A stretch of DNA of 64,000 bases from Clostridia bacterium. Lineage in GTDB: Bacteria; Bacillota; Clostridia; Oscillospirales; Acutalibacteraceae. The notes beneath the pieces were generated by a model. It was given only the letters and a program-made list of their open reading frames with translations. It searched no databases and was not told the DNA's origin. This document shows positions 1 to 64,000 of this stretch, one piece after another (position 1 is the first letter of the stretch; every line of letters starts with the position of its first letter). Both the position numbers and the translations under genes were made by a program. The stretch lies in the NCBI GenBank assembly GCA_017516745.1, contig JAFXBF010000014.1, positions 124,001-188,000 of the forward strand. The letters are read 5' to 3'.

Positions 1-1
1 C

Positions 2-1138
2 GGCATGATTTCGCTTTTTAAAAAAGACAAGCTGCGCATTGCCCTTGCCGCACCCACAGGCAGGGCGGCAAAGCGTATGAGCGAAATTACGGGTATGCAG
101 GCAAAGACCATTCACCGTCTGCTTGAGGTTGAGTGGGATGACAGCGACACACAGCGCTTTGCACGCAACGAGCGCAACCCCATTGAGGCGGATGTGCTTA
201 TTGTTGACGAATTGTCAATGATAGACATATACCTGTTTTCATCATTGCTCGATGCGCTTCCGCTCGGGTGCAGGCTTATTATGGTTGGCGACTCTGACCA
301 GCTTCCGCCCGTAGGTGCAGGCAATGTGTTGCACGATATGATAGAAAGCGGTATGCTTCCCGTTGTTGAGCTCAAGGAGGTTTTCCGTCAGGCACAGCGA
401 AGCCTGATTGTTACCAATGCGCACAAAATCGTCGGCGGAGAATTGCCCGATTTGAGCCGTACCGATTCGGATTTCTTCTTTATGCCCCGACAGAATGCAC
501 AGCGTGCGGCGCAGACCGTGTGCGAGCTTGTGGGCACAAGGCTGCCCAAGGCCTTCGGCTATTCACCCGTTAACGATATTCAGGTGCTCTGCCCGTCACG
601 CAAGGGCGAAATGGGCACTTACAACCTTAACCGCCGCTTGCAGGAGGTTATAAATCCACCCTCAAAGGAAAAAAAGGAGCAGACCGTGGGTCTTTTCCGT
701 TTCCGTGAGGGCGACAAGGTTATGCATATAAAAAACAATTATGATATTCTCTGGAAAAAGCCCGACGGCGAGGAAGGCTCGGGCGTATTCAACGGCGATA
801 TCGGCACGATAATTTCAATCAGACCCGACGGTGTTACCAAAATCCGTTTTGATGACGGCAGGGAGTGCAGCTACTTCCCCGACACAATGCGTGAGCTTGA
901 GCTTGCCTACGCCGTAACCGTGCACAAGAGCCAGGGCAACGAGTTTGAGGCTGTCGTACTGCCGATACTTTTCACCCCCGAAAGGCTGGCGTACAGAAAC
1001 CTGCTGTATACAGCGGTTACGAGGGCGAAAAAAATGCTCGTAACAGTCGGCGATGAAAACCAGATTTACCGTATGGCGCGCAACGACAAAAAGTCGCGGC
1101 GCTATTCGGCACTCAAATCTTTCCTTGTGGAGGAGTAA
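2..1138 (+). CDS. recD2: ATP-dependent helicase RecD2 (RecD-like), C-terminal part, cut by window edge
   Basis: This is the C-terminal 378 or so residues of a RecD2-type superfamily 1B DNA helicase, a 5'-to-3' helicase of DNA repair that acts without RecBC in Firmicutes. The reading frame is open to the first base, so the true start and the Walker A loop lie upstream of the window. Visible motifs are the PTGRAAKRM segment (motif Ia region), DELSMID (Walker B), GDSDQLPPVGAG (motif III) and, near the C-terminus, AYAVTVHKSQGNEF and YTAVTRAKK (motifs V and VI). It is followed after 2 bases by the DUF4364 gene, so the two are probably cotranscribed. Confidence 0.93.
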   Translation, partial: GMISLFKKDKLRIALAAPTGRAAKRMSEITGMQAKTIHRLLEVEWDDSDTQRFARNERNPIEADVLIVDELSMIDIYLFSSLLDALPLGCRLIMVGDSDQLPPVGAGNVLHDMIESGMLPVVELKEVFRQAQRSLIVTNAHKIVGGELPDLSRTDSDFFFMPRQNAQRAAQTVCELVGTRLPKAFGYSPVNDIQVLCPSRKGEMGTYNLNRRLQEVINPPSKEKKEQTVGLFRFREGDKVMHIKNNYDILWKKPDGEEGSGVFNGDIGTIISIRPDGVTKIRFDDGRECSYFPDTMRELELAYAVTVHKSQGNEFEAVVLPILFTPERLAYRNLLYTAVTRAKKMLVTVGDENQIYRMARNDKKSRRYSALKSFLVEE

Positions 1139-1140
1139 GT

Positions 1141-1686
1141 ATGGAGAACAATTTTACATTTGATGACGGCATTGAGCCGGGCGGACTGAGAACAAGGCAC
1201 GAAATAAAGCTGCTCGTGTGCTACCTTCTGTCCAACGTTGACGAAAAGATAACACGCTCACAGCTTTGCGAAATTGCCCTCGACAAGGGCTTAGCCAACT
1301 ATTTTGAAATAAATCAGGCGGTTAGCGAGCTGATTGAAAACGGCTCGGTTGTGTCCGATTTTATTGAGTGCGAGGAATACCTCGGCGTTACGGAAAAGGG
1401 CAAGGCTTCCACGAAAACGCTGGAGGTTCAGCTGCCCCGTTCGGTCAGGGAAAAGGCGATAAATGCGGCAATAAAAATGCTCACACTTGCAAAACGCAAG
1501 AGAGAGAACAAGGTTGAGGTTGAAAAACTTGAAAGCGGAGGCTACCACGTCACCTTCACAATGGAGGAAATGATGAAGCTGACGATTTATGTTGCCGACG
1601 AAATGCAGGTTGAAACCGTTACCAACAATTTCTACGATGACCCGATTAAGCTCTATTCGGGTATTATCGCTTCGCTTACAGTTTAA
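1141..1686 (+). CDS. DUF4364 family protein
   Basis: A 181-residue protein that looks like the clostridial DUF4364 family: an N-terminal winged-helix-like region (about residues 15-90, with LLVCYLLSNVDEKITRSQL and a predicted wing) and a C-terminal alpha/beta region. The fold suggests a DNA-binding or regulatory role, but the family has no established function that I know of. It starts 2 bases after the recD2 stop codon, so translation is probably coupled. A gap of 37 bases with an AGAGAGG ribosome binding site then leads into araB. Confidence 0.75.
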   Translation: MENNFTFDDGIEPGGLRTRHEIKLLVCYLLSNVDEKITRSQLCEIALDKGLANYFEINQAVSELIENGSVVSDFIECEEYLGVTEKGKASTKTLEVQLPRSVREKAINAAIKMLTLAKRKRENKVEVEKLESGGYHVTFTMEEMMKLTIYVADEMQVETVTNNFYDDPIKLYSGIIASLTV

Positions 1687-1723
1687 GAAATTAATTCACA
1701 ATATAAAAGAGAGGTAGAATAAA

Positions 1724-3388
1724 ATGGCAAAATACGCAATCGGTCTGGACTACGGCACACTTTCGGGCAGAGCGCTCGTTGTAAACGTTGAAACGGGCGA
1801 GGAGCTTGCAAGCAGTATTTTCGAATATCCCCACGCAGTTATGGATGAGGCACTTCCCTGCGGCAAAAAGCTCGGCCAGGACTGGGCGCTTCAGCATCCG
1901 CAGGACTACATAGACGTTCTCAGCCACACGATTCCCGATGCTATCGCAAAGAGCGGTATTGACGCAAATGACGTTATCGGTGTCGGCATCGACTTTACCG
2001 CCTGTACCGTACTTCCCACAACAAAGGACGGCACGCCGCTTTGTTTCCTTGACGAATACAAGGAGGAGCCTCACGCTTACGTAAAGCTCTGGAAGCACCA
2101 CGCTGCACAGGCACACGCAACAAAGCTCAACGACATCGCTATCGAAATGGGCGAGGAGTGGCTTGAAAACTACGGCGGCAAAATTTCCTCCGAGTGGGCT
2201 ATTCCCAAGCTCTGGCAGATTCTGGACGAAGCCCCCGAAATTTACGAGAAGACGGAGCGTTTTATAGAAGCAACCGACTGGGTTGTATGGCAGCTTACGG
2301 GCAACGAAACCCGTAACTCCTGCTGTGCAGGCTACAAGGCTATGTGGAACAAGAACACGGGTTACCCCTCAAACGAGTTCTTCAAGGCGCTTGACCCCAG
2401 GCTTGAAAACGTTATTGACGAAAAGTTCGGCAGAGAGGTTCTCCCCAGCGGTAAGTGCGCAGGCTACATCACCGAGGAAGCTTCAAAGCTTACCGGTCTT
2501 CCCGTCGGTGCCGCCGTTGCCGCAGGTATAATTGATGCTCACATTTTCGTTCCCGCTGTCGGCGTTTCAAAGCCCGGCGAAATGGTTGCAATCATCGGTA
2601 CTTCAACCTGTCACATGATGATGTCCGACGTTGAAAAGAAGGTAAAGGGCATCTGCGGTGTCGTTGCGGACGGTATTATGCCCGGCCTCTACGGCTACGA
2701 AGCAGGTCAGTCCTGCGTGGGTGACCACTTCGGCTGGTTTATCGACAACTGCCTGCCCGCAAGCTACTACGAGGAAGCAAAGGAAAAGGGCATCAACATT
2801 CACAAGCTTCTGCGCTCCAAGTGCGAGGCACAGAAGCCCGGTGAGAGCGGTCTTGTAGCCCTCGACTGGTGGAACGGCAACCGTTCAATCCTCGTTGACG
2901 TTGACCTTACGGGTATGATTGTCGGTATGACTCTGCGCACAAAGCCCGAGGAAATTTACCGTGCGCTTATCGAAGCCACTGCATACGGCACAAGAATGAT
3001 TATCGAAAACTACCGTGAGCAGGGCGTTGAGGTCAACTCCTTCTATGCCGCAGGCGGTATTTCACAGAAAGACCCGATGACAATGCAGATTTATGCTGAC
3101 ATCATCAAGATGCCCATCAAAATTGCAGGCTCCGACCAGGGCGGTGCACTCGGCTCGGCTATCTTCGGCGCAGTTGCCGCAGGCAGCGAAAAGGGCGGCT
3201 ATGACGACGCCTTCTACGCCGCAAGCATTATGGGCAAGGTCAAGGACGTTGTCTATGAGCCCATCAAGGAAAATTCCGATATTTACGACAAGCTCTACGC
3301 CGAATATAAAATTCTCCACGATTACTTCGGCCAGGGCGGCAACGACGTAATGAAGCGCCTGAAGGCAATCAAGGGCGAAATGGAATAA
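1724..3388 (+). CDS. araB: L-ribulokinase
   Basis: A 554-residue FGGY-family carbohydrate kinase matching the length and sequence of AraB. It phosphorylates L-ribulose to L-ribulose 5-phosphate in L-arabinose use. The N-terminal phosphate-binding signature [15 protein letters not shown], the segment [12 protein letters not shown] and the C-terminal ATP-binding region [19 protein letters not shown] are typical of ribulokinase and not of xylulokinase. There is no araA or araD next to it in the window. An AGAGAGG ribosome binding site lies 11 bases upstream of the ATG. A strong intrinsic terminator follows. The same window carries a GH127-type beta-L-arabinofuranosidase candidate at 54 kb, which would supply arabinose. 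Confidence 0.93.
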
Positions 3389-3417
3389 TTCGCAATGCGC
3401 AATTGAATATAGTATTA

Positions 3418-3452
3418 AAGCCCTGCTTCGCAAAAAAAGCAGGGCTTTTTTT
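3418..3452 (+). terminator. intrinsic terminator of araB
   Basis: AAAGCCCTGC and GCAGGGCTTT form a perfect stem around a short A-rich loop, followed by a run of T. It ends the recD2-DUF4364-araB transcript. Confidence 0.92.
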
Positions 3453-3454
3453 AA

Positions 3455-3550
3455 GAATAAAGAAGAAATAACCGCCCCTCGTCCAAAAGAAGCGGTTATT
3501 CTTTAATTACCAATTTTTGAGGGCGTAACCGTCTATCGGCAACGCCTTAC
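3455..3550 (-). ncRNA. orphan antisense-RNA-like gene (solo copy of a type I antitoxin RNA)
   Basis: A predicted RNA of about 95 nt on the minus strand. Its promoter is perfect: TTGACA (complement of 3580-3585), 17-base spacer, TATAAT (complement of 3557-3562). The RNA begins near GGTGTAAGGCG, folds into a hairpin with the pairs GGCG/CGCC and CCG/CGG around the loop ATAGA, and ends in a terminator with stem arms at 3467-3475 and 3492-3500 followed by a T-rich run. The same promoter, leader hairpin and terminator occur at 38505-38637, where the RNA faces a small hydrophobic peptide gene. Here no peptide gene is present. Only the bases that would encode the last lysine codons and stop (around 3458-3469) remain similar. 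Transcription is inferred. Confidence 0.65.
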
Positions 3551-3556
3551 ACCCAT

Positions 3557-3585
3557 ATTATATGCAAAAATCACTGTTTTGTCAA
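3557..3585 (-). promoter_or_regulatory. sigma-A promoter of the orphan small RNA
   Basis: Minus strand: -35 TTGACA at 3585-3580, 17-base spacer, -10 TATAAT at 3562-3557. Both hexamers match the consensus exactly. The predicted start is near 3550. Confidence 0.8.
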
Positions 3586-3615
3586 TACTTCACTCTTCAC
3601 TATTACTTATTACTT

Positions 3616-3658
3616 GGAATGAACTGATTAAGATTACTAATCTTAATCAGTTCATTCC
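3616..3658. repeat. 43-bp perfect palindrome overlapping the recG stop
   Basis: Two perfect 21-base inverted arms (3616-3636 and 3638-3658) surround a single central base. The right arm contains the last three recG codons and its stop. In RNA this would form a long hairpin at the recG 3' end, but no T-run follows on the minus strand, so it is not a textbook terminator. The next bases (3590-3615) are the short AAGTAATA/TGAAGAG type direct repeats seen near other palindromic repeats of the window. Confidence 0.85.
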
Positions 3659-5689
3659 GTTTGGTCCCATTCTCTCAAACAGCTCTATTACTGCCGCTTT
3701 GAGGGGTGCGTTCTGTTCGCTTCGCAGGGCAGGGTCGGTGGAAAGGGTGTTCTTTGCCGCCTGCTGTGCCTGCTTTAATAATTCCATGTCGCTTGAAAGG
3801 TCGGCTATTTTCATTTCGGGCAGGCCGTGCTGTCTTGCGCCGAAGAAATCGCCCGGGCCTCTTAATTTCAAATCCTCATCGGCTATTTTAAAGCCGTCGG
3901 TCGTTTTGCACATTGTTTTGAGCCTTCTCTGTGCCGTTTCGCCTTTGGTATCGGAAATTAAAATACAGGTCGATTTGTGCTTACCTCTGCCGACACGGCC
4001 TCTCAGCTGGTGAAGCTGTGAAAGTCCGAAGCGTTCGGCGTTTTCAATAACCATAATAACGCTGTTTGGCACATCAACGCCGACCTCAATAACTGTTGTG
4101 GAAACGAGAAGCTGAATTTCGCCGTTGGCAAAAGCGGTCATAACCGCTTCCTTATCCTTGGGCTTCATTTTGCCGTGGAGAAGTCCCACGCTGTAGCCTG
4201 CAAATTCCTTTTTTGCTATTCTTTCGGCGTATTCCTCTGCGGCGGCAAGGTCGAGCGCTTCGCTGTCCTCGACAAGCGGACAGACTATGTAGCCCTGCCT
4301 GCCTTCGTCAAGGTGCTTTTTTACATAGCCGTAGGCACGTTGTCTTATTGTGCCGTCAATGGCGTAGGTTTCGATTTTCTGCCTGCCTGCAGGCAATTCA
4401 TCAAGCACGCTCACGTCAAGGTCGCCGTAAATAATCAGCGCAAGCGTACGGGGAATAGGCGTTGCGGACATAACGAGGGTATGTGGGTTGTAGCCCTTTG
4501 AGCCGAGTGCGCTTCTCTGACCGACACCGAAGCGGTGTTGTTCGTCAGTCACGACAAGTCCCAATTTGTTGAATTCAACATCCTTTTGTATAAGGGCGTG
4601 TGTGCCGATTATTATATCGGTTTCGCCCGTTGCAAGGCTTTGTTTTATTCTCTTTTTCTCCCTTGCAGGCGTTGAGCCGACAAGAAGCTCAACCCTTAAA
4701 TCGGTGGCTTCAAGCAGCTTTGCAAAGGTTTTGTAGTGCTGCTGTGCAAGGATTTCGGTTGGCGCCATAATTGCGGTCTGATAGCCGTTTTTTGCACAAA
4801 CGTAGCTCAATGCGGCGGCAACCGCCGTTTTGCCCGAGCCGACATCACCCTGCAAAAGCCTGTTCATCGGCGTTGTGCCCGACATATCCTTTACCGCTTC
4901 GCCGACAGCCCTTTGCTGTGCACCCGTAGGTGTGAAGGGGAGAAGCGAAAAAAATTCGTCGGAAAAATCCTTTTCAATTCTGCAGCCCGTTTTTTTGCGG
5001 CTTCTGCCACGCAGTAGCAAAAGCCCCGTCTGCAAAACGTAAAGCTCCTCAAAGCTGAGCCTTCTGCGTGCTGTCATTACATCCGCCTGTGTTTTCGGGA
5101 AATGGATTTTTTGCAGAGCTTTTTCATAGGAGCAAAGGGCGTATTTGTTGCGGATTTCTTCGCTTAAAACATCCTCGGGCAGGGCTTCGAGCGTTTCGAG
5201 TGCACGTTTTACACAGCCCTCAATAGTGCGTGAGGTGAGTGACTGCGTCTGCGGATAAATCGGGCGTATTCTCTCGCCCGTAACTGCTCTTTCAATCTGC
5301 GGTGAGGACATTTCCCTGCTGTAGCCGTAAGCGGAAATTTTGCCGAAGAAAAGGTATTCTTCGCCCTCTTTGAGCTTGTCTGCGGCAAAGCGGTTGTTGA
5401 AAATCGTAATTTTCATTATGTTTTCGCCGTCTGTTGCCTCGGTTTTGTAAATCGTCATACCCTTTCTTATCAGGGCGTGGGTGACGGGGGCACAGACCGT
5501 TGCCTTTATACAGCAGGTTTCACCGGGCACTGCGTCGAGAATTGAAACGGTGCTGCTCCAGTCCTCATAAGCCCTCGGATAAAGGCGCACAAGGGAGCCG
5601 ACGCTGTCCACACCAAGCCGCCGGAACAGCTTGGCACGGGCTTCGCCTACTCCCTTGAGATATTGAATGTTGCTTGAAAATTTAAGCAT
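3647..5689 (-). CDS. recG: ATP-dependent DNA helicase RecG
   Basis: A 680-residue RecG, the branch-migrating helicase that remodels stalled forks and Holliday junctions. It shows the N-terminal wedge/HhH region (IQYLKGVGEARAKLFRRLG), an OB-like domain to about residue 150, then the SF2 helicase core with Walker A GDVGSGKT (about 281-288), DEQH box (VVTDEQHRFGVGQR), SATPIPRTLAL and the C-terminal QLRGRVGRG. Length is normal for the family. I chose the ATG four bases after the fakA stop. A TTG four codons upstream, overlapping fakA, is the alternative start. The neighbour order Asp23-FakA-RecG is the classical yloU-yloV-recG order of Firmicutes. Confidence 0.96.
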   Translation of the reverse strand: MLKFSSNIQYLKGVGEARAKLFRRLGVDSVGSLVRLYPRAYEDWSSTVSILDAVPGETCCIKATVCAPVTHALIRKGMTIYKTEATDGENIMKITIFNNRFAADKLKEGEEYLFFGKISAYGYSREMSSPQIERAVTGERIRPIYPQTQSLTSRTIEGCVKRALETLEALPEDVLSEEIRNKYALCSYEKALQKIHFPKTQADVMTARRRLSFEELYVLQTGLLLLRGRSRKKTGCRIEKDFSDEFFSLLPFTPTGAQQRAVGEAVKDMSGTTPMNRLLQGDVGSGKTAVAAALSYVCAKNGYQTAIMAPTEILAQQHYKTFAKLLEATDLRVELLVGSTPAREKKRIKQSLATGETDIIIGTHALIQKDVEFNKLGLVVTDEQHRFGVGQRSALGSKGYNPHTLVMSATPIPRTLALIIYGDLDVSVLDELPAGRQKIETYAIDGTIRQRAYGYVKKHLDEGRQGYIVCPLVEDSEALDLAAAEEYAERIAKKEFAGYSVGLLHGKMKPKDKEAVMTAFANGEIQLLVSTTVIEVGVDVPNSVIMVIENAERFGLSQLHQLRGRVGRGKHKSTCILISDTKGETAQRRLKTMCKTTDGFKIADEDLKLRGPGDFFGARQHGLPEMKIADLSSDMELLKQAQQAAKNTLSTDPALRSEQNAPLKAAVIELFERMGPNGMN

Positions 5690-5693
5690 AAAT

Positions 5694-7349
5694 TTATTCA
5701 ACCGAAATTGTAAAGTAATATACGGGCTGACCTGCGTTGATTACGGAAATTTCCGCATTCGGACAGCGTGAGCCTATGAGTGCGGCAAGCTCTTCTGCCT
5801 GTGCTTCGTTTGCATCCTCGCCGTAGTAAATGGTTATCATCGAAGCGCCGTGCTTTCTGTACAGCCTTCTTGCAACCTTGTAGCCTGCCTTGATAACGTC
5901 ACGCTCAAGCACGGTGATTTTGCCCTCTTCCATGCCGAGGATTTCACCCTTGCGTACCTTCTGGTCGTTAACCTCGCTGTCACGGGCGGCAAAGGTGACA
6001 AGACCTGTGCCGACTCTGCCTGCCGCCTTCATCATTTCAAGGTGGTTCTTGTCGGCAGAAATTGTTTCGTCAAAGCTGAGCATTGCGGCAATACCCTGCG
6101 GAACGGTCTTTGTGTGGAGTACGCTTATACCCTTTTCACACATCGGTATAACCTGTTCAGCCGCCATGATTATATTCTTGTTGTTGGGCAGAATGAAAAC
6201 GTGCTCTGCAGGTGTTGCAAGCACGGCACGAAGAATATCGTCTGTGCTGGGGTTCATTGTCTGACCGCCGCTTACAACCATATCTGCGCCGAGCTGACAG
6301 AACATTTCCTCAAAGCCTGCACCTGCGCAAACGGCAACAAAGCCGAACTGCTTTTCAATCGGGGCTGCCTCCGGCATAGCTTCGTCAGCACCAGCGTTTT
6401 CGCTTGTGGGTGCGCCCTCAACAACGTTGTTGCTGTGCTGGTAGCGCATATTGTCAATTTTGATATTGACAAGTGCGCCGTATTTCAGACCCTCCTGAAT
6501 TGCGTTGCCGGGGTCGTTTGAATGAACGTGAACCTTTATGATTTCCTCGTCATCAACAACCACAACGCAGTCGCCGATTGATTCAAGGTAAGCACGCAGT
6601 CGGAGTGCTTCCGACGGGTCGCTGCCCGTACGGTTTACAATAAATTCGGTGCAGTAGCCGAACTTGATTTCTTCGTTTGCCGCAGCGGAAGCAACGGGCT
6701 TTACCGCCGTTGCAGGGTCGTCCGTGAGCGAAGGGATAATGCCGTTACCTTCAAAAACGCTGAGCATACCCTCAAAAATGAGCATAAGACCCTGACCGCC
6801 TGCATCGACAACGCCTGCTTTTTTGAGCTGGGGCAGCATTTCAGGTGTTTTTGCAAGTGCCTCGTTACCTGCCTGACAGGCAGCACGCCATAATTCTGTT
6901 GCAGAAGCACCGTCTGCAACAAGAGCAGCCTTTTCGCCCGATTCACGAACGACGGTGAGGATAGTACCCTCAGTCGGCTTCATAACCGCACCGTAGGCGG
7001 CCTTTGTGCCCTCGGCAAGTGCCTTTGCAAGTGCCTTTGAGTCGGCTGTTTCAAGCCCCTTGAGTGCCTTTGAGAAGCCACGGAAAATAAGCGAAAGTAT
7101 AACGCCCGAGTTGCCTCGTGCACCTCTTAAAAGGGCGGATGCCGCCTTTGCGGAAGTGTCGCTGACCGTGCTTGAATCGGGCAGAAGTGCCAGCTCACGG
7201 GCGGCGGCTTTGATTGTCATTGACATATTTGTGCCCGTATCGCCGTCGGGCACGGGGAAAACATTTAATGCGTCAACCGCCTTGCGGCTGTTATCTATAT
7301 TATTTGCTGCGGAAATAATCGCATCACGCAGAGTGTTACCGTTAATCAA
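5694..7349 (-). CDS. fakA: fatty acid kinase catalytic subunit FakA (DAK2 domain, YloV family)
   Basis: A 551-residue protein with an N-terminal DAK2-type kinase domain (about residues 1-200: NVFPVPDGDTGTNMSMT binds nucleotide and Mg, GARGNSGVILSLIFRGF) and a C-terminal DegV-like region (about 230-551). It is the kinase subunit that, with a DegV/FakB fatty-acid-binding partner, phosphorylates fatty acids for phospholipid synthesis. No fakB is seen in the window. The apparent start is a TTG, 13 bases after the Asp23 stop. It sits between the Asp23 gene and recG in one transcription unit. Confidence 0.92.
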   Translation of the reverse strand: MINGNTLRDAIISAANNIDNSRKAVDALNVFPVPDGDTGTNMSMTIKAAARELALLPDSSTVSDTSAKAASALLRGARGNSGVILSLIFRGFSKALKGLETADSKALAKALAEGTKAAYGAVMKPTEGTILTVVRESGEKAALVADGASATELWRAACQAGNEALAKTPEMLPQLKKAGVVDAGGQGLMLIFEGMLSVFEGNGIIPSLTDDPATAVKPVASAAANEEIKFGYCTEFIVNRTGSDPSEALRLRAYLESIGDCVVVVDDEEIIKVHVHSNDPGNAIQEGLKYGALVNIKIDNMRYQHSNNVVEGAPTSENAGADEAMPEAAPIEKQFGFVAVCAGAGFEEMFCQLGADMVVSGGQTMNPSTDDILRAVLATPAEHVFILPNNKNIIMAAEQVIPMCEKGISVLHTKTVPQGIAAMLSFDETISADKNHLEMMKAAGRVGTGLVTFAARDSEVNDQKVRKGEILGMEEGKITVLERDVIKAGYKVARRLYRKHGASMITIYYGEDANEAQAEELAALIGSRCPNAEISVINAGQPVYYFTISVE

Positions 7350-7362
7350 TTTGTCCTATACC

Positions 7363-7725
7363 TCAGCTTTCTTCGGCCTTCATGCCGTCAACATAAACCT
7401 TTACCTCGTGCACCTGCATACCCGTGGCGTTTTCTACGGTGTAGCGTACCTTGTTGGTGATGCTTTTACAGATTTCGGAAATGTTGAGTCCGTATGTTAC
7501 AACTATGTGCAGCTCAATTGCAAGACCGTCGGCCGTGTTGCGCACTATAACGCCCTGGTCATCGAAAATTTTTGCCTTTCTTAAGAATGCACGAAGCTGC
7601 TGGCGCTTGTTGCTGTTTCCCATACCTGCAACGCCGAAGCACGAAGAAGCGGCACGGCCTATCAGCGCCGAAAAATAGCTCTGGCATATTTCGATTGTGC
7701 CGAGATGGTTTTCAAGCTTAATCAT
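7363..7725 (-). CDS. Asp23/Gls24 family envelope stress protein (YloU-like)
   Basis: A 120-residue Asp23/Gls24 domain protein. Members such as YloU are small cytoplasmic or membrane-associated proteins linked to envelope homeostasis. Visible hallmarks are the N-terminal GTIEICQSYFSALIGRAASSCFGVAGM and the central pattern IELHIVVTYGLNISEICKSI. It directly abuts the preceding lipoprotein gene (no gap) and lies 13 bases before fakA, the usual arrangement in Firmicutes. No membrane segment is evident. Confidence 0.93.
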   Translation of the reverse strand: MIKLENHLGTIEICQSYFSALIGRAASSCFGVAGMGNSNKRQQLRAFLRKAKIFDDQGVIVRNTADGLAIELHIVVTYGLNISEICKSITNKVRYTVENATGMQVHEVKVYVDGMKAEES

Positions 7726-9318
7726 TTATTTTTCCTCCACTTTAGTTTGCCATTTATCTATGCCGTAAAAATTATCGTAACAGGTGCCCGAAATTTCCGT
7801 GGTGAAATCCCTTGAATAAACCTGCACCGCATTGCGGTAACACACGGGCACAAAGGGTGTTTCCTTGTCGAATAGCAGGCAGAAATCAGTCAGCGACATA
7901 CTGCCCGAAACAAATTTGGAGTAAGCATCAACGCTCGGGTTTATTTCCCAGTAGCCGTCTTCAGCCTCGGCCTCCATAACGGCGTTTGCCGCACCGCTGT
8001 GGCTGAAAAGCTGTGATAAATCCATATTGGCCGGAATTTTTATTTCGCCCAGATACATTTCAAACTCGCCGTTTGCTATTTGCTGAGCATAATCCTTGTA
8101 GCCGAGCTCAAGTATTCTGACGTTAAAATTAACTGCCGCCAGCTGCTCCTTAATCTGCTTTGCCGCCGCAACCTTGAACGGGTTGTCGGCACAGACGGTG
8201 AGCGTGCAGTTGAGGCTCTTTGTGCGTGAGGCACGGTAGCCGTAGCCGTTGATGTTGGTGTAGCCTGCGCCTTCAAGCAAGTCTAACGCCGCCTGTGTCT
8301 GTGCGGTTGCCAAAGTGTTGACGGCAATATTTTTCATATTGCTCCACGCAGGATTAAAGGGCAAAACGCTGGCCGCTGCGTGACCCTGAAAGCCCAGCGA
8401 AACTATGCTTTCACGGTCAATGAGCATTGAAACAGCCTTGCGCACCTCACGCTGCTGGAAAATTGTTTTGTCGGGGTTGAAGGCAAGGTAAACAAAGTTG
8501 TTTGTCGGCACCACGGAAAGACCTGCGTTGACACGGGTGTATTCTCCCGAAGAAAGGTCGTTGTACCAGCAGTCATAGTTGCCGATTTGAAGTCCGTATG
8601 CCATACCGTCGGAATCCGTGACCTCGAAGAGGCTGATTTCGGTTATATACGGGTCAAAGCCCCTGACATTCTTTGTGTTTGCAACAAGTGTGGCGTTTGG
8701 CAACGTGCCCTTGAGCACATATCTGCCCGAGCCGACAGGGGGAGCAATTTCGTAAAGCTTTGTGCTGTCGTGCCCGGTCTGCACTGTGCCGTCCTTGACT
8801 ATCGGAAAATCAAGGCAGGAGAGTGCAAGAATATCGGCACTTTTGAGAGTGAACACTACCGTGTTGCCCGAGCCGTTAACCGAGGAAAAATTTGAAAGGC
8901 GTGCTGAATAGTAATTGCTTTTCTTTGCCTTCTCAAAAGAGTATTCCACATCAGCGGCGGTAATTGCCGAAGAATCCGTAAAATATGCTTTTTTTAGAGT
9001 AACGCTTAAGGTTTTGCCGTCAAGAGAGTAGCTGTCCGCTAAAATCAGCTGCGGCTGAAAATCCGCATCGACCGTTACAAGCGGGTCAAAAAGCAGGGTA
9101 ATCAGCGAGCGGTTGACAGCGCTTTCCGCCTTGAAGGGGTCAAGCGTGTCGCTGTGCGCAACGGGAAGGGAGAGGGGACAGGTGAGCTTCGGCTCAACCG
9201 TTTCGTCCTTTGACGGTGTATCCTGCTCCGGCTCCTGAACATCGTCCGAGCAGGCGCAAAGACCTGCGCAAAGGCAGAGTGCCAGAAGCAGAGCGATAAT
9301 TCTTTTTGTTCTTTTCAT
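7726..9318 (-). CDS. ABC transporter substrate-binding lipoprotein, family 5 (oligopeptide type)
   Basis: A 530-residue secreted lipoprotein. The N-terminus has a basic start, a hydrophobic stretch and a lipobox ending LCAC, so Cys23 should carry the lipid anchor. The rest resembles SBP_bac_5 proteins (OppA/DppA family): LFDPLVTVDADFQPQLILADSY-type region, TAADVEYSFEKAK, and REVRKAVSMLIDRESIV. These capture oligopeptides, nickel or other small solutes. No permease or ATPase genes lie next to it, so the partner transporter must be elsewhere. It follows ymdB by 2 bases and abuts the Asp23 gene, an unusual insertion into this housekeeping operon. Confidence 0.85.
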   Translation of the reverse strand: MKRTKRIIALLLALCLCAGLCACSDDVQEPEQDTPSKDETVEPKLTCPLSLPVAHSDTLDPFKAESAVNRSLITLLFDPLVTVDADFQPQLILADSYSLDGKTLSVTLKKAYFTDSSAITAADVEYSFEKAKKSNYYSARLSNFSSVNGSGNTVVFTLKSADILALSCLDFPIVKDGTVQTGHDSTKLYEIAPPVGSGRYVLKGTLPNATLVANTKNVRGFDPYITEISLFEVTDSDGMAYGLQIGNYDCWYNDLSSGEYTRVNAGLSVVPTNNFVYLAFNPDKTIFQQREVRKAVSMLIDRESIVSLGFQGHAAASVLPFNPAWSNMKNIAVNTLATAQTQAALDLLEGAGYTNINGYGYRASRTKSLNCTLTVCADNPFKVAAAKQIKEQLAAVNFNVRILELGYKDYAQQIANGEFEMYLGEIKIPANMDLSQLFSHSGAANAVMEAEAEDGYWEINPSVDAYSKFVSGSMSLTDFCLLFDKETPFVPVCYRNAVQVYSRDFTTEISGTCYDNFYGIDKWQTKVEEK

Positions 9319-9320
9319 TT

Positions 9321-10091
9321 TCAGCCTCTGATGTTTATTCGTTGAACTGCGGTCGTTTTACCGCTTTGCTTATCAATTTCAAAAAGGCAGGCGTTGAGCA
9401 TACATTCGCCTTCATTGTTATCAAAGCGTGTGGGCATACCCGTTTTGAGCTTGGTGATTATAGCCTCGGGCGAAACGCCGAGCACGGAATTTACCGTGCC
9501 GACCATGCCCAGGTCGGTAATATAGCCCGTGCCGTTTGGCAGAATCTGCTCGTCTGCGGTCTGCACGTGGGTATGTGTGCCGAAAACAGCACTAACCCTG
9601 CCGTCTAGATAAAAGCCGAGCGCCCTTTTTTCGCCCGTGGCCTCTGCGTGGAAATCACACAGTATAATGCGGCATTCGTCAAGCTTTTTCAGCACCTCGT
9701 CTGCAGCGGCGAAGGGGTTTGCCCCCTCCATAAAAGCGTTGCCTGCAAGGTTGATTACGCCTATTTTTACGCTGCCCATATCGGCAATCGTATATCCCTT
9801 GCCCGGGTTGCCGGCGTAGAAGTTAGCCGGTCGGATAATATTTCTGTCCGTGTCGAGGCGGTCGTAAATTTCACGCCGTCTGAAAACGTGGTTGCCCGTT
9901 GTGATAAGGTCTGCACCGCTGTCGAAAAGGAAGTCTGCCGACTGCGGTGTGATTCCGTTGCCTGCGGCTGAATTTTCACCGTTTACTATGCAGAAATCTA
10001 CACCGTACATTTTCTTTAGCGAGGGCAGTTTTTTTCTTAAGTATTCACAGCCGATATTACTCACAACATCGCCTATTGCAAGAATGTTCAT
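9321..10091 (-). CDS. ymdB: YmdB family metallophosphoesterase
   Basis: A 256-residue calcineurin-like phosphoesterase of the YmdB family (cyclic nucleotide phosphodiesterase controlling biofilm and late adaptive gene expression in Bacillus). Motifs are GDVVSNIG at the N-terminus, VNGENSAAGNGIT, TTGNHVF, DFHAEATGEKRALG and FGTHTHVQTADE, which supply the dinuclear metal ligands. Full length. Its start overlaps the stop of the upstream protease gene by 4 bases, which implies translational coupling. Confidence 0.95.
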   Translation of the reverse strand: MNILAIGDVVSNIGCEYLRKKLPSLKKMYGVDFCIVNGENSAAGNGITPQSADFLFDSGADLITTGNHVFRRREIYDRLDTDRNIIRPANFYAGNPGKGYTIADMGSVKIGVINLAGNAFMEGANPFAAADEVLKKLDECRIILCDFHAEATGEKRALGFYLDGRVSAVFGTHTHVQTADEQILPNGTGYITDLGMVGTVNSVLGVSPEAIITKLKTGMPTRFDNNEGECMLNACLFEIDKQSGKTTAVQRINIRG

Positions 10092-13000
10092 TGGTCTGCC
10101 CCCTGATAGAGATTGCTGATATAGTCGTCAAACAGACCGCAGCGTTCGAGTGTGCCGAAGTCTTCCTCGTCGATTATGCCGTTGAAATCAATGTCACAGC
10201 ATATTGCTTCGGCGGCAGTTTCTGCGGAAAGCATACCGTTAATATAAAGCCCTATGATAAATGCATCGTTGCCGTCTGCCTTTGTATCGCCGTTGATATC
10301 GCCGAGTGTGACAACCGTATATATTTTGTCCGAAACGTTGCCGTTTTCATCGGTCAGTGTAATTGTACTGCCCGTTGAATAGTTGCCGTTTGAGTTGGGA
10401 TTATGCGTTACCGTCAGCTTTCCTGCGTCAAGGTATTCCGCAAGGTCACCCACATAATCGGGCGGAATGACTATAACGTTTTCGGTGTTGTCCGGGGTTA
10501 CGTTCATATCGCTTGAAGAGATTTTTGCAAGCGGCACGAGTGCGGCGATTGCGTCACGGATGCTTTTCGCCATAAGGTCAACCTGAGTCTGCTCGTCGGC
10601 ATATTTGCCGTAAACAACGGCATTTACCGCAGTGGTGACACCGCTGAAATCAACGTAGTGTGTCGGGTCAAGTGCGGCAGCTTCTGACTTGGCCTTTTCA
10701 ACGTCCGTATAGTCTGCTTCGCCTCTTTCTTCAAGTTTATAAAGTGCATCAATGAGCTCATTTGCTTTGGCTGTTACCTTTTCCTGCTCAAACTCATAGA
10801 GCTTGTAAAAATCTTCATCGATTGTGTCGAGTACAGCCTGCATAATCTCAAAGTTTGTAAAGTCAATGGGATTAAGTTTGTTTATTTGAGCCATAGTACG
10901 ATTAAAATAATTGTAGTTGGCAGGGCCGCAAACGGTGCGCAGTGCCGCCTCGGCACACAGCTTCATACTGATAACTTTACCGTCGCCCTCAAATGGGTGA
11001 TAGTCAAGACCGCTTTCAGAATGAATAAGCGAATAGTCAAGCGCCGTGTGAGTGCTGTTTGCATCGTCACAGATTATATTCTTTACCTGCTCGCCCGTAA
11101 AATCGGGGTTGATTGCAAAGCACATTGCCGCAATTGCGGTAACAATCGGAGCCGCCTGCGAAGTGCCGGTCATACTGTGGTATTTAAACTTTGTCTTATT
11201 TATCGTCTGACCGGTCACGGGATGTTCCGTAGAATAAGCTGTCGGAATTGTGCTGAATACCTTGTAGCCCGGAGCATATATATCTACTCGTTCTCCTCCG
11301 TTGCTTCTTTCCCACATAATAAACTTTGCACCTTTTGAAGCTGAACTGAAATTACGAACTGCGCCGACAACAATTATTCTGTTGTATATCTGCACAACAT
11401 CATTATATGAGAGTCCTTCATAAGTTTCATCTAATCTAATTGAACAAAACAAACCGTTTTGCACGGCATCATCGCTTCGATAAGTGTCACTTCCTACTCT
11501 GGTATCTATTGTACCGTTGCCAGCAGACTGAACCACCACGAAATCCTTGCCGGCATCAAGAAGTCGATTCATTGCTAAAGCACAGGGCTCTGAGTATTTT
11601 TTAAGCGTTTTATCCGAATATTTGGCAAGATATGGATTATCACCTCCACGGGTAAGTCCTATTGATAGATTAACAACTCGTGCATCAAATTCTATTTGGG
11701 CTGATAATTGATTAACAATATCTTCAACAATTACTAACAAGTCATCGGAGCCAGATATTCCGTAATGGGCACTATATATGGTGATGTCGTTAAGTAAACC
11801 GGAGCCGCCTTTACCGTTGTTTTTGGTTGCACCAATAATACCTGCCACATGTGTGCCATGAACACTTGTTATTGAAGTGTTAGCGTTTTTGTCTTCATCC
11901 CTTGCAAATGCTATCAGATTTGTAAAATCTTCATGGTTTACATAAACCGTGGAATCTATCATACCAACTTTTACGCTATTAAAATATTTTTCGTATTCCC
12001 ATGCGCTCAATGCTTCAATGGCTTCTAAATGCCAATTTGTTCCGCTTGGAACTTGTTCATTCCAAGTTTCAGAATGGTTGTAAACCGAGGGCTCACTCCA
12101 CGGATCGCTAGGTATGCTATCCATTTCAACCGAAATAACATTTGCAGGTTGTGCAAGGGTGACCTCGTCAAGACCCTGTATTTTTTCACACAGAGCCTCA
12201 AGCTCTTCAAGACTGTTGACATTTGCCCTTGCCTGCACAAGGAAAATACTGTTGATTTCGCCTATGCGTACGAGCTTGTTTTCGCTGAGGATTTCGTCCA
12301 TCCTCTTGTCGGAAACGCCGTTTTCAAAATAAATATTAACTACATTTTCGATGTATCTTTCGCCGTTTTCTTCTCTGATTTCGTCAGCTTTTGCCTGATA
12401 AAAATCGCCTCTGTCATAGTTGAGGTTATAGGTCTTGGTCTGCGTGTCGCCGTCGGCAAGCTCTGCGGTGATTGTAACCTCGTTTTCGCCCGGCACAAGG
12501 GCAAGCTTTTCTATGCTCCAGTCACAGCCGTCAAGCTGTGCAGTACCGGTTTGAGTGTTACCCGTAGCTTCACTTTTAACGGCATAGGTAACGGCTTTTA
12601 CCGAGCCGTTTGCCGTTGCAATGCCGCTTATATCCGTTGTAAGGCGTGTGACGGTTTCAACGTGGCTGAGGTAAGTGTCCTCGTTTACATTAAAATCAAA
12701 ATAGCTGTTTTTTGCGGAATTTGCAAGGTAAGAAACGGTGAGCAAAACGGGGTAATCCTTGCCGTTGATGCTGACTGTTTCGTTGAGTGTGAAGCTTCTC
12801 ATATCCTGAGCGCCTATGGCGTGCACGCCGAAAATGCCTGCACACGGCAGCAGTATAAGCACGGCAAGCATAAGTGCAGCAGCCCGTCTTTTGCGGATTA
12901 TAAGCACGGCAACCAATGCAATAACTGCAAGTGTACCGAAAACCGCAAGAATAACGGGAAGCACACTGTCTTTTTCATTGACCGAAGCCGAAACGGGCGC

Positions 13001-13333
13001 AGCTTCACGGCTGACAAAAACAAAGCCGTTTTCGTAAACCTCACCTGCGGCAAGCGTGTCGACAAGCACGGAATATCCGTCCGACCCGGCCTTTGCTGCC
13101 TGTAAATCAAGACCCTTCGGAACAGTCAGGTCTATGCACACTCCGTTGACGTCAAAGCCGTTGGAGTTTTTGAGCTTTACATTGAGAGTGGCGGAGGACT
13201 GATTTTCTTCAGCACCGACAGAAAGACCGAGACCGTATTCGTTGGTACTCTTTGCAGACGAAAAAAGACAGAAAGACAGCGCAAAAACGGCGCAGAAAGC
13301 CGCCGATAAAAGCCTCTTTATTGCCTTACTCAT
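10088..13333 (-). CDS. Subtilisin-like S8 serine protease with internal membrane segments and C-terminal dockerin-like domain
   Basis: A 1081-residue exported protein. Order: signal peptide (1-27), a beta-rich ectodomain (about 30-110), two hydrophobic stretches at about 124-146 and 152-174 separated by RKRR, a beta-rich domain (about 185-305), a propeptide-like region, then an S8 catalytic domain with Asp460 (GMIDS), His493 (HGTHVAG), oxyanion Asn606 and Ser725 (GTSQAAP). After a helical linker the C-terminus has two calcium-loop motifs, DINGDTKADGNDA and DIDFNGIIDEEDF, typical of a dockerin. Dockerins attach enzymes to cohesin scaffolds, so it may be cell-surface displayed, but no cohesin is visible here. 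It is the first gene of the run that includes ymdB. Confidence 0.88.
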   Translation of the reverse strand: MSKAIKRLLSAAFCAVFALSFCLFSSAKSTNEYGLGLSVGAEENQSSATLNVKLKNSNGFDVNGVCIDLTVPKGLDLQAAKAGSDGYSVLVDTLAAGEVYENGFVFVSREAAPVSASVNEKDSVLPVILAVFGTLAVIALVAVLIIRKRRAAALMLAVLILLPCAGIFGVHAIGAQDMRSFTLNETVSINGKDYPVLLTVSYLANSAKNSYFDFNVNEDTYLSHVETVTRLTTDISGIATANGSVKAVTYAVKSEATGNTQTGTAQLDGCDWSIEKLALVPGENEVTITAELADGDTQTKTYNLNYDRGDFYQAKADEIREENGERYIENVVNIYFENGVSDKRMDEILSENKLVRIGEINSIFLVQARANVNSLEELEALCEKIQGLDEVTLAQPANVISVEMDSIPSDPWSEPSVYNHSETWNEQVPSGTNWHLEAIEALSAWEYEKYFNSVKVGMIDSTVYVNHEDFTNLIAFARDEDKNANTSITSVHGTHVAGIIGATKNNGKGGSGLLNDITIYSAHYGISGSDDLLVIVEDIVNQLSAQIEFDARVVNLSIGLTRGGDNPYLAKYSDKTLKKYSEPCALAMNRLLDAGKDFVVVQSAGNGTIDTRVGSDTYRSDDAVQNGLFCSIRLDETYEGLSYNDVVQIYNRIIVVGAVRNFSSASKGAKFIMWERSNGGERVDIYAPGYKVFSTIPTAYSTEHPVTGQTINKTKFKYHSMTGTSQAAPIVTAIAAMCFAINPDFTGEQVKNIICDDANSTHTALDYSLIHSESGLDYHPFEGDGKVISMKLCAEAALRTVCGPANYNYFNRTMAQINKLNPIDFTNFEIMQAVLDTIDEDFYKLYEFEQEKVTAKANELIDALYKLEERGEADYTDVEKAKSEAAALDPTHYVDFSGVTTAVNAVVYGKYADEQTQVDLMAKSIRDAIAALVPLAKISSSDMNVTPDNTENVIVIPPDYVGDLAEYLDAGKLTVTHNPNSNGNYSTGSTITLTDENGNVSDKIYTVVTLGDINGDTKADGNDAFIIGLYINGMLSAETAAEAICCDIDFNGIIDEEDFGTLERCGLFDDYISNLYQGADQ

Positions 13334-13384
13334 ACCTCAACCGTCCTCTCATAAAGTTATTTTAACAGATATTAAATCAGTATT

Positions 13385-13413
13385 ATTATACTTTAAAAGG
13401 ACGTTGGTGTCAA
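13385..13413 (-). promoter_or_regulatory. sigma-A promoter of the protease-ymdB-SBP-Asp23-fakA-recG run
   Basis: Minus strand: TTGACA at 13413-13408, 17-base spacer, TATAAT at 13390-13385, both exact consensus hexamers. It lies about 50 bases upstream of the protease ATG. Confidence 0.85.
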
Positions 13414-13425
13414 GGAGGGCAAATA

Positions 13426-13700
13426 ACAGTTTGTCTGTCTGATGTCAGACAAACTGTAATTAGTGCAAAGTGCAAAATGCAAAGTGCAAAGTTAAGGGTC
13501 GCTTCGCTCCGATTGTAATTATTATCTATTAGTCATTATCTCTTATCTATTATTTAAGCGGTATCTAAAATCATCGTGAGTTAAGAGATAAAAGATAATA
13601 AATGAGATAATAGTTTTTTTATAATTGGGTGAGGGCGAAGCCCTCCCGCAATTTTGCATTTTGAACTTTGCATTTTGCATTGTTTGTCCCCGACAAACCG
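13426..13700. repeat. mosaic palindromic repeat element A
   Basis: This fills most of the 521-base gap between the protease and the flavin reductase. It has modules in this order: a small palindrome (ACAGTTTGTCTG / CAGACAAACTGT), TGCAAAGTGCAAAATGC direct repeats, a GGGTCGCTTCGCTCCGAT hairpin, a core of TATCTCTTATCTAT-like inverted repeats (about 13520-13612), a GTGAGGGCGAAGCCCTC hairpin, TTTTGCATTTTGAACTTTGC repeats in the opposite sense and a TTTGTCCCCGACAAA palindrome. The whole unit is therefore roughly palindromic. Related units with other cores occur at 24950, 49091, 51308 and 54154. No coding potential is seen. Confidence 0.8.
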
Positions 13701-13758
13701 TAAGTTGTCCGCAACAAATAACCTGTACTTATGGGGGTATAATTGTTTGTTATTCCGC

Positions 13759-13787
13759 TTGACATAAGTTTTTGTTTTTAATATAAT
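13759..13787 (+). promoter_or_regulatory. sigma-A promoter of the BaiCD/FldZ-like reductase
   Basis: TTGACA at 13759-13764, 17-base spacer, TATAAT at 13782-13787, both exact consensus. The predicted start is near 13794, giving a leader of about 60 bases before the ATG. Confidence 0.82.
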
Positions 13788-13854
13788 TTAATAGATTGGA
13801 ACTTAAGGCGGCAGCTCAAGGTTCAAAATATGTAAAGGATGTGTGGATTGAACT

Positions 13855-15921
13855 ATGGATCCCAAGTATGAAGCATTATTTACCCCGTGGAAAATAGGCA
13901 ACTGCGAAATCAAGAACAGAATCGTTATGTGCCCCATGGGCGGTACATCTCTGTTCGGTTGGTTTGAGCTTGGCGGCTGTCACTTTGACAAGGAAGCTGC
14001 AAAGCTTTTCATCGAAAGAGCTAACAACAATGTCGGTCTTATCATCCCCGGTATCGCTCCTATCCGTGATACCTTCTGGGGCAAGTGGCTCTGGCAGAAC
14101 CCCAAGATGTTCGAAGAACTCAAGGAGTTTATGGATGAAATCCATAAGACAGGCGCAAAGCTGTTCGTTCAGCTTACAGCCGGTATGGGCCGTTCCTGGG
14201 CTATTACCGACCTTATTGCTCCTCTCCACAAGAACAAGTTTACACGTACACTCATAAAGCCCCTTCTTGATACCTCACACGAGCTTGCTTCTCCCAGCCC
14301 CCAGCCCTCACGCTGGGCACACGATATTATCTGCCCCGAAATGACAAAGGAGCAGATTCACGAAATCATCGAGGCATTTGCAAAGACTGCAAAGCTCTGC
14401 CGTGACGCAGGCGTTGACGGTGTTGAAGTTCACGCTGTTCACGAGGGCTACCTCCTTGACCAGTTTGCTATTGAATTCTTCAACAAGCGTACCGACGAAT
14501 ACGGCGGAAGCTTTGAAAACAGATACCGTTTCGCAGCAGAGATTGTAAAGGCAATCAAGGAAAGCTGCGGCAGCGATTATCCCGTATCACTTCGTTACTC
14601 GGTAGAGTCCAAGATGAAGGGCTTCTGCGAGGGTGCAATGCCCGGCGAAGAGTACACAGAGGTCGGCCGTGCAATGGCTGAATCCGAAAGGGCTGCAAAG
14701 TACCTTCAGGATGCAGGCTACGATATGCTCAACGCCGACAACGGTACTTACGACTCCTGGTACTGGGCACATCCGCCTATGTATATGCCCCAGAACTGTA
14801 ACCTTGACGATGTTGCTCACATTAAAGAGTTTGTTGATATTCCCGTTGTCTGCGCAGGCCGTATGGAGCCCGATGTCGGTGCAAAGGCTGTTGCGGAAGG
14901 CAAGATTGACGGTGTCGGCGTAGCACGTCAGTTCCTTACAGACCCTGAATGGATTACAAAGATTATTGAAGACAGACTTGAGGAAATCAAGCCCTGTATC
15001 TGCTGCCACAGCGGCTGCTTCAACTTCTCATCTTCAAAGGGTCACGCAAATACTCAGGATCTCTTCGACACAATGGGTCTTGCACGCTGTGCACTCAACC
15101 CCAAGACCATGCAGTCCAAGAAGTATAAGATTGTTCCCGCAAAGAAGAAAAAGAATATCGCTGTTATCGGCGGCGGTATCGGCGGTATGGAGGTTGCTCT
15201 CGTTGCCGCACAGCGTGGCCACACAGTAACTCTTTACGAAAAGTCCGGCGTTCTCGGCGGTGTATTCATTGCCGCTGCTGCTCCCTCCTTCAAGGAGAAG
15301 GACCGTGACCTTATTGCCTGGTACAACCGTGAGATTATGAAGTACCCCTCAATCACAGTCAAGCTCAACACAGAGGTTAAGGACGTTGCTTCCCTCGGTG
15401 CTGACGAGGTTGTTGTTGCAACAGGCTCTGTTGCAAACAGAATTCCCGTCAAGGGCGCAAACGAGTACGGCATTCAGGCTGTTGAATACCTTCTGGGCGA
15501 AAAGCAGGTCGGCGAAAACGTTGTTATCGTCGGCGGCGGTCTCACAGGCTGCGAAATCGCTTACGATCTTTTCCTTCAGGGCAAGAAGCCTGTCATTGTC
15601 GAAATGATGGATGACCTTATCACAACACCCGGTGTTGCTCTTGCAAACACAAGCTTCCTTCGTGACTTCTTCAAGGCAAACAAGGTTCCCGTTTACCTTG
15701 AGTCCAAGACAACGGAAATCCGCAAGGACGGCGTTACAATCGCAACAAAGGACGGCAAGACAATTGACGTTCCTGCTGACAGCGTAATCCTTTCCGTCGG
15801 CTACAAGCCTGCTCCCGTTGCTGAAAAGAGCAAGCACGTTCACATCGTCGGCGATGCTTCCAAGGTCGGTAACCTCCGTACGGTTATCTGGCAGGCCTGG
15901 GACGTCGCTATGAAACTCTGA
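13855..15921 (+). CDS. BaiCD/FldZ-like NADH:flavin oxidoreductase (old yellow enzyme plus NAD(P)H-binding domains)
   Basis: A 688-residue iron-sulfur flavoenzyme. Residues 1 to about 370 are an old-yellow-enzyme TIM barrel (VEVHAVHEGYLLDQF and EYGGSFENRYRF are the usual signatures). A 4Fe-4S site follows (Cys381 or 384, Cys388 and Cys412). The C-terminal half has two dinucleotide folds (GGGIGGMEVALV and VGGGLTGCEIAYD). Relatives reduce activated C=C bonds: 2,4-dienoyl-CoA, cinnamate (FldZ) and 3-oxo-delta4 steroids (BaiCD). The substrate cannot be told here. The downstream aconitase X genes suggest a dehydrate-then-reduce route for a hydroxy acid. Lysine codons are overwhelmingly AAG, as in the 27-32.8 kb operon, which hints at high expression. 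Confidence 0.9.
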   Translation: MDPKYEALFTPWKIGNCEIKNRIVMCPMGGTSLFGWFELGGCHFDKEAAKLFIERANNNVGLIIPGIAPIRDTFWGKWLWQNPKMFEELKEFMDEIHKTGAKLFVQLTAGMGRSWAITDLIAPLHKNKFTRTLIKPLLDTSHELASPSPQPSRWAHDIICPEMTKEQIHEIIEAFAKTAKLCRDAGVDGVEVHAVHEGYLLDQFAIEFFNKRTDEYGGSFENRYRFAAEIVKAIKESCGSDYPVSLRYSVESKMKGFCEGAMPGEEYTEVGRAMAESERAAKYLQDAGYDMLNADNGTYDSWYWAHPPMYMPQNCNLDDVAHIKEFVDIPVVCAGRMEPDVGAKAVAEGKIDGVGVARQFLTDPEWITKIIEDRLEEIKPCICCHSGCFNFSSSKGHANTQDLFDTMGLARCALNPKTMQSKKYKIVPAKKKKNIAVIGGGIGGMEVALVAAQRGHTVTLYEKSGVLGGVFIAAAAPSFKEKDRDLIAWYNREIMKYPSITVKLNTEVKDVASLGADEVVVATGSVANRIPVKGANEYGIQAVEYLLGEKQVGENVVIVGGGLTGCEIAYDLFLQGKKPVIVEMMDDLITTPGVALANTSFLRDFFKANKVPVYLESKTTEIRKDGVTIATKDGKTIDVPADSVILSVGYKPAPVAEKSKHVHIVGDASKVGNLRTVIWQAWDVAMKL

Positions 15922-15969
15922 TAAAGGGCACCTTATGCAAACCCGTAAAACGGTGCTGATAATTAAGTA

Positions 15970-15998
15970 TTGAATTTTTGTTCATAATATGTTAAAAT
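15970..15998 (+). promoter_or_regulatory. candidate promoter for micropeptide 1 and aconitase X
   Basis: TTGAAT at 15970-15975, 17-base spacer, TAAAAT at 15993-15998. An 11-base inverted repeat (15992-16002 and 16034-16044) starts in the -10 region and ends just before the AAGGAGG site of micropeptide 1. It could be an operator or a leader hairpin that hides the translation start. Confidence 0.5.
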
Positions 15999-16065
15999 TT
16001 TGCTGCGGAAAGTTTTCCGTGTGAATAAAGAAACAAAATTTTAATAAGAAGGAGGACAGAACACT

Positions 16066-16176
16066 ATGTCACTTGCAGAAATCATCAACGGTCTTTTCGA
16101 TTTCCTTGAGAAGCTTCAGAATTTCCTTTTCAACTTCGGCGACATTGCACAGAAGTTCTTTGACATGCTCCCGTAA
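16066..16176 (+). CDS. micropeptide 1 (36 residues, amphipathic), unknown function
   Basis: A 36-codon open frame from ATG to TAA with a perfect AAGGAGG ribosome binding site 10 bases upstream. It is rich in Leu, Phe and Ile with spaced acidic residues (begins MSLAEIINGLFDFLEKLQ and ends FFDMLP), so it should form a strongly amphipathic helix. No signal peptide or cysteine is present. Codon choice (CTT, TTC, AAG, GGC) resembles the strongly expressed flanking genes. It lies between the flavin reductase and aconitase X genes and is followed by a stem-loop. It could be a membrane-active or complex-stabilising peptide, or a leader peptide for acnX. I do not recognise a family. Confidence 0.65.
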   Translation: MSLAEIINGLFDFLEKLQNFLFNFGDIAQKFFDMLP

Positions 16177-16185
16177 AAACCCAAA

Positions 16186-16215
16186 GCCACACCACCTCTC
16201 ACGGGGCGGTGTGGC
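16186..16215 (+). terminator. GC-rich stem-loop after micropeptide 1
   Basis: Arms 16186-16196 and 16205-16215 pair with one mismatch around an 8-base loop. There is no T-run, so it may be a partial terminator or a processing/stabilising hairpin that sets different levels for the micropeptide and the aconitase X genes about 70 bases further on. Confidence 0.5.
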
Positions 16216-16286
16216 GCTTACTGTTTATTGTGCCGCTACGGCTTTTTATATGTTAATTGTATTCCTGATGAAAGGGGAAAATAAAT

Positions 16287-17573
16287 ATGAACTACAAAAT
16301 GCAGCTCACGCCCGATGAGATAGAAATTCTCAACGGCGCAAAGGGCGAAACCATGGCAAAGGTTATGAAAACCCTTGTTATGTACGGCGATGCTTTCGGC
16401 GCAACCAAGATGGTGCCCGTTACAAGCAAGAAGGGTCACCTTGTTACCAGCTTCGGCCTCAAGGTTATGAGCCCTGTTTACGACCTTATGGATCAGCTTA
16501 TTGCAGGCGGTGCTCTTTCGGGTCAGAAATTCTCCGTTGACCCCAAGCCCCTTGACCCGAAGGTTCCTGCAAACTTCCTTCAGAAGCTTATCTTCAACAA
16601 GTTTATGTACTCCAAGCAGGATGAGTATGATGAGCAGCTTCGCAAGCTCGGCCTTATCGACGACAAGTCCTACACCTGTACCTGCTATATGGACGAGGTC
16701 GGCAACATCCCCGTAAAGGGCGATGTTCTCTCCTGGGCAGAGTCCTCCGCAGTTGTTTACGCTAACTCCGTTATCGGCGCAAGATGTAACCGTAACTCCG
16801 GTATCATTGAGCTGTTCGGCTCAATCATCGGCAAGGTTCCCTACTTCGGCCTTGTAACGGACGAGGGCAGAAAGGCAACATGGATTGTCGAAGTCAAGAC
16901 AACAAAGAAGCCCGAGGCACAGATTCTCGGCTCCGCCATCGGTATGAAGGTTATGGAGGATGTTCCTTACATCAAGGGTCTCAACCAGTGGATTGGCACT
17001 CAGCTTGACGGCGACACCAAGGCTTACCTCAAGGACTTCGGTGCTGCTACAGCTTCCAACGGTGCTGTCGGCCTTTACCACATCGAAAACCTCACTCCCG
17101 AAGCAGTTGAGCAGGGCGAGAGCCTTATTGCAGAGGGTGCACAGGTTTATGTTATTGATGATGCAGAGCTCGCAAGAGTTCAGGCTAATTACCCCGTAAT
17201 GTGGAAGGACAAGAGCGCAACACCCAAGCTTTGCTTTGTCGGCTGCCCCCACCTTTCACACGCACAGCTTATCGAGTGGACAGACAACGTTGTTGCAGGC
17301 CTCAAGAAGAACGGCCTCAAGAAGGTTTCCATCCCCACCGTATTCACAGCTGCTCCCGCTGTTGTTGAAGAGTTCAACAAGACAGCAAAGGCTAAGGAGC
17401 TTGCAGCTACAGGCGTTATCCTCAGCTACATCTGTCCGCTGATGTATATGAATAACCCGCTTTGCAAGAAGATGCCTGTAATCACAAACTCCAACAAGCT
17501 CCGCACATACACAACTTCACGTTACTACAGAAGTGAAGAAATTCTCGATATCATCACAAAGGAGGCAAAGTAA
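16287..17573 (+). CDS. aconitase X, large (catalytic) subunit
   Basis: A 428-residue protein of the aconitase X catalytic family (formerly DUF521). Aconitase X enzymes are iron-sulfur dehydratases. Characterised members are cis-3-hydroxy-L-proline dehydratase in bacteria and a mevalonate 5-phosphate dehydratase in archaea. Candidate cluster cysteines lie in YTCTCYMDE, GARCNRNSG, VGCPHLS and SYICPLMYMNN. It has the usual length of the separate large subunit. The small subunit follows after one base. A GAAAGGGGA ribosome binding site precedes the ATG. The substrate is not deducible. Lack of proline-pathway genes nearby argues against assigning the hydroxyproline activity without testing. Confidence 0.9.
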   Translation: MNYKMQLTPDEIEILNGAKGETMAKVMKTLVMYGDAFGATKMVPVTSKKGHLVTSFGLKVMSPVYDLMDQLIAGGALSGQKFSVDPKPLDPKVPANFLQKLIFNKFMYSKQDEYDEQLRKLGLIDDKSYTCTCYMDEVGNIPVKGDVLSWAESSAVVYANSVIGARCNRNSGIIELFGSIIGKVPYFGLVTDEGRKATWIVEVKTTKKPEAQILGSAIGMKVMEDVPYIKGLNQWIGTQLDGDTKAYLKDFGAATASNGAVGLYHIENLTPEAVEQGESLIAEGAQVYVIDDAELARVQANYPVMWKDKSATPKLCFVGCPHLSHAQLIEWTDNVVAGLKKNGLKKVSIPTVFTAAPAVVEEFNKTAKAKELAATGVILSYICPLMYMNNPLCKKMPVITNSNKLRTYTTSRYYRSEEILDIITKEAK

Positions 17574-17574
17574 G

Positions 17575-18015
17575 ATGAAACAGTTTAAGGGACGTCCCGT
17601 AGTTGCAGGCACTTGCTCTGCTCCCGCCCTCGTTTCTCACGGCGGTTTCAACACACTCGCTTCCTTCCAGAACGCACTTCAGTTCGGCGACAAGCAGGCA
17701 AAGTGCGGCGACCAGAACAATGCAGACCTCTACCAGAAGCCCATGGTCGGCACAGCTCTCTGCCTGCCCCAGACTATCGGCTCCACAACAGGCGGTATGG
17801 TTCTCTACTGCGCAAAGGTTATGGAGAGAAACCCTGCTTGTATGCTCTTCTCCGAGCATATTGACTCACTTGCTTGCGCAGGTGCAGTTCTCGGCGCAGT
17901 ATGGACAGATTCTCCCATGCCCGTTATCGACTGCCTCGGCGATGAGTTCCTCAACTACGTCAAGGACGGTATGAAGATTACCGTTGCAGAAGACGGCACA
18001 GTTACAGTTGAATAA
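17575..18015 (+). CDS. aconitase X, small (swivel) subunit
   Basis: A 146-residue protein of the aconitase X small-subunit family (formerly DUF126), the swivel domain that closes over the active site. Visible family features are the N-terminal FKGRPVVAGTCSAPAL, the FGDKQAKCGDQNN segment and GSTTGGMVLYCAKV. I chose the ATG one base after the large-subunit stop, preceded by AAAGGAGG in the end of the large-subunit gene. An upstream in-frame ATG inside that gene is unlikely. A terminator follows. Confidence 0.9.
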   Translation: MKQFKGRPVVAGTCSAPALVSHGGFNTLASFQNALQFGDKQAKCGDQNNADLYQKPMVGTALCLPQTIGSTTGGMVLYCAKVMERNPACMLFSEHIDSLACAGAVLGAVWTDSPMPVIDCLGDEFLNYVKDGMKITVAEDGTVTVE

Positions 18016-18031
18016 GACTTTTTAATAAAAA

Positions 18032-18069
18032 CATCCCTGTTCTTTTAACGAAGAGCAGGGATATTTTTG
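18032..18069 (+). terminator. intrinsic terminator of the aconitase X genes
   Basis: ATCCCTGTTCT and AGAGCAGGGAT pair (one G-T) around a short loop and are followed by ATTTTTGTT. Confidence 0.85.
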
Positions 18070-18169
18070 TTGTCAGGTTATACAATGGGATTATAGCTTG
18101 ATTGTGCACTATAACAAAACTGTTATGCAATATATACAAATATTAATATCACGATTTGTGCAAAAAGTC

Positions 18170-18198
18170 TTGACAAATACTGTAAATATGAATAGAAT
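18170..18198 (+). promoter_or_regulatory. promoter of micropeptide 2
   Basis: TTGACA at 18170-18175, 17-base spacer, TAGAAT at 18193-18198. The region upstream (18085-18165) is AT-rich with no open frame. Confidence 0.75.
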
Positions 18199-18230
18199 AT
18201 GAATGTAATCAAACGAAAGGAGAAAACACG

Positions 18231-18368
18231 ATGTATTCACAGTATCTCATCAAAGAGGAAAAGAGCCTTATCAAGGAAATCTCCAAGGAAAAGAACCTCT
18301 TCAAGAAAATTGCCAAGGCAACAAAGCTGAACGCACTTCTCGTTTACATGGCAAACAACGTTGCTTAA
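18231..18368 (+). CDS. micropeptide 2 (45 residues, charged helical), unknown function
   Basis: A 45-codon frame with its own promoter, an AAAGGAG ribosome binding site 10 bases before the ATG, and terminator hairpins after the stop. The peptide is highly charged and lysine/glutamate rich in its first two thirds (KEEKSLIKEISKEKNLFKK) and more hydrophobic at the end (ALLVYMANNVA), so it is predicted to be helical. No signal peptide or cysteine. Good promoter, ribosome binding site and terminator together make it a credible free-standing gene. I do not recognise a family. A role with the preceding metabolic genes is only suggested by position. Confidence 0.65.
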   Translation: MYSQYLIKEEKSLIKEISKEKNLFKKIAKATKLNALLVYMANNVA

Positions 18369-18456
18369 GTAACCGAGTGGGCGTTCACCCAAACGGGATA
18401 GCAAATGAGGTTGAAAAACCTTTTTATATAGATAGCATTTCCCCTTAAAAAACAAC

Positions 18457-18490
18457 AGGACATCTTACCAAACGGTGAGGTGTCCTTTTT
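18457..18490 (+). terminator. intrinsic terminator downstream of micropeptide 2
   Basis: AGGACATCTTACC pairs with GGTGAGGTGTCCT with G-T pairs, followed by TTTTT. A smaller hairpin with a T-run (AGGTTGAAAAACCTTTTTAT) lies at 18408-18427. Confidence 0.82.
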
Positions 18491-18494
18491 GCTT

Positions 18495-20099
18495 TTAAAA
18501 ATTATTTTCGTCATTGAGTACTGCGTGTGCACAGCGTATTCCGTCAACGCCTGCGGAAACAATGCCGCCTGCGTAGCCTGCGCCTTCGCCGCAGGGGTAA
18601 ATACCGCCGATGTTGCATTGGTAATATTCATCCCTTGTTATTCTTACGGGTGAGGATGAACGGCTTTCTGGCGCTGTCAGCACAGCATCGTGAAGCGTGA
18701 AGCCCTTGAGCATTCTGTCCATTTTCGGCAGGGCATCAGCAATTGTGTCCGTAACCTTCTTCGGAAGACAGAGCCTTATATCCGAGGGTGTGACACCGGT
18801 CGGGCAGCTGGGCTTTACACTGCCCAATTTTTCACTCGGACGGTTTTCGAGGAAATCGCCCACAAGCTGTGCAGGCGCTCGGTAATCACCGCCGCCAAGC
18901 TCAAATGCCTTGCTCTCGATTTCTCTTTGCAAGTACATACCTGCAAGCGGATGCTCGCTGCCGAAATCGGCAGGCTCAATGCCGACAAGAATTGCCGAAT
19001 TGGAGTTTTCCTTGTCACGGGCATACTCGCTCATTCCGTTGACAACCATTCTGCCCTTTTCGCTTGAGGCGGCAACAACCGTACCGCCCGGACACATACA
19101 GAAGGTGTATGCGCCTCTGCCGTGCTCAGGGTGGCAGGCAAGCTTGTAGTTTGCCGCACCGAGCTTCGGGTGGCCTGCAAATTCGCCGTACTGCGAGCGG
19201 TCAATAAGCTCCCTCGGGTGCTCAATTCTCGTGCCGACGGAAAACGGCTTCTGTATCATCTTGACGCCGCTTTCATAAAGCATTTCAACCGTATCCCTTG
19301 CCGAGTGGCCGATTGCGAGTATGACCGTATCGGTTTCGAGTTCAATTGTTTTGCCGACCTCGTTTTCATATCTTACGCCGTGAATAAAGCCGTTTGCAAC
19401 TATGATTCCAGTCAGCCTGCAACGGAAAAGCACTTCACCGCCAAGAGAAATAATTTCTTCTCTCATCGACTTTACAACACCGCCGAGCTTATCCGTGCCT
19501 ATATGCGGATTTGCCGACCACAGAATTTCCTGCGGTGCACCGTGACGGGCAAATTCAAGAAATACCTGCCTGCAAAGCGTGTCCTTTATACCTGTTGTCA
19601 GCTTGCCGTCCGAAAAAGTGCCTGCGCCGCCTTCGCCGAACTGAACGTTGCTGTTTTCGTCGAGCAGCTTTTCTTCCCAGAAGGTGCGTACCGTCTTTGT
19701 GCGCTGTTCAACACAGTCGCCTCTTTCAAGAACAATGGGTTTAAGACCTGCTTTAGCAAGAGTCTGTGCCGCAAATATGCCTGCCGGGCCGAAGCCGACA
19801 ACAACGGGACGAAACGTTGAAGTACGCTTGTTTTCGGGCAGGGTGTAGCTGAACGGCATGTACTTTTCAGCCTTGCCGCCCTTGGCCTTTGCAATAAATG
19901 CATCCTCATCGCCGTCAACGGTTACATTGATGTGGTAAACAAAGCTGACCTCACTTTTCTTGCGTGAGTCAACCGCACGTCTTGCAACCTCAAGCGAAGT
20001 TATCTTCCTTGCAGGACAGCGTAAAATCTTCGCCGCCGCCGCAAGCAGCTCGTTTTCATCCGCCTCAACGGGCAGTTTTATCTGGTTAATTCTTATCAT
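18495..20099 (-). CDS. FAD-dependent oxidoreductase-like protein (COG2509 family)
   Basis: A 534-residue flavoprotein of the COG2509 type, which combines an N-terminal small domain (about 1-80) with a FAD-binding fold (RPVVVGFGPAGIFAAQTLAKAG at about 97) and C-terminal FAD-contact motif YPCGEGAGYAGGIVSAGVDG. The segment QFGEGGAGTFSDGKL is characteristic of the family. The physiological reaction is not established. It is convergent with micropeptide 2 and divergent from the glycosyltransferase gene. Confidence 0.85.
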   Translation of the reverse strand: MIRINQIKLPVEADENELLAAAAKILRCPARKITSLEVARRAVDSRKKSEVSFVYHINVTVDGDEDAFIAKAKGGKAEKYMPFSYTLPENKRTSTFRPVVVGFGPAGIFAAQTLAKAGLKPIVLERGDCVEQRTKTVRTFWEEKLLDENSNVQFGEGGAGTFSDGKLTTGIKDTLCRQVFLEFARHGAPQEILWSANPHIGTDKLGGVVKSMREEIISLGGEVLFRCRLTGIIVANGFIHGVRYENEVGKTIELETDTVILAIGHSARDTVEMLYESGVKMIQKPFSVGTRIEHPRELIDRSQYGEFAGHPKLGAANYKLACHPEHGRGAYTFCMCPGGTVVAASSEKGRMVVNGMSEYARDKENSNSAILVGIEPADFGSEHPLAGMYLQREIESKAFELGGGDYRAPAQLVGDFLENRPSEKLGSVKPSCPTGVTPSDIRLCLPKKVTDTIADALPKMDRMLKGFTLHDAVLTAPESRSSSPVRITRDEYYQCNIGGIYPCGEGAGYAGGIVSAGVDGIRCAHAVLNDENNF

Positions 20100-20170
20100 T
20101 GGTTTTAGTCCTTTGCGCTTAATAAAGATATTGTATTATATTTGTTTTAATATTTCAAGATTTTTATAAA

Positions 20171-20199
20171 TTGACAGTAACACATTAAAATGTTATGCT
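20171..20199 (+). promoter_or_regulatory. promoter of the GT4 glycosyltransferase
   Basis: TTGACA at 20171-20176, 17-base spacer, TATGCT at 20194-20199. Confidence 0.65.
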
Positions 20200-20229
20200 G
20201 ATATCAGTTGAATTTTTGGAGTGTGCTTT

Positions 20230-21420
20230 ATGAAAAAAAAGCTTCTTTTTGTAATGGAATCTATGGGCAGCGGCGGCGGTGAACGCAGCCTGCTTACCCT
20301 TTTACAGCTTATGGATTATGACAAATACGATGTTGATTTGTTGTTGTTCAATCCTTCGGGGCTTTTTATGGATATGATACCACCGCAGGTTAATATAATA
20401 TCTTTCGGCAAAGGCTATGACCGGTTTGTTCAGCCTATAGGCACAAGTATAAAAGCGTATTTTATGAAGGGTAATATCAAAGGTGCATACAACAGGATTA
20501 TGTATTCAAAAACAGTCAACGGTAAGGGTGGCAGCTCGCTTTACCGTGACCAGCTTGCGTGGAAATATATGCGCTGTGTTTTTGAAAATAATTTGCCCGA
20601 ATACGATGCGGCAATAGGCTATCTTGAAGGCAAGCCAAACTTTTTTGTTGCGGATTGTGTTAAAGCAAAGGTAAAAATTGTGTATGTACATAACGATTAC
20701 AACAAACTGAAAATGGACAAGGAACTCGACAAAGTGTTCTTTGAAAAAACAGACTGTATTGTCAGTGTATCGGAAAAGTGCTGTGACGTTCTAAAAGAAA
20801 TTTTTCCTGAATATGCGGACAAGGTCAGAATGATAGAAAATATCACTTCTCCGACTGTTCTCAAGCTTATGGCCGAAGAATGTGCATTGGAATATGAAAA
20901 TGTTACTGGCAATATTCTTCTTACAGTCGGCAGGCTTTCACAGCAAAAAGGCTACGATATCGCTGTTGATGCTGCTGAAATTCTTGCCAAAAACGGCGTT
21001 GATTTCAAGTGGTTTGCGATAGGCAGAGGCGAGCTTCAGGCTCAGATTGAGCAGAAGATAAAAGAAAAAAAGCTTGAAGATAAATTCATTCTGCTTGGCG
21101 AGAGGGCAAATCCTTATCCCTACATAGCAGGCTGTGATATATATGTTCAGCCATCGTATTTTGAGGGCAAATCAATTGCAATTGATGAGGCAAAGTGCTT
21201 TGCAAAGCCCATAGTTGCAACGAAGTTCACAACAGTGCTCGACCAACTTGCCGATGGCGAAACGGCTCTGCTTGCCGAGATTGATGCGGCAAGCGTAGCA
21301 GAAAAAATAATGCAGCTTATTTCCGATAAAGAGCTTTGCGAGGCTTTAAGCGAAAACCTGAAAAAAGAAAAACTCGGCAACGAGGAAGAGATACAGAAAT
21401 TTTACAATATGTTAGATTGA
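20230..21420 (+). CDS. GT4-family glycosyltransferase
   Basis: A 396-residue GT-B fold glycosyltransferase. The N-terminal domain contains FVMESMGSGGGERSLLTLLQLM, the acceptor-side loop. The C-terminal domain begins at the linker LLTVGRLSQQKGYDIAVDA and carries the nucleotide-sugar EX7E region QPSYFEGKSIAIDEAKCFAK. Such enzymes build surface polysaccharides or glycolipids. No other polysaccharide genes are adjacent. The ATG is preferred to an upstream GTG because GGAG lies 8 bases before it. No terminator is apparent. A MITE-like element follows. Confidence 0.9.
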   Translation: MKKKLLFVMESMGSGGGERSLLTLLQLMDYDKYDVDLLLFNPSGLFMDMIPPQVNIISFGKGYDRFVQPIGTSIKAYFMKGNIKGAYNRIMYSKTVNGKGGSSLYRDQLAWKYMRCVFENNLPEYDAAIGYLEGKPNFFVADCVKAKVKIVYVHNDYNKLKMDKELDKVFFEKTDCIVSVSEKCCDVLKEIFPEYADKVRMIENITSPTVLKLMAEECALEYENVTGNILLTVGRLSQQKGYDIAVDAAEILAKNGVDFKWFAIGRGELQAQIEQKIKEKKLEDKFILLGERANPYPYIAGCDIYVQPSYFEGKSIAIDEAKCFAKPIVATKFTTVLDQLADGETALLAEIDAASVAEKIMQLISDKELCEALSENLKKEKLGNEEEIQKFYNMLD

Positions 21421-21486
21421 ACCCCACCAATCTTTGAAAAATTGTAATAATTCTGAAAGCTTTTCTAAAAAAAGTGGTGCTAAAGT

Positions 21487-21762
21487 TAAGGTGACGAGTA
21501 AAATACGAACCCGCCCAAAAGCGTGAATTTTTGCGGCTTTTCGGCGTTTCGGATTTGAAAGGCGACAGCCTGTCGGCATCCTTAACATCCAAAAATCCAT
21601 CAAAAATTCGCACTTTTGGGTCACGGATTTTTTACGAAGCGGATTTTTGTCATATCAAGGCACAAAACGCAGTAAATCCTAACGGATTTACGAGTATTTT
21701 AACGAAGAGATGGCGGAAATCCACCCCGTAAAAAACGGGTTCGGATTTTACTCGGCACCTTA
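21487..21762. mobile_element. MITE-like element with 27-bp terminal inverted repeats
   Basis: The 363-base gap between the glycosyltransferase and the response regulator holds a 276-base unit bounded by inverted repeats 21487-21513 and 21736-21762 that match at 25 of 27 positions. The outermost bases read TA then AGGTG at the left and CACCT then TA at the right, consistent with insertion into a TA target as for IS630/Tc1-type elements. Smaller inverted repeats lie inside. No transposase is encoded, so it would be non-autonomous. The right end is about 20 bases before the response regulator ATG, so it may influence that gene's transcription. Confidence 0.7.
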
Positions 21763-21783
21763 CAGCAGAGAGGAGGAAAGCAT

Positions 21784-22476
21784 ATGTACAACGTACTCGT
21801 TTGTGATGACGATGCCGCAATTGTGAACTCCATAGAGATTTATTTACAGCTTGAGGGCTTCAACGTTTTCAAGGCGTTCAACGGCAGGCAGGTTTTGGAG
21901 ATTGCCTCGCAGCAGGAGATACATTGCATTATTCTGGATATAATGATGCCCGAAATGGACGGGCTTCAGGCGACCTTGCGCCTGCGTGAAAAGAACAACG
22001 TGCCGATAATTATGCTCTCTGCCAAAAGCCAGGATACCGACAAAATTACGGGGCTTGGCTTCGGTGCGGATGATTACGTTACAAAGCCGTTCAATCCCCT
22101 TGAGCTTGTGGCGAGGGTGAAATCTCAGGTGCGCAGGTTTATGAGCCTTGGCGGTGTTGCCGCACCGACTGATACCTGTATCGTCACGGGTGCTCTTGTG
22201 CTTGATACCGAGGCGCACGAGGTTACCGTTGAGGGCGAAGCGGTTAAGCTGACCGCAACGGAATACAAAATCCTCGAGTATCTTATGATAAATCTCGGCA
22301 GAATTCTTACCACAACGCAGATTTACGAGGCGGTGTGGAATGAGCCGTCCTACTCAACGGACAGAACGGTTACGGTACATATCAGAAGAATTAGGGAAAA
22401 GATTGAGCTTGACCCGAAAAACCCGAAATATCTGAAGGTGGTGTGGGGACTTGGATACAAAATCGAAAAAATATAA
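21784..22476 (+). CDS. OmpR/PhoB-family response regulator
   Basis: A 230-residue response regulator: receiver domain (1-120) with acidic pocket CDDD, phosphoacceptor Asp52 in LDIMMPEMDG and Lys in VTKPF, then a winged-helix DNA-binding domain (about 130-230) with LTATEYKILEYL, TVTVHIRRIREKI and KVVWGLGYKI. It has an AGAGGAGG ribosome binding site. The histidine kinase gene overlaps its end by 26 bases, so the pair is a two-component system. Confidence 0.95.
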   Translation: MYNVLVCDDDAAIVNSIEIYLQLEGFNVFKAFNGRQVLEIASQQEIHCIILDIMMPEMDGLQATLRLREKNNVPIIMLSAKSQDTDKITGLGFGADDYVTKPFNPLELVARVKSQVRRFMSLGGVAAPTDTCIVTGALVLDTEAHEVTVEGEAVKLTATEYKILEYLMINLGRILTTTQIYEAVWNEPSYSTDRTVTVHIRRIREKIELDPKNPKYLKVVWGLGYKIEKI

Positions 22477-24943
22477 AATTATACGGATTATCTGTTTTTT
22501 GTTTTGCATAGTCTGCGTTTGCACAAGCGGTGTTGCCGTTTCCCGTGTGGCGGATTTCGGAATTCAGGCAGGCTATTACTACGGTATGGATACCATCATA
22601 AAAAGTAGAGGTGATGTTGAGCGTTCCGTCAGCTTTCTTTACGAGGTGGGTCTTTCTTATTATGCCTTGCGCCGTGCCTTTGTAACCTATAACGACGGTG
22701 CAATTTTCGAGGACGAGGCTTTTAAAAAGCACCTTGAAGAAAAAACCGCCGAGCGTATTGAAGAATACGTAAATGACCGGGCAAAAGAATTTAAACAGTA
22801 TGCCGATGAATATAACGACTGGCTCTTGACTGATTATGACGAACATTATGACAATTATTACTGGCTTGAGGGCTACGGTCAGATCTCTCCGAGTGAGACG
22901 AATCCGTTTGTTGGCAGTAATTTTGTGCGTAATGATGACGGTACGGTAGGCGTTAATTACGAGAGGCTTCGCAGGGAAGCCAAAGATAACCTCGGCTATG
23001 ATTACGACCCCGACGTTTACAAAAATGAATATAAGCACCTGAAATCCTATATTTCAACGCTTGGTGCGCTTCAATATTTCCTTGTGGATAACACAACGGG
23101 CAAGGTTTACACCAACAGCGGCTTTGAAACCGCAGAAGAATTTAAAGAAGCCTATGCCGAGAAAAACTGGTTTGTTTCTTCAACAGATAATTTTGAAACG
23201 GTAACCGTCGGCAATAAATTCAAGAAATTCAGCGAAACCTCGCCGTCAGCTCTTCGTTACTCCTACGGTGAGGAAGCGGATATCGTGCAGACGCAGGATG
23301 GAATAATTCTCAGCCCGTCCGCCTATACTTATGAATTTTTCACGGCGATTCGCTACGGCTATTCGCATTATACAGACCGTTACGGATATATCGTCGGTTC
23401 AACGAGCCTTTTTGAGGCAGGCCCTTGTACGGTTTATCTTGGCTACGAAAGTGCCAAAGCAAGTGCAAACGACCCGTTTATTGCGATTGAAAAGGAATAC
23501 GGTGAAGCCGTATCGGGTCTTGAGGCTTACGCTGAGTTGGGCCTTGTGTCGCTTGCGCTGCTTATAATTCTTACTTTGGTTATTCTCTTTCTTGCGGGCA
23601 AAAAGCCTGTGCACCTCAACTGGCAGAATAAAATTCCGGGTGATATTCATTTAATTGTGTCAATCGCTGCGGCAATAGGAATGGGCGTGCTTGCTTTCTG
23701 GTGTGCGGTGTACACATTGGAATATTACTACCGCAGGGAATGGATTTATCCTCTCGGCAGTGCAGGATGTATAGCTTCGGCTGTTGTTTGCTATTCCTTC
23801 TTGATTAACGGACTGGTTACGCTTATTCAGAACATAGCAGGCAAGGTCTTTGTAAAGCGGCTGTTTATCCTGCTGCCGATAAGGCTGATAAAGCGGCTTG
23901 CACAGCGCCTTGCTGCAAACAGAACTAATCTTAAAAACGGCGTAAGACGCCGCTTTGTGATAGTTGTTCCGATTTATGCCGTTATATTGGCGGCGTGCTG
24001 GTTGACTCTGGCAGCAACAACATGGGAAGTAGGACTTGCTATATTTATCGGAATTGTGCTTCTGCTTGTAAGTGTTGCGTTTTTCGTGTTAATCTACTAT
24101 TACGCAAAGGCACTCGACAAAATCCGTGAAACGGTTGCCAAAACACAGCAGGGCGATTTCGACGTGCAGTTTGACTGCAACAGTATGCCCAAGGCTATGG
24201 TCGATTTCGCTTCGGATATTTCTGAAATGAGAAGCGGTATGAAGCTTGCGGTTGATTCCGCCGTGCGTGAGCAGAAGGCAAAAACAGAGCTTATCACAAA
24301 CGTTTCGCATGACCTTAAAACTCCGCTCACGTCAATTATCACCTATGCCGACCTTATTGCACGCAGCACCGAAGGCAACGAGGAAGTTAAGGAATATTCC
24401 GAGGTACTCACAGAAAAATCAATGCGCTTAAAGCACCTTATTGAAGACCTGACGGAAGCCACACGAGTTTCAACGGGCGCAATTGAGCTTCACCCGACGA
24501 AGGTTGACCTTTGCGAGCTTGCGGCACAGGCTGTCGGTGAAAACACGGGTGCGTTTGAAAAAAGCGGCGTTGAGCCGATAATAAACAACAACGGCACAAA
24601 ACCCGTCGTATTTGCGGACGGACAAAAGACCTACCGTGTGCTTGAAAACATTATATCAAATATAACAAAGTACTCTCTGCCCGGCACGAGAGCCTATGTA
24701 ACCGTAGGCGAGGAAAACGGTATGGGTATGGTAATGTTCCGCAACATTTCCGCCGCACCGCTTAATATTTCCGCCGACGAGCTTATGGAACGCTTTGTAA
24801 GGGGCGATTCCGCCCGAACAGGTGAGGGCAGCGGCCTTGGTCTTTCAATAGCCAGGGATTTGTGCGAGCTTCAGGGCGGAAGATTTGAAATCAGTATTGA
24901 CGGCGATATGTTTACTTCGAGGGTTTATCTGCCTATGAGGTGA
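22451..24943 (+). CDS. membrane sensor histidine kinase
   Basis: An 830-residue kinase partnered with the upstream response regulator. Residues 10-32 are a transmembrane segment, followed by a large extracellular sensor region (about 35-355) rich in Tyr and acidic residues, then further membrane segments at about 358-382, 401-424, 435-458, 502-524 and 527-550. A HAMP-like linker leads to the dimerisation/phosphoacceptor site His620 (VSHDLKTPL) and the ATPase domain (NIISNITKYS, GEGSGLGLSIARDL). The signal is unknown and the sensor does not match a domain I recognise. Translation appears to begin at a TTG inside the regulator gene; the first possible ATG is much later (Met46). Confidence 0.9.
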   Translation: MDTKSKKYKIIRIICFLFCIVCVCTSGVAVSRVADFGIQAGYYYGMDTIIKSRGDVERSVSFLYEVGLSYYALRRAFVTYNDGAIFEDEAFKKHLEEKTAERIEEYVNDRAKEFKQYADEYNDWLLTDYDEHYDNYYWLEGYGQISPSETNPFVGSNFVRNDDGTVGVNYERLRREAKDNLGYDYDPDVYKNEYKHLKSYISTLGALQYFLVDNTTGKVYTNSGFETAEEFKEAYAEKNWFVSSTDNFETVTVGNKFKKFSETSPSALRYSYGEEADIVQTQDGIILSPSAYTYEFFTAIRYGYSHYTDRYGYIVGSTSLFEAGPCTVYLGYESAKASANDPFIAIEKEYGEAVSGLEAYAELGLVSLALLIILTLVILFLAGKKPVHLNWQNKIPGDIHLIVSIAAAIGMGVLAFWCAVYTLEYYYRREWIYPLGSAGCIASAVVCYSFLINGLVTLIQNIAGKVFVKRLFILLPIRLIKRLAQRLAANRTNLKNGVRRRFVIVVPIYAVILAACWLTLAATTWEVGLAIFIGIVLLLVSVAFFVLIYYYAKALDKIRETVAKTQQGDFDVQFDCNSMPKAMVDFASDISEMRSGMKLAVDSAVREQKAKTELITNVSHDLKTPLTSIITYADLIARSTEGNEEVKEYSEVLTEKSMRLKHLIEDLTEATRVSTGAIELHPTKVDLCELAAQAVGENTGAFEKSGVEPIINNNGTKPVVFADGQKTYRVLENIISNITKYSLPGTRAYVTVGEENGMGMVMFRNISAAPLNISADELMERFVRGDSARTGEGSGLGLSIARDLCELQGGRFEISIDGDMFTSRVYLPMR

Positions 24944-24949
24944 TAAACT

Positions 24950-25219
24950 ACAGTTTGTCGGGGACAAACAATGCAAAATGCAAAGTTCAAAATGCAAAAT
25001 TGTGGGAGGGCTTCGCCCTCACCCGATTGTAATTATGAAGAACAAAAAGTGATGTCATTCTGAGGCGAAGCCGAAGAATCTTAAAAGCCCCAAAGATTCT
25101 TCACTTTCGTTCAGAATGACCCGCCGTAAGGTTTCATATTATAAATCGGAGCGAAGCGACCCTTAACTTTGCACTTTGCACTAATTCCAGTTTTGAGAGG
25201 AACTCGCAAAACTGGAATT
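24950..25219. repeat. mosaic palindromic repeat element B
   Basis: This fills the 302-base gap after the kinase gene. It repeats the arms of element A in the opposite orientation: ACAGTTTGTC palindrome, ATGCAAAATGCAAAG repeats, GAGGGCTTCGCCCTC hairpin, then a different core, and at the far side CGGAGCGAAGCGACCC and TTTGCACTTTGCAC. The core (25054-25120) is a separate palindrome starting GTCATTCTGAGGCGAAGCC and ending TTCAGAATGAC. A last palindrome (25183-25219, AATTCCAGTTTTG / CAAAACTGGAATT) closes the unit. No coding potential is seen. Confidence 0.8.
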
Positions 25220-25245
25220 TATATAACCAAGAAAGGTAAAATCAA

Positions 25246-25647
25246 ATGAAAAAGAAGGTTCTTTCTGTCGTCTTGATTTTGTTCTGCGCAGTAATTCTGA
25301 TACTTAATTTTACGTTTGTAAAAGTTAATAACAGGGATACTGCAATTGCACGATATATTTACGCTGATAAAAACATTACGGCAGAAATCTCGGAAGAAGA
25401 TACGAAGGATATAGCCGAAATTCTGGACGGAAAACATATAAGCCTTTTTGATTTACCCTCCTGCGGTTTCAATGAAAACGTTGCTGTGGTTATCGGCAAT
25501 AAAACATTTTGTATAGCTTGCGATGATTGCGCAACTATATTCTATAAGGATAAAGTGAAAAAGGGATATATAAATTTAGAAGCTGACGAGAACGAAAAAA
25601 TCAGAACGATATTAGAGGATTACGGCTTTGCCTGGCCGTGTGTATGA
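25246..25647 (+). CDS. small exported or membrane-anchored protein, unknown function
   Basis: A 133-residue protein with a basic start and a hydrophobic stretch (about residues 5-25) that serves as signal peptide or N-terminal anchor. The remainder is acidic and soluble with four cysteines (SCGF, FCIACDDC, PCV), which could bind metal or form disulfides outside the cell. AAGAAAGG is the ribosome binding site. I do not recognise the family. It sits between repeat element B and a bidirectional terminator, so it is a single-gene unit. Confidence 0.7.
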   Translation: MKKKVLSVVLILFCAVILILNFTFVKVNNRDTAIARYIYADKNITAEISEEDTKDIAEILDGKHISLFDLPSCGFNENVAVVIGNKTFCIACDDCATIFYKDKVKKGYINLEADENEKIRTILEDYGFAWPCV

Positions 25648-25651
25648 CAAA

Positions 25652-25682
25652 AAGAGCTTTCCCGTTTATCGGGAAAGCTCTT
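25652..25682. terminator. bidirectional intrinsic terminator
   Basis: AAGAGCTTTCCCG and CGGGAAAGCTCTT form a perfect 13-base-pair stem between convergent genes, with A/T-rich flanks on both sides. Confidence 0.88.
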
Positions 25683-25695
25683 AATTCTTATTCAG

Positions 25696-26238
25696 TCAAT
25701 TAAATTCCGCTGCATTGATATAATATCCGACTATAAAATTCTTTTTGTCTGCGGCAAATTCGGCGGAGCTGAATTCGTAGCGCTTAGCCGCAGTCGGAAA
25801 GCGGTTATAGATATAAATTCTGCCGTTGTCGTTTTCTATAGCGGCGGCGTGGGGAATTGAAAAAATACCGCCCGTTTTGCAGATGATAATTCCGCAGTAG
25901 CCTTCCTTGAATTTTTCGCAGAAGGAATTAAAATTCCTGTCGAGGTTTACGGGAATATAGTGTGCGGAAAAGTAGCGAAAAACCTTCAATGGTCTTGCGC
26001 CCCGAAGCCCGAGCGGTGAACGTGCACGGATGTAGAGCTCTCTTGCAATATCTGCAAGCACGGCAGGGCGGTTGAGCAGAAGCAGAAGGTTATAAACGGC
26101 TATAACCGCACTGCCTACGGCGGAAAACGGGCGCAGACCAAAGCGCATTCTGCCGCAGCGGTGCACCGCCTGCCCGTTTATAAGGGCGTGTGGGTCACCG
26201 AGGGTTTTGTTGTGTTTGTGGTTGCTTTTTTCGAGCAT
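25696..26238 (-). CDS. C39-like cysteine-peptidase-fold protein, apparently lacking the catalytic cysteine
   Basis: A 180-residue protein. The pattern FSAVGSAVIAVYNLLLLL resembles the start of bacterial C39-like papain-fold peptidases, where a Cys precedes the (E)VIAVYNAL helix. Here the position appears to be Ser or Ala. Later, SIPHAAAIENDNGRIYIYNRF resembles the His and Asn/Asp half of the site. If the comparison is right, this is an inactive or serine-type relative. It starts 1 base after the dCMP deaminase stop (TAATATG), so translation is probably coupled. The family call is an inference from a few positions only. Confidence 0.5.
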   Translation of the reverse strand: MLEKSNHKHNKTLGDPHALINGQAVHRCGRMRFGLRPFSAVGSAVIAVYNLLLLLNRPAVLADIARELYIRARSPLGLRGARPLKVFRYFSAHYIPVNLDRNFNSFCEKFKEGYCGIIICKTGGIFSIPHAAAIENDNGRIYIYNRFPTAAKRYEFSSAEFAADKKNFIVGYYINAAEFN

Positions 26239-26239
26239 A

Positions 26240-26737
26240 TTAAACCGATTCTTCCTTGAGGTTGAGTGTGATTGTGTCGTGGTTGAGCTTTAATTTTGTC
26301 AGCTTTATGCCTGCGGCGTTGAACATTCTTTTGGAGGCTCTTGTGCCGGGTGTGTCGGCATACTTGTCCGAAAGATAAACAACCTGCGTGATACCGCTCT
26401 GGATAATTGCCTTTGCGCACTCATTGCAGGGGAAGAGGGCAACATAAATCTTGCAGCCTCTCAAATCGCCGCCTGCGTTGTTGAGAATTGCGTTGAGCTC
26501 TGCGTGGCAGACATAGGGGTACTTCGTGTCGTACTCGTCGCCCGTGCGCTCCCACGGGAATTCTTCGTCGCTGCAGCCTGCAGGGAAGCCGTTGTAGCCT
26601 ACGGACATAATCTTGTTAGCATCGTTAACTATGCAGGCACCGACCTGCGTGTTGGGGTCCTTACTGCGCTTTGCGGAAAGCAGAGCAATACCCATAAAAT
26701 ATTCGTCCCACGAGATGTAATCCTGTCTTTTAGGCAT
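26240..26737 (-). CDS. dCMP deaminase family protein
   Basis: A 165-residue zinc-dependent deaminase of the dCMP deaminase/ComEB family (dCMP to dUMP, feeding thymidylate synthesis). The zinc and catalytic motifs are clear: HAELNAI and PCNECAK, with the allosteric-type N-terminal region VGYNGFPAGCSDEEFPWER. AGGGAGA ribosome binding site. The C-terminus is slightly extended. It shares a transcript with the C39-like protein gene. Confidence 0.94.
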   Translation of the reverse strand: MPKRQDYISWDEYFMGIALLSAKRSKDPNTQVGACIVNDANKIMSVGYNGFPAGCSDEEFPWERTGDEYDTKYPYVCHAELNAILNNAGGDLRGCKIYVALFPCNECAKAIIQSGITQVVYLSDKYADTPGTRASKRMFNAAGIKLTKLKLNHDTITLNLKEESV

Positions 26738-26807
26738 TGGAAAATCTCCCTTATTATATAATAATGTATTTAATTAATATTACCATATAATATTATAAAA
26801 GTAAACA

Positions 26808-26838
26808 ATTTTGCATTTTGCACTTTGCATTTTGCATT
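26808..26838. repeat. isolated arm of the TGCAAA repeat family
   Basis: A short run of TTTTGCATTTTGCACTTTGC units identical in style to the arms of the mosaic palindromic elements, here without a core or a second arm. It lies between the dCMP deaminase and the terminator of the SCP2/transketolase operon. Confidence 0.6.
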
Positions 26839-26873
26839 AAAAAAGTTCAGCGGTTTTGCCGCCGAACTTTTTT
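26839..26873 (-). terminator. intrinsic terminator of the SCP2/transketolase operon
   Basis: GTTCAGCGG and CCGCCGAAC pair (one mismatch) around TTTTG. Runs of A and T flank both sides, so it can work on both strands. It immediately follows the stop of the SDR gene. Confidence 0.85.
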
Positions 26874-26874
26874 G

Positions 26875-27894
26875 TTATTCGCCCTTCATTTCAAGGAGCT
26901 TGACCTTACCGTCGTAGGAAGCCTGGCTGACCTTGATTGAATCGAAGATAGCTGCTCTGATATCGTCCTCTGTTGCGCCGAGCTCAACGGAGTACTTGCG
27001 GTCGATAAACAGGTTGAGAGCCATAATATCTGCAAGTCCGTCAACATCGATACCGCTTTCAATGCCCTTTTCGGCATATTCCTTCTTAACGCCGCCGAGA
27101 CCCATACGCATCATCCAGGGAGCAACGCTGATAACCTTGCGGTTTGCGCCCATACCACGTGCTTCATAAACTATCTTGAGGAATTCCTTCCAGGTCTGGT
27201 TGTACATACTGATGGGCCATGCTGTTGCGCCCTTGGACTTTTCAGCCGCACCGACAATAACCTCACCGACCTGACGGACTGTGAGCATAGCTGTACCGCC
27301 GCCGGGGTACATTGTGAAGGGAAGCTTATCCATCATCTTAATCTGCTCGATAAGGATAACCCAAACGGGCTTTCTGCCGGGCTGTGTGCCGAAGATGTAG
27401 GGAAGCTCGAGAACAGCAACATCAAAGTTTTCATCAGCAAAGGAGAAGGCAACCTCTTCCTGGTCGATTCTGCTGCGGATGTAGGGGTGCTTTTCTGTGA
27501 GCTTCATATCGGGACGCTCCTTTGCAAGGTATGCAAAGTAGGAGCCGAGGATAACGGCGTTCTTCATTCCGATTTCCTTACATATGGGGAGAAGTCTCTT
27601 AAGGGGAGCAATGTTGCACTTGTAGTAAAGGTCGTAAACAGGTGCGGGAGCTTCAACTCTTTCGTCAACGCCTGCGGCGAAAACAAAGCAGTCGCAGCCT
27701 GTCATCATTTCCTTGATTTCCTCATCGCTCTTTTCGTAGAGGTTGCAAAGCTCAATTTCCATCTCTTCGGGGATGGGAGCTCCTTCGGGGAGAGGGGGAA
27801 GAGCAACGCTCTTTACCTGATGGCCTCTCTCAATGAAAATTCTTGCGGCCTCACAGCCCAGAAGACCTGTGCCGCCAATCATAAATACTTTCAT
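26875..27894 (-). CDS. NAD-dependent epimerase/dehydratase family (extended SDR) protein
   Basis: A 339-residue Rossmann-fold oxidoreductase, last gene of the operon. The nucleotide-binding motif is MIGGTGLLGCEAARIF. The family active-site pair Tyr-x3-Lys seems altered to PYIRSR, that is Arg in place of Lys, with an upstream LGSY. The segment ELPYIFGTQPGRKPVW is typical of NAD(P)-dependent sugar epimerases and related sterol-type dehydrogenases. The substrate is unknown. Lysine codons are mainly AAG, as in the other operon genes. The Lys-to-Arg change may alter or abolish redox chemistry. Confidence 0.82.
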   Translation of the reverse strand: MKVFMIGGTGLLGCEAARIFIERGHQVKSVALPPLPEGAPIPEEMEIELCNLYEKSDEEIKEMMTGCDCFVFAAGVDERVEAPAPVYDLYYKCNIAPLKRLLPICKEIGMKNAVILGSYFAYLAKERPDMKLTEKHPYIRSRIDQEEVAFSFADENFDVAVLELPYIFGTQPGRKPVWVILIEQIKMMDKLPFTMYPGGGTAMLTVRQVGEVIVGAAEKSKGATAWPISMYNQTWKEFLKIVYEARGMGANRKVISVAPWMMRMGLGGVKKEYAEKGIESGIDVDGLADIMALNLFIDRKYSVELGATEDDIRAAIFDSIKVSQASYDGKVKLLEMKGE

Positions 27895-27976
27895 CGCAGT
27901 GAAGTTTCCTTTCGTGGAATATTCTTTTTAACATCAAGCAGAGCAGTAGGTTGTACTGCTCTGCAAATTAGTTTTA

Positions 27977-28786
27977 TTAACCCTGTGCGTATGCGCCGAC
28001 CTGCATCATAAAGTCGCCGAGCTGTGCACCGAATTCGGGAGCACCGTCCATAATCAGCTTGCCTGCCTTAACGGATTCAAGCATATCAGCTGTCTGCATA
28101 AGAATGCCCAGTGCGCTGTCGAAATTGTCGAAACGCATTGTGAAGAACGGCATGGCTCTCTTGTATTCGCCACGGCCTGCTCTTGACTTACCTGCCTTGA
28201 TGCGGATGTATGCGCTGACCTCGGGATAGCCGTTGACAGCCCATGAGTAAACACGGTCGGGGCTCTTTGAGGTCCAGTCGTGAATAGCATCGTGGCCGTT
28301 CTTGTTAAGTGTGCTGATACCGCTGGAAAGCAGGTAGAAGTAGCACTTGACAAGCAGCTTCTTTGTTTCCTCGTCCTCGGGTGCTTCCTTAGCTGTGAGG
28401 AGGGAGGACATCTTGAGCAGAACCATCATAAAGGATGCAAAAGCGCCTGTGTGCTTTGCAATACCCTTCATTTTGGGGATGTACTGCGGCTTAATCTGAC
28501 CCTTGAAGAAAGCGTTGAGTGCCTCGATGCTCTTGAATTCAAGCTCAACGTGTGCGTTGTTGGTCAGCTTATCTGTGTGAACAATCCACTCGCCGTTGTT
28601 TACAACAAGATGTGTGCCAACCTTGCCTTCGGGAACGTCGGGGCACAGCGCACTTATCTGATAGATTGTGTGAGCGTGCTCAAACTTCTTTTTAAGGTTG
28701 GGAACATCGTTTGCGATGACCTTGATGAGCGGGATTGCAGCACAGAGGAAAATTTTATTGGTAAAAACGTCGTCTCTTGTGGACAT
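27977..28786 (-). CDS. tandem SCP2-like (sterol carrier) domain protein, operon paralogue 2
   Basis: A 269-residue soluble protein. Two stretches look like SCP2-type lipid-binding folds: about residues 55-110 (GTHLVVNNGEWIVHTDK, then AHVELEFKSIEALNAFFKGQ) and about 190-260 (VSAYIRIKAGKS, FTMRFDNFDSALGILMQTA, then KLIMDGAPEFGAQLGDFM). The same layout occurs in the first gene of the operon, so the two are probably distant paralogues. SCP2 domains bind hydrophobic ligands such as sterols and acyl chains. There are no membrane segments. The ATG is chosen because AAAGGA lies 9 bases upstream; an in-frame TTG three codons earlier overlaps that site. Confidence 0.65.
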   Translation of the reverse strand: MSTRDDVFTNKIFLCAAIPLIKVIANDVPNLKKKFEHAHTIYQISALCPDVPEGKVGTHLVVNNGEWIVHTDKLTNNAHVELEFKSIEALNAFFKGQIKPQYIPKMKGIAKHTGAFASFMMVLLKMSSLLTAKEAPEDEETKKLLVKCYFYLLSSGISTLNKNGHDAIHDWTSKSPDRVYSWAVNGYPEVSAYIRIKAGKSRAGRGEYKRAMPFFTMRFDNFDSALGILMQTADMLESVKAGKLIMDGAPEFGAQLGDFMMQVGAYAQG

Positions 28787-28824
28787 AAAAATCAATCCTT
28801 TCTGCCGTGAAGTTTAATTTTGTA

Positions 28825-29835
28825 TTAAACTTCGTCGTCCCAATCGTCGTCAAGCTCAAAGTCTGCGTTCATTGCTTCACGAACGGCGGCGATGATGCCG
28901 TTGGAGTCAATGCCGAGTGAGGACATAATGTCTTCGTGCAGACCGATGGGTGCAAACTGATCCTGAATACCAAGGCGCTTGAATGCACAGCCCTTACCTG
29001 TTTCGGCAATGACCTCTGCAACTGCTGCGCCGAGACCGCCGATAACGGAGTGGTCTTCAACAGTGATGATACGGCGTGTGTCCATAATAGCCTTTACAAC
29101 AGCTTCCTTATCAAGGGGCTTGATTGTATGCATATTGATAACACGAACCTTAAGACCGTCTGCGTTCTCAAGGAAGTTGGCAGCCTGAAGTGCCTGGAAA
29201 GCACAGGAACCGCAAGCGATAACCGTGATGTCTGTACCTTCCTTAAGCTGAACAGCCTTGCCTACCTCGAAGCCGTAGTCTGTCGTTTCGTAGAGAACAC
29301 GGTCGAAGCCACGGTTGATACGGATATAGTAGGGGCCGGGGTTCTCGTATGCTGCACGGACTGCGTTGACTGTCTCAAGACCGTCAGCAGGGCAGATAAG
29401 AGTGATGTTGGGCATTGAGCGTACAACAGCCATATCGCAGATTGCGTGGTGTGTTGAGCCTGCCTGGCCGAAGGATGTACCTGCGTGTGTAGCAATAATC
29501 TTTGCGTTAACGTTCTGGTAGCAGATATCTGTGTGGAGCTGGTCTGCACTTCTGAGTGAAGCGAAAACGGAGAAGGTGGAAAGGAAGGGAACAAGACCTG
29601 CCCTTGCCATACCTGCTGCAACGCCGAACATATTCTGCTCTGCGATACCTACGTTGAAGTATCTGTCCGGGAAAGCTTCGCCGAACATACCGATTTTTGT
29701 TGATTTACCAAGGTCAGCCGTGAGAGCGACAACATCGTCGTGCTCCTGACCGAGTTCTACGAGCGTTTTGCCGTAGTATTCAGCTGTTGAGAAAGCTGTA
29801 GATTCAGTAGCTGTGTAAGTAAGTCCACCTGCCAT
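28825..29835 (-). CDS. transketolase, C-terminal subunit (pyrimidine-binding and C domains)
   Basis: A 336-residue split-transketolase subunit: pyrimidine-binding domain (about 10-180, with VVALTADLGKST, FNVGIAEQNMFGVAAGMARAG and the catalytic-site Glu in GIAEQN) and C-terminal domain (about 195-315, IIACGSCAFQALQAA, VRVINMHTIKPLD, ITVEDHSVIGGLGAAV). With the N-terminal subunit it forms a thiamine-diphosphate enzyme that moves two-carbon ketol units. The nearest known split pairs include ordinary transketolases and the DesAB steroid desmolase of Clostridium scindens, so the donor substrate cannot be fixed by sequence reading. It starts 3 bases after the N-subunit stop. Confidence 0.92.
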   Translation of the reverse strand: MAGGLTYTATESTAFSTAEYYGKTLVELGQEHDDVVALTADLGKSTKIGMFGEAFPDRYFNVGIAEQNMFGVAAGMARAGLVPFLSTFSVFASLRSADQLHTDICYQNVNAKIIATHAGTSFGQAGSTHHAICDMAVVRSMPNITLICPADGLETVNAVRAAYENPGPYYIRINRGFDRVLYETTDYGFEVGKAVQLKEGTDITVIACGSCAFQALQAANFLENADGLKVRVINMHTIKPLDKEAVVKAIMDTRRIITVEDHSVIGGLGAAVAEVIAETGKGCAFKRLGIQDQFAPIGLHEDIMSSLGIDSNGIIAAVREAMNADFELDDDWDDEV

Positions 29836-29838
29836 GGC

Positions 29839-30708
29839 TTATGCACCCTCCTTTTCTGCTCTTTCGCAGCGCTTCTTGTAGAACGCCTCGAGGCTCTTCT
29901 TTGCAAGCTCGTACTTTTCTTCGTTAAGTGCGCCGTAGTGCCACTTGTAGTCGTTTTCCATATAGTCAACGCCGCAGCCCTTGACTGTGTTTGCAACAAT
30001 CATAACGGGCTTCTCTGTGTTTTCGTATGCGTAGTCAATAGCTTCGCAAAGCTCCTTGATGTTGTTACCGTCAACCTCGATAACGTGGAAGCCGAAGGAG
30101 CGCCACTTGTCGCAGAAGGGCTCAAGCTTCATAACTTCTTCTGTCGGGCCGTCAATCATGCACTGGTTACGGTCAACAAAAGAGATAACGTTTGTGATGT
30201 TGTAGTGAGCAATTGTCATTGCAGCTTCCCAGTTGGAGCCTTCGTCGCATTCGCCGTCGCCGAGGATGCAGAAGGTCTTGTAATCCTTACCCTTGATTCT
30301 TGCTGCGAGAGCTGTACCTGCAGCAATTGAAAGGCCGTGGCCGAGAGAGCCTGTGGAGGCGTCTGCGCCCTTAACCTTGTTGGAGTCAAGGTGAATACCC
30401 ATCTTGGAGTTGGAAAGGTTGAAGGTCTTGAGCTGCTCGGGGTTATTGTAGCCGTAGTCGCAAAGGACTGCTGCATAAGCAACGCCTGCGTGACCCTTAC
30501 TGAGGATAAAACGGTCTCTGTCCTCCCAGTTGGGGTCTTCTTTGTCGAGGTGCATATACTTGTGGTAGAGAACAGTCATCATATCCATGACGCTCATACC
30601 GCCGCCGATGTGAGCGGAGCCTGCCCAGAAGGTTGTATCGAGGCAGAGTTTACGCAGCTCATGAGCCTTTTTTTCGAGTGCAAGCCACTCTTGTTTGGTC
30701 AATGGCAT
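29839..30708 (-). CDS. transketolase, N-terminal (thiamine diphosphate-binding) subunit
   Basis: A 289-residue subunit with the thiamine diphosphate and metal motif GDGECDEGSNWEAAM ending in VDRNQ, the HIGGGMSVMDMM region and SLGHGLSIAAGTALAARIKG. Length fits the separate N-terminal halves common in Clostridia. It is between the aminotransferase and the C-terminal subunit in the operon. An AGGAGG ribosome binding site precedes its ATG. Confidence 0.92.
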   Translation of the reverse strand: MPLTKQEWLALEKKAHELRKLCLDTTFWAGSAHIGGGMSVMDMMTVLYHKYMHLDKEDPNWEDRDRFILSKGHAGVAYAAVLCDYGYNNPEQLKTFNLSNSKMGIHLDSNKVKGADASTGSLGHGLSIAAGTALAARIKGKDYKTFCILGDGECDEGSNWEAAMTIAHYNITNVISFVDRNQCMIDGPTEEVMKLEPFCDKWRSFGFHVIEVDGNNIKELCEAIDYAYENTEKPVMIVANTVKGCGVDYMENDYKWHYGALNEEKYELAKKSLEAFYKKRCERAEKEGA

Positions 30709-30739
30709 TTTGTTTTCCTCCTGTATTAAAAATTTTCAA

Positions 30740-32002
30740 TTAAAAGAGTTCGGGGTGATTTGCGGCAACAACCTTGAATGCTTCGTCAGCAACCTCGAGT
30801 GTGAGGTTGATGTCCTTGTCGCTCATTGCGGCATTCATGAAGTGGTTGTGGTGGCTGGAGAAGAAGATACCTCTCTTGACACACTCTGCAACCCACTCCT
30901 GGTGGAGCATCATGGAGTTGTCGTTTGCAATTCTGAGGTAGAAGAGTGCAGGCTCACCGGAAACGACAAGGTTGAAGCCGTTGTTTTCGGCGGCAGCCTT
31001 GAGGCCGTTTGTGAGCATGAGACCCTTTTCACGGAACAGCTTGGGAGTGTCAAGTTTCTTCATCTTTTCGATACAGGCCATACCTGCTGCGAAGGGAACG
31101 GAGCTGAGCCAGTAGCTGCCGGTGTAGCTGAGTGAGCTGACAGCGCTCTTGAGGGACTCCTTACCGCAAAGGCAGGAAACGTTCCAGCCGTTTGCAATGG
31201 CCTTACAGAAGCAGATAAGGTCAGCCTCAAAGCCGTAGTAGTGGTCGGAGCCTGCAAGGTCAAGACGGAAGCCGCAGCGAACGTCATCAACGATAAGAAC
31301 GATGCCCTTGCGTGTGCAGAGCTCACGAACCTTCTGCCAGTAGCCCTCTGCAGGTGTTTCGTTGTCCTTGTAGTTGCCGTGCATATAGGGTGTGGAAATG
31401 AAAGCGGCGATTTCGCCTTCGTTTTCTGCAACTAACTTTTCGAGTGCCTCGAAATCGTTCCAGTCAACATAGAGGTTGTTTGCAACATCCTCGGGGATAA
31501 CGCCGGGGTAGTCAACCTTCTGTGTCCAGGGAGAAACGCCGTGATAGAAGCCGTTAACGAAGATGATCTTCTTGCGGTGTGTGGCTGCACGTGCAGTCAT
31601 GATAGCGGCTGTTGTAACGTCGTTACCGTTCTTTGCGAAGAATGCCCAGTCTGCACAGTTGACTGTGTCAACCATAAGCTCTGCAAAATCAACGGTGATT
31701 CTGCTGGGAGAGGTTGTGCAGTTGCCCATCTTGGACTGTGCAATAGCTGCTGCATCGACATCCTTGTCGCAGTAGCCGAGAACGTTGGGGCCGTAGGCAC
31801 ACATATAGTCGATGTACTTGTTGCCGTCAACATCCCAGAAGTATGCGCCCTTTGCCTTGTCGCCGAAAAGCGGCCAGTCGCAAACGGGGATGAAGTTACC
31901 CTCTGCCGGGCCGAGGTGGCCGTAAACACCTGAGGGGATTACCTTTGTTGCTCTGTCGAAGAGCTCACGGCTTACTTTATGTTCGTAAATGGGAAAACTC
32001 AT
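30740..32002 (-). CDS. class III PLP-dependent aminotransferase (glutamate-1-semialdehyde aminomutase-like)
   Basis: A 420-residue fold-type I aminotransferase. Cofactor residues are Lys267 (CFCKAIANGW) for the Schiff base and Asp239 (LIVDDVRCGFR) for the pyridine nitrogen. FWDVDGNKYIDYMCAYGPNVLGY and KNGNDVTTAAIMTARAAT are typical of the HemL-like branch, which includes GSA aminomutase and many sugar or amino-aldehyde transaminases. The second active-site acid is Asp240 where many relatives have Glu. No haem-pathway genes are nearby, so a dedicated substrate of this operon is more likely than glutamate 1-semialdehyde. Confidence 0.87.
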   Translation of the reverse strand: MSFPIYEHKVSRELFDRATKVIPSGVYGHLGPAEGNFIPVCDWPLFGDKAKGAYFWDVDGNKYIDYMCAYGPNVLGYCDKDVDAAAIAQSKMGNCTTSPSRITVDFAELMVDTVNCADWAFFAKNGNDVTTAAIMTARAATHRKKIIFVNGFYHGVSPWTQKVDYPGVIPEDVANNLYVDWNDFEALEKLVAENEGEIAAFISTPYMHGNYKDNETPAEGYWQKVRELCTRKGIVLIVDDVRCGFRLDLAGSDHYYGFEADLICFCKAIANGWNVSCLCGKESLKSAVSSLSYTGSYWLSSVPFAAGMACIEKMKKLDTPKLFREKGLMLTNGLKAAAENNGFNLVVSGEPALFYLRIANDNSMMLHQEWVAECVKRGIFFSSHHNHFMNAAMSDKDINLTLEVADEAFKVVAANHPELF

Positions 32003-32017
32003 TGTCGTGCACCTCCG

Positions 32018-32794
32018 TTATGCTAAGTACAGAGCTACTCTGTCGAGTATTCTGTTAAGGTTATCGATCATATTGATCATGCCCTTCATCGTGATTGTAC
32101 CTTCACCGATGCAGGCAACGGCATTGACCTTGCCGTCGAAAAGGTCACGTGCCAGGTCGAGGTTTGCAAATTCCATAGCGGCACGGGGATTTTCGCTTGC
32201 CTTCTTGATTGTGACAAGGCGGTGATCCTTTACACGGATAGTTGCCGCAACACAGTCCTTGATGCCGAAAGCGATTTCGCCGTCGGGAATAAGGTGGGCG
32301 GAGAACTTACCGATCTGGTCGTTGTTTGCAATCTGTGCAAGAGCAACGGCGATTGTGTAGAACATCAGCTTTGTGCTGGTCTCAAAGAACTCTCTGTCCT
32401 CAAGGTCCTTCGGGTCGGGACGCATAAGAGCGGAAAGTCTGTCAGTAAGCGGTGTGAAGACCTTGAGCAGGAACTTGATGTGCTGGAAGCCCTTTGAGGG
32501 GATGGGTGTTACCGTGCCGTCGATAAGACCGTTGAACTTATCAACTGAGCTGAACGGAAGCTTAACGTCACAGTTTGTGCAGCCCTGCTCCATGCGGCAG
32601 CGGCCGTTTTTGAAATAAAGTGTGGCCTTGGGGCCGTCGGCAACGTCGAAGCCAATTGAAATGGGCTTCTGGTTTGAAAGCATTGCGGAAGCGACGGGGT
32701 CGATTTCGCAAAGGTTTTCAAGCGTACCGAGAACGGCGTACATGTTTATGTAGGCCATTGTCTTTGAGTCTGTCAATGTGATATGATCTGTCAA
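32018..32794 (-). CDS. tandem SCP2-like (sterol carrier) domain protein, operon paralogue 1
   Basis: A 258-residue soluble protein, first gene of the operon. An SCP2-like pattern is clear at about residues 46-105 (ISIGFDVADGPKATLYFKNG, then DVKLPFSSVDKFNGLIDG) and again at about 180-255 (AATIRVKDHRLVTIKK, AMEFANLDLARDLFDGKV, then GTITMKGMINMIDN). SCP2 domains bind lipidic ligands, so a hydrophobic or acylated pathway intermediate is suggested. A Cys pair (GCTNC) lies between strands of the first domain. The start is a TTG with a perfect AAGGAGG site 8 bases upstream. Confidence 0.7.
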   Translation of the reverse strand: MTDHITLTDSKTMAYINMYAVLGTLENLCEIDPVASAMLSNQKPISIGFDVADGPKATLYFKNGRCRMEQGCTNCDVKLPFSSVDKFNGLIDGTVTPIPSKGFQHIKFLLKVFTPLTDRLSALMRPDPKDLEDREFFETSTKLMFYTIAVALAQIANNDQIGKFSAHLIPDGEIAFGIKDCVAATIRVKDHRLVTIKKASENPRAAMEFANLDLARDLFDGKVNAVACIGEGTITMKGMINMIDNLNRILDRVALYLA

Positions 32795-32796
32795 AG

Positions 32797-32896
32797 CACA
32801 TTCCTCCTTAGATAGGCGAGAAACTTGAATTTGCCCGCAGGCACTGCGCCTATATTAAATCACCTTATTTTAACAAAATATTATAATACTTGTCAA
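32797..32896 (-). promoter_or_regulatory. promoter and structured leader of the SCP2/transketolase operon
   Basis: Minus strand: TTGACA at 32896-32891, 18-base spacer, TAAAAT at 32872-32867. The leader of about 65 bases contains a hairpin closed by ATAGGCG (32853-32847) and CGCCTAT (32818-32812) with an inner TGCC/GGCA pairing, ending three bases before AAGGAGG. It could regulate translation of the first gene. The rest of the 317-base gap up to the ECF gene is AT-rich and holds the divergent ECF promoter; nothing else is seen. Confidence 0.6.
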
Positions 32897-33048
32897 TCAT
32901 TTTTTACCGCAATTAACAAATATTTAATTTATGGAAATTTAATTTTAGATAATCTGCACAATATTAATCTGCTGTTATAGTTACAAACATACAAAAACAA
33001 TTTTGCTGTTAAGAAGATTTAATTTTCTTGCGCAGAAAATAAAAGCTA

Positions 33049-33077
33049 TTGACAAGCATTTTTTTAAGGATTATAAT
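33049..33077 (+). promoter_or_regulatory. promoter of the ECF S-component gene
   Basis: TTGACA at 33049-33054, 17-base spacer, TATAAT at 33072-33077. The predicted start leaves a leader of only about 28 bases, too short for a riboswitch. Confidence 0.85.
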
Positions 33078-33111
33078 ATCAGAAAATAAAAAGACGAAAG
33101 AGATGAACCAA

Positions 33112-33621
33112 ATGAAAAACAAAACAAAAAAGCTCGTGCTGGCAGCACTTCTGGCAGCGCTTACCTGTGTGGCGACAATGGTGATACGTATTCCGTCACC
33201 GCTTCACGGCTACATAAATCTGGGTGACTGTATAGTTCTTGTTTCGGGTTGGCTTCTCGGCCCTGTTTACGGTCTGCTTGCCGCAGGCATAGGCTCAGCC
33301 CTTGCGGATGTCTTTGCAGGTTATTTTGTCTATGCACCTGCAACCTTTGCAATAAAAGGTCTTATGGCGCTTGCCGCATATTTCATATTCAAGGCATTGT
33401 CAAACACCAAAATGTCCAAAGCAGGCTACATAATCAGCGGTATCGTTGCAGAATTAATAATGATAGGCGGCTACTTCATTTTTGAAGGCTTTATGTACGG
33501 CTTCGGTGCGGTGCTTGTCAATATTCCGCCAAACGCCGTCCAGGGCGTTGCAGGCATAATCGTCGGCACATTGCTGATAACGGTTATCAACAAAACACAT
33601 ATTGCAAAAAGACTGATGTAA
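33112..33621 (+). CDS. ECF transporter S component (riboflavin-type family)
   Basis: A 169-residue membrane protein with about five or six hydrophobic segments: (KLVLAALLAALTCVATMVI), then IVLVSGWLLGPVYGLLAAGIGSALADV, FAIKGLMALAAYFIF, AGYIISGIVAELIMIGGYF and AVQGVAGIIVGTLLIT. The GYINLGDCIVLVSGWLLGP stretch resembles the S components of the PF07155 group, which bind a vitamin and share a common ECF energising module. The ligand is not certain. Two ATGs lie nine bases apart; the downstream one has AAAGAG at better spacing. The energising genes are not in the window. Confidence 0.85.
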   Translation: MKNKTKKLVLAALLAALTCVATMVIRIPSPLHGYINLGDCIVLVSGWLLGPVYGLLAAGIGSALADVFAGYFVYAPATFAIKGLMALAAYFIFKALSNTKMSKAGYIISGIVAELIMIGGYFIFEGFMYGFGAVLVNIPPNAVQGVAGIIVGTLLITVINKTHIAKRLM

Positions 33622-33627
33622 AATCAA

Positions 33628-33667
33628 CGGGACTGCATTGCATACGCAATGCAGTCCCGAATTTTTA
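33628..33667. terminator. bidirectional intrinsic terminator
   Basis: CGGGACTGCATTGC and GCAATGCAGTCCCG form a perfect 14-base-pair stem with loop ATAC, followed by AATTTTTAG. It lies between the convergent ECF and HEPN genes. Confidence 0.9.
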
Positions 33668-34063
33668 GTTTATTGCTTTCAAATAGTTTTCAATGCACAA
33701 AATAAATGCTTTTGCGTTTTCCAATTGTTCGCAAACCTCTTCTTTGGACACTATATAAAAATCGTCATAGTCACTGCCTTGTCTTATCTCGACGAGTGAA
33801 TCGATTGTTTGGGGAAGCTCTTTAGGTAATTTTCCCGTTTTTAAATAGTTCTTTCGGAATTCTGAAATTATTCCCGAGTGCTTTTTTGAATCGTATCCGT
33901 CTAACGCCAGAACAGCACGCATTGCAGAAAAAACTGCGTAGTACGAACGGTTTGCAACGGTTTTGTAATCGCCTAATTTTAATATTTCATCGGCAAACGA
34001 TATACGCTCTTTGGCTATATCAAGTCGGGTTTTTGATAAATAAATCCTATCTTCAGACAGCAA
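33665..34063 (-). CDS. HEPN domain protein (of a HEPN/MNT toxin-antitoxin-like pair)
   Basis: A 132-residue all-helical protein with the HEPN pattern: the N-terminal helix region RISFADEILKLGDYKTVANRSYYAVFSAMRAVL and the later RQGSDYDDFY motif. In HEPN/MNT modules the HEPN protein is a putative RNase toxin and the nucleotidyltransferase neutralises it by adding AMP to a tyrosine near the active site; Tyr residues beside the RxxxDY motif are present. The RNase motif is not the canonical R-x4-6-H, so RNase activity is uncertain. Its start overlaps the MNT gene end by 11 bases. Confidence 0.85.
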   Translation of the reverse strand: MLSEDRIYLSKTRLDIAKERISFADEILKLGDYKTVANRSYYAVFSAMRAVLALDGYDSKKHSGIISEFRKNYLKTGKLPKELPQTIDSLVEIRQGSDYDDFYIVSKEEVCEQLENAKAFILCIENYLKAIN

Positions 34064-34394
34064 TTTTTATACCCTCCCTGTTGACGTTAGTGTAAAAAGG
34101 AACAACGTCAAGATAACGGTAAAAGGTTTTTGCGTCCTTCAGAGTAACCGTTATAAGCACGTCGTGCTCCAAGCCCAGTTCAGAAGTAAGCTTTATAAAC
34201 GGCTTTTTGTAGGAGGAAAGAGTTTCACGGGACACATCGGCGAGAACCATAATGTCAATGTCCGATTCGCTTGTCTGTTCATTCCGTGCATAAGAACCGT
34301 ATAAGAGAACAGTATCAAGCTTGTCGCCAAAAACAGATTTTGACAGCTGTGCAATTTTTTGTGTTATGTCATATAGCTGATTTTTTGTACACAT
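34053..34394 (-). CDS. MNT-type nucleotidyltransferase (antitoxin partner of HEPN)
   Basis: A 113-residue minimal nucleotidyltransferase with the catalytic signature LLYGSYARNEQTSESDIDIMV (GS plus DxD). It precedes and overlaps the HEPN gene, the standard order in MNT/HEPN (type VII-like) modules. Length fits the minimal domain. An AAAGGAGA ribosome binding site lies before the ATG. Confidence 0.88.
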   Translation of the reverse strand: MCTKNQLYDITQKIAQLSKSVFGDKLDTVLLYGSYARNEQTSESDIDIMVLADVSRETLSSYKKPFIKLTSELGLEHDVLITVTLKDAKTFYRYLDVVPFYTNVNREGIKIAV

Positions 34395-34507
34395 AAATTC
34401 CGTTCTCCTTTCATAGTTCTGTTTTTATTATATCCAACTTACGCAGAAATGTCAAACGCAATCCTTTATGCAGATTGCTTGCTGAATATAGCGGCAGCTC
34501 GGATATT

Positions 34508-36745
34508 TTATTTAAACAATTTTGCAACCGCACCGATTACCGTTACGAAGAATGCCGAAATGTATTCAAAAATATTATCGGCGTTTGCAATGCTGATGTC
34601 AAAGCGGTTAACTTCTTCGTCGGTTGCAGGTGTGAAGCGGATGTGGTCAAGGCTGATATCGGCGTTTTCGCCCGAGAAGCAGAAAACAATGTCACGCACA
34701 AGACCCAATTTGTCGTTGGCAAAAAGTATGCCGCACTCATTGCCCCACAGGCAGAGCTTATCAAGGTTGAGGGTGATGAGGTGCCACTCGCCGTCTGCAG
34801 GGATTACCGATTCGGGCTGTCCCGTAGCCGTGTCGGCAGGGGAATACCACAGTGCCTTGTTTTCGTAAAGCCTCAGCCCGTCAAAGGTGATGTCTGCCGT
34901 GCCGTTGTTACGTACATAGAAGCTTACTGTGCCGTAATTTTTGAAGCAGGTTTCAGCGTCCTTGAAGTTTGAAGGCTCAAAACTATCCTCATGAATTCTT
35001 GACGGAGAAACGGAGAAGGATTTTTCGTTTGCCTTTATATTCATACCGTTGCTGCCGCTGTAAGCGTCGGCAGAATTGAAAGTGATTTCGGCGTTTTCAA
35101 CGGACCAGCTGCTGTAATTACCTGTCTGAAATTCGTTGTTGTAGTGCCATACCGTGCCGCTTTCACATTCTGCCCACGGCTTTTCAATCCAGTACTGCTC
35201 GCTGTAGGTCGGGTCTGTTACAAACAAACTGACAGGCATAAACTTTTCGCCGGACTTGACGGAATATAGGTTAGCGTTGCCGTTGCTGACGCAGTAGCCG
35301 TAGCTTGCCGAAACGGGGCTTTCAACGCAGTCTGCCCAAATCTTAACAGTATTTGCGGAAACAATTTCGGCTTCGGCTTTAACGTAAACGCCGTTACTGC
35401 CGCAGATTGCAAAGCCGTCGGGAGTACCGTCAGCGGCAATGCCGTCAGCAAAGTTTGTGAATGTCGCATAAATACTGCCGTCACGGATTTCGGCGGAGTC
35501 AAGGCTTGCCGCCGTATAAGCTGCGTTGCCGCCGTAGAGCATATCAACTGCACTCTCTGCCATACGGTCGCCGATTTCCTCCTTGTGCTCGGGGTGAATC
35601 GGGCCCGCTTCGGGAATGTAGGTTCCGGGCAGGTCGTTGATTGTCACCATTGCCCTTGAGTCGGGGCGTGCTTTCTGTAAATCGGAAAGAGCAAGGTTCC
35701 ACTCGGGCAGCTGCCAGCCGCCGTTTACCGAATAGTAATAAGGTGCAAGCTGTGTGAAAATTATCGGCATAAGCCCGTCTTGGTATTCAAAAAGCTCAGT
35801 GTAGGAGCGCTGGAAAAGGTCGAAGGCTCTTGCATAGCGCTCCGGTGACCACAGACCCATAATATCGGATTCGCCCTGATACCACACTATGCCCGAGGGT
35901 CTGAAATGCTTTACCGCCTGCATACGCAGGTTGTAATTAACTGTCATATCAAAGCCGTAGTCGACTTCGGTTTCAACCCAGCTCTCGGCGGGAATGTATT
36001 TTGTTACATATTCATCGGAAAGGAAATCGTTCTTAACCTGTTCGTCGCTGTCAATAGCCTCACGGGAAAGCCAGGTGCCGATTGAAGTGCCGCCGAGAGA
36101 AATGTTGAGTATGCCTATGGGCATATCGAGCGCTTCAAGCAATTCCTCCGCAAAAAAGAAGCCTACGGCACTCATGCCGTAGATTCCGGGGTCTTCGCCC
36201 GTAATCCAGTTGGCGTCGGGTATATCCTCGTGCGGTGTGGCGGAGACCTTGCCGTCAGCCGCATAGGCTTCGGAAAGCATAGCCCTTATCCATTTGCTCT
36301 GCTTAACGGAGTTTTCAAAGTCCTCCCTTGCGGAAAGAGCCTGACCGAGAGGATACATCATATTACTCTGACCGCCGGCAAGCCACAATTCGCCGAAAAC
36401 AACTCTTTCAAGGGAGGCAAACTCAACGGAATTGCACTTGAGCACAACGGTGTATTCCTCAAAGCTGCCCTTGGGAGCGACAAAGGAAACGGTAAATTTT
36501 CCGCTTTCGTCGGCAACGGCTTCGCCCGAAGCCACACTCCTGCCGTCAGCACTGAAAAGCTCGGCAGAAACTGTGCTTCCTGCAGGCGCTTTGCCTGCAA
36601 AAACAGCCTCCTTTTCCTGCTCAAAGAGCATATCGTCATCATAAATCTTGTAAAGCTCTGCTCCCGTTTCGGCTGCAAATGCCGTAGCCGTGCAGGAGAA
36701 TAAAATGCAGATACTGAGCAATAAAGCAATAACTTTTTTCTTCAT
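34508..36745 (-). CDS. secreted sialate O-acetylesterase/SGNH-type carbohydrate esterase
   Basis: A 745-residue exported enzyme: signal peptide (1-25, ending AFAAE), an Ig-like N-terminal domain (about 30-115), then an SGNH esterase domain with nucleophile Ser127 in GGQSNM, the GGTSIG block, the VWYQGESD block and the catalytic His in GPIHPEHKEE. A beta-rich carbohydrate-binding-like module follows (about 500-710), and a short hydrophobic C-terminus (AFFVTVIGAVAKLF). It probably removes acetyl groups from host or dietary glycans. It appears to be a single-gene unit. Confidence 0.87.
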   Translation of the reverse strand: MKKKVIALLLSICILFSCTATAFAAETGAELYKIYDDDMLFEQEKEAVFAGKAPAGSTVSAELFSADGRSVASGEAVADESGKFTVSFVAPKGSFEEYTVVLKCNSVEFASLERVVFGELWLAGGQSNMMYPLGQALSAREDFENSVKQSKWIRAMLSEAYAADGKVSATPHEDIPDANWITGEDPGIYGMSAVGFFFAEELLEALDMPIGILNISLGGTSIGTWLSREAIDSDEQVKNDFLSDEYVTKYIPAESWVETEVDYGFDMTVNYNLRMQAVKHFRPSGIVWYQGESDIMGLWSPERYARAFDLFQRSYTELFEYQDGLMPIIFTQLAPYYYSVNGGWQLPEWNLALSDLQKARPDSRAMVTINDLPGTYIPEAGPIHPEHKEEIGDRMAESAVDMLYGGNAAYTAASLDSAEIRDGSIYATFTNFADGIAADGTPDGFAICGSNGVYVKAEAEIVSANTVKIWADCVESPVSASYGYCVSNGNANLYSVKSGEKFMPVSLFVTDPTYSEQYWIEKPWAECESGTVWHYNNEFQTGNYSSWSVENAEITFNSADAYSGSNGMNIKANEKSFSVSPSRIHEDSFEPSNFKDAETCFKNYGTVSFYVRNNGTADITFDGLRLYENKALWYSPADTATGQPESVIPADGEWHLITLNLDKLCLWGNECGILFANDKLGLVRDIVFCFSGENADISLDHIRFTPATDEEVNRFDISIANADNIFEYISAFFVTVIGAVAKLFK

Positions 36746-36907
36746 TATTTATCAGTCTCCTTTTAAAATTTTTATTTATTGGTGCTAATATATGAGCATT
36801 TTAATTTTATCATTTTTTATTTGGAAAATAAACGACACCTTTAGTTCAAAAAAGTGTCTCGATTTGCTCCGGATGTTAAGCTGACCTTGGCAGTTTATTT
36901 ATAAGTG

Positions 36908-37420
36908 TTAGTCTGTCGGAATTGATATAATGTACTTTTCTTCTTTAAAATCTCTGATTATTTTTCCACCGTTTTTAATCATAATTTTTACGGTTGCTTC
37001 ATTTGTTTTTAGCGGAAATAATTTTATTTCGGTATATCCGAAATCTTTGCATTTCTTTAATAATTCCTTGAACAGAATGCTTCCGTATCCCTTTCTGCGA
37101 TATGCTTTTGAAATTCCGTACCCGAGGTTTCCTGCACCGACAACATTTTCTAAATATTCGGATGACGAGTGCCTTATTCTGCCGTATCCTACAGGGACGT
37201 CATCGATATATAAAATATAAGTAGTGTACGGTATCCACCCATCGGGTAAATCCAAACCTTTGGAATGGTTGTCTGCGGTTTTCAGCCATTCTTTATATTC
37301 TTCATAGGACAGGTTGTATGCCGGATTCATAAATCCGTTTTCTTTGTCAAGAATACCTTGCAGCATTTCGTATTCTTGTTCAGACATATTAGCATTTAAC
37401 TGATTTAATTCTATTTTCAT
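36908..37420 (-). CDS. GNAT family N-acetyltransferase
   Basis: A 170-residue GNAT protein. The acetyl-CoA motif is GYGISKAYRRKGYGSILFKELL (motif A: R-x-x-G-x-G) followed by TEIKLFPLKTNEATVKIMIKNGGKI. The substrate is unknown. Its start overlaps the MmcQ/YjbR-like gene by 4 bases, so the two are translated together. Codon use is more AT-rich than the metabolic operons, which suits an accessory region. Confidence 0.88.
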   Translation of the reverse strand: MKIELNQLNANMSEQEYEMLQGILDKENGFMNPAYNLSYEEYKEWLKTADNHSKGLDLPDGWIPYTTYILYIDDVPVGYGRIRHSSSEYLENVVGAGNLGYGISKAYRRKGYGSILFKELLKKCKDFGYTEIKLFPLKTNEATVKIMIKNGGKIIRDFKEEKYIISIPTD

Positions 37421-37791
37421 TTTACAACTTCACCCAATAATTTCTTTTGTTTGTACTTAGGAAGTTTACCAACCACAGTTACATAACTGTGGTCAGTCAT
37501 TTCAAAAATAAGTTCATCAGGAACGCTGTCAATAGGGAAACTGTTAAAATACGGTTGCTGCACGGGAGGACAATGATATCCTCTGACGATAACGCCCGGA
37601 TACAGATGCCTGTATAAATCTCCCGTCATACGCTCACAGTTTAAGGTTGCAGTTTCTGTTCCTTTGAGAATAAATAACTGTGCAAAAATTTTACCCTCAA
37701 CCTTAATTATATCGCTTTCCGGACCAAACGGATGGTCAATATATGCACCGTTTTTTGAAAGACAATAATCAAGCAACTCTGAATATTTCAT
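37417..37791 (-). CDS. MmcQ/YjbR family protein
   Basis: A 124-residue protein of the MmcQ/YjbR family: YCLSKNGAYIDHPFGPESDIIKVEGKIFAQLF near the N-terminus and DHSYVTVVGKLPKYKQKKLL near the end. The fold is a small DNA-binding-like alpha/beta domain, and members are often annotated as DNA-binding, but the function is not settled. It lies between two GNAT genes in one unit. Confidence 0.85.
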   Translation of the reverse strand: MKYSELLDYCLSKNGAYIDHPFGPESDIIKVEGKIFAQLFILKGTETATLNCERMTGDLYRHLYPGVIVRGYHCPPVQQPYFNSFPIDSVPDELIFEMTDHSYVTVVGKLPKYKQKKLLGEVVK

Positions 37792-37803
37792 TAGAAATCA
37801 CCT

Positions 37804-38241
37804 CTAAAAAATATATCTCATTTCTTCCGCATTGTTTTCAACAAGCCCTGTTGCCTTAAATCCGACAGAAGAGTACAACTGTTTTGCTACAACGTTTTCC
37901 GAAGAAACTCCGACATAAATTTCTTTGGCACCAAGTGTATCTGTTAAGTATTCTATTCCCTTTTTGAGCGCAATTTTTCCATACCCTTGGTTTTGATAAT
38001 TTTTATCAATCAGAAATTTCCAAAGGGTGTATTGCTTTTTCTCTTCATAATAACCAAGCATTATAAAGCCAATCACGGTGTTATCAGCATAAATTGCAAA
38101 CGGAAAAGCTGTATCCCGATAAATATATGCCTGTGCAAGTGAGTGAGCGGTTGAAGATACAAACGCTTTTTGATGTTCTGATACATTTAAGCTGATGACG
38201 TCTTCAAAATTATCTTTGGTTATTGTTCGCAGTTCAACCAT
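37804..38241 (-). CDS. GNAT family N-acetyltransferase (spermidine acetyltransferase-like)
   Basis: A 145-residue GNAT protein starting the three-gene unit. Motif A is LIDKNYQNQGYGKIALKKGIEYL (Q-x-x-G-x-G) and the family tail AKQLYSSVGFKATGLVENNAEEMRYIF is seen in polyamine acetyltransferases such as BltD/PaiA. The substrate is inferred by family only. Confidence 0.88.
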   Translation of the reverse strand: MVELRTITKDNFEDVISLNVSEHQKAFVSSTAHSLAQAYIYRDTAFPFAIYADNTVIGFIMLGYYEEKKQYTLWKFLIDKNYQNQGYGKIALKKGIEYLTDTLGAKEIYVGVSSENVVAKQLYSSVGFKATGLVENNAEEMRYIF

Positions 38242-38342
38242 ACACAGCCCACCTTCTTTAACTATAAATTGTTTGTATAATTATATCACAACAGATTAAT
38301 TGAGTCAAAATTATTCATTCTTCATCAGCGAAGCGGCTGTTG

Positions 38343-38371
38343 TTGACATTTATCAGAGGAGTGTTTATAAT
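38343..38371 (+). promoter_or_regulatory. sigma-A promoter of the small hydrophobic peptide gene
   Basis: TTGACA at 38343-38348, 17-base spacer, TATAAT at 38366-38371, both exact consensus. The predicted leader is about 65 bases long and contains the hairpin CCTAT-AACGG-ATAGG (38389-38403). Confidence 0.85.
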
Positions 38372-38442
38372 CTAATTCGTAAGGTGTTACCTATAACGGA
38401 TAGGCGGTTTCACTCTTTGCCCTCGTAAGGGGGTGATTGCGT

Positions 38443-38517
38443 ATGGAATATCTTGTAATGTTTGCGCTGATTTTAGTGCTTGCTACAGGCTACATATACA
38501 CAATAAAAAAGAAATAA
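38443..38517 (+). CDS. 24-residue hydrophobic peptide, putative type I toxin
   Basis: A tiny gene with a very strong ribosome binding site (AAGGGGGTGAT, 5 bases before the ATG). The peptide begins MEYLVMFALILVLATGYIY and ends in a basic tail (TIKKK), that is one transmembrane helix with a positive end. This is the plan of small membrane toxins of type I systems (TxpA, Fst and the putative holin-like Hol_Tox group). Its stop overlaps a bidirectional terminator, beyond which an antisense RNA starts on the other strand. Toxicity is an inference from layout and composition. It is too short for most gene callers. Confidence 0.7.
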   Translation: MEYLVMFALILVLATGYIYTIKKK

Positions 38518-38602
38518 CCGCCCTGCCTGCAAAACACGAGCGGTTATTTTCTTAAATAATCCAATTGTTTGAGGGCGAAACCGTCTGTCGGTAGCGCCTT
38601 AC
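38505..38602 (-). ncRNA. antisense RNA, putative type I antitoxin
   Basis: A predicted 98-nt RNA converging on the peptide gene. Promoter on the minus strand: TTGACA at 38637-38632, 17-base spacer, TATAAT at 38614-38609. The RNA starts near GGTGTAAGGCG, forms the hairpin GGCG-cta-CCG-acaga-CGG-ttt-CGCC, and ends at a terminator with arms 38512-38521 and 38540-38549 followed by TTTCTTTTTT. It overlaps the last codons of the peptide gene, so it is complementary to that mRNA's 3' end. A solo copy lies at 3455-3550. Confidence 0.72.
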
Positions 38603-38608
38603 ACCTTT

Positions 38609-38637
38609 ATTATATTCAACAAATTACATTTTGTCAA
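38609..38637 (-). promoter_or_regulatory. sigma-A promoter of the antisense RNA
   Basis: Exact consensus hexamers with 17-base spacing on the minus strand. The -35 box overlaps the last codons and stop of the neighbouring cysteine-motif gene, so transcription of that gene runs straight into the antisense RNA. Confidence 0.82.
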
Positions 38638-39103
38638 TTTCTTTTATTCTTATTTCAGCAATTTTTTTCAAAGTGGTTAAGTCGTTGCTGTTGGGGTTAT
38701 CAAACCTGAATGTACAGCCGCAGACATTGTCGAATGTTTTGCCGAAAATTATCTTCTTTCTTCCGCCGCCGCAGCTGCCGCATTTTCCGCATAAATCAAC
38801 GTGAGTCCAAGCCGATTGCTTTAAGGAAACATCTTCTTCCTGTATTGAAAGAAAATCCGAACTCATATCGTCCGACCACACCGTCCAACGGTTGTGAGGC
38901 TCGTCGGGGTCTTTTATCGCAATAAAGCAAACATATTTGTTCTGCCACTTTACAAGATAGTATATTTTGTTTTTCCAGTAGCCGTTGTCCTTAATAAGCT
39001 CGCAGCCCTGATTTTTGAGAAAATCAACAAAGTCAAGGGCAATTTTTTTGTCATGCAATGACAGATTTTCGGTTATGAAATCGGAAATATATTTTTCATC
39101 CAT
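38624..39103 (-). CDS. unknown protein with cysteine cluster
   Basis: A 159-residue soluble protein that I do not recognise. The first 95 residues look like an alpha/beta domain (FITENLSLHDKKIALDFVDFL, KIYYLVKWQNKYVCFIAI, RWTVWSDDM). The C-terminal part carries CGKCGSCGGG, then VCGCTFRF, which could bind zinc. The ATG at GATGGATGAA is preferred because AAGAAGG lies 8 bases upstream; a GTG three codons earlier is part of that site. Its 3' end carries the -35 box of the antisense RNA. Confidence 0.75.
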   Translation of the reverse strand: MDEKYISDFITENLSLHDKKIALDFVDFLKNQGCELIKDNGYWKNKIYYLVKWQNKYVCFIAIKDPDEPHNRWTVWSDDMSSDFLSIQEEDVSLKQSAWTHVDLCGKCGSCGGGRKKIIFGKTFDNVCGCTFRFDNPNSNDLTTLKKIAEIRIKEIDKM

Positions 39104-39158
39104 CAAAATCACCTTCTTAAAATAATTGTATCACAAATAAATTTACTTTTCAATGAAG

Positions 39159-39315
39159 TATCGCTATGCGATATGATATACGGCTATGCCGTATGATATA
39201 CTTGCTGTGCAAGTATGATATAATATCCGTTCCCATCATACGCAAAGCGTATATCATCGCTTGAAGAGCGATATCATAGCGAAGATGTATCACCCGTTTC
39301 GGGAGGAACGGATAT
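39159..39315. repeat. array of small palindromes joined by TGATAT
   Basis: Successive perfect hairpins TATCGC-GCGATA (39159-39173), ATACGG-CCGTAT (39178-39194) and ATACTTGC-GCAAGTAT (39198-39216) are separated by TGATAT. An outer pair ATATCCGTTCC (39222-39232) and GGAACGGATAT (39305-39315) encloses further hairpins ATACGC-GCGTAT (39238-39252) and ATCGCT-AGCGAT, joined by the reverse spacer ATATCA. No coding potential is seen. With the adjoining tRNA it accounts for the gap between 39104 and 39604. Confidence 0.78.
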
Positions 39316-39320
39316 CATTG

Positions 39321-39350
39321 AAAAAACCACTTCCGAAGAAGTGGTTTTTT
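39321..39350 (-). terminator. intrinsic terminator of tRNA-Thr
   Basis: AAAAAACCACTTC and GAAGTGGTTTTTT form a perfect hairpin 2 bases after the tRNA CCA end, with a T-run on the minus strand. Confidence 0.9.
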
Positions 39351-39351
39351 C

Positions 39352-39426
39352 TGGAGCTGGTGACGGGAATCGAACCTGCAACCTGCTCATTACGAATGAG
39401 CTGCTCTGCCATTGAGCCACACCAGC
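39352..39426 (-). tRNA. tRNA-Thr (anticodon CGT)
   Basis: A complete 75-nt cloverleaf on the minus strand: acceptor GCTGGTG/CACCAGC, D-stem GCTC/GAGC, anticodon stem GCTCA/TGAGC with loop TTCGTAA, T-loop TTCGATT, discriminator T and an encoded CCA. The T-stem GCAGG/CCCGT has one A-C mismatch in its centre, where tRNA-Thr genes usually have A-T. Confidence 0.95.
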
Positions 39427-39603
39427 AAATATTTAAGTTACCGATATATTATAAACAAAGTTTCGGTTATTTGCAAGTGTTTTTTATAATTAGAGGGAAA
39501 AATATTTGAAATCACAAAAATCTTTATATAAAAAACGGGCTTTTGCTTGCAAAAAAGCATATTAGCAATTATAATATTATGAGTAACTTTTTTAAAAGGA
39601 CGG

Positions 39604-40122
39604 ATGAACAAAATGAAGAAAATACTTTGTGCGCTGCTTGTACTTTCAATGGTGTTCTGCTTTGCCGCCTGCGGTGACAAGACCCCCGACGTCAACACCA
39701 CCGAAAGCACGAAAAAAGCCCCCGGCTTTGATTGGCCCGACAACCTTCTTTTCGGCGATGTTCCGGGCCCGGTTGACCGTGTTGACCTTTACAACGAAAA
39801 GAAGAACGACCAGGGTTATGTTTATGAGTTTGCCGTTAAGGATATGAGCTACGAGGATTACAGAGCATATATTCTTGAGCTTGAAAAGGCAGGCTTTGAA
39901 ATTTACGACCCGAGCGGTCTCGGCCTTGTAAAGACCGAGGACAGACTGCCCGAAACACTTGGTGAGGATACCTTCAATTCTTCCTGGGCAGGCGACAGAA
40001 AGGGTCTGTACGTTGCAACCTTCTGGTTCGGCGATGAATACTACAAAGAGCACGACCTTGCCGATGACGTAAACTTCAGAATGACTTTCTACACATATAA
40101 TGCATTTGACGCAGTAAAATAA
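39604..40122 (+). CDS. lipoprotein of unknown function
   Basis: A 172-residue lipoprotein: signal sequence with lipobox FAAC (Cys at about 23), a short Thr/Lys-rich linker, then a compact domain with VYEFAVKDMSYEDYRAYILELEKAGFEIYD and later aromatic-rich strands. The pattern resembles small extracellular domains common in Ruminococcaceae lipoproteins, but I cannot name it. Two ATGs nine bases apart are possible starts; AAAAGGA is 3 bases before the first and 12 before the second. It is followed by the cyclophilin gene after 12 bases. Confidence 0.75.
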   Translation: MNKMKKILCALLVLSMVFCFAACGDKTPDVNTTESTKKAPGFDWPDNLLFGDVPGPVDRVDLYNEKKNDQGYVYEFAVKDMSYEDYRAYILELEKAGFEIYDPSGLGLVKTEDRLPETLGEDTFNSSWAGDRKGLYVATFWFGDEYYKEHDLADDVNFRMTFYTYNAFDAVK

Positions 40123-40134
40123 AGGAGAATTAAA

Positions 40135-40731
40135 ATGATTTCACAGCTTGCAAAGCCCGTTTCGGGCGAAACCGTAGCAACAATGAAAACCTCTATGGGC
40201 GATATCAAAATCCGTCTTTTCCCCGAGGCGGCACCCAAGACGGTTGAGAATTTCACAACACACGCAAAGAACGGCTATTACGACGGCCTTATTTTCCACC
40301 GTGTAATCAACGATTTTATGATTCAGGGCGGTGACCCGACAGGCACAGGCTGCGGCGGCGAAAGCATCTGGGGCAGCACCTTTGAGGATGAATTCTGCAC
40401 AGACCTTCATAACCTGCGTGGTGCTCTTTCAATGGCAAACGCAGGCCCCGGCACAAACGGCAGCCAGTTCTTCATCGTTCAGGCAGATGAGGTCAGCCGT
40501 GACCTTGTTGAGCAGATGGAACAGCTTTCCGACAGAGGCTTCCCCACCGAAACAGTCGAGAATTACAAGGCTGTCGGCGGCACACCGTGGCTCGATTACA
40601 AGCACACCGTTTTCGGCCAGGTTTTCGAGGGTATGGATGTTGTCGATGCTATAGCAAACGTAAAGACAGCCCGTGGCGACAAGCCCGTTGAGGATGTTGT
40701 AATCAACACAATCGTTATCGAAACACTTTAA
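40135..40731 (+). CDS. cyclophilin-type peptidyl-prolyl cis-trans isomerase
   Basis: A 198-residue cyclophilin without signal peptide, so probably cytoplasmic. Motifs: [45 protein letters not shown] (catalytic Arg region), [18 protein letters not shown] and [17 protein letters not shown]. It catalyses proline isomerisation in protein folding. AAAGGAG ribosome binding site. It shares a transcript with the lipoprotein gene and ends in a terminator. Confidence 0.95.
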
Positions 40732-40741
40732 AAAATCAAGG

Positions 40742-40781
40742 ACAGCCGTATTAGATATAATCTGATATGGCTGTTTTTTTT
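40742..40781 (+). terminator. intrinsic terminator of the cyclophilin gene
   Basis: ACAGCCGTAT and ATATGGCTGT pair (one G-T) around a 14-base loop, followed by eight or more T. Confidence 0.85.
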
Positions 40782-40802
40782 GTGTGTTTGATATAACCTG
40801 TG

Positions 40803-40831
40803 TTGACATTGTGCGCATAATGCGTTACAAT
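40803..40831 (+). promoter_or_regulatory. promoter with internal operator of the RelB/YafQ pair
   Basis: TTGACA at 40803-40808, 17-base spacer, TACAAT at 40826-40831. The spacer holds a palindrome CGCAT-A-ATGCG (40814-40824), placed where the antitoxin or toxin-antitoxin complex would block RNA polymerase. Confidence 0.7.
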
Positions 40832-40861
40832 ATGCATAGAATGATAACGGAGGTGTATTGT

Positions 40862-41134
40862 ATGGAGTCCACTAATCTGAATATCCGCACGGATAAAGAG
40901 GTTAAAGCTCAGGCTGAAAAGATTTTTGATGCGCTTGGGCTTAATATGACTACTGCTGTTAATATCTTCTTAAGACAGGCTATAAGGGAAAACGGCATAC
41001 CCTTTGAAGTGAAACTGAATGTTCCCAACGAAACTACTGCTGCCGCAATCCGTGAGGGCAGAACGCTTGCTCATGATAAAAATGCTGTCGGGTACGACAA
41101 TATGGCAGATTTAAGGGCGGCACTTGAGGTATGA
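40862..41134 (+). CDS. RelB/DinJ family antitoxin
   Basis: A 90-residue antitoxin with the ribbon-helix-helix start TNLNIRTDKEVKAQAEKIFDALGLNMTTAVNIFLRQAI, typical of RelB/DinJ, and a disordered toxin-binding C-terminus. The ATG has GGAGGTG 9 bases upstream; longer in-frame starts reach into the promoter and are rejected. The stop overlaps the toxin start by 4 bases (ATGA). Confidence 0.93.
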   Translation: MESTNLNIRTDKEVKAQAEKIFDALGLNMTTAVNIFLRQAIRENGIPFEVKLNVPNETTAAAIREGRTLAHDKNAVGYDNMADLRAALEV

Positions 41135-41409
41135 AGTACGAGGTCAGATTTACAACGCAGTTCAAAAAGGATTTGAAGCTCGCCAAGAAGCAGGGCAAGG
41201 ACACGGAAAAGCTTTTTGCCGTTATTGAAAAGCTTGCAAACGGAGAGCCTCTTGAAGAAAAATACCGTGACCACGACCTTACAGGTAATTATAAGGGTTG
41301 CCGTGAGTGCCATATTGAGCCCGATTGGTTGCTTGTATATGAGGTAATTGACGATGTGCTTGTTTTGATGCTTTACAGAGTAGGCAGTCATTCGGACTTG
41401 TTCCGATAA
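41131..41409 (+). CDS. YafQ/RelE superfamily mRNA interferase toxin
   Basis: A 92-residue toxin of the YafQ branch: YEVRFTTQFKKDLKLAKKQGKD at the start, RDHDLTGNYKGCRECHIEPDWLLVYEV in the centre with the catalytic His/Asp pattern, and LMLYRVGSHSDLF at the end. YafQ cleaves mRNA at the ribosome. It is translationally coupled to the antitoxin. A bidirectional terminator follows. Confidence 0.94.
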   Translation: MKYEVRFTTQFKKDLKLAKKQGKDTEKLFAVIEKLANGEPLEEKYRDHDLTGNYKGCRECHIEPDWLLVYEVIDDVLVLMLYRVGSHSDLFR

Positions 41410-41418
41410 AATGAATTT

Positions 41419-41460
41419 AACCCCGTTCAGACAGTCAACAGGGCTGTCCGAATGGGGTTA
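41419..41460. terminator. bidirectional intrinsic terminator
   Basis: TAACCCCGTTCAGACAG and CTGTCCGAATGGGGTTA pair with minor mismatches between convergent genes. Confidence 0.8.
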
Positions 41461-41474
41461 ATTGTTGCTGATTT

Positions 41475-42974
41475 TTATATCATCTCAAAAGTTTCGCCGT
41501 TTTCGGAAATTTTGAACGTGAATTTTTTGTCGCCGAAGCGGTAGGTCATTTCACCCTTGTTGCCGAGAAATTGCGACACAGCTTTTTTGAGCATTTTGGA
41601 GTCGAAGCGGTTGGTTACTATCCAGCAGCCCTTGCCGTCATTTATCTTTGTGAAGCTGCCCTTTGCCTTGATGTGTTCGGGTGCAAAGCGTTTGGAGGTA
41701 ACGACAGTGAGCCCGTTTTCTTTTACAAGCTCGCCGACTGCTTTAAGCGTTTTTTCGCTTATGTGATAGCCGCACAGGAAGCAGAGCTTTAAAGATAAGA
41801 GCTTGTCTTTTTCCACTCTGTCATCGAAAACTGCCGTGCCGTTCATTGAGGCAAACGAACGGTGGGGCTTGAGCGACCACGGCGAAATTCTGTTCCAGTT
41901 TATGGCGTGCCTGCTCGTTTCCCTGTGGGTTATCAGGCGAAAAACACGCACCCATTCCTTTGCCCGTTTGTCGGGCTTTATTTTTTTGTTGCCGAAAAGG
42001 ATTTTGCGCCAGGCTATCGGGTCACCCTGACCCCAGTAGGTGTCGTCGTAGCGGATGATGCCGATTTCGGGCTTGTAATCTCTTACGGTATAGCTGCGTG
42101 CCTTGTTTTTGTATTCATCTATGAATTTTTTATAGGCTTTGCCGTAATCGGTGAGCTTGTCCCCGTCATAGAATTGATTGGAGGCTTCGACATAAACCCT
42201 GTCAACGCCCATCATATAGGAGAAAACGAGGTTGTGGTACATTTCGTCTGCCGTGTGACCGGGGTAGGTGAGCTTGTGCCAAAGGTCGATGCAGTTCCAC
42301 AGCTCGGTGCCGTACTGCATTGCCGCACCTGCCGCAACGGAAAACTGCAGGTTGGAGTAGCTTTCCTTCTGCGATTTGAAGTTGGGAATTATTCCGTTTC
42401 TTGCAAAGGTGTGGTACAGCACGGGGAAAACGTGTTCACCGCCGAAAACGGGTGCTCCCATTGAGCGGAAGCTGTCCGCATATTCCCTGAACTGTCTGCT
42501 GCAAACTTCACCCTGCTCAACTACGTCTGTTGTGTTGGCAGGCAGGAACATCGGCAGGCGGTTTCTGGCGTTTTTGTTGAGCGTTATGGAAAGGTTGTTG
42601 TTAATCAGTATATGCTCCATTTCGTCATGGGTGATGCCGATAAGGTTGCCCTGACTTGCAAGAGCCCTGACATATTCTTCGGGCAGGTTGAGGCGGTGTG
42701 TGCCGTCGGGGTTGTTGCACCAGTCAAAGCCGTCTGTTGTCTGATTGTAATCGGAAAAGTTAGGGAACTCAAAATTTGCAATGAAATCAAGCCCCATATC
42801 CTTTATATGCTTTGCAACATCGGCAGCAAATTCGCACTCTTCTTTGAGTGTTTTGCCTATCGGGTCAAAGTGGCAGAAAATAAAGTCGGCTCCCATTTTT
42901 GCAGGGTCGCAGAACTCCGTTTTGCCAACTTGGCCTGAGAAATTGTTGTAGCCTATGTGAATAAAGTTGTCCAT
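41475..42974 (-). CDS. putative TIM-barrel glycoside-hydrolase-like protein, family not recognised
   Basis: A 499-residue cytoplasmic protein with no signal peptide. Alternating strands and helices with acidic strand ends (IGITHDEMEHILI, PVFGGEHVFPVLYHTFA, ELWNCIDLWHKLTYPGHTADEMYHNLVFSYMMGVDRVYVE) suggest a TIM barrel like glycosidases, followed by a Rossmann-like segment (LLSLKLCFLCGYHISEKTLKAVGELV) and a small beta domain, as in beta-galactosidase trimerisation regions. I cannot place it in a GH family. The ATG is preceded by GGGAGTG; a longer reading into the iron-regulatory region is unlikely. A candidate promoter (TTGAAA-17-TATTGT on the minus strand) lies about 40 bases before the ATG. 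Confidence 0.65.
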   Translation of the reverse strand: MDNFIHIGYNNFSGQVGKTEFCDPAKMGADFIFCHFDPIGKTLKEECEFAADVAKHIKDMGLDFIANFEFPNFSDYNQTTDGFDWCNNPDGTHRLNLPEEYVRALASQGNLIGITHDEMEHILINNNLSITLNKNARNRLPMFLPANTTDVVEQGEVCSRQFREYADSFRSMGAPVFGGEHVFPVLYHTFARNGIIPNFKSQKESYSNLQFSVAAGAAMQYGTELWNCIDLWHKLTYPGHTADEMYHNLVFSYMMGVDRVYVEASNQFYDGDKLTDYGKAYKKFIDEYKNKARSYTVRDYKPEIGIIRYDDTYWGQGDPIAWRKILFGNKKIKPDKRAKEWVRVFRLITHRETSRHAINWNRISPWSLKPHRSFASMNGTAVFDDRVEKDKLLSLKLCFLCGYHISEKTLKAVGELVKENGLTVVTSKRFAPEHIKAKGSFTKINDGKGCWIVTNRFDSKMLKKAVSQFLGNKGEMTYRFGDKKFTFKISENGETFEMI

Positions 42975-43052
42975 AGAATCACTCCCGTTAAATACAATAA
43001 CATAAGAGGGCATATATTTCAAGCAGATGGTCGAAATATACAAACGGCAGAG

Positions 43053-43068
43053 GTTAGCGTGGGCTAAC
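43053..43068. promoter_or_regulatory. iron-repressor-like palindrome 1
   Basis: GTTAGCGTGGGCTAAC. It shares the half-sites GTTAGC/GGCTAAC with box 2 and lies between the glycosidase-like gene and the feo promoter. The form resembles DtxR/IdeR-family operators (TTAGG/CCTAA type). Confidence 0.6.
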
Positions 43069-43111
43069 TTTTCGGCATACTGCCGAAATTTAAAAACACC
43101 CGTCAAATGCG

Positions 43112-43163
43112 TTGACTTTCGCAAGCCGTAACTGTATAATTTAGGTAGTTAGCATTGGCTAAC
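43112..43163 (+). promoter_or_regulatory. feoA promoter with iron-repressor-like palindrome 2
   Basis: TTGACT at 43112-43117, 17-base spacer, TATAAT at 43135-43140, followed by GTTAGCATTGGCTAAC at 43148-43163. The palindrome covers the predicted transcription start, an effective position for repression when iron is plentiful. Confidence 0.75.
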
Positions 43164-43187
43164 GACTATAATAATGGCGGTGATGAT

Positions 43188-43409
43188 ATGAATCTGCTCT
43201 CGGTACAGCAAGGAAAAGAATATGTAATTGACCGTATCGACACCGAAGACGAAGAGCTTGATGCTTTTTTGTTTTCGCTGGGCTGTTACAGCGGTGAGCC
43301 CGTAACGGTTGTGACACGTCAGCGCAGCACCTGCGTAATGTCTGTCAAGGACAGCAGATACTGTATCGACCGTCAGCTTGCCGAAGCAATCAGAGTTTTT
43401 GATATATAA
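43188..43409 (+). CDS. feoA: ferrous iron transport protein A
   Basis: A 73-residue FeoA: an SH3-like beta-barrel protein that supports FeoB-mediated Fe(II) uptake. Visible features are LLSVQQGKEYVIDRIDTEDEELDAFLFSLGCYSGEPVTVVTRQ, where most FeoA proteins have GDxxxV and LGxxxGxxV, and the closing SRYCIDRQLAEAIRV. The ATG is chosen for normal FeoA length; the upstream in-frame TTG would overlap repressor box 2. It is followed by a 106-base gap that contains repressor box 3 and then feoB. Confidence 0.87.
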   Translation: MNLLSVQQGKEYVIDRIDTEDEELDAFLFSLGCYSGEPVTVVTRQRSTCVMSVKDSRYCIDRQLAEAIRVFDI

Positions 43410-43460
43410 ATTTGATATATAAAACAGTAAGTAATCGTATGATTGCTTTTTTGCAGAATA

Positions 43461-43480
43461 CGGTTAGCCTTAACTAACCG
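43461..43480. promoter_or_regulatory. iron-repressor-like palindrome 3 before feoB
   Basis: CGGTTAGCCTTAACTAACCG, arms CGGTTAG and CTAACCG. It has the TTAG/CTAA half-sites of boxes 1 and 2 and is 36 bases before the feoB ATG. Confidence 0.62.
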
Positions 43481-43515
43481 AAAGCAAACAGTATTTTATT
43501 AAGGAGGAGCACCGA

Positions 43516-45531
43516 ATGCGTATAGCTTTGGCGGGAAATCCCAACAGCGGTAAAACTACAATGTACAACGCCCTTACCGGTCAGAATGAAAAGGTCGGCA
43601 ACTGGGCAGGCGTTACCGTTGCCAAAAAGGAACACGCAGTCAGAAAAAGTTTATACGGCGGTGCGGCGCTCACGGCGGTTGATTTGCCCGGCGCATATTC
43701 TATGTCACCCTTTACCTCCGAGGAGAGTGTGACAAGCACATACATCAAAAACGAAAAGCCGGACGTAATTATAAACACGGTCGATGCAACAAATTTAAGC
43801 CGAAGTCTTTTCTTCACAACGCAGCTGCTTGAACTCAATATTCCCGTTGTTGTTGCGCTGAATAAAAGCGATGTAAACGAGAAAAAGGAAACCGATATTG
43901 ACACAAGGGCTCTTTCGGCTAAGCTCGGCTGTCCCGTGTTTATGACGGTTGCCACAACGGGTGAAGGACTTGAAGAGGCTGTAAAAGCTGCCGTTGAGCT
44001 TGTCGGCAGGGGACAGAAAGCCCCATATAACGAGGGCTATGTCAACATGAACGATAGGGCATCCGTCAAAGCGGCGGACAGAAGGCGTTTTGAGTTTGTA
44101 AACGGAATTGTTAAGGCTGTTGAAAAGCGCAAGGTTTTCACAAGGGACAGAAATATTCACGATAAAATAGATTCCGTGCTTACAAACAAATTTCTCGGCA
44201 TACCGATTTTTGCCGTGATTATGTTCCTTGTTTTCTGGATTTCGCAGGCAGGCCCGGGTGTGTGGATAGCCGATTGGCTTACCGCTTTGCTCGAAAAGGG
44301 TCAGGAGGCTGTCGGCGGTATGCTTTCAAACGCAAATGAGCTTCTTTACGCTCTCCTCGTAGACGGTGTAATCGGCGGTGTAATTGCCGTCATCGGCTTC
44401 CTTCCGCTTGTTATGGTTATGTACTTCCTCATTGCTCTGCTTGAGGATTGCGGATATATGGCACGTGTTTCCGTCGTGCTTGACCCGATTTTCAAAAAGG
44501 TGGGCTTAAGCGGAAAATCCGTCATTCCATTTGTTGTGGGTACAGGTTGTGCCGTGCCGGGCGTTATGGCCTGCCGCACAATCCGAAACGAGCGTGAGCG
44601 CAGGGCAACAGCCTTGCTTGCGCCCTTTATGCCGTGCGGAGCAAAGCTGCCCGTTATCGGCCTTTTTGCAGGCGCATTCTTTGAGGACGCCTCGTGGGTA
44701 GGCCCGCTGATGTATTTTGTGGGCATAGTAATAATTTTCTTTGGTGCACTTGTTATAAACAAAATCACGGGCGCAGGCGCAAAGAGGTCGTTCTTCATTA
44801 TCGAGCTTCCCGAATATAAATTTCCGAGTTTTGCAAGGGCAGCATCGGCAATGCTCAGCCGTGGTAAGGAATACATAATTAAGGCGGCTACAATAATTCT
44901 GCTTTGCAACACAGCCGTTCAGGTTATGCAGAGCTTTAATTGGAATTTTGCTCCTGCCGAAACTGCGGACACATCAATCCTCGCTTCAATTGCAGGCCCG
45001 TTTGCATATCTTCTTTTGCCTGTTGTGGGTGTGCTTTCGTGGCAGCTTGCTGCGGCGGCAATTACGGGCTTTATAGCAAAGGAAAACGTCGTCGGTACGC
45101 TTGCCGTGTGCTTTGTCGGGCTTGAAAACCTGATCGATGCCGAAGAGCTTTCGATGCTGGACGGTGCAGGCGGCGAGGTTGCAGGCGTTATGGCAATTAC
45201 AAGGGTTGCCGCTCTGGCTTACCTTATGTTCAACCTCTATTCACCGCCCTGCTTTGCGGCAATCGGCGCAATGAACAGCGAGCTCAAAAGCGCAAAGTGG
45301 CTCTTCGCAGGCATAGGTCTTCAGCTCGGCACCGGCTTTACGGTTGGCTTCCTTGTATATCAGCTTGGTACACTGATTACAACGGGTGCTTTCGGCGCAG
45401 GTGTTGCAGGCGGATTTATAGCCGTTGCGGTGTTTGCCGCAATTCTTGCCGTGCTCGGAATAAAAGCGGAGAAATCGGCAAAAAAAGAAAACGCTGAAAA
45501 AGCCGTGAAGGCTGTTACAGCAAAGAAATAA
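43516..45531 (+). CDS. feoB: ferrous iron transport protein B
   Basis: A 671-residue FeoB. The N-terminal G domain has G1 GNPNSGKT (7-14), G3 DLPGAYS and G4 NKSD, then a GDI helical region (about 170-225), followed by a polytopic membrane domain with the two Gate regions (FVVGTGCAVPGVMACRTI and the later SWQLAAAAITGFIAKENVVGTLAV). It imports Fe(II) across the cytoplasmic membrane. Length is normal for short Firmicutes FeoB. AAGGAGG ribosome binding site. The small FeoB-associated gene follows. Confidence 0.97.
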   Translation: MRIALAGNPNSGKTTMYNALTGQNEKVGNWAGVTVAKKEHAVRKSLYGGAALTAVDLPGAYSMSPFTSEESVTSTYIKNEKPDVIINTVDATNLSRSLFFTTQLLELNIPVVVALNKSDVNEKKETDIDTRALSAKLGCPVFMTVATTGEGLEEAVKAAVELVGRGQKAPYNEGYVNMNDRASVKAADRRRFEFVNGIVKAVEKRKVFTRDRNIHDKIDSVLTNKFLGIPIFAVIMFLVFWISQAGPGVWIADWLTALLEKGQEAVGGMLSNANELLYALLVDGVIGGVIAVIGFLPLVMVMYFLIALLEDCGYMARVSVVLDPIFKKVGLSGKSVIPFVVGTGCAVPGVMACRTIRNERERRATALLAPFMPCGAKLPVIGLFAGAFFEDASWVGPLMYFVGIVIIFFGALVINKITGAGAKRSFFIIELPEYKFPSFARAASAMLSRGKEYIIKAATIILLCNTAVQVMQSFNWNFAPAETADTSILASIAGPFAYLLLPVVGVLSWQLAAAAITGFIAKENVVGTLAVCFVGLENLIDAEELSMLDGAGGEVAGVMAITRVAALAYLMFNLYSPPCFAAIGAMNSELKSAKWLFAGIGLQLGTGFTVGFLVYQLGTLITTGAFGAGVAGGFIAVAVFAAILAVLGIKAEKSAKKENAEKAVKAVTAKK

Positions 45532-45563
45532 TTTCAAGGACATTTTTAGAAGGGAGTGTACGG

Positions 45564-45716
45564 ATGGAAAACTATATTATAATTGCAGTTGTTGCAATAA
45601 TTGTTGTGCTTGCCGCCTTGTATATCTATAAGGCAAAGAAAAGCGGCAAAAAGTGTATAGGCTGTCCGTATGCGGACTCCTGCCAAGGCGCTTGTAATAA
45701 ATCTTCTCCTTATTAA
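45564..45716 (+). CDS. FeoB-associated Cys-rich membrane protein
   Basis: A 50-residue protein: one N-terminal transmembrane helix (IIIAVVAIIVVLAALYIY), a basic stretch, and a cysteine tail CIGCPYADSCQGAC. This is the layout of the small FeoB-associated Cys-rich proteins encoded after feoB in many Firmicutes, and the tail may pass or bind Fe(II). AGGGAG lies 11 bases before the ATG. A terminator ends the feo transcript. Confidence 0.88.
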   Translation: MENYIIIAVVAIIVVLAALYIYKAKKSGKKCIGCPYADSCQGACNKSSPY

Positions 45717-45730
45717 TGCATACATACCTT

Positions 45731-45770
45731 AAAAAGCTCTCTCCGTATCCGATACGGGGAGAGCTTTTTT
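45731..45770. terminator. bidirectional terminator of the feo operon
   Basis: AAAAAGCTCTCTCCGTATC and GATACGGGGAGAGCTTTTTT pair with one mismatch. It separates feo from the convergent lipoprotein gene. Confidence 0.9.
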
Positions 45771-45782
45771 GTGAATGTTATA

Positions 45783-46703
45783 TTATGAATACATAATTCT
45801 TTCTGCACCGTTTTGCATATGGTAATAAATTTGCAGGGAGTAGCGGTAGTAATTCTGGAAATCCTCATAGGTTGCAAAGAAAGCCTTGGACGGTTTTTCG
45901 CCTTCCGTGCCTCTTACAACACCCATAAATACGGCGTATCTGTCAGCGGCTTCGACCATATAGTCGTACCACATCTGCAAATTCTGATTGCCGACATATT
46001 TGTACAGCTTTTTGTCTTCCTTGATGCGTCTTACTGCGTTTTCAATGCTTGCAAGGTAGTCGGGCAGCTTTTCTTCCGCAAAGTAGAAATCGCCTGAACT
46101 GAGTGCTGCATCAAAGGGATTGGGGATATTGAGTATGCCAACCAGCTTTTGTGCATCTTCCTTTGAAAGTGTACCGTTGAGGGCGTAGGTTTCACCCTCG
46201 GGAATTTCCTTGAGTGTGGTGGGCTCCTTGTCGGTGTTGGGGGTCTGGAGTGCACCGCCGTCGGATTTTGTTGAGGTTTCGGCAGGCTTTGTGGTTGTTT
46301 CTTCTTTGTTTGTTGTTGTGTCAGCTTTGGTTGCGGTTTCGTTTAAAGAGGTTGAAGAGGGTGCCGTGGTGTCAAGGTCAACGATATCCTGGTCAACAAC
46401 AACACTCTGTGCAACCGTTGTCTGCGATTGCTTTATTGTTTCACCCTCGGGAGTGGTTACGATGTAGCCGCCGTCCTCGGTTACGGGCGGGTCATAGGGT
46501 GCAAGCTCGGTAATACCGTCCTTGTCGGTTACGGGCTCACCCTTTTCGTTAGTCACAACCTCGTAAACGGCACTTTCACCGTCCTCAAAGGTTATAACCT
46601 CTGTGTGGGGCGGTGTGTAAATTTCGCCCTTGTTGTTTTTGCCGCAGGCTGCAAGGCAGAAAATTACGGCAAAAACAAGCAGAATACAAAGTCCTTTTTT
46701 CAT
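45783..46703 (-). CDS. lipoprotein of unknown function with Thr-rich linker
   Basis: A 306-residue lipoprotein (lipobox LAAC, Cys20). Residues about 35-105 contain two PEGE/DGESAVYEVVTNEKG-like segments, 110-170 is a low-complexity Thr/Ser/Lys/Glu linker, and about 175-306 form a helical domain (ETYALNGTLSKEDAQKLVGIL, then IENAVRRIKEDKKLYKYVG). It is probably surface-anchored. The family is not recognised. It follows the PHP gene by 17 bases, so it is likely on the same transcript as the sensory hydrogenase cluster. Confidence 0.75.
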   Translation of the reverse strand: MKKGLCILLVFAVIFCLAACGKNNKGEIYTPPHTEVITFEDGESAVYEVVTNEKGEPVTDKDGITELAPYDPPVTEDGGYIVTTPEGETIKQSQTTVAQSVVVDQDIVDLDTTAPSSTSLNETATKADTTTNKEETTTKPAETSTKSDGGALQTPNTDKEPTTLKEIPEGETYALNGTLSKEDAQKLVGILNIPNPFDAALSSGDFYFAEEKLPDYLASIENAVRRIKEDKKLYKYVGNQNLQMWYDYMVEAADRYAVFMGVVRGTEGEKPSKAFFATYEDFQNYYRYSLQIYYHMQNGAERIMYS

Positions 46704-46720
46704 TTTTCTCTTTCCTTTCT

Positions 46721-47431
46721 TTATCTGTTTTTAAGGTGTCGGATTATGCTTTTTATGTTGTTTTCCGTATGCAGGCTCAATTCTGCCGGGCGCAGGCTTT
46801 CAAGCCTGTGAGCGTCCGACGAGGTGAGAATTTTCATATTGTTCAGCACGGGGAATTTCTCTTTCAGAGCGTGCACATCGCCCATAGGTGAAACCTCGGC
46901 AACCTCAAAGCCCATTTCGGGTGTAATCATACCGAGGTTGGAAATAACGCTGTAGCTGCTTCGGTCTATATGTGCAGGATAGCATACTCCGCCATAGCCG
47001 TCAACCAGTTTCTCAACGTCATCAATTGAAATACTGCTCGCCATTGTCAGCAGTATTTCCTGCTCGCCGAGAATTTTGTCGGTTTCATCCATTATTAACT
47101 GCGTGCCGAAAATTTCGGGTCTGTTCTTAATCTGCGGAGCACCACGCAGAACAAAATCGGAAAACTCCTCTGCCGCCTTCAGCTCTTCAAAAAGGCAGAC
47201 TACGTGCACCTCCTCGCAGGTGCAAAGCTCCATTCCGGGTATTACGGTTATGCCTGCCTGCTCGCCTGCTCGCATTGCCGCGCCGCAGTTCTGGCAGGAG
47301 TTGTGGTCGGTGAGAGCTATAGCCTCCATACCCATAATAGCCGAAAGGTTTACGAGGTTGTACGGTGTCATATCCTCCTCTGCACAGGGGGAGAGGCAGG
47401 AGTGAATGTGAAAATCGTAAAACAGGCTCAT
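46721..47431 (-). CDS. PHP domain phosphoesterase-like protein
   Basis: A 236-residue PHP-domain protein with the metal-binding motifs DFHIHSCLSPC, ALTDHNSC, GMELCTCEEVHVVCLF, YPAHID and SSDAHRLESL. PHP proteins are metal-dependent phosphoesterases; this short form commonly accompanies sensory [FeFe] hydrogenases and DRTGG proteins in Clostridia. Its start overlaps the DRTGG gene by 4 bases, so coupling is likely. Confidence 0.9.
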   Translation of the reverse strand: MSLFYDFHIHSCLSPCAEEDMTPYNLVNLSAIMGMEAIALTDHNSCQNCGAAMRAGEQAGITVIPGMELCTCEEVHVVCLFEELKAAEEFSDFVLRGAPQIKNRPEIFGTQLIMDETDKILGEQEILLTMASSISIDDVEKLVDGYGGVCYPAHIDRSSYSVISNLGMITPEMGFEVAEVSPMGDVHALKEKFPVLNNMKILTSSDAHRLESLRPAELSLHTENNIKSIIRHLKNR

Positions 47432-47760
47432 ATCAGCTTTGCTATCTTTGCGCCCAGGTCAAATGCGCTTTCCTTGCTACGCAGTACGATTACGCCGTTC
47501 TGCTTTGCACGGGTGAGGGCGTCATCGTCAAACACGGCGTTTTCCGTGAGCAGTATGCAGGCAACATCGGCAAGCACGGCAACGCCTACGGAGTTGACGT
47601 TACCCATAACGGTCAGCCAGCAATCGCCTTCCTTTGCCTTGGACATAACCCAGCTCAAAAGGTCGCCGCAGTAGCCGCCCGTAATCTGCTTTTCCTCTGC
47701 AAGCTCACCGCAGCAGAGAACCTCAAGCGAAAATTCATCAATAAGATTTTTGACATTCAT
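47428..47760 (-). CDS. DRTGG domain protein (copy 2)
   Basis: A 110-residue DRTGG-type domain: LIDEFSLEVLCCGELAEEKQITGGYCGDLLSWVMSKA, followed by WLTVMGNVNSVGVAVLADVACILLTE. In larger proteins DRTGG domains are regulatory and linked to CBS or phosphotransacetylase regions. It lies directly between the hydrogenase-like gene (2 bases) and the PHP gene (4-base overlap). A second, divergent copy starts the cluster. Confidence 0.85.
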   Translation of the reverse strand: MNVKNLIDEFSLEVLCCGELAEEKQITGGYCGDLLSWVMSKAKEGDCWLTVMGNVNSVGVAVLADVACILLTENAVFDDDALTRAKQNGVIVLRSKESAFDLGAKIAKLI

Positions 47761-47762
47761 AA

Positions 47763-49061
47763 TTATTCGTCCCTTTCTTTTGCTCTGTAGGGTGCAGGGA
47801 TAAGCTCACGGTCAACTCCGCTGAGCTGGTCACGCAGCCTGAAAACGCAGTCCTTTTCCGAAGCAAAGCCCCTGACTATATCGTCCGCAAGTGCCGCACA
47901 TGAGGGCGCACCGCAGGTGCCGCAGTCAAGACCGGGCAGCTTATCGAGAATTTCACGCTTTTGTGCCATCTTTCTCATAGCCTCGGGCACGGTGTCCGCC
48001 AGCTTCATAACGTCTGTTGCCTGAAGTGCCTTGTGCCAGAACATACTGTCGGGCACGTCTGACGTGTCAAGGCGGTTGCAGGAAACGGGCAGATATTTGC
48101 GAAGGCGCTTAATTCTTGCCTTTGCAACATAGGGGTTTTCATAGGTCAGCGCACCGCCCACACAGCCGCCCGTGCAGGCATTGAGCTCGATAAAATCAAT
48201 ATCGGGCAGCTTTTCGTCCTCAAGCTCGTTGAGAATGTTTATTACGTTGTCAATTCCGTCCGCCGCAAGGCAGTTGTCCTTGAGAAGTGAGTTTGCCTCA
48301 CCGCCACCCGTAGCCCAGCCGACACCGATAACCCCCGAATCTTTAATTGACTGTGTTTCGGTCAGGTGGTTCATCTCGTGCACAAGGGCAGGGTAGATAT
48401 CCTTAATCGCAATTGCGCCGTTGAGGTTGGATTTTTCAAGGCAGACGGGGGATTTGAGCGCCGTGATTTTAGCAGGGCACGGCGAAATGAAAAACACGCC
48501 GATATCCTCATCGCTTAAGCCCGTTTCCTTCCTTGCCTTTTCTCTTGCTATTCCTCCTGCAACCTCCATAGGTGAGGTCAGCGGTACAACGTGTTCGATA
48601 AGGTTGGGGTAATTTACCCTTATCAGCCTTACTACCGCAGGGCAGGCGGAAGAAATTACCGGCTTTCTGAGTATACCCTGCTCAAAAAGCTTCCTCGTGG
48701 CATCGCTTACAAGCTCTGCCGCCTTTGCAACCTCAACAACGTCGTCAAAGCCGAGCTTTTTAAGCGCGGTCAGCACGTAGTCCACGTCGTCAAGGTTGTT
48801 GAACTGGCCGTAAAGCGCAGGCGCAGGCACGGCAACCTTGTATTTGAATTTATGTATTTCTTCAAGTGAATCGTATTCGGCTGATTTTGCGTGGTACGGG
48901 CACACACGGATACATTCGCCGCAGTCAATACAGCGTTCTTTGATTATATGCGCCTTACCCTCACGCACTCGGATTGCGCCCGTGGGACAACGCTTGATGC
49001 AGTTTGTACAGCCACGGCACTTTTCCGAATCCAACCGAACGGAGTGGTAAAAATCCGACAT
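47763..49061 (-). CDS. sensory-type [FeFe] hydrogenase-like protein
   Basis: A 432-residue protein: two 4Fe-4S ferredoxin motifs (CRGCTNCIKRCP and CIDCGECIRVCP, residues about 15-60), an [FeFe]-hydrogenase H-cluster domain (about 70-350) and a C-terminal 4Fe-4S motif DCGTCGAPSCAALADDIVRG. The H-cluster ligands appear kept (SACP, SPCPAK, NACTGGCVGG), but the first Cys of the TSCCP motif, used for proton transfer in catalytic enzymes, is Ala. This is the hallmark of HydS-type sensory hydrogenases. No PAS domain is attached. It likely senses H2 or redox state rather than turning over H2 rapidly. ATG chosen after AGGAGGAA. Confidence 0.88.
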   Translation of the reverse strand: MSDFYHSVRLDSEKCRGCTNCIKRCPTGAIRVREGKAHIIKERCIDCGECIRVCPYHAKSAEYDSLEEIHKFKYKVAVPAPALYGQFNNLDDVDYVLTALKKLGFDDVVEVAKAAELVSDATRKLFEQGILRKPVISSACPAVVRLIRVNYPNLIEHVVPLTSPMEVAGGIAREKARKETGLSDEDIGVFFISPCPAKITALKSPVCLEKSNLNGAIAIKDIYPALVHEMNHLTETQSIKDSGVIGVGWATGGGEANSLLKDNCLAADGIDNVINILNELEDEKLPDIDFIELNACTGGCVGGALTYENPYVAKARIKRLRKYLPVSCNRLDTSDVPDSMFWHKALQATDVMKLADTVPEAMRKMAQKREILDKLPGLDCGTCGAPSCAALADDIVRGFASEKDCVFRLRDQLSGVDRELIPAPYRAKERDE

Positions 49062-49090
49062 TTCTTCCTCCTGAATTGCAGCATTTTTGA

Positions 49091-49211
49091 AGTGCAAAAT
49101 GCAAAGTGTAAAGTGCAAAATTGTGGGAGGGCTACGCCCTCACCCATTATAAAATTATAATCGGAGCGTAGCGACCCTTAATTTTGCATTATGCATTTTG
49201 CACTTTGCATT
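49091..49211. repeat. mosaic palindromic repeat element C
   Basis: A compact version of elements A and B: AGTGCAAAATGCAAAGTG repeats, the GAGGGCTACGCCCTC hairpin, a short TATAAAATTATA centre, the CGGAGCGTAGCGACCC hairpin and ATTTTGCATTATGCATTTTG repeats. It is inserted between the RsbW-like gene and the hydrogenase-like gene. Confidence 0.8.
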
Positions 49212-49221
49212 TACTTAAAAT

Positions 49222-49647
49222 TTACTTAACGTAAATTTTAAGTGTCATAACCGTGCCTTTCCCAAGGACGGTATCAATTTTCATTTCATCTGTATATTTT
49301 TTAATGTTGGGCAGGCCCATACCTGCGCCGAAGCCCAGCGCACGCACCTGGTCGGGGGCGGTGGAGTAGCCCTCCTGCATTGCAAGCTCAACGTTTTCAA
49401 TGCCCGGGCCGTGGTCGGTGAGAACAACCTCAACGTAGTCGGGGGCGATTTCAACGTCAATTTCGCCGCCGCCTGCGTGAATTACAAGGTTGATTTCCGC
49501 CTCGTAAACGGCAATTGCCGTGTTGCGGATAATTTCGGGCGGAAAGCCTATATCCTTAAGCGTTTTTTTGATTTTGCCGGAAGCCTCACCTGCACGTGTG
49601 AAGTCCCTGCCGTCAACATCGTAATGCAACTTTATAGCTTCACTCAT
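49222..49647 (-). CDS. RsbW-like anti-sigma/serine kinase ATP-binding protein
   Basis: A 141-residue GHKL ATPase-domain protein: AIAVYEAEINLVIHAGGGEI (N box), VLTDHGPGIENVELAMQEGYST (G1 box) and LGFGAGMGLPNIKKYTDEM (G2 box). It is like anti-sigma regulatory factors and switch kinases. In this cluster it probably transmits the signal of the sensory hydrogenase, as it is a standard neighbour in Clostridia. It lies 15 bases after the first DRTGG gene. Confidence 0.9.
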   Translation of the reverse strand: MSEAIKLHYDVDGRDFTRAGEASGKIKKTLKDIGFPPEIIRNTAIAVYEAEINLVIHAGGGEIDVEIAPDYVEVVLTDHGPGIENVELAMQEGYSTAPDQVRALGFGAGMGLPNIKKYTDEMKIDTVLGKGTVMTLKIYVK

Positions 49648-49662
49648 ACCGTCTGCCCTCCC

Positions 49663-50019
49663 TTATTCGGGTCTGTGTGCGCCGCCGCGCAGACCGTTTT
49701 CGTAAAGAATACCGCAGGAGGTGAACATTTCACGCTTGGTTTTGAGCAGGGGAATTCCGTTTTCCTCGGCAAGGTCAATCATACCGAGGTCGGGGCTTTT
49801 GCCGCGGACAAAAACGATGCACTTCATATCCATCATTTCAGCCGTGCGTACAACCTGCGGATTAACAAGACCCGTCAGCAGTACAGCCTGCTCCTTGACG
49901 TAAGCCAGCACGTCGCTCATCATATCGCTGCCGCAGGCGGAATGAACCTCTCTGTCCAGAAATTCCTCGCCGTAAACCAGCTCGGCATCAAGCACTTTCA
50001 TAATTTCGGAAACCTTCAT
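49663..50019 (-). CDS. DRTGG domain protein (copy 1)
   Basis: A 118-residue DRTGG-like protein: KVLDAELVYGEEFLDREVHSACGSDMMSDVLAYV, then AVLLTGLVNPQVVRTAEMMDMKCIVFVRGK. The N-terminal half matches copy 2 in design but has the GSDMMSDV form of the motif. First gene of the sensory hydrogenase cluster. AAAGGAG ribosome binding site. Confidence 0.85.
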   Translation of the reverse strand: MKVSEIMKVLDAELVYGEEFLDREVHSACGSDMMSDVLAYVKEQAVLLTGLVNPQVVRTAEMMDMKCIVFVRGKSPDLGMIDLAEENGIPLLKTKREMFTSCGILYENGLRGGAHRPE

Positions 50020-50071
50020 AACGGTTTCTCCTTTCGGTAATAGATTTATATGTTGAAATTAAATTGTTTAA

Positions 50072-50419
50072 TTAATACATCTTTTTCATGTTGCCTTTTT
50101 TCCATTCTTTATAGAAGAACTCCATTGAAAAGGCAAATACACCCTTGTTTTTTATAACGGATTTAAGTACTTTTTTACACTCTCTTTTATAATCAAAAAT
50201 TAGCAGGGAAGCAGTCGTGGCAGCAACATAAAAATCCTCATTATAAAGCTGTGCCTTTGCAAGGGTTATGCCTTCTTCGCTGGACATTAGTATACCAATA
50301 TTTTTAATTATAACAGAGTAAGCTTTGTTGACAAGTTTATGATCTTCTCCATGCTCTAAGCCGCTTCCGTAGATATGGCAGGCTTCAATATATTGCTGGA
50401 GTACGGCTTGCAAATCCAT
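50072..50419 (-). CDS. small helical protein, DUF2019-like
   Basis: A 115-residue helical protein (DLQAVLQQYIEACHIYG at the start, then TLAKAQLYNEDFYVAATTASLLIFDY in the centre). It resembles DUF2019-type proteins, some of which are thought to be immunity proteins with HEAT-like helices. That comparison is tentative. The ATG at the QAVLQQ frame is chosen with GAGG upstream; an upstream in-frame start would overlap the permease gene. Confidence 0.55.
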   Translation of the reverse strand: MDLQAVLQQYIEACHIYGSGLEHGEDHKLVNKAYSVIIKNIGILMSSEEGITLAKAQLYNEDFYVAATTASLLIFDYKRECKKVLKSVIKNKGVFAFSMEFFYKEWKKGNMKKMY

Positions 50420-50429
50420 ATTATTATCC

Positions 50430-51275
50430 TCAACAACAATTCTTTTTAGATAACCTTTGCTTGATTTTTCCTGCAATGCTGAACAGCACGAACATAATTG
50501 CGTTTACGGCAACTACGCTTGCGCCTGTCGGCAAATCGAAGCGGTAGGCGGCAACAAAGCCGAGGAAAAAGCCGAGCGTTGATACGACCGCCGAGCAGAG
50601 CACAACGCCTCTGAACGAGCGGAAAAAGCGCATTGCGGTAAGCGACGGGAAAATGAGAAGTGAGGAAATGAGAATTGCACCCATCAGGCGCATACCCACA
50701 ACTATCGTAACAGCAGTCAGCAGAGCTATGACCGTGTTGTAAAACGAAACCCTTGTGCCCGTTGCCTTGGCAAAGCTCTCGTCAAAGGTTACGCTGAAAA
50801 CGGTTTTGTACATCAGCGCATACATCAGTATTACAACGGCGGAAAGAATTATGCTCACCGTCACGTCGCTGCTGTTTACCGCAACGATACTGCCGAACAT
50901 ATAGCTGCCGACATCTATATTCACATTGCCTGCGAGCTTGACCGTCAGCACGCCCACGGCAATGGCTGTGCCCGAAATAAGCGCTATTGCGCTGTCGCCG
51001 TTAATGCGGCTGTTTCGGCTTATGCGAAGCAGAAAATACGCCGCAACGATAACTACGGGTATGGCGATTTTAAGCGGAGCAATTCCTGCCGCCGCCGCAA
51101 CGCAAAGCGCACCGTAGCCGACATGTGAAAGTCCGTCACCAATCATTGAAAAGCGCTTGAGCACAAGCACCGACCCGAGCAACGCCGCACAGAGCGACAC
51201 AAGTATGCCCACCAATAACGGTGTGCGCAAAAACGGATATGAAAATATTTCTGTTATTGCTGTAATGAATGACAT
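50430..51275 (-). CDS. ZnuB/MntB-type metal ABC transporter permease, without visible partners
   Basis: A 281-residue ABC-3 family permease with about eight membrane helices. Typical segments are LLVGILVSLCAALLGSVLVLKRFSMIGDGLSHVG, GSYMFGSIVAVN and RLMGAILISSLLIFPSLTAM. It would form the channel of a zinc or manganese importer. In most genomes the ATPase (ZnuC) and binding protein (ZnuA) genes adjoin it. Here the upstream side is a palindromic repeat and then an unrelated DNA repair gene, and the downstream side is the DUF2019-like gene. Confidence 0.93.
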   Translation of the reverse strand: MSFITAITEIFSYPFLRTPLLVGILVSLCAALLGSVLVLKRFSMIGDGLSHVGYGALCVAAAAGIAPLKIAIPVVIVAAYFLLRISRNSRINGDSAIALISGTAIAVGVLTVKLAGNVNIDVGSYMFGSIVAVNSSDVTVSIILSAVVILMYALMYKTVFSVTFDESFAKATGTRVSFYNTVIALLTAVTIVVGMRLMGAILISSLLIFPSLTAMRFFRSFRGVVLCSAVVSTLGFFLGFVAAYRFDLPTGASVVAVNAIMFVLFSIAGKIKQRLSKKNCC

Positions 51276-51307
51276 TATAAAAGCCTCAGTTATCTGTTGA
51301 GTTAAAA

Positions 51308-51464
51308 CAATTATTATCTTTCAAATACTATCTCTTATCTATCATCTAATCGGTATTTTAAAATCAATGTAAGATAAGAGATATAAAGATAATAAATATG
51401 AGATAGTAGTTTTTTAAAAATTCGGCTGAGGGCGAAGCCCTCCCACAATTTTACACTTTGCACT
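51308..51464. repeat. mosaic palindromic repeat element D
   Basis: This has the core type of element A (TATCTCTTATCTATCATC, GGTATTTTAAAATCA, AAGATAAGAGATATAAAG) followed by the GAGGGCGAAGCCCTC hairpin and TTTTACACTTTGCAC, but lacks the left arm. It fills the gap upstream of the ZnuB-type gene. Confidence 0.75.
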
Positions 51465-51469
51465 CGAGC

Positions 51470-52048
51470 TTAAATCTCGTAAGTTTCAGGACACACTTCC
51501 ATAATCTTCTCTCGAAGCGCAATAAAGTCCTCCAGCGCTTCCGGCTTCTGGTTGGGATTACGAAGCAAGGCTGCCGGGTGAAACGTGCCCATCATAAGGG
51601 TTCCGTTTTTATCGAAGAACTGACCGTGCTGTTTTGTTACCTTGAAATCGGGTGAAATGAGTCTTGTTGCCGAAATTCTGCCAAGGCAGACTATGATTTT
51701 CGGCTTGAGTAGTCTTGTCTGCTCACGAAGCCAGCCGATGCACTCGTTCTGCTCCTCGGGGGAGGGGTCACGGTTTTGCGGCGGACGGCATTTTACCATA
51801 TTTGCAATGTAGATGTTCTTTTTTCTGTCAAGGTCAACTGCGGCAAGGAATTTGTCGAGAAGCTGACCGCCTCTGCCGACAAAGGGCTCACCCTGTAAAT
51901 CCTCGTTTGCGCCTGGGCCTTCGCCAATGAAAAGCACCTTTGCGGTTTCGTTGCCTACGCCGAAAACAAGCTTTGTTCTCGTTGCGGCAAGGGGGCATTT
52001 TGTGCAGCCCATACAGTCGTTTTTAAGCTGTTCCCAATTATCGTACAT
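51470..52048 (-). CDS. uracil-DNA glycosylase, type 4 (iron-sulfur)
   Basis: A 192-residue family 4 uracil-DNA glycosylase, which removes uracil from DNA in base excision repair. Motifs: the N-terminal cluster cysteines [10 protein letters not shown], the active-site region [42 protein letters not shown] with the other cluster ligand(s), and [11 protein letters not shown]. Starts 3 bases after recF. Confidence 0.95.
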
Positions 52049-52051
52049 AAT

Positions 52052-53146
52052 TTATTTCTCCAACTGTTCAAGTCGTTCTACTTTAACATTTAAGCCTTCC
52101 ATGTGGACAAGGTTTTCCTCGTCACAGCAGGTGATGAAAACCTGCCTGTTCTGCAGGCGGCTGACAACGTATTTCTGCCTTAACGGATCAAGCTCGCTGA
52201 AAACATCGTCCAGCAGAATTACGGGCTCTTCACCCGTGGCTTTTGCGATTAAATCCGCTTCCGCTAATTTGAGCGAAAGTGCGGCACTTCTCTGCTGACC
52301 CTGCGAGCCGAAATTACGGGCGCTTTTGCCCGAAAGCTCAATTGAAAACTCTTCTCTGTGTGCGCCTACGCTTGTAACGCAGCGTTCAACGTCGCTCTCA
52401 CGCTTTTCACGCAGAGCGTTGATAAGGCTTTCGTATATCTCTTGTCGCCCCTGCGCCTTTTCACGGGTGTACTCCTTGTAGCGCAGGGCAAGTGCTTCCT
52501 TGCCAGAGGAAATTTCATCGTAGGCAGGGCAGGCAAACTCCTTCAGGCTTTCAAGGCAGCGCATACGGCTGTCGATTATAACCGCACCCTTCTGCGCAAG
52601 CTCCTCGTCCCATATATCGAGCATTGCAAGGAAAGAAGGGTTATCTCTTGCCGCACGGAGTGTGGCGTTGCGCTGGGCTAAAATCTTGTTGTATTCAAGT
52701 AAGTTTTTTGCGTAATTAGGCTTCAACTGGCTCAAGGCAATGTCAAGAAATTTGCGTCTTTCCTCGGGGCCTTCCTTGACAATGGACAGGTGAAGCGGAG
52801 TAAACGCAACGCAGGTGAATTCGCCGTTCATTTTCCTGCCCGAGGGCAGAGAAATGCCGTTAAGCTCTGCGTGGCGCTTCTCATCAACCGTTATAACGGC
52901 GTTTTTGACACGGTTGCCCGAATAAAATTCCATTTCAAGCCGTGCCTGCTGTGTGTCGAAACGCACAACGTCCTTATCCTTCAGGCTTCTGAAGCTGCGG
53001 CAGCCCGTGAAAAGCCATATACTCTCTATTAAGTTTGTTTTTCCCAGGCCGTTTTCGCCGCAGATTATGTTCACACCCTCGCCCGGGGTATAATCCAGCC
53101 GGGCAAGGTTGCGGTAATCATAGGCTTTAAGGTTAAGAACTCTCAT
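52052..53146 (-). CDS. recF: DNA replication and repair protein RecF
   Basis: A 364-residue SMC-like ATPase of recombinational gap repair that helps load RecA with RecO and RecR. Walker A is [15 protein letters not shown] (about residue 29), the signature-type region [20 protein letters not shown] and Walker [13 protein letters not shown]. The length is normal. It is not beside dnaA/dnaN as in many Firmicutes; instead it follows the acyltransferase-like gene by 11 bases. Confidence 0.96.
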
Positions 53147-53157
53147 TTAATCTTCGA

Positions 53158-54081
53158 TTATCTTACGATGTGGTCTTTGTCAAACAGAATTACGCCGAAG
53201 CCGTGGCCTGTTTTGCCGCCTGCCTCAACATATTCTGCAAAGGCACGGCGCATCGAGGTATCTCTCGGCCACTGCTCGACAGGCAGGTCGGAGAAGCGGT
53301 CGAAAATTCTCCAGCCGTCGTTGAATTCTTCCTTCTCGCCCTGCTCAAGCAGCTCAAAATCACGGATGAATTTTGCCGTGTTGCTGTTTTCGGGCAGGAA
53401 TGTGAGGTACTTGTCGTAAAGCAGCCATGAGCCGCAGCCGAAAAGCACGGGGCCGCCGCCAAATTCATCCTTGAAGAATTCATAAGCCTGGCGGTAGGAA
53501 TCGAAACGGATTTCGTCTGTAAGCGGAACGCCTGAGGACGGAATGTGGAAGTTGACATATTTATCACCTGTGTGTACAACGTGGCCGCTTGAAAGCACTT
53601 TTCCGTCATGTTTTTCATCAAGTTCACGCAGTTCAAACTGGAAGCGACCAAGGGCAAAACGGTCAACCTCGTACTGGCCGTGGAACCAGCCGCCGACGAA
53701 GGTACCCCAGCAGTTTTCGCAGTTGCGGCACTCGATAAGCTTGTACTTGAGGTCGCACATATGGTCGTAGTACATCTTGTCGGAAAGACCCTTTTCACGG
53801 TAACGGTTGAGAAGCTCCTCACTGCAGCAAAGCAGGAAAACCATGTGCATTGTCTGCTCGGGCTTGCCCATTTTCTTTGCAAGCTCGGTTACTCTGTCGA
53901 GCTTTTCGCCCAGCTCGTTTGCCTTGGGGAACATATAGTCCTCGTAAATCTTGTCGAACTCGTCGCCCCACTCCTTGTTTTCATCAAGGAGCTTGAACAT
54001 TTTGATAAAACAGTCCTGTGCCTCCTGCGGAAAGCCGATTTTCTGCATAACGTCTCTGGTGTGTTCTGAATTGTGAAGCAT
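53158..54081 (-). CDS. acyltransferase-like protein (possible NAT_N/GNAT_C architecture)
   Basis: A 307-residue soluble protein. The N-terminal half is helical and contains a cysteine/tryptophan-rich segment (ECRNCENCWGTFVGGWFHGQYEVDRFALGRFQFE is broken here as ECRNCENCW and FALGRFQFEL). The C-terminal half contains VNFHIPSSGVPLTDEIRFDSY and FLPENSNTAKFIRDFELL. These patterns resemble a group of clostridial proteins annotated as acyltransferase domain proteins. The reaction is unknown and no clear acetyl-CoA loop can be pointed out. Confidence 0.55.
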   Translation of the reverse strand: MLHNSEHTRDVMQKIGFPQEAQDCFIKMFKLLDENKEWGDEFDKIYEDYMFPKANELGEKLDRVTELAKKMGKPEQTMHMVFLLCCSEELLNRYREKGLSDKMYYDHMCDLKYKLIECRNCENCWGTFVGGWFHGQYEVDRFALGRFQFELRELDEKHDGKVLSSGHVVHTGDKYVNFHIPSSGVPLTDEIRFDSYRQAYEFFKDEFGGGPVLFGCGSWLLYDKYLTFLPENSNTAKFIRDFELLEQGEKEEFNDGWRIFDRFSDLPVEQWPRDTSMRRAFAEYVEAGGKTGHGFGVILFDKDHIVR

Positions 54082-54153
54082 GGTTGTTACGTCCTTTCAA
54101 TTAATGAATTTATGTTATTCGGATTACAGTTCAGTATGGGAATAAATTGTTGT

Positions 54154-54325
54154 GAATGAATAATGAATAGTGAATAATGAAAAATGAATAATTGATGGCG
54201 GGACACCCGCACCCGAATTATATAATATGGGTAAGGGCGTAGCCCATCCTTTATTATTCATTATTCATCAGCGTATGCGACTTCATTATTCATTTTTCAT
54301 TTACAGTTTGTCGCCGACAAACTGT
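54154..54325. repeat. mosaic palindromic repeat element E
   Basis: Arms are GAATGAATAATGAATAGTG-type repeats instead of TGCAAAG-type. Inside are the hairpins GGCGGGACACCCGC and GGGTAAGGGCGTAGCCCATCC, then CATTATTCATTTTTCATTT in the other sense, closed by the palindrome ACAGTTTGTCGCCGACAAACTGT (54303-54325), which reaches the GH127 stop codon and may act as its hairpin end. Confidence 0.75.
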
Positions 54326-56130
54326 TATTTCCTTGTCAGCCAAATAAGCATATCCGTTTCCCCTCTGTTTGCGTATGCGTAGTAGGGGATGAGCTTTATT
54401 TTCTGCTCAACGAAATTCTCGTCATAATCATAATAAAGCTCGTCGCTTGCAGGGCGGATATAGCCGTCAAGCTCAATTGCGCTAACGCCGTATTCGGGTG
54501 CATCAACAAGTGTTGCGCCGTTTTTCGGTTCAACATAAAGGCCCTTGAGCGGAAGGGGATTGTCAACACCCTCGGCGCAGTAAACAACGGGGCCTCTCTG
54601 CACAGCAACTCTGCCGCAGCACTGGCGCACCTGCGGATTTGCCTGAACAAAGCGTACGGGCATATCGAGCGTGTATTCAATAACCTCGCCGTCGGTTACG
54701 TCAACGTAGATAAAGCCGTCGTCCTTAAGCACGGCGTTTTTGCCGCCGTTGAGAGTGTAATTTCTGCACCATACGGGCAGACGCAGAGCAAGCGTGAAAC
54801 TGCCTGAGCAGGTGATTTTCATCTTACCGTTTTCGGGGTAAAGGGTTTCAACGCTGATTGCCTTGCTTTCGCCCTTGAATTCACCGTTCATAAAATGGTG
54901 AAGCCAGAGTGTGTTATCACTCTCGGAGCAGGCAAATTCGCCTATGTTTGCAATAAGCCTTGTAACGTTGGGCGGACAGCATGAGCAGTCAAACACCTCA
55001 AGCCTCTGTGTTATCGGGTAAAAAGGCTTGTGTCTGCCGTCCTTGGGATTGCTGATACCGATGAGGTCTACCTCAATTGAGTTATCGTAGAAGAAACCCT
55101 TGCCGTCCAGCGACAAACCGCAGAGGAAGCCGTTGTAAAGTGCAAGCTCAGCCGCATCGTCGTACTTCCTGTCGGGTTTGATGGCACTCATTCGCTGCGC
55201 AAAAAGAATGTAGCCGATGTCGGCGCAGGTTTCACAGTAGGAGGAGGTTTCGGGCAAATCGTAATCGCCCAAAAATGCTTCGCCGACACAGGTCTGACCC
55301 AGGCCGCCCGTAATGTACATTTTTTTCTTTGCCATACTGTCAAAGAGCTTGTCAGCGGCGGCAAAAAGCGTTTCGTCGCCGTATTCTGCGGCAAGGTCTG
55401 CCATACCGCTGTAAAGATAAACTGCACGCACGCTGTGGCCGACTGCCTCGTCCTGCTCTCGCACGGGCTTGTGTGCCTGGGTGTAGGTATCTTCTTCCTG
55501 ACCCCTTACATCCACAAAATACTTGCTAAGCTCAAGATATCTCTTTTCGCCCGTGGCGTGGTAGAGCTTTACGAGAGCAAGCTCAATTTCCTCGTGGCCG
55601 GGTGAGTCAAACTCCGCCCACTTATCTGTCACAAACGCCTTCTCAATCATATCCGCATAGTCACACATAATTCTTAGGAATTTATCCTTGCCTGTGGCGT
55701 TATAGTATGCAACTGCAGCCTCCATAAGGTGGCCGGCGCAGTAAAGCTCGTGGTTGTATCTTGCTGTAAAGCGGTCGTCGGGCTCAAAAAGCGTGTAGCA
55801 GATGTTGAAATAGCCGTCGTCCCAGCGGTTTTTGTCTATCAGGTCAACCGTTTCGTCAATAATTTTTTCAAGCCCGGCATCGGGAGTTTTTGCAATTATG
55901 TACGCCGCACTTTCAAGCCACTTTGCAACGTCCGAATCCCAGAAGATGTGCGGCTTGTTGGGCTCACCCTGCTTCCAGTTGAGCTTGAAGGCTTCAAATC
56001 TGCCTGTTTCGGCAAAGCGGTCGTAAACGCTGTGAATGGTAACCTCACGGTTGAGCTTTTGCTTGTCTGCCCAGAAGCCGCCCGTGATTTCGGTGTTCTT
56101 AAGAGGGATGATTTTACTGATTTGTTTCAT
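54325..56130 (-). CDS. GH127-family beta-L-arabinofuranosidase-like protein
   Basis: A 601-residue glycoside hydrolase of the GH127 (DUF1680) family, an (alpha/alpha)6 barrel. Recognisable family blocks are GGFWADKQKLNREVTIHSVYD, HELYCAGHLMEAAVAYYNATG, SPGHEEIELALVKLYHATG, YCETCADIGYILF with the catalytic Glu/Cys region, and CSCCPPNVTRLIANIG with zinc-binding cysteines. Founding members release beta-L-arabinofuranose. No signal peptide, so it should act on imported oligosaccharides. Its start overlaps the end of the GT2 gene by 17 bases. Confidence 0.93.
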   Translation of the reverse strand: MKQISKIIPLKNTEITGGFWADKQKLNREVTIHSVYDRFAETGRFEAFKLNWKQGEPNKPHIFWDSDVAKWLESAAYIIAKTPDAGLEKIIDETVDLIDKNRWDDGYFNICYTLFEPDDRFTARYNHELYCAGHLMEAAVAYYNATGKDKFLRIMCDYADMIEKAFVTDKWAEFDSPGHEEIELALVKLYHATGEKRYLELSKYFVDVRGQEEDTYTQAHKPVREQDEAVGHSVRAVYLYSGMADLAAEYGDETLFAAADKLFDSMAKKKMYITGGLGQTCVGEAFLGDYDLPETSSYCETCADIGYILFAQRMSAIKPDRKYDDAAELALYNGFLCGLSLDGKGFFYDNSIEVDLIGISNPKDGRHKPFYPITQRLEVFDCSCCPPNVTRLIANIGEFACSESDNTLWLHHFMNGEFKGESKAISVETLYPENGKMKITCSGSFTLALRLPVWCRNYTLNGGKNAVLKDDGFIYVDVTDGEVIEYTLDMPVRFVQANPQVRQCCGRVAVQRGPVVYCAEGVDNPLPLKGLYVEPKNGATLVDAPEYGVSAIELDGYIRPASDELYYDYDENFVEQKIKLIPYYAYANRGETDMLIWLTRK

Positions 56131-57079
56131 GCTTTTTATCCTCTTTCTTTTTATTAGTTTCTCTGACTACATATATCGGTCTTTTTTTGACCTCCATATA
56201 GGTTTTGGCGAGATATTGGCCTATTACGCCCATACAGAAAAGCTGGATGCCGCCAATGAAGCAGATAAAGCACACGAGAGATGCCCAGCCCTGCACGGGG
56301 TCATCGAAAAACAGCCTTCGGATGAAAACGACTGCAACGCCGACAAAGGACATAACGGTGAAGAATATGCCTATCCACGAGGCGATGTTCAGCGGAGTCT
56401 GCGAAAAATTGATTATGCCCTCAAGCGAATATTTGAACAGCTTCCAGAAGCTCCACTTTGTTTCGCCTGCGGCACGTTCAACATTCTGAAACGGCAGCCA
56501 GTAGGTTTTAAAGCCTATCCAGCCGAAAATACCCTTTGAAAAGCGGTTGTACTCGCACATATTGACGATTGCTTCAACCATATCTCTTTTCATCAGGCGG
56601 AAATCCCTTGCGCCGTCAACAATGTCGGCATCGGAAATTCTGTTGATGATTTTGTAGAACATACGGGCGAAGATTGAGCGGATTTTCGGCTCACCTTCAC
56701 GGGTTACCCTGCGTGTTGCAACGGAATCGTAGCCGTCTTCCTTGATTATGCGCAGCATCTCGGGCAGAAGCGAAGGCGGATCCTGCAAATCGGCATCCAT
56801 AACGGCTACGTAGTCGCCGTCTGCCTCACAGAAGCCTGCGTACATTGCCGCCTCCTTGCCGAAGTTACGGGAAAAGGAAATGTATTTTACTCTTTCGTCT
56901 TCAAGAGAATAGCTTTTGATTATTTCGAGTGTTTTGTCCTTTGAGCCGTCATCGACAAAAAGGAACTCAAAGCTGTTGTCTTCCATCTTTTCCGCCACGG
57001 AGCAAAGCTCTTTGTAAAGCAGGGGCAGAACTTCCTCTTCGTTGTAGCAGGGGATAATCAGGCTTAGCTTTTCTTTCAT
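56114..57079 (-). CDS. GT2 glycosyltransferase with C-terminal membrane helices (GtrB/DpmA-like)
   Basis: A 321-residue GT-A enzyme: SLIIPCYNEEEVLPLLYKEL, VDDGSKDKT, VMDADLQDPPSLLPEML (DxD) and then two membrane helices near the C-terminus (IASWIGIFFTVMSFVGVAVVFI and GWASLVCFICFIGGIQLF). Such enzymes transfer a sugar to polyprenyl phosphate. The ATG just before KEKLSLIIP is chosen; longer readings run through the divergent promoter region and into the GH106-like gene. Its transcript also includes GH127. Confidence 0.92.
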   Translation of the reverse strand: MKEKLSLIIPCYNEEEVLPLLYKELCSVAEKMEDNSFEFLFVDDGSKDKTLEIIKSYSLEDERVKYISFSRNFGKEAAMYAGFCEADGDYVAVMDADLQDPPSLLPEMLRIIKEDGYDSVATRRVTREGEPKIRSIFARMFYKIINRISDADIVDGARDFRLMKRDMVEAIVNMCEYNRFSKGIFGWIGFKTYWLPFQNVERAAGETKWSFWKLFKYSLEGIINFSQTPLNIASWIGIFFTVMSFVGVAVVFIRRLFFDDPVQGWASLVCFICFIGGIQLFCMGVIGQYLAKTYMEVKKRPIYVVRETNKKKEDKKHETNQ

Positions 57080-57134
57080 TCTTTTCACTTCCCTTTTAAA
57101 ACCGTATTTGTGGTAAAAATTAACAAAAATATGA

Positions 57135-57163
57135 TTGACTTTTATCTCATAATACCCTAATAT
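57135..57163 (+). promoter_or_regulatory. candidate promoter of the GH106-like gene
   Basis: TTGACT at 57135-57140, 17-base spacer, TAATAT at 57158-57163, in an AT-rich divergent intergenic region. Confidence 0.55.
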
Positions 57164-57238
57164 AACTATATACACTTTTAAAGTATAAAATAATATATTG
57201 CATTTGTCAATGAATATTATTAACAGGAGGCGTAATTT

Positions 57239-60200
57239 ATGCTGTATAAAAAGAACTCCAAGCCCTTGACGGCTGAACTGTTCGCAAACCCCACCAGTGA
57301 GTACAGAGCCACCCCCTTCTGGGCGTGGAACTGCGAGCTCAATCAGGAGCTTCTCGACAAGGAAATCGGTTATATGCAGGATATGGGCTTTGGCGGCTTT
57401 CACATGCACGTTCGTGTCGGTATGTCCACCGAATACCTTTCCGATGCCTTTATGGATTTAATCAAGGGCAGCGTCGAAACCGCCAAGGATAAAAAGATGC
57501 TTGCCTGGCTTTACGACGAGGATAAGTGGCCTTCGGGCTTTGCGGGCGGTCTTGTTACAAAGAAAAAGGAAAACAGAGCAAAATACCTTCTCTTTACCCG
57601 TAAGGGCTACGGTGCAGGCACGGGCAGCTCAAATGACAGCTCTGCAAGGGCTGTGCGTGAGGAAAACGGCTATCTGCTTGCCAGATATACGGTTAAACTC
57701 GACAAGAACGGCTGTCTTGAAAGCTACCGCCGCCTTGCAGATGATGAGGAATGTGCGGATTGCTGGTACGCCTACTGCGAAACCCAGGGTGAGAGCGATT
57801 GGTTTAATTTGCAATCTTATGTCGATACTCTTTCTCCCGAGGCAATGAACGAATTTATCAATATTACCCACGAGCGTTATAAGGAGTGCATCGGCGGCGA
57901 TTTCGGCGAGGCTGTGCCTGCAATTTTCACCGATGAGCCTCAGGTTACACGCAAAAAGATGTTCGGCAAGGCAATAGGCGACAGAGATGCCTTCCTGCCC
58001 TACACAACGGATTTTGCCGATACATATAAAGAGATGTACGGCGAGGAGCTTTTTGATAAATTGCCCGAGCTTTTCTGGGAGCTTCCCGACGGTAAGGTTT
58101 CCGTAACACGCTATCACTACCACGACCATGTTGCCGAGCGATTTGCGGTTGCCTTTGCGGATAATATCGGCTCCTGGTGCGAGAAAAACGGCATTATGCT
58201 AACAGGTCATATGATGGAAGAGTCTTCGCTCGAAGCGCAGAATGCCGCAGTCGGTGACTGTATGCGCTCATACAGAGGCTTCCAGCTTCCCGGTATAGAT
58301 ATGCTCTGCGACTGGCGTGAATTTACAACCGCCAAGCAGTGCCAGTCTGCCGTTCATCAGTACGGCAGAGAGGGTATGCTCAGCGAGCTTTACGGCGTAA
58401 CCGGCTGGGACTTCACGTTCCGAGGCCATAAGCTTCAGGGCGACTGGCAGGCAGCACTCGGTGTAAGTGTGCGTGTGCCGCACCTTTATTGGGTATCGAT
58501 GAAGGGCGAGGCAAAGCGTGACTATCCTGCCTGTATCGGTCATCAGTCACCGTGGTATAAGGAATACCCCTATATTGAAGACCACTTTGCAAGAGTGAAT
58601 GCAGCTATCACAAGGGGCAGACCCGTAGTGCGTGTCGGCGTAATTCACCCGATTGAAAGCTATTGGCTGCGCTTTGGCCCCGAGGAGCAGACTGCCGCAA
58701 TCCGTGACGAGATGAACGAGCAGTTTATGCAGCTTGCAGACTGGCTTCTTTTCAACCTTATCGATTTCAACTACATCTGCGAAGCCAACCTTCCTGCCCA
58801 GGCAGACGGCACAAGAGTGGGTCAGATGCAGTACGATACAATTATTGTTCCCAATCTTCTTACTATCCGTTCATCAACCCTTAAATTCCTTGAGAGATTT
58901 AAGGCAAACGGCGGCAAGGTTATTTTTGCAGGCAGTCAGCCTGGTTATGTTGATGCACTTGAAAGTGACGAAGCAAAGAAATTCGCCGCAGACTCAACGG
59001 TTATAGGCTGGTCAAAGGGTCAGCTTCTCAATGCACTCGAACCTAACCGTGAAATAGACCTTCGTGACGACGGCGGAGAGAGAACGAGAAACCATATGTA
59101 TCAGTTGCGTGACGAAAACGGCACACGCTGGCTGTTTGTTGCGCCCGTTGACCATACGGACGACTACTATGCCTGCTACAGTGAAGATTTTACCCTTATT
59201 CTCAAGGGCGAGTATGCACCCGAGCTCTGGAACACAATGGACGGCTCGGTAAAACCGCTTGCGGCAGAGTATAAGTACGGCAATACATATATTGATTTTG
59301 AGCTTTATCCGCAGGACAGCCTGCTTCTTAAGCTCGTGCCCGGCAAGTCCGACATTGCTCCCGAAAAGAAGAAGGAGAGAACCGTTGTCGGTCTGCTTCC
59401 CGAAAGGGGAGAAATTGAGCTTGCAGAGCCCAATGTTGTTGTGCTTGATATGCCCGAATACAGCCTTAACGGCGGTGAGTGGAGAAAGAACGAGGAGATT
59501 CTCCGCATCTGCGACACTCTTAAAGCGGAGCTCAAGATGGAGAACGCCATTGCAGGCGGTGCACAGCCGTGGCTGTTCGGCGTTGAAAAGGAAACCGAAA
59601 CGGTTGACCTTAAATATACCGTTTATTCAGATGTTGAGGTTGACTGTGTCAGCTTCGCACTTGAGGATATGGACAAGAGCACCCTTACCTTCAACGGCAA
59701 GGCTGTTGATATGGTCAGCACAGGCAAATATGTTGACGATTCAATTGATATCGTTAAGCTCGGCAAGCTCGAAAAGGGTGAAAACGTCATCGTCCTCAGC
59801 CGTTCCTTCGGCAAGGTTTCAACGCTTGAAAGCTGCTTCCTTCTCGGCGATTTCGGCGTAGAGCTCAAGGGCAGGTCAATAAAGGTAACTGAGCCCGTGC
59901 GTGAGCTCGAATTCGGTGACTGGACACGTCAGGGTCTCCCCTTCTACGGCGGCAATGTTACCTACAAGCTGAAAGTACAGGGCGGCGACGATAACCTGAG
60001 CGTTATGATTCCGCACTTCTCACAGCCTGTATGTACCGTTTCGGTTGACGGCAAGAGAATGGGCACAATTGCTCTTTCTCCCTACAGCGCACCCCTGGGT
60101 AAGCTCGGTGAGGGTGAGCACACGGTTGAAATCACAGCCTTCGGTAACCGCTACAACACCTTCGGTGCACTGCATATGTACGATGATGCAGCACGCTGGT

Positions 60201-60304
60201 ACGGCCCCAATGCGTGGAGAAAGACAGAAACACGCTGGTGCTATGAATACAACATCCGCAAGAGCGGCATTACCGCAACACCCATGCTTGTTAAGTATGA
60301 GTAA
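57239..60304 (+). CDS. GH106-like glycoside hydrolase (alpha-L-rhamnosidase type)
   Basis: A 1021-residue protein without a signal peptide. The N-terminal block TPFWAWNCELNQELLDKEIGYMQDMGFGGFHMH opens a TIM barrel of the GH106/large rhamnosidase-like type. Later acidic positions such as AIFTDEPQV and MLSELYGVTGWDFTF fit active-site strands. A glutamine amidotransferase-like Rossmann segment (VPNLLTIRSSTLKFLERF) and C-terminal galactose-binding-like beta domains follow. Rhamnosidases cleave terminal L-rhamnose from plant glycans, so it pairs logically with GH127. Specificity is inferred. ACAGGAGG ribosome binding site. Confidence 0.82.
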   Translation: MLYKKNSKPLTAELFANPTSEYRATPFWAWNCELNQELLDKEIGYMQDMGFGGFHMHVRVGMSTEYLSDAFMDLIKGSVETAKDKKMLAWLYDEDKWPSGFAGGLVTKKKENRAKYLLFTRKGYGAGTGSSNDSSARAVREENGYLLARYTVKLDKNGCLESYRRLADDEECADCWYAYCETQGESDWFNLQSYVDTLSPEAMNEFINITHERYKECIGGDFGEAVPAIFTDEPQVTRKKMFGKAIGDRDAFLPYTTDFADTYKEMYGEELFDKLPELFWELPDGKVSVTRYHYHDHVAERFAVAFADNIGSWCEKNGIMLTGHMMEESSLEAQNAAVGDCMRSYRGFQLPGIDMLCDWREFTTAKQCQSAVHQYGREGMLSELYGVTGWDFTFRGHKLQGDWQAALGVSVRVPHLYWVSMKGEAKRDYPACIGHQSPWYKEYPYIEDHFARVNAAITRGRPVVRVGVIHPIESYWLRFGPEEQTAAIRDEMNEQFMQLADWLLFNLIDFNYICEANLPAQADGTRVGQMQYDTIIVPNLLTIRSSTLKFLERFKANGGKVIFAGSQPGYVDALESDEAKKFAADSTVIGWSKGQLLNALEPNREIDLRDDGGERTRNHMYQLRDENGTRWLFVAPVDHTDDYYACYSEDFTLILKGEYAPELWNTMDGSVKPLAAEYKYGNTYIDFELYPQDSLLLKLVPGKSDIAPEKKKERTVVGLLPERGEIELAEPNVVVLDMPEYSLNGGEWRKNEEILRICDTLKAELKMENAIAGGAQPWLFGVEKETETVDLKYTVYSDVEVDCVSFALEDMDKSTLTFNGKAVDMVSTGKYVDDSIDIVKLGKLEKGENVIVLSRSFGKVSTLESCFLLGDFGVELKGRSIKVTEPVRELEFGDWTRQGLPFYGGNVTYKLKVQGGDDNLSVMIPHFSQPVCTVSVDGKRMGTIALSPYSAPLGKLGEGEHTVEITAFGNRYNTFGALHMYDDAARWYGPNAWRKTETRWCYEYNIRKSGITATPMLVKYE

Positions 60305-60318
60305 CATATAATATTTAT

Positions 60319-60371
60319 CGCCCATATCTGATAGGGAAAATTTCCTTTGTCAGATATGGGCGAAGTTTTTA
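60319..60371. terminator. bidirectional intrinsic terminator
   Basis: CGCCCATATCTGA (60319-60331) and TCAGATATGGGCG (60350-60362) form a perfect 13-base-pair stem with an 18-base loop, then AAGTTTTTATT. It lies between convergent GH106-like and rpiB genes. Confidence 0.88.
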
Positions 60372-60797
60372 TTAATCTAACATATTCACTCTGTCAAGGT
60401 GTCTGCCGCCTTCAAATTCTGCGCCCAGCCACGCATCGACAATCATTTTTGCAAGCTCAATTCCGATTACCCTTGCACCCATTGCAAGAATGTTGGTGTT
60501 ATTGTGCTGCTTTGAAAGCATTGCCGAATACGGCTCGCTGCACACAACGGCACGGATACCCCAGGTCTTGTTTGCGGCAATCGAAATGCCGACGCCCGTA
60601 CCGCACACAAGTATTCCGCAGTCAGCCTCGCCGCCTATTACCGCCTTTGCAACAGCCTTACCGTAAACGGGATAATCCGTTCTTTCCTCGCTGTGTGCGC
60701 CGAGGTCTGTCACCGTGTGACCCTTGCTTTCAAGATATGCCTTGAGTTCATTTTTCATTGCATATCCAACGTGGTCGCTGCCCAAAGCTATTGTCAT
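60372..60797 (-). CDS. rpiB: ribose-5-phosphate isomerase B
   Basis: A 141-residue RpiB/LacAB-family isomerase. It has ALGSDHVGYAMKNELKAYL, GILVCGTGVGISIAANK with the catalytic Cys, and CSEPYSAMLSKQHNNTNILAMG. RpiB interconverts ribulose and ribose 5-phosphate and also allose 6-phosphate to allulose 6-phosphate. In this operon the allose 6-phosphate role fits best. Its start overlaps the binding-protein gene by 4 bases. Last gene of the allose operon. Confidence 0.95.
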   Translation of the reverse strand: MTIALGSDHVGYAMKNELKAYLESKGHTVTDLGAHSEERTDYPVYGKAVAKAVIGGEADCGILVCGTGVGISIAANKTWGIRAVVCSEPYSAMLSKQHNNTNILAMGARVIGIELAKMIVDAWLGAEFEGGRHLDRVNMLD

Positions 60798-61807
60798 TTT
60801 ACGTTTTCCTTTGTGACGATATATGAGTCAACGGGAATTGTCTGCGGAGTTTTGTTCGGGTCAAAGCCGGGCTTGTCCTTTACGGCTTCAACCATTTTTC
60901 TCAGTGATGTTGCACCGATTTCGGCAGGGTCCTGTGCAACTGTTGCGGAAAGCTGACCAGCACGGATTGATTCGAGCGCTTCTGCCGAGCCGTCTGTGCC
61001 GACAACGATAATTTCGCCGAGCTTATCTGCGTTGATAACCGCCTGAAGTGCGCCGAGTGCCATAGTGTCATTGCAGCAGTAAATTGCTTCAAGGTCGGGA
61101 TACATCTGGATATATCCCGTTGCAACGTCAAGAGCCTTCTGTCTGTCCCAGTCGGCAGGCTGTGAGGCAACAAGGTCAATGTCGTCTGCCTTTTCAAAGG
61201 CTTGCGTTGCGCCCTGCTTTCTGCTTTCACCCGAAGCGTTACCTGCCTTGCCCTCGATGATTGCAACGTCACCGCCGTCTTCACCGAGCTGGTTTATGAT
61301 AAACTGTGCGCCCTTTTCGCCGACTGCAACGTTATCCGTTGTCGCAAAGCCGATTACGCTGCCGCCTGCGTTGCCGAGTGACTGAATATCAATTTTTTCA
61401 TCGATATTCATAACGTAAATTCCCTTTTCGTTTGCCTGCACAATGCCGTTGATAAGGTTTGTGGGGGAAAGGGGAGCGACACCGATTGACTTGTAGCCCT
61501 TTGTCAGGCAGTTTTCAAGAATGGTGAGCTGACCTGCGGTGTCCTCTTCATTCTGTGCGGCAAAGATGTCAACCGTAATGCCCAGCTTCTTGGCTTCGTC
61601 CTCAATACCCTTTTTCATCGTTGCCCAGAAGTCGTTTGAAAGGGTTTTGAGAATTACTGCGTATTCAGCCTTGCCTGAGCCGACCTCCGATACGCCGTCG
61701 GCGTTGGGGTTGGTCTTGTCGGAATCGTCGCTGCCGCCGCAGGCGGAAAGTACAACCGCAAGCAGGGCAACGCAAAGAGCGAGTGCCGTAAGTTTTCTGA
61801 TTTTCAT
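60794..61807 (-). CDS. alsB: sugar ABC transporter substrate-binding lipoprotein (D-allose type)
   Basis: A 337-residue periplasmic-binding-protein-type lipoprotein (lipobox LSAC, Cys23). The fold class is the ribose/allose RbsB family: EYAVILKTLSNDFWATMKKGIEDEAKKLG, LTKGYKSIGVAPLSPTNLI and AIYCCNDTMALGALQAV. Context (alsC permease, alsE, alsK, rpiB) supports D-allose as ligand. Overlaps the kinase gene by 4 bases. Confidence 0.88.
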   Translation of the reverse strand: MKIRKLTALALCVALLAVVLSACGGSDDSDKTNPNADGVSEVGSGKAEYAVILKTLSNDFWATMKKGIEDEAKKLGITVDIFAAQNEEDTAGQLTILENCLTKGYKSIGVAPLSPTNLINGIVQANEKGIYVMNIDEKIDIQSLGNAGGSVIGFATTDNVAVGEKGAQFIINQLGEDGGDVAIIEGKAGNASGESRKQGATQAFEKADDIDLVASQPADWDRQKALDVATGYIQMYPDLEAIYCCNDTMALGALQAVINADKLGEIIVVGTDGSAEALESIRAGQLSATVAQDPAEIGATSLRKMVEAVKDKPGFDPNKTPQTIPVDSYIVTKENVK

Positions 61808-62721
61808 TTGGTTTTACCTCGTTTCATAATTTGTTTTTGTGCAAATATTCCGCTGCCGAAAACGCCGCTTTTCTGGTCGTGGCGTGTAAACAGCAGGCGA
61901 AGGCTCTTTTCGGGATACGGTTTGCGTGCGTAAAAATGCACCGCATCAAAAAGTATCTCCTTGGGGAAACATTCCATATCAATAACACCGCCTCCGATTA
62001 TGCAAACATCGGGGTCGAGAATATTGATTTCGGTTGCAATCGGCACGGCAAGGTTTTGCACGAATGTTTTGAGTATTGGCTCGTTGCCGTGCGCTTTAAA
62101 CACCTGTTTTATATCTGTTTCGGGAAAGTGCTTTTCGGCAAGGGCTTCAAGTGCCTTACCCGAGCAGACGGTTTCAACACAGCCCGTGTTGCCGCAGGTG
62201 CATTTAAGGTTGTTTCCGAGTATAGGAATGTGTCCCAATTCGCCTGCCGCACCGTTGCTGCCCGTGTAGAATTTGCCGTTCAGAAAAACCGAATTTCCGA
62301 AGCCTGTTCCCACATAAAAACCGAGCACATTTTCTTCGTTTATTATCCCCAGCTTTTCCATATCGTTTTGCAGAAGAAAATTTACATCTCTTTCAATAAA
62401 AACGGGAATGCCGAGAATTTTTTCAAGCTCGTCTTTTAGCTTCAAATTGTCAAAGCCTTTTAAGTTAGGGGTAGAAAGCACGGTGCTTCTGCGCTTGTCA
62501 ATCAGTGACGGCAGACCGACCGCAACCGCCGAAATCCGCTCTGTAAAGCCGTTTTTGGCTATGTGGGCGCTGATTTCTCCTGCGAGGTTTTTCGATGCGT
62601 TCTCGTGAAGAACAGAACTCGGTTTTCGGTCAAACGAAATTATTTCTCCTGTCTGCGATACAATTCCGAGCCGAAAATTTGTGCCGCCTATGTCTGCACC
62701 GAGGGTGTAAAGCGAAGACAA
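61804..62721 (-). CDS. alsK: ROK family sugar kinase (D-allose kinase)
   Basis: A 305-residue ROK kinase: LGADIGGTNFRLGIV for phosphate binding, GTGFGNSVFLNGKFYTGSNGAAGELGHIPI and the zinc motif CTCGNTGCVE. It phosphorylates allose at C6. The specificity is assigned from the operon. Starts 12 bases after alsE. Confidence 0.88.
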   Translation of the reverse strand: MSSLYTLGADIGGTNFRLGIVSQTGEIISFDRKPSSVLHENASKNLAGEISAHIAKNGFTERISAVAVGLPSLIDKRRSTVLSTPNLKGFDNLKLKDELEKILGIPVFIERDVNFLLQNDMEKLGIINEENVLGFYVGTGFGNSVFLNGKFYTGSNGAAGELGHIPILGNNLKCTCGNTGCVETVCSGKALEALAEKHFPETDIKQVFKAHGNEPILKTFVQNLAVPIATEINILDPDVCIIGGGVIDMECFPKEILFDAVHFYARKPYPEKSLRLLFTRHDQKSGVFGSGIFAQKQIMKRGKTK

Positions 62722-62733
62722 ATTTATCCCTCC

Positions 62734-63408
62734 TCAAGCCGTGCAGTTTTTAAAAATTTCTTCCATTTTTCCCCACGCTTTTTTCAGGTCATTATCCAGC
62801 GAAAACAGCCCCGAAGTACCAACCACAAAGCACTCCGTACCTGCCTTGTAAAGCTTGCCGAAGGTGCGCTCGTTGCACGAGCCGTCAACCTCGATAATAT
62901 ACCTGTAGCCGTTTTCTTCCTTCAGCCTTTTTGCCTTCTCGATTTTGTCAAGCATGCCCGCAATAAAAGGCTGTCCCGCAAAGCCGGGGTCAACGGTCAT
63001 TATTGTAATTTTGTCAAGCAGGTGCAGGTAATACCGTGCACTGTCAAGCGGTGTCGCAGGGCTGAAAACCGCACCGACCCGACAGCCTGTATCTTTTATT
63101 GCTTTTATAATTCTGAAAGCATAGTTACTGACCGCCTCTGCGTGAAAGCAGATTATATCCGCACCTGCATTTTTAAGCGGCTGAATATAATCCTGCGGAT
63201 TTGTGACCATCAGGTGACAGTCAAGCGGCTTGTCCGCAACCCTTTTAAACGCTTCAACAAAGCAGGGGGAGAGTGTTATATTCGGCACAAAGTGGCCGTC
63301 CATAATGTCGATGTGATAAAAGTCACAGCGGCTGTTGAGAATTTCTGCCTGGCTTTTTATATCCAGAAAATCCATACACATAAGTGAAGGGCTGAACATT
63401 GGTTTCAT
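62734..63408 (-). CDS. alsE: D-allulose-6-phosphate 3-epimerase
   Basis: A 224-residue TIM-barrel epimerase of the ribulose-phosphate 3-epimerase superfamily. It has SPSLMCMDFLDIKSQAEIL, DFYHIDIMDGHFVPNITLS, DCHLMVTNPQDYI and MTVDPGFAGQPFI. It differs from housekeeping Rpe in being next to the allose kinase and RpiB, where AlsE converts allulose 6-phosphate to fructose 6-phosphate. Starts 12 bases after the permease stop. Confidence 0.87.
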   Translation of the reverse strand: MKPMFSPSLMCMDFLDIKSQAEILNSRCDFYHIDIMDGHFVPNITLSPCFVEAFKRVADKPLDCHLMVTNPQDYIQPLKNAGADIICFHAEAVSNYAFRIIKAIKDTGCRVGAVFSPATPLDSARYYLHLLDKITIMTVDPGFAGQPFIAGMLDKIEKAKRLKEENGYRYIIEVDGSCNERTFGKLYKAGTECFVVGTSGLFSLDNDLKKAWGKMEEIFKNCTA

Positions 63409-63420
63409 TTTTGCTGCCTC

Positions 63421-64000
63421 CTATTTTCTGCCTGCCACAAAGCGGTCAAGCGTTACCGAGCCGATAATCAACGCACCCATTACAACCTGTTGAAGTGTAC
63501 TGGAAACGGAAAGCAGATTCATACCGAAGTTGATAACACCGATTATAAGTCCGCCCATTACAACGCCGAAAATTTTACCCTTGCCGCCGAAAAAGCTCGT
63601 GCCGCCGATGATGGCTGCGGCAATTGCATAGGTTTCAAAGCCCGTTGCCGCCGCAGGCTCTGCCGAGCCGACACGGCCAAGCAGTACAACGCCTGCAATG
63701 CCTGCGCATATACCCGAAATCACAAACACAATCAGCGTGTGAAGCTTGATGTTGATGCCAGAATACCAGGCGCTTTCCCTGTTGCCGCCAAGGGCGTAAA
63801 TGTTTCGGCCGAGCTTCGTCTGTTTTGTGAGAAACGCCAGTATAAGTGCCACGGCAATTGCTATGATTGCCGCCACGGGTACGTAAAAAATACGCTGTGC
63901 CATAAACCTTGAAAAGCTCGCAGGGAAGCCGAAAACGGCACTTGAATCTGAAATGATGAGCGTGACACCACGGAAAATTGCCTGCGTGCCCAGTGTTATT
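63421..64000 (-). CDS. alsC: sugar ABC transporter permease (D-allose type), N-terminal part outside the window
   Basis: The visible 192 residues are the C-terminal part of an RbsC/AlsC-family permease with segments VAAIIAIAVALILAFLTKQTKLGRNIYALGGN, LIVFVISGICAGIAGVVLLGR and AAAIIGGTSFFGGKGKIFGVVMGGL. The frame stays open past an internal ATG at 63903 to the last base, with TLGTQAIFRGVTLII matching the family upstream, so the gene continues beyond the window. First visible gene of the allose operon. Confidence 0.92.
   Translation of the reverse strand, partial: ITLGTQAIFRGVTLIISDSSAVFGFPASFSRFMAQRIFYVPVAAIIAIAVALILAFLTKQTKLGRNIYALGGNRESAWYSGINIKLHTLIVFVISGICAGIAGVVLLGRVGSAEPAAATGFETYAIAAAIIGGTSFFGGKGKIFGVVMGGLIIGVINFGMNLLSVSSTLQQVVMGALIIGSVTLDRFVAGRK

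Follow-up and report, generated by a model that had tools for sequence, protein, structure and literature searches.

A conserved gene unit of Clostridia couples a FumI-like aminotransferase and a divergent split transketolase to two proteins of predicted SCP2 fold: a candidate long-chain amino-alcohol pathway

We analyzed a 64,000-nucleotide stretch of a Clostridia genome (hereafter, the window) and found that five of its genes, scpA-AT-tkN-tkC-scpB, form a conserved unit, one that excludes the SDR gene lying downstream and is kept by gut Clostridia and some distant relatives. We put the probability at roughly 45% that the operon is a dedicated two-enzyme pathway whose substrate, hydrophobic and probably long-chain, is held by two SCP2-type carriers. 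Through a so far undescribed route, the core probably makes or degrades long-chain amino-alcohols; a search of the open-licence literature for this gene combination returned no description of it.

Conservation and setting of the five-gene core

Six co-directional ORFs (scpA, AT, tkN, tkC, scpB, and SDR) occupy the minus strand between positions 32794 and 26875 (Table 1), with gaps of 15, 31, 3, and 38 nt among the first five genes and of 82 nt between scpB and the SDR gene. An earlier note, made from the sequence, had described six tightly spaced genes in this order, and the ORFs agree. It had also named conservation of the neighborhood as a check. We collected loci by way of scpB, and the counts cover the best 80 of the 115 found; they therefore say nothing about the frequency of the other genes in its absence. 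The neighborhood is indeed conserved: all five core genes stand in order in 63 of these 80 loci and recur in a distant class (in L109, a member of that class, the carriers show 27-30% identity to scpA and scpB of the window). Contig ends interrupt 14 of the 80, and 3 contain tkN-tkC-scpB alone, with no scpA or AT upstream (in L018, L037, L044, and G031, the absence of scpA and AT was judged at the locus only). In addition, one genome (G305) carries the core in two loci, scpA-AT and tkN-tkC-scpB. This split, together with the 3 tkN-tkC-scpB loci among the best 80 of 115, suggests that scpA pairs with AT and scpB with the transketolase. Many of the named relatives are gut metagenome-assembled genomes, judging by their titles.

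The SDR gene, which had been counted as an operon member, is the co-directional last gene here, but it is a local addition, being present in 6 of the best 80 of 115 scpB-found loci; it has no solved-structure relative at E <= 0.001. The most widely shared gene family outside the core occurs in no more than 11 of 81 loci, so neither a ceramide synthase nor an acyltransferase nor an aldehyde-forming enzyme is a constant neighbor. Five loci that are closely related have an acyltransferase-like gene after the core (below the Pfam cut-off in L057, the one tested). Outside the family, an aldehyde dehydrogenase (L103) and aldehyde:ferredoxin oxidoreductases (L167, on the opposite strand, and L170) adjoin core genes, making three loci only; we did not name the L103 enzyme a fatty-aldehyde enzyme, as its best model was benzaldehyde dehydrogenase, under its cut-off. 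Ceramidase-family matches at E <= 0.001 were found in 18 of 30 core-carrying genomes, 13 of them past the cut-off (strong in G049, G305, and G580), and the window's own genome has five partial ones (best 38.8 bits against a cut-off of 32.1). Since these hits are mostly partial and have no comparison set, ceramidase co-occurrence was dropped as a discriminator.

The single promoter, structured leader, and single terminator claimed for the operon fared unequally. The promoter-like site was found, as a consensus match only, and the number of such sites in the stretch is near chance (7 observed and 5.5 expected by shuffling). The leader hairpin was dropped, since 152 of 200 shuffles fold equally well or better (z = +0.73). 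An inverted repeat with T tracts lies after the SDR gene, and another hairpin precedes that gene, where the conserved core ends. The terminator scan scored just the inner stem of the repeat (26850-26862), on the plus strand, and terminator-like sites are no commoner in the stretch than in shuffles (7 and 6.7). An Rfam scan of the window at the gathering threshold returned one tRNA and nothing else.

Table 1. Coordinates of the genes and signals of the operon in the window
Feature	Position	Strand	Evidence
scpA: 258-aa tandem SCP2-fold protein with a TTG start, putative carrier of long chains	32018..32794	-	AF2 pLDDT 90.4
AT: class III (FumI-like) PLP aminotransferase, 420 aa	30740..32002	-	PF00202 E 6e-38
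tkN: transketolase ThDP-binding half, 289 aa	29839..30708	-	PF00456 E 2.5e-48, catalytic His kept
tkC: transketolase Pyr + C-terminal half, 336 aa	28825..29835	-	PF02779/PF02780
scpB: 269-aa protein, the second with a tandem SCP2 fold, last gene of the core	27977..28786	-	AF2 pLDDT 91.7
Extended SDR/epimerase-like gene, lineage-specific passenger or tailoring enzyme	26875..27894	-	PF01370 E 1.2e-7
Promoter-like site TTGACA-18 nt-TAAAAT, upstream of scpA	32867..32896	-	11/12 consensus match, by itself no evidence of function
11-pair hairpin between scpB and SDR, putative terminator or attenuator	27938..27964	-	structure scan
Inverted repeat flanked by T tracts, likely terminator	about 26840..26872	-	read directly from sequence

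The reported preference for AAG as the lysine codon was confirmed across the six genes (121 of 135 codons); AAG accounts for 57% of lysine codons in 39 other window ORFs and for 252 of 296 in 18 ribosomal-region genes. The codon adaptation index (CAI) is 0.72-0.81 for the operon. The housekeeping transketolase reaches 0.67-0.68, and the 39 other ORFs, which are mechanical ORFs of >=150 aa rather than curated genes, average 0.54. Such values are not unique to the operon, as 3 of the 39 reach 0.76-0.80.

An aminotransferase, a transketolase pair, and two predicted carriers

Pfam bears out the class III identity of AT, and its best solved relative is the aminopentol aminotransferase FumI (6hbs, E 4e-88; next, 1e-42), which deaminates a mycotoxin backbone resembling sphinganine; profile comparison repeats the relationship (7e-103 versus 6.5e-62 for the next). 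Lysine 267, the likely PLP lysine, is invariant in 27 of 27 rows. By its closest characterized relative, this lysine, and family motifs, compared with solved structures and eight GSAM-like rows, AT belongs to the FumI type. FumI acts on hydrolysed fumonisin B1, a 2-amino-3-hydroxy long-chain compound, with pyruvate as the acceptor (PMC2933618). In a tree of 34 of the 91 rows (FumI, every sixth close operon row, and the distant and remaining rows in full), FumI lies on a very long branch (2.15), joins the close operon rows at support of 81/55 only, and is unsure in its placement. With that branch and with outgroup rows all of one kind, we count the tree as weak support.

The resemblance to FumI does not fix the substrate of AT, because relatives of FumI elsewhere have mixed contexts. 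Plasmids of Proteobacteria and Actinomycetes carry FumI-like aminotransferases of comparable identity (37-39%; 21 records), and six of these regions hold a mixture of ABC transporters, N,N-dimethylformamidase, class II aldolases, and a nucleotidyltransferase. Lipid or aldehyde genes are few there: a lysophospholipid acyltransferase family gene (L189), a ceramidase-N-domain gene (L190), and, in L187, a GDSL esterase and an aldehyde dehydrogenase. The six regions contain no annotated SCP2 gene, and a search for scpA homologs on plasmids found none.

For tkN and tkC, Pfam agrees with the earlier assignment of transketolase N followed by transketolase C. Adjacent PP and Pyr+C halves with ThDP and catalytic residues present make the pair a split (two-chain) transketolase. 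It is not the housekeeping one, because the window's own genome encodes a further, ordinary split pair and because pocket residues of the operon pair are replaced. An ordinary tkC is also present in 14 of 14 operon genomes examined, so the circumstance that the earlier note regarded as fatal to its proposal, a sole and housekeeping transketolase, does not hold. The bit scores of tkC leave a gap between the operon type and the ordinary type (571 against 302).

Residues were counted after dropping identical rows and short ones (operon tkC <300 aa, ordinary tkC <280 aa, and tkN <230 aa), with E. coli numbering transferred by motif and spacing; tkC types were split at 450 bits, a threshold that omits two sequences cut by contig ends (L166 and L022) and an unlike pair (L173; 397 bits, G at D469). 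Catalytic H66, H100, D155, N185, H261, E411, and H473 are kept in every distinct operon-type row and H26 in 95 of 96, the exception being a gap. The equivalents of D469 and R358 have become A (93 and 84 of 94 rows, respectively), that of R91 has become N (95 of 96), and that of L466 is F throughout (94 of 94), whereas the 17 distinct ordinary-type rows, a subset with locus sequence that is smaller than all ordinary tkC found, have D469, V at 466, R358, and R91. Before rows were dropped, the counts were 128 of 129 for D469 to A and 108 of 109 for R91 to N. H461, S385, and R520, which also contact phosphorylated sugars, are kept in operon-type rows. R358, R91, and D469 are contacts of polar and phosphorylated substrates. 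In E. coli transketolase, changes at D469, R520, and S385 shifted the enzyme toward non-polar and aromatic aldehydes; for aromatic ones, R358 is named alongside those sites (PMC5073344, PMC7661550). The operon transketolase family looks already adapted to hydrophobic aldehydes.

The scpA and scpB products have an SCP2 fold as modeled, an assignment that we draw from the predicted folds, from comparison of profiles, and from further members of the family rather than from the Pfam scores in the window. The earlier claim of two SCP2-like proteins stands on those grounds, but neither window protein reaches the Pfam cut-off: scpA scores 17.9 bits against PF02036 (cut-off, 21.3) and scpB has no hit, so that a Pfam SCP2 search of the own genome missed both, as expected. 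Foldseek placed SCP2 proteins among the top matches of both predicted structures (probability 1.00, TM by target about 0.5-0.7); those of scpA include UbiJ-SCP2, MFE-2 SCP2-like proteins, and alkylsulfatases. The matches include structures solved with ligands, a C16 fatty acid in an SCP2 and 1-dodecanol in an alkylsulfatase. According to hhalign, the halves of scpA are homologous (97.6%), those of scpB weakly so (47.4%), and the two proteins are related (94.6%). PF02036 matches 23 of 41 scpA family members at E <= 0.1 (best 1.5e-5) and 1 of 15 of scpB, and a 252-aa SCP2 protein in L170 scores 21.4 bits. Profiles of scpA and scpB against solved structures gave no convincing sequence relative (best E 0.75 and 0.88).

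Proposed pathway and competing readings

In the proposed pathway, the split transketolase would add a two-carbon ketol unit to an aldehyde with a long chain, R-CHO, yielding HOCH2-CO-CH(OH)-R (or would break the bond so formed), and the FumI-like aminotransferase would interconvert this ketone and the 2-amino-1,3-diol HOCH2-CH(NH2)-CH(OH)-R, a sphingoid-type base. The scpB protein would present the chain to the transketolase and scpA would present it to AT. The evidence fits the two-carbon transfer and transamination on a hydrophobic, carrier-bound substrate that had been suggested before, whereas the substrate itself, its chain length, the direction, the ketol donor, the stereochemistry, and the pairing of carriers with enzymes are what we infer. 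We think that the synthetic direction is the likelier one, because codon adaptation is strong, which suggests constitutive bulk expression, and because the core includes no transporter, hydrolase, or regulator.

A more specific and rather doubtful form of the proposal is sphingoid-base synthesis in Clostridia that is independent of serine palmitoyltransferase (SPT), running from an aldehyde through a 1,3-dihydroxy-2-ketone to sphinganine or an analogue, with the chain on the tandem-SCP2 proteins. Using the BioF model for alpha-oxoamine synthases, which is not SPT itself, we found no match in the own genome at E <= 0.001 (as a control, 13 of 14 genomes had matches, 5 over the cut-off). Among the core-carrying genomes, 27 of 30 have BioF matches at this threshold, exceeding 36 bits in G304, G450, and G577 only.

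Run in reverse, the same enzymes would be catabolic: AT would deaminate fumonisin-like amines or sphingoid bases from the diet, the host, or Bacteroides, and the transketolase would cleave the 1,3-dihydroxy-2-ketone to a fatty aldehyde, passing the two-carbon unit to a sugar phosphate. This would be the chemistry of DesAB on cortisol. FumI itself runs in the deaminating direction with pyruvate (PMC2933618). The aldehyde enzymes beside three loci, the TetR-like genes directly downstream of three others (L107 by Pfam; L104 and L108 by eye), and the gut origin of many relatives are in keeping with it. The lack of a transporter or hydrolase and the codon adaptation argue the other way, and we regard degradation as unlikely.

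Less probable still is a pathway for a sugar or lipid-linked sugar, in which AT would aminate a modified ketose and the SCP2 proteins would hold a polyprenyl-linked or lipidated acceptor. C-6' aminotransferases of aminosugar antibiotics, also class III, are among the solved relatives of AT, three sugar-contacting residues of the transketolase are kept, and the window SDR is epimerase-like. Moreover, Pfam detects Mur ligase/MurT (L109) and a glutamine amidotransferase domain (L163) beside the core, and MurT/GatD-type genes, which serve lipid II modification, were recognized by eye in L162, L165, and L166. However, the MurT neighborhood was observed in a single distant class only, where inheritance of the gene order may explain it, no outside family recurs widely, and the R358, R91, and D469 equivalents are replaced in nearly all rows.

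A steroid substrate, raised in the earlier note, now seems very improbable. It would draw on the altered pocket of a split transketolase pair, the SCP2 folds as sterol carriers, and the gut hosts, by analogy with side-chain cleavage by DesAB of Clostridium scindens. That reaction leaves no role for an aminotransferase, and AT points instead to a long-chain 2-amino-3-hydroxy compound. The des partners, desC, an alcohol dehydrogenase, and desD, a transporter, are not members of the core, which has no room for such genes (largest gap, 247 nt over 63 loci) and no constant neighbor family at 81 loci, a check made on gap sizes and shared families. The least credible reading, an ordinary second transketolase with unrelated passengers, can point to how common split transketolases are (ordinary ones occur in most of 39 relatives), but it is already contradicted by the conservation of the gene order and by the pocket residues and scores of tkC.

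Relation to known systems

SPT-based sphingolipid synthesis would share its product, a 2-amino-1,3-diol long-chain base, with the proposed route; it uses an alpha-oxoamine synthase (PMC11334938, PMC12134224), for which the window's own genome has no BioF-model match. According to a 2025 paper, SPT is indispensable to eukaryotes and to every sphingolipid-producing bacterium known so far, and its gene serves as an indicator of sphingolipid production (PMC12134224). If bases were made without SPT, a group of gut and anaerobic Firmicutes would have been overlooked as producers of bioactive long-chain bases or, if the reverse direction were true, as degraders of them.

FumI of Sphingopyxis sp. MTA144 (6hbs, 6hbv) has the class III fold of AT and 36-43% identity to full-length operon aminotransferases, and the two have in common the stretches YIDYMCAYGPN(L/V)LGY, DDVR(A/C)GFR, and TGS(F/Y)WxS(A/S)VP, which are absent from aligned GSAM. 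FumI is a fumonisin degradation enzyme encoded in the fum gene cluster (PMC2933618), whereas AT is tied to a transketolase and SCP2 carriers. The split transketolase of Carboxydothermus hydrogenoformans (6yaj), the closest solved chain to tkC, likewise has two chains and the catalytic residues; in the alignment it retains the R358 and D469 equivalents, both of which the operon pair replaces. UbiJ, which serves ubiquinone, offers a parallel for an SCP2 fold that holds a lipid intermediate inside a pathway, as judged by Foldseek, with one SCP2 domain in place of the two predicted in scpA and scpB.

DesAB, the steroid-17,20-desmolase of C. scindens, which we compared by description only, is also an N plus C transketolase pair. 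It was recruited to cleave two carbons off a hydrophobic skeleton, acting on the dihydroxyacetone side chain of cortisol, and the operon pair may have been recruited likewise; the des operon descriptions consulted mention no aminotransferase or SCP2 protein. A chemical parallel lies in engineered transketolase-transaminase routes, in which an aldehyde and a ketol yield a dihydroxyketone and then a 2-amino-1,3-diol, the same two steps as proposed here. Those routes are man-made, whereas the operon would be natural and carrier-assisted and, if the proposal is true, a natural precedent for the aminodiol route of biocatalysis engineers.

A conserved five-gene unit

All six genes that the earlier note had placed in one operon lie on the minus strand in the order given there. 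Two proteins with a predicted SCP2 fold (scpA and scpB) enclose an aminotransferase (AT) and the two halves of a split transketolase (tkN and tkC), and an SDR gene follows. Pfam assigned AT to the class III aminotransferases, tkN to the transketolase N domain, tkC to the Pyr and C domains, and the SDR to an epimerase-like family; scpA matched SCP2 below the Pfam threshold, and scpB had no SCP2 match in Pfam. The structured leader proposed in the note was not borne out, as its folding was no better than chance. Lysine codons are indeed AAG-rich (121 of 135 in the six genes). Using 18 genes from the ribosomal region of the same genome as reference, the six genes have a CAI of 0.72-0.81, whereas the housekeeping transketolase has 0.67-0.68 and 39 other window ORFs average 0.54, three of them reaching 0.76-0.80. 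The genes at 13855-18012 (CAI 0.72-0.80) roughly equal the operon.

Features of the window and of compared loci (L, loci holding core genes or relatives; G, genomes compared)
Location	Feature	Strand	Basis or remark
Window 26839-32896	scpA, AT, tkN, tkC, scpB, SDR	minus
Window 32896-32867	sigma-70-like promoter site, good match	minus	consensus scan
Window, far end of the six genes	inverted repeat with T tracts		read from sequence
Window, between scpB and SDR	11-pair hairpin
Window 33049-33077	perfect 12/12 sigma-70-like promoter heading divergent gene upstream of operon	plus
Window 13855-18012	flavoenzyme resembling old yellow enzyme/dienoyl-CoA reductase; two-gene pair resembling aconitase X		named by eye
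L057:10844-12139	acyltransferase-like gene (AATase) ~50 bp after scpB	same as scpB	below Pfam cut-off in L057
L102:824-4479	transhydrogenase-like genes		partial core; by eye
L111:5914-8841	transhydrogenase-like genes		partial core; by eye
L164:8300-10815	transhydrogenase-like genes		one subunit by Pfam AlaDh_PNT, rest by eye
L103:5364-6734	aldehyde dehydrogenase directly after scpB	same as scpB	genome from another family of the order
L167:6380-8269	aldehyde:ferredoxin oxidoreductase near operon-type transketolase	opposite	distant genome; one small ORF between
L170:13086-14882	aldehyde:ferredoxin oxidoreductase near operon-type transketolase		distant genome
L173:7304-11283	second split transketolase pair, then canonical single SCP2 protein		G275, distant
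L186:3098-8212	FumI-like aminotransferase two genes from ThDP dehydrogenase alpha/beta fusion		Agrobacterium plasmid
L190:5959-11103	more distant AT relative (33% identity) in a cluster that includes transporters and a gene with the annotation ceramidase N-terminal domain		haloarchaeal plasmid

A search of bacterial and archaeal genomes with scpB returned 115 relatives, and loci were counted for the best 80 of these 115. The neighborhood of SCP2-like, aminotransferase, and split transketolase genes proved conserved: 63 of the 80 have the complete, ordered set scpA-AT-tkN-tkC-scpB, a contig end cuts it in 14, and tkN-tkC-scpB has other genes upstream in 3 (L018, L037, and L044). The conserved unit is these five genes, scpA through scpB. 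The SDR, which the note had counted as an operon member, is a local addition, since only 6 of the same 80 loci have it, the flanks vary, and a hairpin separates it from scpB. Non-core ORF families each occur in at most 11 of 81 loci, and antisense ORFs of the core account for two of the most frequent ones. The acyltransferase-like gene, about 50 bp beyond scpB on its strand, belongs to an ORF cluster shared by five closely related loci (L057, L059, L061, L062, and L064).

With the genome under study counted, the scpB profile matched 29 of 147 relatives and, in a sample of 398 genomes from across the phylum, 5. The scpA profile matched 14 of 97 genomes of one distant class, where the complete ordered core occurs in L109 and in seven other loci (L162-L165 and L167-L169), and where L166, L171, and L172 end at contig edges. 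MurT/GatD-type genes adjoin scpA in this class (L109, L162, L163, L165, and L166; a single gene in L109 and another in L163 were named by Pfam, the others by eye). In G305, the core is divided between two loci, scpA-AT (L111) and tkN-tkC-scpB (L110), and the stretch examined in G031 holds tkN-tkC-scpB only (L102); this suggests that AT has scpA as its partner and the transketolase has scpB.

Carriers, transketolase, and aminotransferase

AlphaFold2 models of scpA (pLDDT 90.4) and scpB (pLDDT 91.7) match the SCP2 structures of UbiJ-SCP2, the human MFE-2 SCP2-like domain, an insect SCP2 whose solved structure holds a C16 fatty acid, and alkylsulfatases, enzymes with an SCP2-like domain at the end. 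By hhalign, scpA is homologous to scpB (94.6%), as are the halves of scpA to each other (97.6%) and, weakly, those of scpB (47.4%); PF02036 matched 23 of 41 scpA members at E <= 0.1. The association of transketolase with SCP2 extends beyond this operon, because SCP2-family genes passing the Pfam cut-off lie directly downstream of a distant split transketolase (L173, 57 bits) and upstream of another on the opposite strand (L170, 21.4 versus a cut-off of 21.3 bits).

The same genome encodes another split transketolase pair (contig 23) and a 627-aa frame resembling DXS (contig 27). Across 39 genomes, operon-type tkC scored at least 571 bits and all other matches at most 302, and an ordinary tkC (275-298 bits) is also present in all 14 genomes with the operon type. 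The operon transketolase is thus not the housekeeping one, contrary to the possibility that it was the organism's only such enzyme.

Residue positions follow E. coli numbering, transferred by motif; 94 distinct operon-type tkC and 96 tkN were compared with 17 distinct ordinary-type rows. In all operon-type tkC, E411, H461, H473, S385, and R520 are kept. Position 469 is A in 93 and S in 1, position 466 (L in E. coli) is F in 94/94, and position 358 is A in 84, T in 3, G, K, and R in 2 each, and S in 1; the ordinary type has D, V, and R, respectively, in 17/17. All 96 tkN retain H66, H100, D155, N185, and H261, and 95 retain H26 (one gap); position 91 is N in 95 (one unread) and R in 17/17 ordinary chains. 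With its catalytic residues kept and D469, R358, and R91 replaced in nearly all rows, the operon enzyme looks like a functional transketolase that has lost part of its contacts to polar substrates; since S385, H461, and R520 are kept, a phosphorylated sugar may be its second partner. According to one report, changes at D469, R520, and S385 turned E. coli transketolase away from phosphorylated substrates, first toward non-polar aliphatic aldehydes and later toward aromatic ones, and D469 replacement was linked with better access to R91 (PMC5073344); another lists R358, S385, D469, and R520 as sites improving activity on aromatic aldehydes (PMC7661550). The L173 pair has G at position 469; with the zinc-type alcohol dehydrogenase and SDR genes that precede it and the SCP2 gene that follows, it may form a desmolase-like operon that includes a carrier.

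Among solved structures, AT is closest to the Sphingopyxis aminopentol aminotransferase FumI (E 4e-88, versus 1e-42 for the second-best match, a GSAM, another class III kind), as in profile comparison (7e-103 versus 6.5e-62 for the next), and YIDYMCAYGPN and other stretches are common to FumI and the operon aminotransferases. The substrate of FumI is hydrolyzed fumonisin B1, a long chain of the 2-amino-3-hydroxy type, whose C2 amino group the enzyme transfers to pyruvate (PMC2933618). Plasmids of Proteobacteria and Actinomycetes encode FumI-family proteins with 37-39% identity. Six regions inspected out of 21 records were mixed, with transporters, an N,N-dimethylformamidase, aldolases, one ThDP dehydrogenase fusion, a small number of genes related to lipids or aldehydes (L187, L189, and L190), and no SCP2 gene annotation in the six. 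Because these contexts are mixed, FumI-family membership does not settle the AT substrate. The Agrobacterium plasmid locus (L186) is perhaps another pairing of a ThDP enzyme with a class III aminotransferase. Eight loci (L057, L059, L061, L062, L064, L065, L069, and L105) have another class III aminotransferase, of GSAM-like type, on the opposite strand upstream of the operon; it stands beside a class II aldolase in L057 (Pfam) and L105 (by eye).

A possible route to sphingoid bases

In the pathway that we propose, the transketolase would convert a hydrophobic aldehyde to HOCH2-CO-CH(OH)-R, and the FumI-kind transaminase would yield HOCH2-CH(NH2)-CH(OH)-R, while the SCP2 carriers would hold a long R in solution and pass it along. 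Were R an alkyl chain, the product would be a sphingoid base; to this boldest reading, in which a transketolase serves the synthesis of such bases, we assign roughly one chance in four. Strong codon adaptation and the absence of a transporter or hydrolase argue for synthesis; FumI's known direction and the aldehyde-enzyme neighbors at L103, L167, and L170 would also be compatible with breakdown.

Most core-bearing genomes are unlikely to use the known serine palmitoyltransferase route, since the alpha-oxoamine synthase (BioF) model had no match in the genome under study at E <= 0.001 and exceeded 36 bits in only 3 of 30 core-bearing genomes. According to a 2025 paper (PMC12134224), every bacterium so far known to produce sphingolipids relies on serine palmitoyltransferase. 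We found no open-licence paper on this gene combination. In its order of steps, transketolase then transaminase, the proposed pathway is like the engineered routes by which biocatalysis groups make aminodiols.
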